Source: a virus. Taken from it: a stretch of 26,430 nucleotides of DNA. Positions 1 through 26,430 of this stretch are shown piece after piece; positions within the stretch are counted from its first letter, which is position 1, and each line of letters begins with the position of its first letter. Both the position numbers and the translations under genes were made by a program. Location of the stretch: positions 1 to 26,430 of IMG/VR virus record IMGVR_UViG_3300028044_000061; one strand, given 5' to 3'. Below the pieces are notes generated by a model that saw nothing but the letters and a program-made list of their open reading frames with translations, made no database searches and was not told the DNA's origin.

Positions 1-491
1 TTTGATTTAATTTTTGCCAATGTACCAATATATTCAGTTTCTGGTAATTTCCACCCCTTATGAGATTTACATCTACCATTTAATACTGAACTAATTTCTG
101 AACTCAGCAAACAATGTTCTCTACAAAATTTGGAAACATTTTCCGATTCATAAATTTCACCATCTGGTGACATTAATCTAAATTTTCTACAATGAGTCAC
201 CTTACCAGATTCTCCGCCCAATGTAGAGTTATAACCATTAACATAAGTATCATAATATTTTATCCAATAAATTTCAACATCATTCATTTTATTTAAGTCA
301 CACTCTTGAATTATTCCCCAAATAAAATTATTTTTACCATATTTATTTAATGCTCTTTGAAATTTAGTTTTATTTATTCTAATATCTTTATAGTGCTTTT
401 TAATTCTCCAATCTAATCCTTTTTTAGTTTGTCCAATATATCGTTTTCCATTAGAAATACAATAGGAACAATAAACAACACCAAGTTCCAT
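1..491 (-). CDS. GIY-YIG homing endonuclease, 3' end outside window
   Basis: The frame is open from an ATG at 491 to the window edge, giving 163 codons; the C-terminus lies outside. The N-terminus shows the GIY-YIG nuclease signature (GVVYCSYC, then GKRYIGQT about 10 residues later). It is followed by the usual NGYNSTLGGESG segment and a C-terminal stretch (FRLMSPDGEIYES to HKGWKL) like the small DNA-binding modules (NUMOD1/IENR type) of free-standing phage endonucleases. Proteins of this family cut a DNA target and spread their own gene by recombination. A late promoter (519-526) and an AAGG ribosome site about 6 nt before the ATG support the start. Composition is AT-rich compared with the neighbouring porin, consistent with a mobile gene. 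The family call is firm; the target is unknown. Confidence 0.85.
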   Translation of the reverse strand, partial: MELGVVYCSYCISNGKRYIGQTKKGLDWRIKKHYKDIRINKTKFQRALNKYGKNNFIWGIIQECDLNKMNDVEIYWIKYYDTYVNGYNSTLGGESGKVTHCRKFRLMSPDGEIYESENVSKFCREHCLLSSEISSVLNGRCKSHKGWKLPETEYIGTLAKIKS

Positions 492-518
492 ATTTAACCT
501 TAAGTTTGGTAGCACTAC

Positions 519-526
519 TATTTATA
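519..526 (-). promoter_or_regulatory. T4-type late promoter TATAAATA
   Basis: The minus strand reads TATAAATA, the T4 late consensus. Transcription would start near 512, about 20 nt before the endonuclease ATG at 491. The box directly follows the U-tract of the porin terminator. Confidence 0.75.
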
Positions 527-528
527 AT

Positions 529-556
529 AAAAAAGGGAGCATATGTGCTCCCTTTT
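529..556 (-). terminator. Intrinsic terminator of the porin gene
   Basis: An 11-bp stem (AAAAGGGAGCA with its complement, 4-nt loop) is followed on the minus strand by six T. It lies 40 nt beyond the porin stop. A run of T on the other side also makes it usable on the plus strand. Confidence 0.85.
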
Positions 557-596
557 CCTGGAAATGTGCTACCAAATTCAGGTAATGATATTTATA

Positions 597-1481
597 TCAA
601 TTAAACTTGATACCAACGCCAACGGTTCCAGTTACATTGTAACCTTGACCACTGCCGTAGTTATAAGTGACTTTACCAACTTTGGTAGAACCAAAGGTTT
701 CGGCACCAGTTTCGGCAAAAGGAATCTTGGCATCAGCAAACAGAACAACGTTCTTTGCTACTGATACTTCAGCACCAACTACACCGACACCAGCACTCTG
801 ATTGCCACCCACCTGACCACCAGCACCAACATAGAGGTTAGCAGCAGATACTTTAGTTCCATCAGCAAGAGTCCTGCGTGAGAGAGGAATATCAAGGGTA
901 GCAAGACCACCACCAAATACACCACCACTTACATAGTTAGGAGTGGAAGTAAATGTTACATAAGGACGAGCAGATACAGCATACTGATTACCCAAATCAA
1001 GTGCCCTCAAACGACCTTGAAGTGTTACACCAGACTCATATACACGATTACCCAATGGTGTTACACCCGGATAGTTAGCAGCATTACCAGAGAAAGCAAT
1101 ACCACCATAGTTACCAACTCCCAACTGACGGCGCTGTGTGGCAGTTACGGCAGCAACTTCCAGTTGGCTTACACGCTTATTGGTGGCTCCAATTTGAGCA
1201 CGAAGAGATGCAGCAAGTTGTGCGTCTGCTTGTGTGTAAAATTGAGTAATATTATCCAGGCAATGATTTGTCAAAGCAAATACTTCACTGCGAGTTGCAT
1301 CAGCAGCAGGCTTCAGAGTGCCATTAGGATAACCAACAAGACATCCATAACGAGTATTGAGGTTTTGGATTGCTGAGTATGCCCAGTCAGTTGGTTGTAC
1401 ATCTGAGAAGGATGCAGGAGCAGCAAGCACTGGTGCGGTAGTTAATACAACGGCACCGGCAAGAAATGAACGAATAACCAT
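597..1481 (-). CDS. SLH-domain outer-membrane porin-like protein (host-like)
   Basis: 294 aa. A signal peptide (MVIRSFLAGAVVLTTAPVLA, cleavage about residue 20) precedes an S-layer-homology domain at about residues 22-75 (FSDVQPTDWAYSAIQNL, GCLVGYPNGTLKP, TRSEVFALTN). This type anchors cyanobacterial porins to peptidoglycan. A short coiled segment follows (about 80-115), then a glycine-rich region of alternating polar and hydrophobic residues that looks like beta-barrel strands, ending GTVGVGIKFN. Cyanobacterial porins of this family are usually 450-600 aa, so the barrel is short. Its base composition is richer in GC than the flanking endonucleases, which suggests capture from a host. It has both an early and a late promoter. 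The protein probably goes to the host outer membrane; whether it forms a channel, blocks other phages or changes nutrient uptake cannot be told from sequence. Confidence 0.8.
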   Translation of the reverse strand: MVIRSFLAGAVVLTTAPVLAAPASFSDVQPTDWAYSAIQNLNTRYGCLVGYPNGTLKPAADATRSEVFALTNHCLDNITQFYTQADAQLAASLRAQIGATNKRVSQLEVAAVTATQRRQLGVGNYGGIAFSGNAANYPGVTPLGNRVYESGVTLQGRLRALDLGNQYAVSARPYVTFTSTPNYVSGGVFGGGLATLDIPLSRRTLADGTKVSAANLYVGAGGQVGGNQSAGVGVVGAEVSVAKNVVLFADAKIPFAETGAETFGSTKVGKVTYNYGSGQGYNVTGTVGVGIKFN

Positions 1482-1535
1482 AAAAATTTTTTAATGTGAA
1501 ATGTTAATAGAGATTTTTCAGTAATCTCAAGAACC

Positions 1536-1569
1536 TATTTATCATAGCAAAAGAAAGTTTTTATGTCAA
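1536..1569 (-). promoter_or_regulatory. Fused early (TTGACA-17-TATGAT) and late (GATAAATA) promoter
   Basis: On the minus strand TTGACA (1569-1564), a 17-nt spacer and TATGAT (1546-1541) form a near-consensus sigma-70 promoter. The late box GATAAATA (1543-1536) shares the GAT of the -10. It serves the porin gene starting at 1481. The -35 overlaps the stop of the endonuclease gene upstream. Confidence 0.75.
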
Positions 1570-2460
1570 GGGGGGAGGGTGTCTGATGATTATTTTTTTT
1601 ACCCTATACTTTGGAGAATATTCTATTACAAACTCTTTAAATTTAGCACAAAGATTTTGTTGTGATTTTGAATATTTCGTTATACTACAAAAAGTTTTAA
1701 AATCAGTATTTTTATAAATCTCATACCATTCAGTATAAAATTTTATCTTTTGTACTCTTATATTTTTTTTCTTTTCCTTTGTTTTTATTTTTTCATTTTC
1801 TTTCAATTTTTCTCTTAAAAAATAAGCATCAAAATCATATATTGCCCCTTTATTCCATCCAACAGGAATTGTATCATCTTTTTTTATTCTTTTAGTTTGC
1901 CTTAAGTCTAAATTGTGTATTAAAATAGTGCCATATTGTGAATTTTTTTTACCTTGTTGATGCTCAATTTCTTTAAATTTATTCTTTTTCTTTTCTATTG
2001 CTTCTGGTGTTCGTGTAGCAAGATTTGCCTTTATGCAATTTTTTCTCAATACATCTAAAACATATTCTCGTTTTTTCCAATTAGGATCATCCCATCGTTC
2101 TTTACTATTTTTAGATATTTTTTTCCTAGTTACAGACTTAACTGGTAATTTATTTTTAGTAAGTGCTCCCCTCCTATTTGCATCATAAGAAAATTTACCC
2201 CCACAACATTCATTTAAACAATAAAAATCATTTTCCCAGTCCAATCTGAGCAACAAATCAGTTTCTGCCTTTGATACATCTACATCATTATCAAAACACT
2301 CAATAATTACCTTTGAAAAATTTGTAGTCTTCCATTTATTTTTATGAGTTTTTGGAGACCCAGTATATGGATCATTCCAAGGATTATATTTACTGGGACA
2401 TTTTCTTTTCCCAACATAATAATAAAAATCTTTAAAATGTATTACATACAAATAAAACAA
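1561..2460 (-). CDS. GIY-YIG homing endonuclease (Seg-like) with NUMOD3-type repeats
   Basis: About 299 aa. The N-terminus has the GIY-YIG pattern (FYLYVI, then YYVGKRK), followed by NECCGGKFSYDANRRG. Short motifs typical of NUMOD3 or nuclease-associated modules follow (SKNSKERWDDPNWKKR; GKKNSQYGTILIHN; KKDDTIPVGWNKG), as in T4 Seg-type free-standing endonucleases. No ATG precedes the nuclease domain. TTG at 2460, 8 nt after the ribosome site GAGGG (2473-2469), fits best; an in-frame TTG at 2475 lies too close to the promoter. It is very rich in lysine and AT, unlike the porin next to it. The last codons overlap the porin -35 element, so the gene sits exactly against its neighbour's promoter. 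The target is unknown. Confidence 0.8.
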   Translation of the reverse strand: MFYLYVIHFKDFYYYVGKRKCPSKYNPWNDPYTGSPKTHKNKWKTTNFSKVIIECFDNDVDVSKAETDLLLRLDWENDFYCLNECCGGKFSYDANRRGALTKNKLPVKSVTRKKISKNSKERWDDPNWKKREYVLDVLRKNCIKANLATRTPEAIEKKKNKFKEIEHQQGKKNSQYGTILIHNLDLRQTKRIKKDDTIPVGWNKGAIYDFDAYFLREKLKENEKIKTKEKKKNIRVQKIKFYTEWYEIYKNTDFKTFCSITKYSKSQQNLCAKFKEFVIEYSPKYRVKKIIIRHPPPLT

Positions 2461-2487
2461 AATCAGTACCCTCAAATATTATAATAT

Positions 2488-2495
2488 TATTTATA
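2488..2495 (-). promoter_or_regulatory. T4-type late promoter TATAAATA
   Basis: The minus strand reads TATAAATA. The expected start near 2481 gives a leader of about 20 nt to the TTG start at 2460 and keeps the GAGGG ribosome site. Confidence 0.75.
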
Positions 2496-2525
2496 AGGGA
2501 AACGAACTTTGATTTTTTAGTTGGA

Positions 2526-2597
2526 AGCGGACGAAGAGTGCTGCCCTCTCTACCTGAGGTTTGGAAAACCCCTGCTCTGCTGTTGAGCTACATCCGC
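2526..2597 (-). tRNA. tRNA-Gly(UCC), unusual D and T loops
   Basis: 72 nt fold as a cloverleaf: acceptor GCGGATG/CGTCCGC (one G-U), D stem GCTC/GAGC, anticodon stem GGGGT/ACCTC with loop TTTCCAA (anticodon TCC, reading GGA), variable AGGTA, T stem GAGAG/CTCTT. The D loop (AACAGCA) lacks the G18-G19 pair. The T loop (GGCAGCA) lacks T54, T55 and A58 and keeps only C56. CCA is not encoded at the correct spacing (TTCCA follows). It may be a working but unusual tRNA, or one that is decaying. Confidence 0.7.
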
Positions 2598-2604
2598 AAA
2601 TTGT

Positions 2605-2620
2605 GGGAGATTTCTCTCCC
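2605..2620 (-). other. RNA hairpin with GAAA tetraloop in tRNA-Gly leader
   Basis: The minus strand reads GGGAGA-GAAA-TCTCCC, a 6-bp stem closed by a GNRA loop, 8 nt before the 5' end of tRNA-Gly and with no U-tract. It could be a processing or stability element of the tRNA precursor. Confidence 0.55.
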
Positions 2621-2643
2621 GGCGACTTCCTTCACACCAAGGC

Positions 2644-2672
2644 ATTATAAGATATATGGGATAAAAAGTCAA
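2644..2672 (-). promoter_or_regulatory. Early promoter TTGACT-17-TATAAT for tRNA-Gly
   Basis: TTGACT (2672-2667), 17-nt spacer, perfect TATAAT (2649-2644) on the minus strand, between tRNA-Ser and tRNA-Gly. A start near 2637 gives a roughly 40-nt leader carrying the GAAA hairpin. Confidence 0.7.
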
Positions 2673-2683
2673 GATTCCCACAA

Positions 2684-2767
2684 CAGTAGGGACAGGAATC
2701 GAACCTGCGAATGATATTAACCCCAACAATTTTCAAGATTGTGTCCTCGACCAACCGGACCCCTACT
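2684..2767 (-). tRNA. trnS(uga): tRNA-Ser(UGA)
   Basis: 84-nt class II tRNA: acceptor AGTAGGG/CCCTACT, D arm GTCC/GGAC with loop GGTTGGTCGA, anticodon stem ACAAT/ATTGT with loop CTTGAAA (anticodon TGA, reading UCA), long variable arm of about 17 nt, T stem GCAGG/CCTGT with loop TTCGATT. Discriminator G; no CCA encoded. The long variable arm agrees with serine. Confidence 0.92.
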
Positions 2768-2819
2768 AATGTTGTCTTGAAGCACCCTATAAGGGTTTTA
2801 TGTTGCCTTAAGGTAACAA

Positions 2820-2891
2820 CAGGCATACCTGGATTTGCACCAGGGACGAAACTTTAGAAGAGTTTTGTGATATCTACTTCACCATATGCCC
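2820..2891 (-). tRNA. trnR(ucu): tRNA-Arg(UCU)
   Basis: 72 nt: acceptor GGGCATA/TATGCCT (one G-U), D stem GTGA/TCAC, anticodon stem AAACT/AGTTT with loop CTTCTAA (anticodon TCT, reading AGA), variable CGTC, T stem CCTGG/CCAGG with loop TGCAAAT. Discriminator G; no CCA. It starts 14 nt after the stop of the membrane-protein gene and is probably on the same transcript. AGA is a common codon in this AT-rich genome. Confidence 0.9.
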
Positions 2892-2905
2892 ATAAACCCA
2901 TAATA

Positions 2906-3322
2906 TCACGGCAAGGGGCACGAGTCAACCCAAGGAGCACAAATTCTCATTTCCCCTCCAAGTTTTTTACATTCATCAGTATAGCACACGGATTTATCTA
3001 TTGAATATTCAATATATCTTTGTTCGTATTTTTTATCATACTCGGAAATAATCCGATTATACTCTGGATTTACGGCATCGATTGCCCTGTTCACATCTCC
3101 TTTGATTCTGCGATCTAAAAGAATTGGGTCAGTAATAATCCAATCATTCAAAGGTTTTCCTGGTATTTTTCTTTGAATTTGATCGACAATATCGTAAATT
3201 TTTTCTTCGGGAATATGAGTACACTGTGATATTCCCGTTACAACAGAAGTGAATATGACACCTATAATCGCATATCTAAAAATGCTTGATTTCTTTTTAC
3301 CAAACTGGAAATCAAATTTCAT
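2906..3322 (-). CDS. Small membrane-anchored hypothetical protein
   Basis: 138 aa; family not recognised. A basic N-terminus (GKKKSS) precedes one hydrophobic segment at about residues 16-34 (YAIIGVIFTSVVTGIS). A charged, mostly helical domain follows, and a C-terminus with four cysteines in about 25 residues (SVCYTDEC, MRICAPWVDSCPLP), suggesting disulfides outside the cytoplasm. It lies 6 nt downstream of the Hc1-like gene and 14 nt upstream of tRNA-Arg. One N-terminal membrane segment, a periplasm-facing domain and a muramidase gene two genes upstream would fit a lysis accessory protein, but this is only inference. Confidence 0.7.
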   Translation of the reverse strand: MKFDFQFGKKKSSIFRYAIIGVIFTSVVTGISQCTHIPEEKIYDIVDQIQRKIPGKPLNDWIITDPILLDRRIKGDVNRAIDAVNPEYNRIISEYDKKYEQRYIEYSIDKSVCYTDECKKLGGEMRICAPWVDSCPLP

Positions 3323-3328
3323 AGAAAA

Positions 3329-3523
3329 TCAGGATGCCTTTGCTTCCTTACGAGTATTCTTTTCTTCGGTGATTTCGGTTCTACGAGTCTTCACTAATTT
3401 TGCAATTTCCTGAAGTTCTTTGCGAGCACGAGTTCCTGCGGCACTATTACCGGCAGTGAATTTTTCGTCCTCATATTGCCATGCTTCTACGGCATCCAAA
3501 AGTTTTTGTACTGTCTCTAACAT
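3329..3523 (-). CDS. Hc1-like histone H1-type nucleoid protein
   Basis: 64 aa from the ATG at 3523 (MLETVQKLLDAVEAW). The core AAGTRARKELQEIAKLVK and the basic tail (KTRRTEITEEKNTRKEAKAS) match the bacterial Hc1 histone H1-like family, in which a conserved AAGxRARK motif lies in a helical, DNA-binding domain. An in-frame start at 3586 would add 21 residues, but the late-type box at 3544-3551 lies inside that extension and supports the shorter form. A role in packing host or phage DNA is inferred from the family. Confidence 0.7.
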   Translation of the reverse strand: MLETVQKLLDAVEAWQYEDEKFTAGNSAAGTRARKELQEIAKLVKTRRTEITEEKNTRKEAKAS

Positions 3524-3543
3524 TTTCTTATAAAAAGTGATTA

Positions 3544-3551
3544 CATTTATA
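3544..3551 (-). promoter_or_regulatory. Near-consensus late promoter TATAAATG
   Basis: The minus strand reads TATAAATG, one change from TATAAATA. It lies 21 nt before the Hc1-like ATG at 3523 and just after the U-tract of the preceding terminator. Confidence 0.55.
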
Positions 3552-3559
3552 TATAAAAC

Positions 3560-3583
3560 AAAAAAGTGGGGATTTCTCCCCAC
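3560..3583 (-). terminator. Intrinsic terminator of the muramidase gene
   Basis: On the minus strand GTGGGGA-GAAA-TCCCCAC (7-bp stem, GNRA loop) is followed by six T, 9 nt past the stop at 3592. Confidence 0.9.
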
Positions 3584-3591
3584 CAATCAAT

Positions 3592-4218
3592 TTAGGTATC
3601 AAGTACCATCTTGTTAGCATAACGATAGGCATATTCGGTACGAGCACCGTGATCGCCCCAACGTATCCATTTACTAGCATAATACATATACTGACCAATA
3701 GATTTACCAGGAGTTTTCATTCTTGGTTCAACCATTTTCCAATCAACTTCATATAACATATATTTAAGTTGAGTATCAATTGTGGATGGATTTCCTCCAG
3801 TACGATAAGCAAATTTACCTAAACCATTATATCTTGCTGCATCTGTGAATTGAATAATTCCAAATCCACCAGACCTACAAGACTCATAATTAACTCTAGC
3901 CCCACCCTCACAGATATTAGGAACAAAATCTGATTCCTGTTTGATGTTACCCATGATGGTTGCTAGAGCATTCTTATCTTTGATTCCTTGTTTTTGTAAG
4001 AAATTTAAAGCATAAGTTTCTGTTTGATTACATCCTTTACATTTCCAAACCTTTTCGACCTTTGTTTCTGTTGGTTTGGTGTCTTTCTGATTTGGAAGTT
4101 CTTGAACTGATAGTTCGAGTCCTTCTTTTTCAGGAACTGGTGGAGCACTCACTGGTAAGAGTAGTGGTGAATTAAACGCAGTTAAGACTGAAAGAGTTGT
4201 AATTGTTGAAAATAGCAT
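3592..4218 (-). CDS. Exported tail-lysozyme-like muramidase
   Basis: 208 aa from the ATG at 4218. The N-terminus (MLFSTITTLSVLTAFNSPLL) is a signal peptide or membrane anchor. A Pro-rich linker follows, then a domain like the phage tail lysozyme family (ALATIMGNIKQESDF, GFGIIQFTDAARYNG). The Glu of KQESDF (residue 95) is the likely catalytic acid. It would cut peptidoglycan in the periplasm. An in-frame GTG at 4287 would add 23 residues (MEDALRERW) from a GC-richer segment; I prefer the ATG because it places the hydrophobic stretch at the terminus, but no good ribosome site separates the two. An early promoter lies at 4352-4380 and a strong terminator follows. Confidence 0.78.
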   Translation of the reverse strand: MLFSTITTLSVLTAFNSPLLLPVSAPPVPEKEGLELSVQELPNQKDTKPTETKVEKVWKCKGCNQTETYALNFLQKQGIKDKNALATIMGNIKQESDFVPNICEGGARVNYESCRSGGFGIIQFTDAARYNGLGKFAYRTGGNPSTIDTQLKYMLYEVDWKMVEPRMKTPGKSIGQYMYYASKWIRWGDHGARTEYAYRYANKMVLDT

Positions 4219-4323
4219 TAATTTTAATAGAATTCGGCATCCGTATAGAAGAGGGGTACACCACCTCTCTCGAAGGGCATCTTCCACGGCTCTAGGTTGT
4301 CACGTCAAAATCTCATAATAAAA

Positions 4324-4347
4324 AAGCAATCTTATTAAGGACTGCTT
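4324..4347 (-). terminator. Intrinsic terminator overlapping the early start site
   Basis: On the minus strand AAGCAGTC and GATTGCTT form an 8-bp stem (8-nt loop, one G-U) followed by TTTTATT. It ends the 68-aa gene upstream. The start site predicted from the promoter at 4352-4380 falls inside its 5' arm. Confidence 0.7.
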
Positions 4348-4351
4348 AAGC

Positions 4352-4380
4352 ATTATATAAGGTTATTTAGGTTTTGTCAA
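4352..4380 (-). promoter_or_regulatory. Consensus early promoter TTGACA-17-TATAAT
   Basis: Perfect -35 (4380-4375), 17-nt spacer and perfect -10 (4357-4352) on the minus strand, directed at the muramidase gene. Confidence 0.85.
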
Positions 4381-4381
4381 G

Positions 4382-4588
4382 TTATTGTTTTGCCGAAACA
4401 AAATTATTGATTTTAATTGCAAGTGATTCAATATATTCATAAGAAGGAAACTCTGGATACTCCATCATCACTGTTGTTTTTGGATTATCATTCCACATAG
4501 CAACAGTTGCATATGCTGATTGATACTCATCATTAGCAAGTGTGTGTGCTTGCTGTAAAATAGAAAACCTAAGTTCGTAAGGTGTCAT
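4382..4588 (-). CDS. Small hypothetical protein, cyanophage type
   Basis: 68 aa (MTPYELRFSILQQAHTLA). It is a soluble helical protein with an aromatic and acidic middle (MMEYPEFPSYEYIESLAI). It resembles small proteins I associate with T4-like cyanophages, but no function is known to me. A ribosome site AGGA lies 9 nt before the ATG. It is followed by a terminator that overlaps the next promoter. The upstream leader carries a run of CA repeats (4602-4621). Confidence 0.7.
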   Translation of the reverse strand: MTPYELRFSILQQAHTLANDEYQSAYATVAMWNDNPKTTVMMEYPEFPSYEYIESLAIKINNFVSAKQ

Positions 4589-4670
4589 TTGTCTTATCCT
4601 TTGTGTGTGTTTGTGTGTGTGCTGTTATAGATTATCCGTGTCTTGATATTATATATGAAGTTTTGTCAAT

Positions 4671-4877
4671 TTAATTAAATCCTTTTGATTTTTTATTTTT
4701 TTTATCTAAGACTTCTGCGTGACTTAGAAACATATTTGCAGTTTGAAACCAAGTTGCTTGAAATTCTTCGAAGGTATTAAATATCTTAAAGTTCCCGTCG
4801 GTATAAACTAACTTATAATCGTGACGATCATAAGGTTTATCACAAGTTTGCTCAAAAAACTCAGGTAGTCCAGACAT
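4671..4877 (-). CDS. Small hypothetical protein
   Basis: 68 aa (MSGLPEFFEQTCDKPYDRHD). No membrane segment; lysine-rich tail (KKNKKSKGFN); no recognised domain. The middle (KLVYTDGNFKIFNTFEEFQ) looks like a beta hairpin plus helix. A late box ends 28 nt before the ATG, overlapping a weaker early promoter, which supports it as a real gene. Confidence 0.65.
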   Translation of the reverse strand: MSGLPEFFEQTCDKPYDRHDYKLVYTDGNFKIFNTFEEFQATWFQTANMFLSHAEVLDKKNKKSKGFN

Positions 4878-4905
4878 AAAAAAATCTGTTTGTTAAGATT
4901 TGTTA

Positions 4906-4939
4906 TATTTATGTTAGCATATCGCAACACAGAGGTCAA
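4906..4939 (-). promoter_or_regulatory. Fused early (TTGACC-17-TAACAT) and late (CATAAATA) promoter
   Basis: TTGACC (4939-4934), 17-nt spacer and TAACAT (4916-4911), a weak -10, overlap the exact late box CATAAATA (4913-4906). This is the same layout as upstream of the porin gene. Confidence 0.6.
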
Positions 4940-4954
4940 TGAGTGTTTGTGCTA

Positions 4955-5320
4955 TCAAAAAGCAGTTCTCACAACATCTATCAATTCATTTACTGATACT
5001 ACACTGTAACCAGAAACAGCAGTGATTGCCTGATTTGTAGCAGGCACACACCACACAACAACTTTCATATTTCCAACAGTTGCCCATTGAGTATTACTAT
5101 CTTCTCTAGACATATCCCTCGCAGCAAGCTCAAAGAATTTTGATCGTGCTTTTGAACGACAGAGAATTGGAGATGACACATTATCATAAACCAGTGCCAT
5201 TGATGGAGGAACTGTGGTATAAGGGTATGAACCAGAAAAAACTTTGGGTGGTTCATTGGCAAGAGCAGGGGCAACAGACATAGTGACTGCGGCAGCTGCT
5301 GTAAGAATAGATTTAATCAT
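4955..5320 (-). CDS. Secreted small protein with signal peptide
   Basis: 121 aa. A clear signal peptide (MIKSILTAAAAVTMSVAPALA, cut before NEPP) precedes a roughly 100-residue domain with two cysteines (SSPILCRSK and VVWCVP) that could form a disulfide. The strand-rich tail (ITAVSGYSVVSVNELIDVVR) resembles small exported proteins of marine cyanobacteria. I do not recognise the family. It has a consensus early promoter, so it is expected early in infection in the periplasm. Confidence 0.7.
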   Translation of the reverse strand: MIKSILTAAAAVTMSVAPALANEPPKVFSGSYPYTTVPPSMALVYDNVSSPILCRSKARSKFFELAARDMSREDSNTQWATVGNMKVVVWCVPATNQAITAVSGYSVVSVNELIDVVRTAF

Positions 5321-5337
5321 TTTTTAGTAATCGATTA

Positions 5338-5364
5338 TAAAAAAAGAGACCCGTTAAGGTCTCT
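5338..5364 (-). terminator. Intrinsic terminator of the free-standing endonuclease gene
   Basis: On the minus strand AGAGACC-TTAACG-GGTCTCT (perfect 7-bp stem) is followed by seven T. The start site of the early promoter at 5367-5395 would fall in the 5' arm. Confidence 0.85.
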
Positions 5365-5366
5365 GT

Positions 5367-5395
5367 ATTATATCAAATTTGAGAGGTTTTGTCAA
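5367..5395 (-). promoter_or_regulatory. Consensus early promoter TTGACA-17-TATAAT
   Basis: TTGACA (5395-5390), 17-nt spacer and TATAAT (5372-5367) on the minus strand, serving the secreted-protein gene. The -35 overlaps the last codon and stop region of the endonuclease gene. Confidence 0.85.
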
Positions 5396-6078
5396 GAGTG
5401 ATTGAGATCTTTGTGTTTTTTTATAAAATCAACAACTTCTTGGATTGGTAAGTTTTCTAAAAAGTGTTCGGTCATTCCACGACCCATACTCATTTCAGTT
5501 AATGGTGCCTTATATTGTGAGAACTCTTTTAAAACTGCCCTTTCCAAGTTCCAAATATCTATGGACTTTCCAGACCATTCACCAAGAAGTTCTGCTGTTT
5601 CTTTTTTGCGATACAACCAACCTTTATAAGACCTACCAACTTTATACTTACCGTTGTGGAGTTTTATGAAATAGAGTTTATCTGGTCTTTCATTATCTTT
5701 TGGTCTCTGAAATCCAGACCAAGGTTGCCCATTAGCAGTTATTCTTTTTCTTGCTTGAGAATACTTTTCAAGTGTTTCTTGAGTATATGGTTTTGAGTTT
5801 CTTACTCCTTCAGGTCTACCACCAACTCCAGGACACTTTTTACCTTTGTTCCAGGGTGCTTTTTGGTGGGCAGGATTATTTTCTCCAAGTTTTGCTCTCC
5901 TGCGACAACAATAATTGCTATATTTTAACCCAGAAACTAATACTTCTCGTTCACCAGAACATTCACAATATACTTTTATTTTTTCTCTTTTAGTATGTGT
6001 TCTTATTTCTCCTCCATATTCTAAACCTCTATTTTCACAGAGTTCTTTTAGGTCATTAAAAGTATAAGTTCCTTTCAT
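5392..6078 (-). CDS. Free-standing homing endonuclease next to psbA (NUMOD3 plus GIY-YIG-like)
   Basis: 228 aa from the ATG at 6078. A Cys-rich N-terminal half (VYCECSG, YSNYCCRRRAK) is followed by a NUMOD3-like motif (GENNPAHQKAPWNKGKK). A C-terminal domain has the divergent GIY-YIG/T5orf172 pattern (KLYFIKLHNGKYKVGRSYKG, NLERAVLKEF, GMTEHF). A start at 6099 would put the ATG at the late promoter's start site. The ATG at 6078 has GGGAG 7 nt upstream and is preferred. It lies 89 nt downstream of the psbA stop. A free-standing endonuclease that targets a psbA intron site is known in cyanophage S-PM2 (F-CphI); whether this one does the same is inference. Confidence 0.8.
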   Translation of the reverse strand: MKGTYTFNDLKELCENRGLEYGGEIRTHTKREKIKVYCECSGEREVLVSGLKYSNYCCRRRAKLGENNPAHQKAPWNKGKKCPGVGGRPEGVRNSKPYTQETLEKYSQARKRITANGQPWSGFQRPKDNERPDKLYFIKLHNGKYKVGRSYKGWLYRKKETAELLGEWSGKSIDIWNLERAVLKEFSQYKAPLTEMSMGRGMTEHFLENLPIQEVVDFIKKHKDLNHS

Positions 6079-6102
6079 AAAACTCCCATAAGTTTCCATT
6101 AC

Positions 6103-6110
6103 TATTTATA
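6103..6110 (-). promoter_or_regulatory. T4-type late promoter TATAAATA
   Basis: Exact consensus on the minus strand, touching the U-tract of the psbA terminator. The expected start near 6097 leaves a leader of about 19 nt to the ATG at 6078. Confidence 0.8.
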
Positions 6111-6136
6111 AAAAAAGGAAACTCGTGAGAGTTTCC
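6111..6136 (-). terminator. Intrinsic terminator of psbA
   Basis: On the minus strand GGAAACTC-TCAC-GAGTTTCC (8-bp perfect stem) is followed by seven T, about 30 nt after the psbA stop. Confidence 0.92.
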
Positions 6137-6166
6137 TTAACAATATATTACTAGTTGAGTTTTATA

Positions 6167-6238
6167 TCAACCAATAGATGGTGCAGTCAAAGCAACAGTA
6201 GTTGTTTCGGTAGCAGCAAGGTCAAGAGGGAAATTGTG
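6167..6238 (-). CDS. psbA: psbA exon 6
   Basis: 24 codons including the stop: [23 protein letters not shown]. It contains the C-terminal Mn ligands (Asp and Ala of LDLA) and the C-terminal extension that is removed after Ala344 in other D1 proteins. Confidence 0.93.
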   Translation of the reverse strand, partial: HNFPLDLAATETTTVALTAPSIG

Positions 6239-9013
6239 CAAATGTGTTATCGTAGTGGTTCTTTATCCTCTACTTCTTACTATCACTAGTAAGTTCAGAC
6301 TATCTCTTCATCCTTATGTTTATTAAGGAGTCGGGCATTCGTGGATGGATTATTGTTGGGACTCACCACCTAGTCGTTAGACCTTTCAGAAAACTTTAAC
6401 CCTTTCTGACTTGGTACGGGATTGTCTCATAGAGAGTTTCCCCGTTTAACCCGATTTTACTTGTATTCATTACTGAATACCAACACCAACAAATCTAGCG
6501 TTGCGTTCATGCCGTTGTTGTTATCGTAAAGGCTCTTTATCCTTTACTTCTTACTGTCGCCAGTAAGACCAGACTATCTCTTCATCCGTTCTGGATGCTG
6601 GGCACTCGTGGGTAGATTATTGTTGGGACTCACTACCTAGTCGTTAGAGCTGCCAAGGAACTTAAACCCTCCTTGGATTGCTACGGGATTGTCTACTTGA
6701 GAGTTTCCCCGTTTAACCCAGTTTCGTCAAGGAATATTCCTATTCCAGGGTGACTACACTATTGAAATCACTTCCATTCCTAAGTTTGCCCTATTTAAAA
6801 TGTCAGCCCAAGTATTAATCACTCTACCTTGATGGTCAAGAATTGATTGATTAAAATTCAGTCCGTTGAGATTAAAAGATGAAACTGCAATCCCCATAGA
6901 GGCACACCAAATACCAATTACTGGCCAGGCAGCAAGGAAGAAGTGTAGTGAACGGGAATTATTAAACGAAGCATACTGAAATATCAAACGTCCAAAATAA
7001 CCATGAGCTGCACATATGTTATACGTTTCTTCTTCTTGTCCAAACTTATATCCATAGTTTTGTGACTCGGTTTCTGTGGTCTCACGAACCAATGAAGAGG
7101 TTACGAGGGAACCCCTATTGTACCTTATTTTCATAAGGAGTGGACTATATCATCAACCTATTTGTATTAGGTTGTCGGGCACTTAAACCTGTTATTAAGG
7201 GGACTAAACCCCTCAGGTAGTCTCTGAACCTTCCTTAGATGTATCTAAGGCTTGGATGCTGATTGCCATATCCATAAAGGACTTAGGGTTCCAGCAGTTC
7301 ACCCGATTTTCACTTTCTGATTACTCAGAAAGGGCACAGTTCCCTATGCATTGCAGAGAATAATGAACCACCGAAGACACCAGCAACACCTAACATATGC
7401 AGAGGATTCATCAGAATATTATGTTCCGCAGAAAATACTAGCATATAATTAAATGTACCAGAGATACCCAAAGGCATCGCATCACTAAAAGAACCTTGAC
7501 CGAAAGGATAGACCAAGAATACAGCAGAGGCAGCAGCAACAGGTGCTGAATACGCAATACAGATCCAAGGACGCATACCTAATCGATAGCTAAGTTCCCA
7601 TTCTCGTCCCATGTAAGCATAGATGCCAATGAGGAAGTGGAATATGATGAGCTGGAACGGGCCCCCGTTGTAGAGGAACTCATCAAGGGAAGCAGCTTCC
7701 CAAATTGGATAGAACGCATAATCCATAAGTTTCCTTACGGTGCTGACTATATCATCACCCTATATTGAGGGTGTCGGGCGCTAATGTCGTATTACAGGTC
7801 ACGCTTGACCAACCGACTAGTCGATGAACCTTCCACAGAAGTATCGTCTGTGGCTTGGCTGCTGATTGCCATATCCATAAAGGACTTAGGGTTCCAGCAG
7901 TTCACCCGATTTGCTTATACCATTACTGATATAAGGCACTCCTATTAAGAATGCAGTCCGATTGCGTTTGAGGAGGGGACGACCGCTCCTGAGATGATGT
8001 TGTTTCCATAGAGTAAAGATCCAGATACGGGTTCTCTTATGCCGTCGCTTGCATCTAACAAACAACCATATCATTAGACTTAGGTTGTTTCTGTTGATTT
8101 TCTTTTGTAAACTGGTTTATTCCTTTGGGATTTCCACCAGCACAAGTTCCATATTTTTTAAGTCTTGCTTCATAACCTAATTTAGACATTTCACTTCTTC
8201 CACCATTTTCTACCCACTCTTTCCAAGTTTGTAGATGAGAAATAGATTCCTTTATTCGTTCTCCTCTTCTTGCTCCCATATAAGGAAGTATTTTTTGTAG
8301 AACAAATAAAACTTTTTCTTTTTCCCCGATGTGAAGTGTATATACTTGTTTTCCGGTTACAGTTTTTCTTGTTGGTGAGAAATAAGATTTATCTAAAAGT
8401 TGACTTAACCTTTCGATAATGTCTTCATCTACCATAGAAATTTTTATAAAAGGTGATGGAGGAGTATTAGAAACTTCATAACGGTCTTTGGAACGATTAT
8501 CTATTCCAAAGTATCCTTCACCTTCTAATAAACCAGCAATCCAAGCAATATCAGTCTCTGTTAAGTTTAGCATTTTGGTTCTCAACTACTGTATTATTTA
8601 TACAACATTTGAGATAAAAATCAACAGTAAATGTGTGGACTATATCTTCACCCTTTAAAATTATTAAAGGGGCTGGGCACTTAAACCTGTTATTAAGGGA
8701 ACTATATCCCTCAGGTAGTCTCTGAACCTTTCTTAGATGTATCTAAGACTTGGCTGCTGATTGCCTTTCGGTTTCCAGCAATTCACCCAGTTTAGTCAAT
8801 ACTCTTACGAGTAAGGGACACCGATTAGTTAATGTCTACGGGAGGAGCTCCAATAAAAGCAATAATGAAGCAGGTTGTAGCAGCGAGTAGGGTTGGAATC
8901 ATAAGAACTCCAAACCAACCAACATATAAACGGTTGTCAGTTGAGGTTACCCATTGGCAGAATTGTTGCCAAGGGTTTGTTGTTTGTCTTTGTAAGGCAA
9001 TTGTAGCAGTCAT
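6167..9013 (-). CDS. psbA: Photosystem II D1 protein, six exons, five group I introns
   Basis: Joining 9013-8832, 8047-7951, 7714-7346, 7113-6767, 6512-6497 and 6238-6167 gives 360 uninterrupted codons, the normal D1 length. D1 sits in the thylakoid membrane, binds the photosystem II reaction-centre cofactors and most ligands of the Mn cluster; phage copies maintain photosynthesis during infection. The Mn-cluster and chlorophyll ligands are present: Asp in FSDAMPLG, Glu and His in AEHNILM, the next His in PLHMLG, His and Glu in MHERNAHN, Asp and Ala in PLDLA. Unusual changes are [15 protein letters not shown] for the usual FQAEHNILMHPFHML and [16 protein letters not shown] for IGIWFTALGVSTMAFN. 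A consensus-like early promoter (9176-9204) and a strong terminator frame it as its own unit. The start at 9013 is by homology; an in-frame ATG at 9059-9061 has a better ribosome site. Confidence 0.95.
6239..6496 (-). ncRNA. Group I intron 5 of psbA (258 nt, no ORF)
   Basis: The boundary is exon ...AACGCT followed by intron AGATTTG..., ending ...CATTTG before CACAAT. P1: exon CAACGCT pairs with GGTGTTG inside the intron, with U-G at the splice site. Core elements are present: ACGGGGAAACTC and ACAATCCCGT (P4 region), CTAACGACTAGG and GATGAAGAGATAGTCTG (P7 halves). ACAA of exon 6 can pair with TTGT near the guide (P10). It is closely related to intron 4. Confidence 0.88.
6497..6512 (-). CDS. 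psbA: psbA exon 5, 16-nt micro-exon
   Basis: 16 nt (GCATGAACGCAACGCT) encode the last base of Met plus HERNA, the conserved Mn-ligand segment His-Glu of D1. Without it the D1 frame and this motif are lost. Its first bases take part in P10 of intron 4 and its last seven in P1 of intron 5. Confidence 0.88.
6513..6766 (-). ncRNA. Group I intron 4 of psbA (254 nt, no ORF)
   Basis: Exon 4 ends ...GAAGTGAT and the intron begins TTCAATAG. P1: GTGAT pairs with GTCAC with U-G at the cut. The intron ends in ACG before GCATGAAC. Core segments match intron 5: ACGGGGAAACTC, ACAATCCCGT, CTAACGACTAGG, GATGAAGAGATAGTCTG. There is no reading frame of note. Confidence 0.88.
6767..7113 (-). CDS. psbA: psbA exon 4
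   Basis: 347 nt encoding [20 protein letters not shown] to LGMEV and two bases of the next Met: the stromal loop and transmembrane helix E region of D1, including the [10 protein letters not shown] quinone-site region. Frame-intact. Confidence 0.95.
7114..7345 (-). ncRNA. Group I intron 3 of psbA (232 nt, no ORF)
   Basis: It follows exon ...GCAATGCAT. P1: GCAT pairs with GTGC (U-G at the cut). It ends in G before GGTTCC, and GTTCC of exon 4 pairs with GGAAC of the intron (P10). Core: GAACTGCTGGAAC, AATCAGCATCCAAG, GTTCAGAGACTACC, GATGATATAGTCC. A stretch of more than 50 nt (7250-7312) is almost identical to intron 2. Confidence 0.9.
7346..7714 (-). CDS. psbA: psbA exon 3
   Basis: 369 nt (123 codons) from [14 protein letters not shown] to GGSLFSAMH: transmembrane helices B to D of D1, including the tyrosine-Z region and the Asp, Glu and His ligands. 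Frame-intact. Confidence 0.95.
7715..7950 (-). ncRNA. Group I intron 2 of psbA (236 nt, no ORF)
   Basis: It follows exon ...GGACTGCAT. P1: GCAT with GTGC, U-G at the cut. It ends in GCG before TTCTATCC. TTCTAT of exon 3 pairs with ATAGGA beside the guide (P10, one wobble). Core: GAACTGCTGGAAC, AATCAGCAGCCAAG, GTTCATCGACTAG, GATGATATAGTC. Confidence 0.9.
7951..8047 (-). CDS. psbA: psbA exon 2
   Basis: 97 nt encoding the end of Ile61, then [20 protein letters not shown] to AIGLH: the lumenal loop after helix A. It is in a different frame from the misleading 62-codon ORF over the same bases. Confidence 0.93.
8055..8573 (-). CDS. Intron-encoded LAGLIDADG homing endonuclease
   Basis: 172 aa from the ATG at 8573. 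A single LAGLIDADG motif ([17 protein letters not shown], residues about 9-25) carries the catalytic acid, so the enzyme probably works as a homodimer. It continues with a strand-rich domain ([40 protein letters not shown]) and a basic tail. A TTG at 8585 is in frame but lies in the predicted hairpin; the ATG has GAG 7 nt upstream. It should cut intronless psbA near the VDI-DG site and spread intron 1. The late promoter at 8595-8602 inside the intron gives it expression independent of psbA. Confidence 0.88.
8580..8614 (-). promoter_or_regulatory. Hairpin masking the endonuclease ribosome site
   Basis: On the minus strand TCTCAA (8614-8609) pairs with TTGAGA (8585-8580), and the inner TGTTGTAT pairs with ATACAGTA around loop AAATA, about 14 bp with one mismatch. 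It covers the GAG ribosome site. The late start near 8588 removes the 5' arm. Confidence 0.65.
8595..8602 (-). promoter_or_regulatory. T4-type late promoter TATAAATA inside intron 1
   Basis: Exact consensus on the minus strand, 22 nt before the ATG of the intron-encoded endonuclease. Confidence 0.78.
8832..9013 (-). CDS. psbA: psbA exon 1
   Basis: 182 nt encoding [20 protein letters not shown] to APPVD and two bases of Ile61: the D1 N-terminus and transmembrane helix A. Frame-intact. The upstream in-frame ATG at 9061 would add 16 residues ([16 protein letters not shown]). Confidence 0.92.
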
Positions 9014-9058
9014 TGAAATTAAAAGGGTAGTTATGAGTTCGGGGGAACGAACTAGTGA

Positions 9059-9175
9059 CATTATTCCTACACCACCCTCCAGTGTAGGTAAAAAGACGTA
9101 TTTGAATTCCCATAGGTCTTGGTTAACGGGAATGTAAGAAATCGTAAAGTTTTATCTTGATTTCCTAACTTATTT
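9059..9175 (-). promoter_or_regulatory. psbA 5' leader with ribosome-site hairpin
   Basis: The leader is about 110 nt. Near its 3' end CCTACAC (9088-9082) pairs with GTGTAGG (9072-9066), leaving GGAGG in the 9-nt loop, 6 nt before an in-frame ATG at 9061. A second stem is possible (ATTCCC with GGGAAT further upstream). No other gene was seen in 9014-9311. Confidence 0.55.
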
Positions 9176-9204
9176 AGTATAACAAAATCTTAATAAAAGG
9201 TCAA
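9176..9204 (-). promoter_or_regulatory. Early promoter of psbA, TTGACC-17-TATACT
   Basis: -35 at 9204-9199, 17-nt spacer, -10 at 9181-9176 on the minus strand. It is placed after the terminator of the structural operon, giving psbA its own early transcription. Confidence 0.85.
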
Positions 9205-9208
9205 TCAG

Positions 9209-9216
9209 CATAAATA
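9209..9216 (+). promoter_or_regulatory. Plus-strand late box CATAAATA, orphan
   Basis: CATAAATA on the plus strand with downstream bases (ctcatcttt) nearly the same as those at 19937-19954. No plus-strand gene follows, so it would give RNA antisense to the fibre genes or is a remnant. Confidence 0.35.
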
Positions 9217-9236
9217 CTCATCTTTATTTTTTTCAC

Positions 9237-9258
9237 AAAAAAAGGGGGCATATCCCCC
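9237..9258 (-). terminator. Intrinsic terminator of the fibre operon
   Basis: On the minus strand GGGGG-ATATG-CCCCC is followed by seven T, 54 nt after the stop of the 75-aa gene. Confidence 0.9.
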
Positions 9259-9311
9259 AATTTCTTTTAATTATATTGATATTAGTAAAACTTGTTTATA
9301 ATAATTTTTAG

Positions 9312-9539
9312 TTATTTATTATAAACACCACGAGGGAATAATTGACCTGATTCGGGTCTTCTACCTGTTAAAAATCCAGGAACCGCACCAGTAATTCCAC
9401 TACTTAAATTCCCAACACTTACTGTACCATTAGATGTTTCAATTGTTGGAGTAACAATTTGATTAACATAAGTAAGTGCAACAGTAGTTCCAAATCCAAC
9501 AATTGCAGTAGTTAATGCCGCAAAAGAATAATCTGCCAT
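9312..9539 (-). CDS. Small hypothetical protein at end of fibre operon
   Basis: 75 aa (MADYSFAALTTAIVGFGTTV). One weakly hydrophobic N-terminal segment (AALTTAIVGFGTTVALTYV) precedes a polar, glycine-rich tail ending RPESGQLFPRGVYNK. No recognised domain. The start overlaps the stop of the upstream 648-aa gene by one base (TAATG), indicating coupled translation. It is probably a virion or assembly component by position only. Confidence 0.7.
   Translation of the reverse strand: MADYSFAALTTAIVGFGTTVALTYVNQIVTPTIETSNGTVSVGNLSSGITGAVPGFLTGRRPESGQLFPRGVYNK
9313..9320 (-). promoter_or_regulatory. Late box AATAAATA at the end of the 75-aa gene
   Basis: AATAAATAACTAAAAA on the minus strand matches the element before the 648-aa gene (11499-11506), but only a terminator follows about 55 nt later. 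Confidence 0.4.
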
Positions 9540-11485
9540 TATACTGTTCTCGCACAGAAGAGAATACCACGAGTATTTGTGGTTTGATTATAAGAACCAG
9601 TAATCACAGTATAAACTTCAGAACCACTAATAGTAATTGTGTCTCCTTGCTGAATATTTGCGGATGCCGAAGTATAATGAAACTGAATTAGAACAAAATC
9701 ATCGGGCATATAATAAGGAACTGGAAGTAATTGACCGTTGAGTGGCAGTCCTTTTATCGCAGCATTAAAGTTGGCATCTGGTGATATTCTACCTTGTGGA
9801 GTTATATCAATATCATTATATCCACTAAATCCAAGAGGATTGTCATTAGATCGATAGTACATTCTTGCTGTATTAGTTTCCATCACTTGTGGATATGCAT
9901 TACTTTCAACAGTCCAATCAACATAATTTTCTTCACCTGATGCACTATATCCACGGTATTCTGAATATGGGAATTCGGCACTTCGTTTAATATTAGAATA
10001 CCTGTTATTATCTGTAGTTGTCAAATAAGTTCTAAATGTAATACTTGGATATTCTGTATTACCAGTTACTGGTATAATTCTTGTTAATCCACCAAGGAAT
10101 ACATGATTAAGATCCCAAATATTTGTAGTAAAATTATGAAAGAACCAAGTGTCAAAGGTATTACTTGTAAGATGAGTCGATGACAGGTTTGGAGATTTGT
10201 AAGAAAAAACAACAAATCTTGGATCAAGTCCAGATTTAAATAAATTCAAATCTAAAATATATCCAGTATTTGTTCCGTGATTTATTTGAGCAAGACGAGC
10301 ATAAGAATTTGTAATTTCTGCTGTCTCAAAAGAAGTTGTAGTATTAATAATTCCACCATAATGACCTGGAAAATCTAAGTTAGGTGCTCCTGCCATTCTT
10401 CTTTTGTTTGCTGTTCCACCGTGTCGATCAAAAGTATCTTGATTAAGAGTATCAGTATTACCATAATATTCCCCACCAGAATAAGAACTATATCCATTAA
10501 AAGTTACAATATCAAGAGTTCCTGCGGTATATTCTACAAAACCACGATATGTAGATCCATATCTTTTACCTGCCTGAATTTGGTGTTTTTGTACTCCCCA
10601 AGGATATGTACCACTTAATTGTTTATCCAAAAACGTACTTGTACTTCCAATACCAACAGGGGTTCGAGTACCACTACCATCCCATGGTTGAATAACTAAT
10701 TGTCCTAAAGTATGACCAATTCCACCAAGACTACCATTAGAATTTTTAAAAACATATGTGCCTGCCTGTCCAATTTTAGGTCTAAAAACACTAGTTGTGC
10801 CTAATGAAATAGTTGGAGCAATACCAGCAATCTGCCCAGCGGCGGCGCTACCAGCATTATAATCAGAACCTACAACTGGAAATGGAAGGGCAAGAGTGGG
10901 TTTATAATTATTATCATAATTAGTGTTACTATTCGCAATACTTACAACATCACCCTCATTTACGACCATAATTGTCTGACCGACACCAATAGCACCATTC
11001 CTATCATTTCCAGCAAAAATATACTTATAAATGCCATTAACAGTCGTCAGATTAGTTATCTTTATGGTGCTTGCCGTACCAGTAGTACCACCGGTTAGAG
11101 TTTCATTTACACAAACCTTAAATGATAAATCAGCAGCTCCACTTGAAATTCCACCAATACTGTCTCCATCAAGAACAACAAGTTCTCCTCCAGTATATCC
11201 ATATCCAGGACGATTTACAAGAATATATCTAACATTACTTGTATCTCTATAAACATAAAAACTCGCATCTGTTCCGACACCACTCGTAGATTTTTGTCTT
11301 ATATCATAATAAGTTTCGGCAACTGCTTTATTTCCACCTCCAAAAAAAGTTCCTAATCCGATTACTTGACCAGTTTGAGTTCCATCATTCCATCCTAGAG
11401 ATGTCATGGCAGTTTCCATCTGAGTAATAACATCAGATTTTGCCCATCCGGCATTAACTGTAAAAGTGCTTGTAGTAATTGCCAT
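9539..11485 (-). CDS. Tail or fibre structural protein, cyanophage type
   Basis: 648 aa, no membrane segment, rich in Gly, Thr, Ser, Asn and Tyr, consistent with a beta-rich virion protein. The N-terminus (MAITTSTFTVNAGWAKSDVI, TAMTSLGWNDG) and the long central part (YILDLNLFKSGLDPRFVVFS, TWFFHNF) look like a large cyanophage structural protein, but I cannot name a domain. It has its own late promoter and is followed by the coupled 75-aa gene. It lies directly after two repeat-bearing fibre genes, so a role in the distal tail or adhesion apparatus is likely. Confidence 0.75.
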   Translation of the reverse strand: MAITTSTFTVNAGWAKSDVITQMETAMTSLGWNDGTQTGQVIGLGTFFGGGNKAVAETYYDIRQKSTSGVGTDASFYVYRDTSNVRYILVNRPGYGYTGGELVVLDGDSIGGISSGAADLSFKVCVNETLTGGTTGTASTIKITNLTTVNGIYKYIFAGNDRNGAIGVGQTIMVVNEGDVVSIANSNTNYDNNYKPTLALPFPVVGSDYNAGSAAAGQIAGIAPTISLGTTSVFRPKIGQAGTYVFKNSNGSLGGIGHTLGQLVIQPWDGSGTRTPVGIGSTSTFLDKQLSGTYPWGVQKHQIQAGKRYGSTYRGFVEYTAGTLDIVTFNGYSSYSGGEYYGNTDTLNQDTFDRHGGTANKRRMAGAPNLDFPGHYGGIINTTTSFETAEITNSYARLAQINHGTNTGYILDLNLFKSGLDPRFVVFSYKSPNLSSTHLTSNTFDTWFFHNFTTNIWDLNHVFLGGLTRIIPVTGNTEYPSITFRTYLTTTDNNRYSNIKRSAEFPYSEYRGYSASGEENYVDWTVESNAYPQVMETNTARMYYRSNDNPLGFSGYNDIDITPQGRISPDANFNAAIKGLPLNGQLLPVPYYMPDDFVLIQFHYTSASANIQQGDTITISGSEVYTVITGSYNQTTNTRGILFCARTV

Positions 11486-11498
11486 TTATCTTTTTAGT

Positions 11499-11506
11499 TA
11501 TTTATT
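11499..11506 (-). promoter_or_regulatory. T4-type late promoter AATAAATA
   Basis: The minus strand reads AATAAATAACTAAAAAG and then ATG at 11485. The same downstream sequence ACTAAAAAG follows the late box at 24422-24429. Confidence 0.7.
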
Positions 11507-11528
11507 ACATTCATAATAGAAGTCTAAT

Positions 11529-14500
11529 TCATATGATATTAATAGTACTTCCCATGCCAGAGTGATTTGTACACTGATAATATAAAGTGCTAGGAGCATT
11601 CATAGGTACAATAAATGTCTGTGTGCCTGTGGTACTACCACTCACACCAGAAGTATAACTACTACCACCATTACTAACTCTAATCGCAAATGGATGAGAC
11701 CCTCCAGTAGTATTAACAAAATTATATGTAAATCCTTTATACAAATAAAGCACTGGATCAAGAGTATTACCTGCGATTATACCAGGACCACTAAACTCAT
11801 AATTTGAACTATCGGGAGCAGTTATAGTAAAGGTAATGCTAAAACCAGGAAGATTGGTAAGAGCACTACCATTAATTGCAGGAAGTGAACCAGTAAGTTG
11901 GCTTGATGGAATATTTGTAAGTCCAGAACCATTACCAACAAATGAAGTGGCACTTACAATACCTGTGGAACCATACATCGTAATCCCGGTTCCAACTGAT
12001 GCAATACCAGAAACATTTAACTGATTAGTAAATGTAGTTCCGGTAATTGTTACACCAGCACCAATTGTTGTAAGTTTTGCATTATTATTACTAGTGCCAG
12101 TACCAAATCCTAAAGTTACATAAGAATTATTTCCATAATAAACATCATTTGAAGGATATATATTTACTAAACCGATTGTTGAGTTTAGGTTCTCTTCTTC
12201 TACCTTAACTCCAATGTATAATGGATTTTCATTTGCATTAATAAAATTACCAACTGTTCCACCACTGCTATATGAAAAAATTTCTAAATCATTTCCAAAA
12301 ATTAATTTATTATCTGTATTTAATATGCTTGTCGTAGATGAAATTGCAATACTTTTAAAAGTAGAAATACCGGAAACATTCAGTTGTTTGGCAAATAGTG
12401 TTGATCCGGTGACTGTGGTGATCCCTGCAAAGGTACAAATACCAGAAACATTTAAAGTTTCAAGAGAAGTATTTCCTTTGACTGTAAGAGCACTAGTTGG
12501 ATTTGTGGTTCCTATGCCAATATTACCAGTTGAAGATACTTCAATAGCAGTAGGAAAATCATTAGCAAAAACATAAACAAGACCGGTATTTGTAGCAGCA
12601 ATCCCGACGGTGTATCCTTCTAGTCCGTTAGGAAGCTCATCGCCAGCATATGAAATTGATCCGAAACTTCCAGCAGAAGCACCAAAGACCATAAGACTTC
12701 CGTCACCACTTATTGCAACACTTTCACCAAACTGATCATATGTATTAGTAGCATAAGAACCAGTTATAATATTTGACTGTGTAAATGTATTTTCGGAACG
12801 AGTAAAGACATACCCAATACCAGTGCTAGTAGTAACTCCTACTTCATCTCTAGGTGCGCCGACAATAATAGTTGTACCATCTGCATTGATTGCAACACTG
12901 CTTCCAAATTTATCACCATAAGATTGCCCACCACTATCAACAGCAAGAGAACCAGTAAGAACTGCTATTTCGGTAAATGTATTTCCCGTGCGATCAAATA
13001 CATATACAACACCAGCACCTTCATCAGGTCCAGAGACAGCAGTATTGATATTTTTATCTAATGGTGCGCCAACAACAATAGTTTTTCCATCATCACTTAC
13101 ATCTACAGAGTTTCCAAAGGCATGGTTACTCGTAGATATAAGTGTACTCCCATATTCATATGGTATATTAGCACCACTACCAGTAAGAATTCCTACTTGG
13201 TTAACTGCATTTCCCGAGCGGTCAAAGACATATACGACACCAGTGTTGGAACTAGAATTTGATCCTACTTCATCAGACGAACATCCAACAATAAAAGTTT
13301 GACCGTTTGCGGTCATTGCCAACCCATTTGATCCAGTATAATACCTATCACTAAAACTGGCACCACTACCTGTGAAGGTGGTGATGCCAACAAATGTGTT
13401 TCCTACACGATCATACAGATAAACCTCATTGTTATATGGAAATTGTGGGGTTACAAGAAGAGAATTGCCGTTTTGACTTAGACATACACCGTCCCCAAAT
13501 TTTAGCAAATTTGACGGAGTTGGTGGATGGATTGTTGCTATCTTATTATATGTGCTTCCTACTTTATCGTAAACATAAACAATACCAGCATCATCAAGTG
13601 ATCCATTGGGGACAAAACCAGGATCTGTGTGTTTTTCGTCCCAGGGGGCACCAACAGCAATAGTATTGCCAGTAGAACTTACCCCGATTGAATAACCGAA
13701 CAGGGGGATATTATAAATTGGGCCATCACGGTAATTCCTACCAAGCTGGCCGGTAAGTATTCCTACTTGAGTAGGTGTATTACCGGAACAATCATAAACA
13801 TAAACAAGACCGGAATAATAAGTTGTGCTGAACCCTGATGGATATGATTGAGCAGTGAAGGAAGCAGTCACCAGAGTAGATCCGTCTTTACTTATTTCAA
13901 CTTTATCACCAAAGTAATTTGCCGCCATTGTTGCTCCTATAGCAACGTAACCTTCCGGGTAGACATATGTTTCCCTATATCCATAGAAAGATCCAGAAAG
14001 AACTGCACGTTCAGTAATGCCAGGTGCCCCATAAACAAGTTTTCCTGCCGATAATGCAAAATCAGAAGAACCAGAAGCATTAACATATGTTGTCGTGTTA
14101 GTTGCGGCTGGAACATTAGCATTAATAGTGACTTGTCCTGTGGAACCAGAAACAGTTACATTACTTCCAGCAGCAATAGAAGTTATAATACCAGTTAATG
14201 CAGTTCCTGAACCACTAAAAGAAGTTGCTGTTACAATACCAGTTACATTAATGCCACCAGAACTTAATGTAAGTCCAGTACCAACATTAATAAAATTATT
14301 TGTACCATCCAAAGTAATAGATGCACTTCCAACAGTTAGAATACCAGTAACTCGTGCATTTCCTTCTACAAGAAGAGCAGTTGTACCAATACCAATCGTA
14401 ACAGTACCAGATGCATTCTTGATCGTTGCAATACCAGTTACATTAATGCCAGAAGAGTTAATCGTAACAGCAGAACCTACGATTACTGATGATGCAGTTA

Positions 14501-14891
14501 CAACACCAACATTAATATTTGGGGTTCCAGTAAGTCCTTGAGAGTTTGTTGCTATACCTGCTGATGTCGAATAAGTTGCTATACCTGCTGATGTCGAATA
14601 AGTTGCTATTCCGGCATTAGTGGCATAAGTTGCTATACCTGCTGATGTCGAATAAGTTGCTATACCTGCTGATGTCGAATAAGTTGCTATACCGGCATTA
14701 GTGGCATAAGTTGCTATACCGGCATTAGTGGCATAAGTTGCTATACCTGCTGATGTTGTAAAGGTTACTGTTTCTGAAAGAGAAAATGATGTAGAATATC
14801 CAACCCAAGATGCACCATCCCAAATATAATAATTTGATCCAACTTGAGAAATTTGATTTAAAGTAGGAGAACTTGGGAAATTTATTGCCAT
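11529..14891 (-). CDS. Tail fibre with 9-aa repeats, FG-GAP propeller and cupredoxin-like tip
   Basis: 1120 aa. The N-terminus (FPSSPTLNQISQVGSNYYIW, GASWVGYST) is a module common in cyanophage fibres. Eight GIATY-type 9-residue repeats follow (about 48-118), then QGLTGTPNINVG and strand-rich fibre sequence. Roughly residues 290-780 hold repeated FG-GAP-like units (FGYSIGVSSTGNTIAVGAP, FGNSVDVSDDGKTIVVGAP, FGSSVAINADGTTIIVGAP), as in integrin-type beta-propellers that bind ligands. The last 100 residues look like a cupredoxin fold with a complete type-1 copper ligand set: His1066 (GGSHPF), Cys1107, His1110 and Met1113 (CTNHSGM). It lies 3 nt downstream of the 1656-aa fibre gene. Receptor binding by the propeller or tip is inferred. 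Confidence 0.85.
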   Translation of the reverse strand: MAINFPSSPTLNQISQVGSNYYIWDGASWVGYSTSFSLSETVTFTTSAGIATYATNAGIATYATNAGIATYSTSAGIATYSTSAGIATYATNAGIATYSTSAGIATYSTSAGIATNSQGLTGTPNINVGVVTASSVIVGSAVTINSSGINVTGIATIKNASGTVTIGIGTTALLVEGNARVTGILTVGSASITLDGTNNFINVGTGLTLSSGGINVTGIVTATSFSGSGTALTGIITSIAAGSNVTVSGSTGQVTINANVPAATNTTTYVNASGSSDFALSAGKLVYGAPGITERAVLSGSFYGYRETYVYPEGYVAIGATMAANYFGDKVEISKDGSTLVTASFTAQSYPSGFSTTYYSGLVYVYDCSGNTPTQVGILTGQLGRNYRDGPIYNIPLFGYSIGVSSTGNTIAVGAPWDEKHTDPGFVPNGSLDDAGIVYVYDKVGSTYNKIATIHPPTPSNLLKFGDGVCLSQNGNSLLVTPQFPYNNEVYLYDRVGNTFVGITTFTGSGASFSDRYYTGSNGLAMTANGQTFIVGCSSDEVGSNSSSNTGVVYVFDRSGNAVNQVGILTGSGANIPYEYGSTLISTSNHAFGNSVDVSDDGKTIVVGAPLDKNINTAVSGPDEGAGVVYVFDRTGNTFTEIAVLTGSLAVDSGGQSYGDKFGSSVAINADGTTIIVGAPRDEVGVTTSTGIGYVFTRSENTFTQSNIITGSYATNTYDQFGESVAISGDGSLMVFGASAGSFGSISYAGDELPNGLEGYTVGIAATNTGLVYVFANDFPTAIEVSSTGNIGIGTTNPTSALTVKGNTSLETLNVSGICTFAGITTVTGSTLFAKQLNVSGISTFKSIAISSTTSILNTDNKLIFGNDLEIFSYSSGGTVGNFINANENPLYIGVKVEEENLNSTIGLVNIYPSNDVYYGNNSYVTLGFGTGTSNNNAKLTTIGAGVTITGTTFTNQLNVSGIASVGTGITMYGSTGIVSATSFVGNGSGLTNIPSSQLTGSLPAINGSALTNLPGFSITFTITAPDSSNYEFSGPGIIAGNTLDPVLYLYKGFTYNFVNTTGGSHPFAIRVSNGGSSYTSGVSGSTTGTQTFIVPMNAPSTLYYQCTNHSGMGSTINII
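14548..14760 (-). repeat. 27-bp coding repeats, eight units
   Basis: Tandem 27-bp units on the minus strand encode AGIATYATN or AGIATYSTS. Many are identical at DNA level, which points to recent slippage or gene conversion. Confidence 0.9.
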
Positions 14892-14894
14892 TTT

Positions 14895-17800
14895 TTATGC
14901 CTCTAGTTGAAGAATGGTTAGGTTAGCAGTAATTGCCTGTGTTGTTCCTGAAAGATTTGTAATTGCCGCATATATTGTAGTTGTTGGAGAATTATCCAAA
15001 TTTCCGCCCATTACAAAAGGAGAAATGATTTGTGTGGTTGAAATGCCCGTTGTAACAACTTCGGCAATCACACCACTTCCTGGTGCTGGATCTTCTCCAA
15101 CACTTCTAGAAACATCATTTGCTCTTGATGTGCTATCAGTATATAGTCTTAACCATCCCGTCGTAGAAAGACCAACCTTCATCAGGGCATAAGATTTAAA
15201 TCCAGTTATATTTGTATTACCAATTCCAAGGTTTGCGATTGATGTAGTGACCCCAGATACTGTGGTTCTTGATTGTAGGGAACCACCGGATGCCGTGATT
15301 GTTGCAATACCAGCACTAAATGTAACATCAAGTCCAGTTCCAAAATTAACAGTAGTTGCAGATCCAACTGATGCATTATCATCACGAACTGCAATACCAG
15401 TTCCTGCTGCGGTTACATTCAGAAGTGCAGAACCATCAATCGCAGGTAATGTTCCTGTGAGTTGTGCTGCTGGAAGATTTGTAAGACCTGATCCAGACCC
15501 AGAGAATGATGATGCCGTGATGATGCCTGTTGTATTGATATTGATTGTTCCAGATACTGTACTTGATATTCCGGCAGTTGTTGCATAACCAGCAGTTCCA
15601 GATGTTGTAGATACTCCGGCATTTGTTGCGTAATTAGCGGTTCCTGATGTTGTAGATACTCCAGCAGTTGTTGCATAAGTTGCTATTCCAGCAACATTTG
15701 CATAAGTTGCCAATCCACTTCCAGAAACAGTAGCAATACCAGAAGCAAAAGCAACATTAATATTACTTCCAAAATTGATGGTTCCTGCGGTTCCTACGGG
15801 TGTTCCGTCTTCTTCTATGATAATACCACTACCACTACCAACAACTCCTATCAGGGCACTACCATCAATCGCAGGAAGAGATCCAGTCAGATGTCCTGCG
15901 TTAAGTGTTCCATAAAAACTTGTAGCAGAAACAATACCGGCAACTGTGAGTGCCTCTGTAATAACTGTGGTTTTGATGCCAACATTACCAGAAGAATTGA
16001 TATACTGTCTTATATTTCCTTGTCCGTCGGCAATCACCACATTATTTGATGAGGTGCGAATATCTAATCCAGTCTGACCATCATATCCACCAAGAATAAC
16101 ATTATAATTACCAGTAGTAATCTTTTGTCCTGCCTGAATACCAAGTCCAATATTGTATTGCCCACTTGTAGTATCATAATATGATAATTCACCAATACCA
16201 ATATTTCTTCCTTGACCACTACTTAACGAATATAATACCTGATCTCCAATCGCAATATTTCTACCACTTCCCGAACCTGCTGCAAGATTACCAAATCTTA
16301 AATTAGACGAACCATCTGCTTGTATTCTACCCTGAGATATTGTTGTGACACCAGAAACATTTAATTGTGATGCATTTGCATAACCACCTGTGAGGTTTGT
16401 TGCATCTGTGATTGAACCAGAGATATTTCCAACTACATTTCCATAGAAAGTAGTGGCACTTATAATTCCTGTGGAACCATACATCGTAATGCCGGTTCCG
16501 ACCTGTAAAGTTCCTTTGGGGTTTGTGGTTCCCAGTCCTACATTACCACTTGAGTTTGCATAAAATCTAATATTACCATCACCATCAGAAAGAACTACAT
16601 TATTACTGGAGGTTCTGATATCGAGTCCATTTTGATTTCCAGTATAAGAACCTAATATGGTATTTTTACTACCTGTGGTAATATATTGTCCAGCATATGC
16701 CCCAACAGCAACATTGGTATTGCCGGTGTTGTAGTAGAGAGCACTATTACCAGTAGCATTGTTGTTGCTACTAGTGGTGTTGGAGTTGAGGGTATCTCTT
16801 CCAGTAGCAGTGTTGAAATTACCAGTGGTGTTGGAGAAGAGGGATCCATTTCCAATAGCAACGTTATAACTACCATTGGTGGTGAGGAGGAGGGCATTAG
16901 CACCATTAGCAACGTTGCCGTCAGCAGTGGTGTTGGATCTGAGGGCATTATACCCATTAGCAACGTTATCACTACCAGTGGTGTTTGAAGAAAGAGCACT
17001 AGAACCAATAGCAGTGTTAGTTATTTCCGCACTTCCACCACGACCAACAGTGAGACCATTAATTAATGCATCACCAGACACTGTAAGTTTGCTTGTTGGA
17101 TTTGTGGTTCCTATACCAACATTAGAGAGTGTATGAATACCTGCTGCGGTGGTTACGAATTGAGAAGAACCTCCACCAGAAGCAGATCCAGTTACAGTAA
17201 CAATACCGGCAGAAATTGCAGATACAGTTAAGTTATCACCAAAGTCAATAGTTCCTGCTGTTCCTACAGTTGATCCAGAGTCTTTTATAACAATACCGGC
17301 ACTAACGCCAACAAGATTAGTTAAACCAGATCCGTTTCCAACAAATGAAGTTGCAGTTATAATACCAACATTAAGATTAGGAGTTCCAGTAAGTCCTTGA
17401 GCGTTTGTTGCTATTCCACTTGATGTTGCATAAGTTGCTATACCAGCATTAGTGGCATAGGTTGCTATTCCGGCATTAGTGGCATAGGTTGCTATACCTG
17501 CTGATATTGCAATTGATGATGGAGAAAAATCTACCCACTGTGAAGAACTTCCATCATCATAATAAACAAAACCTCTACCAATAAGACTACTATACCAAAG
17601 AGGATATGATGTAGTATTTGCTGGAGGAGTATCTGAAATTGATAATCCAATACCAGAACCACCTGAAGCAGATCCTGTTACAGTAACAATACCGGCAGAG
17701 ATTGCGGATACAGTTAAGTTATCACCAAAGTCAATAGTTCCTGCTGTTCCTACAGTTGATCCAGAGTCTTTTACAACAATACCAGAACCACTTCCAACAA

Positions 17801-19865
17801 TACCTGTAAGAAAACTACCATCACCAACAAAACTAGTAGCAGTTACAATACCAACATTAAGATTTGGGGTTCCAGTAAGTCCTTGAGCGTTTGTTGCTAT
17901 GCCTGCTGAAGTTGCAAAAGTTGCTATACCAGCATTAGAAGAATAGGTTGCTATACCAGCATTAGAAGCATAGGTTGCTATGCCTGCTGAAGTTGCAAAA
18001 GTTGCTATACCAGCATTAGAAGAATAGGTTGCTATACCTGCATTAGAAGAATAGGTTGCTATACCAGCATTAGAAGCATAGGTTGCTATGCCTGCTGAAG
18101 TTGCAAAAGTTGCTATACCAGCATTAGAAGCATAAGTTGCTATACCAGCATTAGAAGAATAGGTTGCTATACCTGCATTAGAAGAATAGGTTGCTATACC
18201 TGCTGATGTTGCATAGGTTGCACTAGTTGCATTACCACTAAAACTTGATGCCGTGATAATCCCAGTAACTTTAACATCACCAGATACTGTAAGAGCACTG
18301 GTTGGGTTTGTGGTTCCTATTCCAACATTAGATAAAGTATGAATTCCTGCTGCTGTGGTTACAAACTGAGAAGAGGAACCACCAGAAGCATTAATAGTGA
18401 CTTGCCCTGTTGAACCAGAAATAGTAACATTAGTTCCAGCAACAATAGAAGTGACAATACCAGTTAGATTTGTTCCCGAACCAACAAATGAAGTGGCAGT
18501 TATAATACCAACATTAAGATTTGGGGTTCCAGTAAGTCCTTGAGCGTTTGTTGCTATTCCGGCATTAGAAGCATAAGTTGCTATACCTGCTGATGTAGCA
18601 TAAGTTGCTATTCCGGCATTAGAAGCATAAGTTGCTATACCGGCATTAGAAGCATAAGTTGCTATACCTGCTGATGTAGCATAAGTTGCTATTCCGGCAT
18701 TAGAAGCATAAGTTGCTATACCGGCATTAGAAGCATAAGTTGCTATACCTGCTGATGTCGCATAAGTTGCTATACCGGCATTAGAAGCATAAGTTGCTAT
18801 ACCTGCTGATGTCGCATAAGTTGCTATACCTGCTGATGTCGCATAAGTTGCTATTCCGGCATTAGAAGCATAAGTTGCTATACCTGCTGATGTTGCAAAG
18901 GTTGCTATACCGGCATTAGAAGCATAAGTTGCTATACCTGCTGATGTCGCATAAGTTGCTATTCCGGCATTAGAAGCATAAGTTGCTATGCCAGATGTAC
19001 TAGAAGAAACCTCTGAAAATATAAATTTTTGAATAGAATGGTCATATTTAAGAAATTTTTGATCATAAGAACTAGAATTAGTAGAAATACCAACAATATC
19101 ATCAAGATACTTTAATCTAGTTTCTCCACCACCACCTATTGTGGACATTTGTTGTTGAATACGATTAAGGAATAATCGATAATGTTGCTGAAGTTGTTCT
19201 AAAGTTACAAAATTTTTATCTAATGGTGTAAGAGGATCTGAGTTATTTGTATCTGGTGGTTCATTAAGAAGACCTTGATTAATAGCCTCCCTTATAATAA
19301 CTTCAGGTTCTATCTTAGAATATGTCTCTCTAATAAAATCAATCTTTTTTTCCAGTCTTACAATGTTGTTTTTAAGATTATTGGATGTTAATTTTTCAGT
19401 TTCACTAAAAACTCCATCTTTAAAATACTTATTAACGCTATTAATATGATGTTCGTTAATTATAACATCTGCTCTGATGTTTGAAAGTTCTTTTGAATAT
19501 TCTTCTAAATTATTAGAAAGTAATCCTACAATATTATAAACTTCTTCTTTAACATCGTTAATAGTATTACTTACAATATCCTTTAATTCATTAAAATTTT
19601 TAATATCTCTTTTATTCGATTTTTTAAAATCATTTTGAAGATTTTCAAAGTTCTCTTGAATATTGTTGATTTGGGAAGAAAATAATTCTTCAAGATCAGA
19701 TTGAATAACCTTTTGAGAAAGTTCTTGTTGTAATTGTATTATTTGGTCTGAAAGATTTTCTACCTTTACCAATTCATCATGAAGAGAATTATTCTTCTCA
19801 ACAATTTTAATGTTTAAATCTTCAGGTTTTTTACCAAAAATATCTGATGGTTTTTTAAGTGTCAC
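14895..19865 (-). CDS. Giant tail fibre with coiled-coil N-terminus and GIATY repeat arrays
   Basis: 1656 aa. Residues 1-210 are a charged coiled coil (DLNIKIVEKNNSLHDELVKV) that probably trimerises and attaches to the baseplate. Three arrays of 9-residue GIATY repeats follow (17, 12 and 4 units), each ending NAQGLTGTPNLNVG. Further modules are VGIGTTNPTSALTVSGD, a short FVYYDDGSSSQWVDFSPS domain, and two sets of repeats like YadA/Hia head repeats (SNTTGSDNVANGYNALRSNT). The C-terminal domain (SYALMKVGLSTTGWLRLYTD to TANLTILQLEA) resembles a cyanophage fibre tip. The start is GTG at 19865: an in-frame stop lies directly upstream and no ATG occurs near. Late promoter at 19900-19907. Confidence 0.87.
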   Translation of the reverse strand: MTLKKPSDIFGKKPEDLNIKIVEKNNSLHDELVKVENLSDQIIQLQQELSQKVIQSDLEELFSSQINNIQENFENLQNDFKKSNKRDIKNFNELKDIVSNTINDVKEEVYNIVGLLSNNLEEYSKELSNIRADVIINEHHINSVNKYFKDGVFSETEKLTSNNLKNNIVRLEKKIDFIRETYSKIEPEVIIREAINQGLLNEPPDTNNSDPLTPLDKNFVTLEQLQQHYRLFLNRIQQQMSTIGGGGETRLKYLDDIVGISTNSSSYDQKFLKYDHSIQKFIFSEVSSSTSGIATYASNAGIATYATSAGIATYASNAGIATFATSAGIATYASNAGIATYATSAGIATYATSAGIATYASNAGIATYATSAGIATYASNAGIATYASNAGIATYATSAGIATYASNAGIATYASNAGIATYATSAGIATYASNAGIATNAQGLTGTPNLNVGIITATSFVGSGTNLTGIVTSIVAGTNVTISGSTGQVTINASGGSSSQFVTTAAGIHTLSNVGIGTTNPTSALTVSGDVKVTGIITASSFSGNATSATYATSAGIATYSSNAGIATYSSNAGIATYASNAGIATFATSAGIATYASNAGIATYSSNAGIATYSSNAGIATFATSAGIATYASNAGIATYSSNAGIATFATSAGIATNAQGLTGTPNLNVGIVTATSFVGDGSFLTGIVGSGSGIVVKDSGSTVGTAGTIDFGDNLTVSAISAGIVTVTGSASGGSGIGLSISDTPPANTTSYPLWYSSLIGRGFVYYDDGSSSQWVDFSPSSIAISAGIATYATNAGIATYATNAGIATYATSSGIATNAQGLTGTPNLNVGIITATSFVGNGSGLTNLVGVSAGIVIKDSGSTVGTAGTIDFGDNLTVSAISAGIVTVTGSASGGGSSQFVTTAAGIHTLSNVGIGTTNPTSKLTVSGDALINGLTVGRGGSAEITNTAIGSSALSSNTTGSDNVANGYNALRSNTTADGNVANGANALLLTTNGSYNVAIGNGSLFSNTTGNFNTATGRDTLNSNTTSSNNNATGNSALYYNTGNTNVAVGAYAGQYITTGSKNTILGSYTGNQNGLDIRTSSNNVVLSDGDGNIRFYANSSGNVGLGTTNPKGTLQVGTGITMYGSTGIISATTFYGNVVGNISGSITDATNLTGGYANASQLNVSGVTTISQGRIQADGSSNLRFGNLAAGSGSGRNIAIGDQVLYSLSSGQGRNIGIGELSYYDTTSGQYNIGLGIQAGQKITTGNYNVILGGYDGQTGLDIRTSSNNVVIADGQGNIRQYINSSGNVGIKTTVITEALTVAGIVSATSFYGTLNAGHLTGSLPAIDGSALIGVVGSGSGIIIEEDGTPVGTAGTINFGSNINVAFASGIATVSGSGLATYANVAGIATYATTAGVSTTSGTANYATNAGVSTTSGTAGYATTAGISSTVSGTININTTGIITASSFSGSGSGLTNLPAAQLTGTLPAIDGSALLNVTAAGTGIAVRDDNASVGSATTVNFGTGLDVTFSAGIATITASGGSLQSRTTVSGVTTSIANLGIGNTNITGFKSYALMKVGLSTTGWLRLYTDSTSRANDVSRSVGEDPAPGSGVIAEVVTTGISTTQIISPFVMGGNLDNSPTTTIYAAITNLSGTTQAITANLTILQLEA
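17405..17510 (-). repeat. 27-bp coding repeats, four units
   Basis: Third GIATY array of the 1656-aa fibre, encoding AGIATYATN units. It is more uniform than array 2. Confidence 0.85.
17890..18222 (-). repeat. 27-bp coding repeats, twelve units
   Basis: Second array of the 1656-aa fibre, alternating YSSN, YASN and FATS versions of the unit. Higher-order blocks of several units recur, a sign of multi-unit duplication. Confidence 0.9.
18550..18992 (-). repeat. 27-bp coding repeats, seventeen units
   Basis: First array of the 1656-aa fibre. YASN and YATS versions alternate in recurring blocks of two or three units with near-identical DNA. Confidence 0.92.
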
Positions 19866-19899
19866 TTATGATATTAAATATTTTTTAATTTTATAATAT

Positions 19900-19907
19900 T
19901 ATTTATC
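19900..19907 (-). promoter_or_regulatory. T4-type late promoter GATAAATA
   Basis: Minus strand CTATGATAAATA, the same twelve bases as at the porin promoter but without a -35. It serves the 1656-aa fibre gene and is divergent from 19937-19944. Confidence 0.7.
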
Positions 19908-19936
19908 ATAGCATATACATACTCAAAATGAATTAA

Positions 19937-19944
19937 CATAAATA
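19937..19944 (+). promoter_or_regulatory. Plus-strand late promoter CATAAATA
   Basis: CATAAATA on the plus strand, 43 nt before the ATG at 19988. Confidence 0.65.
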
Positions 19945-19987
19945 CCCATCTTTGAGTTTTTCTAAATACTTAAAATGCTTCCCACCT

Positions 19988-20185
19988 ATGTCAAGGGATT
20001 TCAACACCCCTCAGAGAGAGGACTGGAATGGACCCATACATAAGATACTAAAAGCAGTTGATAATCATACAAATCTATACTTAAAAACCGGAGATATCTG
20101 GCATGAAGAACAAGCAGAATATCTCCGGAAGTATGTTAATAGATTAAAAACTTGGATACACAAAGAAGAAAAGAAAGAAATCTAG
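19988..20185 (+). CDS. Small hypothetical protein on the plus strand
   Basis: 65 aa from the ATG at 19988 (MSRDFNTPQREDWNGPIHKI). A TTG at 19952 would add 12 residues but lies at the predicted transcription start. It is soluble, helical and charged (HEEQAEYLRKYVNRLKTWIH), with no recognised domain. A plus-strand late promoter precedes it. Its last four bases overlap the end of the convergent C39-lysozyme gene. Confidence 0.7.
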   Translation: MSRDFNTPQREDWNGPIHKILKAVDNHTNLYLKTGDIWHEEQAEYLRKYVNRLKTWIHKEEKKEI

Positions 20186-21369
20186 GAATTCCAGAGTTTT
20201 CCTTCTGCCTTTCTTCTTCGTGCCAGACCTGCCTCTACATTTGAACCAGGATTACGATAAAGATAAAGAGCATCAGGAACCTTAGACCACTCTTTATTTT
20301 TAAGAACTCTTGTGATTGTATCAAATCCTTCTGAGTTGTAAAAATTGGAACCTAGGTTATAAGAAAAACTAAGAAGTGCAGCACGTTTTCCATCAGACAT
20401 CTCACTCCAATAAGGTATTTTTGAAAGTGTAGGAATAAACTCATTTTTAATTTGATTTATCAAAAGATCATCAGCAACTTTTTGTGTTATCTTTTGACCA
20501 AGTTTAAATGGTTTTCCATTCAAATCTCTGGTGCTTCCCCAACCAATATTAATTGGAAGATTGCCTGATAGAGGATCTGGATATGCCTCTAAATGGCAAC
20601 CTTCAAACTCTTTGACTAACTCTACTCCTTTTGCAGGTACATCATACTTGCTTCCAGAAGGAGTAGAGTTTTCTACTTTTTTTACATCAAAGATTCTTCC
20701 CCATCCGTCATTTCCAGCAGGACACCAGCGAGAAGATAAATCGGATCTCTTATAGATAGCACCTTTGCCATTATAAACATCACCTGTGTAACCATCATTG
20801 AGTGACCCATAAGGATCGTTTACAACATAGTCACCTGAGGGAGTCTTACCAATCACTACAACCATGTGGCCGCCCGTAGGATAAGACAAAGAACCACGAT
20901 GTAGGATGCCAATAACAACAGGTTTGCCAGCACTAAGACTTTTATCAAGATCAACAAAAGAAAGATTATAACTAAAATTTGACTGAATTCCATAATTTGC
21001 GAGAACTTGTGTCTGCACAGAATGATCAGTTGTATCGCCGATGGCAAATACTTTTTGAATATAGGCATCATCTCCTTGTGCTCCTTTAAGAGTTCCGGGT
21101 TTGAAATACTCAAGACACATCGCACAAGCAGAGGAATTACAAGTGCGTTCTGCATTTGTATAGTTATCTGTCTGTGGATAATAAGGAACTTCTAAACGAA
21201 TATCAGATTTAGGTTTTTCAATTTTGGTTCTATAAATACGAACCCAGTTTGAATCATCATTTAGTAATACTGAATCGTTTAGATCCTTTTCGAGTTGCTC
21301 AATAGCAGCAACGTGTTTTGGATTCTTCTCATCGTAATACTTAAAGAAGTTATGTAAATCAATTTTCAT
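20182..21369 (-). CDS. C39-like peptidase fused to GH24 lysozyme
   Basis: 395 aa. After about 60 helical residues, a papain-fold C39-like peptidase domain runs from about 60 to 225: Gln66 (YYPQTDN), Cys77 (ERTCNSSAC), His168 (TGGHMVVVIG) and Asp185 (VVNDPYGSL) are the expected catalytic residues. Residues 247-395 form a GH24 (T4-type) lysozyme: Glu256 (KEFEGCHLEAYPDP) and Asp265 are kept, but the usual Thr of TIGWG is Asn274 (INIGWG). It carries no signal peptide, so it is either virion-borne, using the peptidase and muramidase to breach the cell wall, or a holin-dependent endolysin. Its start overlaps the 71-aa gene upstream by 11 nt. Confidence 0.85.
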   Translation of the reverse strand: MKIDLHNFFKYYDEKNPKHVAAIEQLEKDLNDSVLLNDDSNWVRIYRTKIEKPKSDIRLEVPYYPQTDNYTNAERTCNSSACAMCLEYFKPGTLKGAQGDDAYIQKVFAIGDTTDHSVQTQVLANYGIQSNFSYNLSFVDLDKSLSAGKPVVIGILHRGSLSYPTGGHMVVVIGKTPSGDYVVNDPYGSLNDGYTGDVYNGKGAIYKRSDLSSRWCPAGNDGWGRIFDVKKVENSTPSGSKYDVPAKGVELVKEFEGCHLEAYPDPLSGNLPINIGWGSTRDLNGKPFKLGQKITQKVADDLLINQIKNEFIPTLSKIPYWSEMSDGKRAALLSFSYNLGSNFYNSEGFDTITRVLKNKEWSKVPDALYLYRNPGSNVEAGLARRRKAEGKLWNS

Positions 21370-21574
21370 CTTCGTCTCCTATGTATTCTAGTGAAAAAAC
21401 ATCATGATCTTCAATATTTGGGTCCATCCATTCATTAAACTCTGAACGAATTGCCTCTGCATCTGCATTATTCAAATTTTTATTCAAAATATTTATACGA
21501 TTTACTGCCCAGTCGTGAGAGGTTCTTAAGGTTTGTTCTAGAGTCGTCATAGAGTGAATTTTGTTCTCTTCCAT
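21359..21574 (-). CDS. Small acidic hypothetical protein
   Basis: 71 aa (MEENKIHSMTTLEQTLRTSH), soluble, with a very acidic C-terminus (EDHDVFSLEYIGDEDEN) and no recognised domain. The next gene starts inside its last codons, so translation is probably coupled. A TATAAT lies at the start region, but no matching -35 was seen. An internal ATG at residue 9 is possible. Confidence 0.6.
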   Translation of the reverse strand: MEENKIHSMTTLEQTLRTSHDWAVNRINILNKNLNNADAEAIRSEFNEWMDPNIEDHDVFSLEYIGDEDEN

Positions 21575-21603
21575 TATAGCAGGTTTTAAAATTTGGTTGT
21601 GGA

Positions 21604-21622
21604 TCTATATATTTTATATAGA
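21604..21622 (+). other. Hairpin before GIY-YIG gene
   Basis: TCTATATA-TTT-TATATAGA, a perfect 8-bp stem ending 8 nt before the ATG at 21631. It could affect translation. No late box is visible for this gene. Confidence 0.4.
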
Positions 21623-21630
21623 ATTTAAAA

Positions 21631-22056
21631 ATGTCCTGGAAATATAACGGAGAGGATTTTATTCAAGTTCCAAATAAGATGGAAGGATTTGTGTATATCA
21701 TCACAAATTTAACAAACAATAAAAAATATATCGGTAAAAAACATTTCTGGACAAGACAAAAGGACAGAAAGACTGGTAGAAGAAAAACTCAAGAAAGTGA
21801 TTGGAGAAATTATTTTGGGTCTTGTGACGAACTTAAAGAAGATGTTAAGTTATTAGGCCCAGATAAGTTCTTAAGAGAAATATTATATCTTTGTCCTCAT
21901 AAGAAATCTATGAGTTATTATGAAACCTATGAACAGTTTCATCGTAATGTTTTATTCAGTAATGATTATTACAATACAAATATTGGTGGAACCTTTTATA
22001 TGAGTGAGTCTGAAAGAATTTACGGGTTGGTCCTTAAGAGCTCTGAGTATTATTGA
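21631..22056 (+). CDS. GIY-YIG endonuclease-like protein (plus strand)
   Basis: 141 aa. The GIY-YIG domain starts at about residue 19 (GFVYIITNLTNNKKYIGKKH) with the conserved Arg soon after (WTRQKDRKTGRRK) and the Glu later (YYETYEQFHRNVL). The ending NIGGTFYMSE is typical of this group. Compared with the Seg-type genes at the left end it has no DNA-binding add-on modules, so it may be a conserved phage repair or DNA-processing protein and not a mobile gene. It lies divergent from the 71-aa gene and upstream of the paired Ig-like genes. Confidence 0.78.
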   Translation: MSWKYNGEDFIQVPNKMEGFVYIITNLTNNKKYIGKKHFWTRQKDRKTGRRKTQESDWRNYFGSCDELKEDVKLLGPDKFLREILYLCPHKKSMSYYETYEQFHRNVLFSNDYYNTNIGGTFYMSESERIYGLVLKSSEYY

Positions 22057-22122
22057 TATAACTTATCTTCAAAAGCAACAAACCTATTCTATAGAGATTT
22101 TGAAGTCTTGTCAAGGGGTCTT

Positions 22123-22130
22123 GATAAATA
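22123..22130 (+). promoter_or_regulatory. Plus-strand late promoter GATAAATA
   Basis: GATAAATA on the plus strand, 24 nt before the ATG at 22155. Confidence 0.7.
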
Positions 22131-22154
22131 ACTTCATAAAGTCTTATTCCTTAA

Positions 22155-22499
22155 ATGTCAGTATATGTAAGAAATCTTGTTATCAATACTAGTGCGGATT
22201 TTAGTGAGAATTTTGAACTATCACAATCCACAGGAGATCCAATAAATTTAACAGGATTTATAGGGACATGTCATATGAGAAAAAATCCAGAGAGTTCTTC
22301 TCATATTGGATTTGGAGTTTCATTTACAGATAGATCTAATGGAAAAATTAAAATATCAATGGCAAGCACCATTTCTTCAACTCTAAAACCAGGAAGATAT
22401 GTTTATGATCTGATGCTTACAGACCAAAATTTTAAAAAATCTGTTGCGTTCGAAGGTACAGTTTTGGTGAGAGTCGGTATCTCCACAGGGTGCTTCTAA
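22155..22499 (+). CDS. Ig-like / baseplate-type small structural protein, copy 1
   Basis: 114 aa, beta-rich. Sequence blocks (ADFSENFELSQ, DPINLTGFIGTCHMRKNPES, STLKPGRYVYDLMLTD, FEGTVLVR) resemble the N-terminal Ig-like domain of BppU-type baseplate proteins, in which a PGxYxYDL core strand is common. It is paralogous to the gene immediately downstream and has the same length. Its own late promoter supports a virion role. The function is inferred from fold resemblance only. Confidence 0.68.
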   Translation: MSVYVRNLVINTSADFSENFELSQSTGDPINLTGFIGTCHMRKNPESSSHIGFGVSFTDRSNGKIKISMASTISSTLKPGRYVYDLMLTDQNFKKSVAFEGTVLVRVGISTGCF

Positions 22500-22505
22500 T
22501 AAATA
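22498..22505 (+). promoter_or_regulatory. Plus-strand late promoter AATAAATA
   Basis: AATAAATA begins inside the stop codon of copy 1 and lies 12 nt before the ATG of copy 2 at 22518. Confidence 0.6.
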
Positions 22506-22517
22506 TTTCTAAAAACA

Positions 22518-22862
22518 ATGGCAATTACATATACTGCAAATTTAGTCATTTATACTGGGACAGATTTCGAGCAAACTTTTGTACTTGAGGATGATTTAAC
22601 AGATTTACCTTTGAACTTGACAGGATATTCTGGATGTGCTCAACTGAAAAGATATGAGTCCTCATCTAAAACTGTAGATTTTGTTGTTGGATTTGAAAAT
22701 AATAGAACTACAGGTAGAGTTATTGTTTCAATTGCGGCAACCGTAAGTGCCACAATCAAACCAGGAAAGTATTTTTATGATATATTACTCAACAGTCCAA
22801 CCGGAACCACAACAAGAGTTGTGGAAGGAACCGTATTAGTTAAGAAATCTGTTACTCGATAA
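22518..22862 (+). CDS. Ig-like / baseplate-type small structural protein, copy 2
   Basis: 114 aa, a paralogue of the preceding gene: TDFEQTFVLEDD, LPLNLTGYSGCAQLKRYESS, SATIKPGKYFYDILLNS and VEGTVLVKKS align block by block. Identity is low enough to suggest old duplication with divergence. Its last 11 bases overlap the end of the convergent 517-aa gene. Confidence 0.68.
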   Translation: MAITYTANLVIYTGTDFEQTFVLEDDLTDLPLNLTGYSGCAQLKRYESSSKTVDFVVGFENNRTTGRVIVSIAATVSATIKPGKYFYDILLNSPTGTTTRVVEGTVLVKKSVTR

Positions 22863-24405
22863 TATACTGTCCAATAATGCTTCCAATGGTTTCTTCATCC
22901 ATCTCCATCATTACATAATGTGCTTCTTCTATGGTATCTGTGTGCCCCTGTGAGAGCAGATACTCAAGCACCAGATCATAAGCATCATAACCTTCACTTG
23001 TGGTTTCTGTGGAGGTTTTTTTCTTTTCTGGTGTAGTGGTTTTTGTGAATTCTGTGGGTGTTTTTATGCCTGTTTTATCAACATCAAATTTTCCACCTAA
23101 AGCAAATCCAGGAATATCCATTTTAACTGGATTGGATGTTTTTCCTGCATATACACCAGCCTTAATTGCTTCTTCTTCGGATCCACCTGTTGCTCTTTTT
23201 TCTTGTGCGGCAGCAAGTTCTGGTAATTTAGGTGTTCTTCTTTCATATTCAGTTCCACCGGGAGTTTTTCCAATAGTAGGGGATTTTGGTGATGGTTGTT
23301 TTGCTGCTGGTTCTTTCTGACTATTTCCTGGAGTTGCTGTATTTCCTTGAGTTGATGTATTTCCGGGTGTAGATGTATTTCCAGGAGCAACCGGTTTAGG
23401 AGTTGGTTTTACACCTGTTCTAGAATTTTTTGCTGCTTGGGCATCATTAAAATTGCCATAAGTTTTTCCATCAGATGAAGAAAAATACTTGCCTTTTGAT
23501 TTTGCATAATTTTGATTATTTTTAAGAGAAGGTGGTTTTAATGGTGCTGGTGGTAATGTTTTTGCCGACCCCTTCTTACTCTTATCACCAGTAAGACCGG
23601 CAGCATCAGTTGCCATTTGAATTGCCGTAGGTGCTAAACCAGCAACAAGACCGACACCAGGAATTGCCGAAAGACCAGCACCAATTCCACTTAAAGCGGC
23701 TCCGCCGTAATCTCCCTTTTTCGCTCTATCAACTGCGTCCATACCATAAGCAGCAACACCAAGACCTGGAAGAACTCTGCTACCAACTTTACCTAGTAGT
23801 TTTCCTGCTCCACTTTTTGCAAACTTTTGTGCTGTTTGAGCGCCAGGAAGCTTCCCTAATTGAGTTTTAGCAAAATCACTTGCTTTTTGAAGAATGTTTG
23901 GGGTTTTAGATGCTGCTGGTGTAATTGGAGTAGCAAGAGAACCTTGCTTCCATTGTGCTAGTCTATCTGCTCTTATATTTTTTATGTTTTGTGCTCTCTT
24001 AACAACTTCTGCCGATTTTTGTGCCCCAGAAGCAAAATTCTTAACAGCATTAATTCCGCTACCAATAAAAGATTTAATAATACCTGTTTTTTCATATAAA
24101 AGTTCAAACTGCTCTTCGATATAAGCACCAGAAACGGCAACACTTTCAATAATAAGATTGCCTTCTGAAAAATTAAGGTAATCTTTAATAATTGTATTAG
24201 TCGTTGCTTCTGTAAAATATGAGATTACATCATCTACATCGTATCCCTGAGAGAACAGCACATATGCCGCATTCTCAATCATATCAATACCAATTTGTTC
24301 TACTAATTTATTTTCTTCGTCAAGTTGTGCTCTCAATTCGGGAGAATGGACTGCTTGATATGCTTCTAGCATACCACGAGTTTGAATAGTTGTAATTGCA
24401 GACAT
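22852..24405 (-). CDS. Virion-type protein with shared N- and C-terminal modules
   Basis: 517 aa. It starts with a short motif (GMLEAYQAVHSPE). An amphipathic helical region follows, then a long Gly/Ala segment (about 225-285: YGGAALSGIGAGLSAIPGVG) that could insert into membranes. Next come a Lys/Pro/Thr-rich disordered stretch and a module KYFSSSDGKTYGNFNDA. The C-terminal helical motif (GYDAYDLVLEYLLSQGHTDT, IIGQYIIE) recurs in the 343-aa protein upstream. Late promoter 17 nt before the ATG. A structural or capsid-internal role is likely. The Gly/Ala segment would fit a protein delivered through host membranes, but this is inference. Confidence 0.72.
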   Translation of the reverse strand: MSAITTIQTRGMLEAYQAVHSPELRAQLDEENKLVEQIGIDMIENAAYVLFSQGYDVDDVISYFTEATTNTIIKDYLNFSEGNLIIESVAVSGAYIEEQFELLYEKTGIIKSFIGSGINAVKNFASGAQKSAEVVKRAQNIKNIRADRLAQWKQGSLATPITPAASKTPNILQKASDFAKTQLGKLPGAQTAQKFAKSGAGKLLGKVGSRVLPGLGVAAYGMDAVDRAKKGDYGGAALSGIGAGLSAIPGVGLVAGLAPTAIQMATDAAGLTGDKSKKGSAKTLPPAPLKPPSLKNNQNYAKSKGKYFSSSDGKTYGNFNDAQAAKNSRTGVKPTPKPVAPGNTSTPGNTSTQGNTATPGNSQKEPAAKQPSPKSPTIGKTPGGTEYERRTPKLPELAAAQEKRATGGSEEEAIKAGVYAGKTSNPVKMDIPGFALGGKFDVDKTGIKTPTEFTKTTTPEKKKTSTETTSEGYDAYDLVLEYLLSQGHTDTIEEAHYVMMEMDEETIGSIIGQYIIE

Positions 24406-24421
24406 TTTTTTACTTTTTAGT

Positions 24422-24429
24422 TATTTATA
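24422..24429 (-). promoter_or_regulatory. T4-type late promoter TATAAATA
   Basis: TATAAATAACTAAAAAG on the minus strand, directly after the U-tract of the preceding terminator and 17 nt before the ATG at 24405. Confidence 0.8.
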
Positions 24430-24455
24430 AAAAAAGAGGGTCTTTAGAACCCTCT
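24430..24455 (-). terminator. Intrinsic terminator of the 152-aa gene
   Basis: On the minus strand AGAGGGT-TCTAAAG-ACCCTCT (7-bp stem) is followed by at least five T, 27 nt past the stop at 24482. Confidence 0.87.
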
Positions 24456-24481
24456 GTGTATTTTAGTTTTGGAAAGTGGTC

Positions 24482-24940
24482 TTATTTATTCTCTTCTTCA
24501 TTATTCTTTTTTTTCTTTGTTCTATATCCACCTGCTCTCGTTTGATGTGCTCTTAATCCTCCCTGAGTGTGTGCCGATATTTCATTATCTCTAACAGTTC
24601 TTGATGCCTCAGGGCCTCCAGGACGTCCATGTTTTCTTAAATCAGTTTGATACTCTTCACCATCTAGTATAGATTTTTTAGTTGCATTTCGGGGATCTTG
24701 TCCAGATTTTATTGCGGCTTGAATTGCCTTATTTTTTCTTCCTCTACCAAGGGAGGATGATTTTGTAGTGTCTAGTCTTCTATCAGCAAATCGTGATGGG
24801 GATGGCTCAGTCATATAGATGGCACCAAGTCGATCCTGTGCCATACTCATTTTTTCATTTGGAGTTCTACCTGATGGGAGTTTTTCATCAGGATCATATT
24901 TTCTTTCGGCAAGAAGCATAAATTCGTTGAATGATATCAT
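24482..24940 (-). CDS. Small basic hypothetical protein, probable virion component
   Basis: 152 aa from the ATG at 24940 (MISFNEFMLLAERKYDPDEK); an upstream in-frame ATG at 24979 would overlap the previous gene by 32 nt. The N-terminal SFNEFMLLAE resembles short leader motifs of T4-like capsid-targeted proteins. The rest is Lys/Arg/Gly-rich and likely disordered (SSSLGRGRKNKAIQAA, KHGRPGGPEASRTVRDN, YRTKKKKNNEEENK). This suggests nucleic-acid binding. It lies 7 nt downstream of the 343-aa gene in the same operon and ends at a strong terminator. Confidence 0.65.
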   Translation of the reverse strand: MISFNEFMLLAERKYDPDEKLPSGRTPNEKMSMAQDRLGAIYMTEPSPSRFADRRLDTTKSSSLGRGRKNKAIQAAIKSGQDPRNATKKSILDGEEYQTDLRKHGRPGGPEASRTVRDNEISAHTQGGLRAHQTRAGGYRTKKKKNNEEENK

Positions 24941-24947
24941 TTGAAAA

Positions 24948-25979
24948 TCATCTATCTGGAGTGTGAGTTGATGCAACATCCATCATCTTTATTCCTCTTT
25001 TAGTTCTTTTTTTGCTTGCGGGATCATTTTTTCCTGCAGAAGATCCCATAAGTCCTCCTGCTTTTTTTACCACTTTATTCATAGGAAACTCTTGATATGC
25101 TTCAATAATACTCTGTGACCACTCTTGACTCATATTTCCCATAATAGCAAGTGCCGCTTCTTGTGTATCAGCATAACCTTCATTAATCAGGTGTGAAAGA
25201 ACCAAATCATAGGCATCATAATTTTCCTGTCTATCATTATCAGCATCTAGTCTTGTTCTAATAGTATTATATCCAGATTGCCCTGGTTTTACCTTAGCGG
25301 CAAGTGTTGGATTTGCTCTTGCCCACTGGTCCATAGGATCTCCGCCCATTTTCTTTTCTGGGGTTACAGTTTTGGCGACATCTGGTTTGGGAGAAGGAGC
25401 AGTTGCGGCAGGACTAGAAGAAGGAGCAGTTGTGGTAGGACTGGAAGAATTCGCAGGAGCGGCAGGTCTTGCTGGAGTAGGAGTATCGGTTTTTCTATTA
25501 CGAGACCTATTTGCTGCGAGAGCATCGTTATAATTTGCATACATCTTACCGTCAGATGTAGATTTATATTTGGACTGGTTTTGGTTCTGAGTTTTGGGGT
25601 CTTGATATCTACCATATCCCGCAGTATTTTGAAAAGTTTTTACTGGTGGTGGCAGCATAGCTTTTCTATAATCAGCAACATCTTTGGATCTTCTTTGTGC
25701 TTTTAGTGCGGCAGCAGCAGCATCGCTTTTAACCTGTCCATCTTGTGCAGCTTGTTGTGCAGATTTTACATTAGCAGCATCATAAGGTCCTTCACTCAAA
25801 TAAGACTCATACATCTCTTCCCAGGTATAATCACTCAAATCATATCCTTCTTCTAAAAGTGAATGAACCCAGTTCTCGACTCCTTCCCATACCTGTTCTT
25901 CGGTGAGTTCTTGAGGAGCATATACTGCCTGATATGCTTCCATCAAACCAAAAGCTTCCTTTCCAGTAAGTCTAGACAT
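24948..25979 (-). CDS. Virion-type protein sharing modules with the 517-aa protein
   Basis: 343 aa. An N-terminal GLMEAYQAVYAPQELTEEQV is followed by an acidic helical region, an Ala/Gln-rich stretch, a module KYKSTSDGKMYANYNDALAA and a Pro/Ser/Ala-rich linker. Near residue 255 comes a helical motif (NYDAYDLVLSHLINEGYADT, IMGNMSQEWSQSIIEAY). These three blocks occur in the same order in the 517-aa protein. The C-terminal 45 residues are basic (KKRTKRGIKM). Exact late promoter upstream. Of unknown function; probably packaged or structural. Confidence 0.7.
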   Translation of the reverse strand: MSRLTGKEAFGLMEAYQAVYAPQELTEEQVWEGVENWVHSLLEEGYDLSDYTWEEMYESYLSEGPYDAANVKSAQQAAQDGQVKSDAAAAALKAQRRSKDVADYRKAMLPPPVKTFQNTAGYGRYQDPKTQNQNQSKYKSTSDGKMYANYNDALAANRSRNRKTDTPTPARPAAPANSSSPTTTAPSSSPAATAPSPKPDVAKTVTPEKKMGGDPMDQWARANPTLAAKVKPGQSGYNTIRTRLDADNDRQENYDAYDLVLSHLINEGYADTQEAALAIMGNMSQEWSQSIIEAYQEFPMNKVVKKAGGLMGSSAGKNDPASKKRTKRGIKMMDVASTHTPDR

Positions 25980-26003
25980 TTTTTTATAAGTTCTTTATAG
26001 TTT

Positions 26004-26011
26004 TATTTATA
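26004..26011 (-). promoter_or_regulatory. T4-type late promoter TATAAATA
   Basis: Exact consensus on the minus strand, overlapping the stop codon of the 51-aa ORF and 24 nt before the ATG at 25979. Confidence 0.75.
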
Positions 26012-26162
26012 TAAAATCACGATTTACAACTACATCACTCAACCAATCATAACAACCAAAGATAAAATCATCATATTCGGCAGCATCTCTGTAGCACTTT
26101 AAAATATCTTCTTCACACCACTCATCATAATTTCCATCATCGATAAGTAGTTTTGAGGTCAT
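26007..26162 (-). CDS. 51-aa acidic hypothetical protein
   Basis: A short frame (MTSKLLIDDGNYDEWCEEDI ending VVVNRDFI). It is strongly acidic with three cysteines. Its ATG overlaps the stop of the upstream gene (ATGA), which supports coupled translation and therefore a real gene despite its size. No recognised domain. Confidence 0.6.
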   Translation of the reverse strand: MTSKLLIDDGNYDEWCEEDILKCYRDAAEYDDFIFGCYDWLSDVVVNRDFI

Positions 26163-26430
26163 TTTATAATGTTACTCCCAGGCTTTAGTATTATATATTC
26201 GTATCCATCATACAAAATACCAGAGTAATATTCTGTAGTATCCAAAACAGAAAATATATTATATTCTCTTCCATCCTCAAATGGTGTTATATCTATCAAA
26301 TCACCATAAGTATTTTTCCAAATACTATGATATATCGCACATCCATAAGTTTCATCATCAGCATCTGTAATTAAATAATATCCACTTATTTTTTCTCCAC
26401 CATAAGTATTTACATAATGATTTACATTAT
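26159..26430 (-). CDS. Hypothetical protein, 5' end outside window
   Basis: The frame is open from the window edge to a TGA at 26159-26161, about 89 residues. Segments GYYLITDADDETYGCAIYHS, IWKNTYGDLIDITPFEDG and YEYIILKPGSNIIK suggest a small beta-rich domain like phage proteins of unknown function with an HSxWKNxxGxLxDITP pattern. Start and full length cannot be seen. Confidence 0.65.
   Translation of the reverse strand, partial: NVNHYVNTYGGEKISGYYLITDADDETYGCAIYHSIWKNTYGDLIDITPFEDGREYNIFSVLDTTEYYSGILYDGYEYIILKPGSNIIK

Follow-up and report, generated by a model that had tools for sequence, protein, structure and literature searches.

An SLH-anchored cyanophage protein with a predicted eight-stranded barrel: a candidate for remodelling the surface of infected cells

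The stretch of viral DNA analysed here (the window, 26,430 nucleotides) is a fragment of a T4-like cyanophage carrying psbA, tRNAs, lysozymes and a baseplate/tail-fibre connector gene. Near its start, on the minus strand, lies a single open reading frame encoding a protein of 294 residues and flanked by two homing endonuclease genes, as the preliminary description had recognized (Table 1). Further along, psbA (6276-8841, minus strand) is split by five group I introns matched by Rfam, and is uninterrupted in the relatives L008 and L011.

Table 1. Positions of the annotated features within the window
Feature	Position	Strand	Basis or remark
Downstream GIY-YIG homing endonuclease	3-515	-	Pfam 1.1e-6; phrog_7168 6e-20; continues past window edge
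Terminator-like hairpin GGGAGCA-CATA-TGCTCCC-TTTTTT, 3' of gene	529-552	-	Seen by eye; not in program scan
Coding sequence, 294 aa, SLH-anchored small-barrel outer-membrane protein (predicted)	597-1481	-	Single ORF; stop codon 597-599
Eight-stranded beta-barrel (predicted), residues 123-293, outer-membrane-type end signal ...GIKF(N)	603-1115	-	Two AlphaFold2 models and VIA-align
Long helix, residues 84-120, linker/coiled-coil type	1122-1232	-	AlphaFold2 model
SLH domain, residues 24-67	1281-1412	-	Pfam PF00395 1.1e-8; invariant columns
Signal sequence MVIRSFLAGAVVLTTAPVLA, about residues 1-21	1419-1481	-	By-eye reading of translation
Short stem-loop GAGATT/AATCTC near leader 5' end	1510-1528	-	Window z -0.66, weak alone
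Late-type motif GATAAATA	1536-1543	-	Overlaps -10 box; matches published cyanophage late motif
-10 box TATGAT	1541-1546	-	17-nt spacer; promoter TTGACA-N17-TATGAT, 1569-1541
-35 box TTGACA	1564-1569	-	Contains stop codon of upstream endonuclease
Upstream homing endonuclease	1561-2475	-	phrog_314, 2.9e-7
psbA group I intron	6276-6506	-	Rfam
psbA group I intron	6550-6806	-	Rfam, barely over threshold
psbA group I intron	7122-7356	-	Rfam
psbA group I intron	7723-7960	-	Rfam
LAGLIDADG ORF, psbA intron region	8055-8585
psbA group I intron	8615-8841	-	Rfam
PhotoRC-II cis-regulatory RNA, upstream of psbA	9053-9147	-

The signal peptide and the SLH anchor that had been proposed for this protein are both present. 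Cys47 is conserved within the SLH domain, Cys74 lies just beyond it, and the SLH part matches the solved SLH proteins 8bys, 8bz2 and 8bym in phmmer. With regard to the C-terminus, AlphaFold2 run with 22 phage homologues models eight main strands, most of them at block pLDDT 80-93, and a second run, limited to the domain and using 26 homologues, returns the same eight strands (mean pLDDT 79.8, pTM 0.74). In the predicted structure these strands are antiparallel and close a barrel, in keeping with the expectation of a barrel-shaped rather than a non-barrel C-terminus. OmpA ranks first for the barrel model in Foldseek, while VIA-align 2 scores OmpW at Z 15.9 (3.2 A, 149 residues) and OmpA at Z 15.4 (2.9 A, 146 residues) for the first model, and at 16.1 and 15.5, respectively, for the second. 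The nearest solved folds are OmpW, OmpA, PagL and NspA (Z 14-16); absence from these fold lists was never used alone to exclude a named structure family.

Within the near clade, purifying selection acts on the SLH domain, helix and strands (dN/dS 0.13-0.16; 0.14 for the SLH domain and 0.13 for the strands) against 0.33 in the modelled outer loops, and loops L1 and L4 of the modelled barrel concentrate most of the differences and indels among relatives. This is the pattern of an outer-membrane barrel with exposed loops, under constraint overall. We are highly confident that the protein is an SLH-anchored, eight-stranded outer-membrane protein.

The preliminary description took it for a host-type porin with a shortened barrel. 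That reading can be ruled out, since OprB (PF04966) has no match at E <= 1 to the whole protein or to its C-terminus, host forms are far longer, and the barrel belongs to another, eight-stranded family; residues 113-294 have no Pfam match of any family. The cellular SLH relatives examined are porins of 500-900 aa, and those host relatives reached through the SLH part whose frame is complete and carries an outer-membrane-type aromatic end measure 515-926 aa; L186, at 340 aa, is devoid of such an end and looks interrupted. Two cyanobacterial SLH porins (L202, L229) lie on contigs filed as a Bifidobacterium breve MAG, a bin that is probably mislabelled or contaminated.

The barrel has cellular kin elsewhere. 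Its profile is found in none of 400 genomes in the family of a Cyanobium centre genome, that is, the picocyanobacterial host family, and in 13 of the 16 phage records that served as a positive control; across the wider cyanobacterial phylum 23 of 386 genomes gave a match, in most cases to a barrel of about 170 aa standing alone. Profile comparison by hhalign aligns the phage barrel with these stand-alone barrels over the full length (98.7%, E 2.4e-16). Against OMP_b-brl (PF13505, Pfam cut-off 28.7 bits), the cellular homologue L245 scores 40.3 bits and the SLH-less phage relative L115 18.6 bits, the window domain being unmatched. From the profile searches and this comparison it follows that both parts fused in the phage protein have relatives in cells, and that one of the two is missing from the host family as surveyed. 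An initial scan of genomes by strict patterns of the C-terminus had found no cellular relative, and the notion of a phage-only fold was dropped when the more sensitive profile search returned the distant stand-alone homologues. A reverse scan, in which patterns of the cellular barrel proteins were run against viral contigs, found nothing and shows only the limits of short patterns.

A search for homologues in other phages had been suggested at the outset, and it was rewarded: 258 viral-contig stretches encode relatives of the whole protein and 160 encode barrel relatives, of which the best 80 were kept. The short form, with its SLH domain and small barrel, is a phage family of at least 80 contigs, and occurs in the isolates S-PM2 (p168) and S-CREM1. 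Variants are also seen: L115, L125 and L126 encode 188-aa versions of the barrel with a signal sequence and no SLH domain, on phage contigs of up to 277 kb, and L159 and L160 have 387-aa frames containing the barrel plus additional N-terminal sequence.

Some cyanophages, the isolate S-SRM01 included, carry in its place an SLH-OprB porin of 490 aa (PF04966 at 9.3e-15 in S-SRM01). Among 16 records picked for holding one form, several of them fragments, the two never co-occur (13 with the short form only, 3 with the long form only), PF04966 being absent from all 13 of the former and present in all 3 of the latter; mutual exclusion of small barrel and OprB porin across these records is suggestive. 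In a weakly resolved tree of the SLH domain (67 rows, 100 columns), 31 of 32 short forms fall in one supported clade (97/93), with the long-branch L103 beside it, and the phage long porins are nested among those of hosts. The placement of the long form suggests a later, separate capture. Long and short forms can share locus, promoter and leader, which had raised the idea of one gene with swapped barrels, rejected because the SLH tree separates the two; rather than a barrel swap, an exchange of the entire coding region at a constant locus appears more likely.

Transcription is predicted to start from a sigma-70 type promoter overlapped by a late motif, as the claim of early plus late promoters had anticipated; the -35 box begins at position 1569, where the region had been taken to end. 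Scanning the region for raw sigma-70 matches does no better than chance (8 found, 9.0 expected from shuffles) and was not used. The promoter is credible by its recurrence instead: of the 18 nearest relatives (L002-L019), 15 have a promoter of this type with the same 17-nt spacer, 83-97 nt ahead of the start codon, and the overlapping late motif NATAAATA, which is the published cyanophage late motif (PMC2984593), is intact in 9 of these 18. ATAAATA often precedes genes in the window, with 16 of its 21 occurrences (13.1 expected in all) on the gene-bearing minus strand. Expression through the whole infection, as proposed earlier, would be suggested by the promoter alone; overlapping early and late promoters have been described in RB49 and S-PM2 as a supposed middle mode (PMC2984593).

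The leader stem-loop recurs at the same place in relatives with altered stems (mean z -2.0 over 33 leaders). It was rejected as a gene-specific element, because a similar hairpin follows another early-type promoter, upstream of 4955-5320. There (4955-5410, minus strand) a 121-aa exported-looking protein is preceded by TTGACA-17-TATAAT and directly thereafter by a GAGACC...GGGTCTC hairpin with a T run. Such stem-loops may often stand right behind early-type promoters in these phages.

As regards the neighbourhood, a GT25 gene (LPS-type glycosyltransferase) immediately precedes the gene in 24 of the 80 short-form rows, which are those with enough upstream sequence and include several near copies and a cut long form (L046), and in 5 of the 14 long-form rows; most short-form loci have no GT25 neighbour. 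In relatives, GT25 closes a cluster with GT11, GT2, GT4 and UDP-sugar dehydrogenase genes. Downstream of the barrel gene, 43 of 77 loci have a 69-aa gene that weakly matches chlorophyll-binding (Hli-like) proteins. A PstS-like phosphate-binding gene directly follows the long SLH-OprB porin in some cyanophages (L059:11482-12441, L050:11516-12475).

The window itself has no glycosyltransferase match anywhere, and its gene sits at a second address, near a lysozyme, two small genes and tRNAs, as it does in L007, L012, L013, L019 and L020. Although at this second address, the window copy has the promoter and leader that belong to the address beside the glycosyltransferases. The stop codon of the upstream endonuclease (1561-1569 region) lies inside the -35 box, and that of GT25 is placed identically in L004 and others; judging from this arrangement, the endonuclease end seems to have replaced that of the GT25 gene. 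We infer that the endonuclease may have moved the promoter-leader-gene unit.

Taken together, the best reading of these features is an early-made, wall-tethered protein that remodels the cell surface, in superinfection exclusion and/or envelope stabilisation, and not a diffusion porin. It would be a chimera whose signal sequence, SLH domain and helical stalk come from the host and are joined to an OmpW/OmpA-type small barrel. Membrane location, wall binding, timing and purpose are what we infer from the features computed here: after export, the barrel would enter the outer membrane and the SLH domain would grip the peptidoglycan beneath, with early transcription from the sigma-70 promoter and probably a further round from the late motif that overlaps it. 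The exposed loops, along with LPS changes made by the neighbouring glycosyltransferases of relatives, would alter the surface of the infected cell, which would most likely keep other phages, and perhaps grazers, off through the long latent period; the tether may also hold the outer membrane on when the host's genes are no longer expressed.

The S-PM2 homologue reportedly ranks with the first and most plentiful transcripts, and a protective role, in effect the blocking of superinfection, has previously been proposed for it; the T4 r genes (superinfection, lysis inhibition) are reported missing in cyanophages (PMC2984593). A role in superinfection had likewise been among the initial suggestions, and the LPS glycosyltransferase neighbours in relatives would fit it. 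That small barrel and OprB porin exclude each other in the 16 records and can share locus, promoter and leader suggests that the SLH-anchored barrel, and not a pore, is what matters. The case for surface over pore would draw on predicted barrel size, loop variation, LPS neighbours and the filling of the locus by either barrel type. Several points count against surface remodelling, namely that wall binding by only one SLH copy may be weak, that dN/dS in the loops stays below 1, with no sign of an arms race, and that neither the window nor most short-form loci offer the glycosyltransferase neighbour. We therefore hold a role in remodelling against superinfection tentatively, at somewhat under an even chance.

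The protein could instead serve envelope maintenance only, as a replacement tether between outer membrane and wall that limits blebbing after host synthesis stops, any masking being incidental; the logic is that of phage psbA replacing a fast-lost host protein. In this regard, SLH/OprB proteins are reported to hold the outer membrane in Synechocystis, where loss of Slr1908 leads to hypervesiculation (PMC8707739), OmpM is a known SLH tether (PMC10628300), and the locus can be filled by either barrel type. Maintenance alone, however, leaves the variable outer loops and the LPS gene neighbours unexplained, and the SLH-less 188-aa versions show that the tether is dispensable in some phages. We consider maintenance alone unlikely, though more probable than the readings that follow.

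A nutrient or iron porin, that is, an auxiliary metabolic gene as in the S-CREM1 annotation "iron uptake porin", is improbable. The alternative allele is indeed a real OprB porin, and the PstS-like gene follows some long porins, but the C-terminus of the window's protein matches neither OprB nor any other Pfam family and is predicted to form a barrel of only eight strands, unlike the OprB porins of the host. This argues against the change in nutrient entry proposed in the preliminary description, which is borne out only in part, in observation as in interpretation. Solved eight-stranded barrels are narrow or closed, as in OmpA and OmpX; OmpW passes small hydrophobic solutes.

Late loading of the outer membrane or wall, in order to disrupt it or mark it for lysis, is very improbable: the late motif and a tail-lysozyme-domain gene about 2.1 kb off in the window are consistent with it, but the promoter is also early, the S-PM2 homologue is among the earliest transcripts, no spanin-like features were seen, and a wall tether should oppose lysis. 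There is just as slight a chance that the protein is a virion component or a selfish passenger of the endonucleases, as its place between them at the second address with first-address promoter and leader might suggest, given that the S-CREM1 virion proteome of 14 proteins (four structural, nine unknown, one unmatched) leaves the named porin unmentioned (PMC9964418), and that the gene is under purifying selection and widely distributed without endonuclease flanks. The remaining probability falls to other readings.

Returning to surface remodelling, the general idea of an early, abundant and protective protein is already published, and neither a paper describing the small barrel, the chimera, its alternation with OprB porins or the LPS neighbours nor any experiment on the function of this protein or a homologue was found in the open-licence literature. 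We propose, provisionally and as a possibility short of even odds, that cyanophages built their own outer-membrane protein from a host wall anchor and a small barrel absent in hosts, and that this protein and a host porin taken up by phages are interchangeable alleles at a single locus for surface remodelling, beside LPS glycosyltransferases. If so, a lytic phage would rebuild the surface of the cell it infects in its sugars as well as its proteins, and a wall-tethered barrel of phage make would offer a concrete way into the question of how lytic cyanophages protect or reshape such a cell. The domains combined in this family also come from two cellular sources, and in the surveyed host family one of the two is missing.

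The closest known systems are S-PM2 p168, recorded as a "putative S-layer protein" (CAF34233.1, UniProt Q5GQG9), and the S-CREM1 "iron uptake porin" (UYA57656.1), which have the same architecture over about 91% of the length at 41-44% identity. Homology extends over SLH domain, stalk and barrel (tblastn 7e-37 to 8e-41, 91% covered), and the barrel is of the same family; the window clade differs in a shorter loop L3, a usually longer L4, the promoter and the neighbours. Neither public name describes the barrel, and both are misleading and here corrected: an SLH domain alone is no proof of an S-layer lattice, and the predicted outer-membrane barrel speaks against one. No tblastn picked out the T4-GC 425 "S-layer domain protein" (about 190 aa; Sullivan 2010), and it is not claimed as a relative.

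Cyanobacterial SLH/OprB porins of the Slr1841/Slr1908 type and the S-SRM01 porin likewise have a signal sequence, an SLH domain with the same two cysteines, a helical stalk and a C-terminal barrel, but theirs is an OprB barrel (372 profile positions) in a total of about 490-930 aa. In contrast, the stand-alone OMP_b-brl proteins of about 170 aa in other cyanobacteria are homologous to the barrel over its full length and are without SLH domain or stalk. Proteobacterial OmpA and OmpW have an eight-stranded barrel like that of the model, at an identity of only 11-16%. OmpA also pairs a small barrel with a wall-binding domain, which is C-terminal there whereas the SLH domain is N-terminal here; the OmpA domain has no Pfam match in the 294-residue protein, whose C-terminal end is the barrel. 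The tethers OmpM (Veillonella) and SlpA (Deinococcus) likewise combine SLH domain, stalk and outer-membrane barrel, and are, unlike the phage protein, cellular housekeeping proteins; their barrels are much larger than the eight-stranded type.
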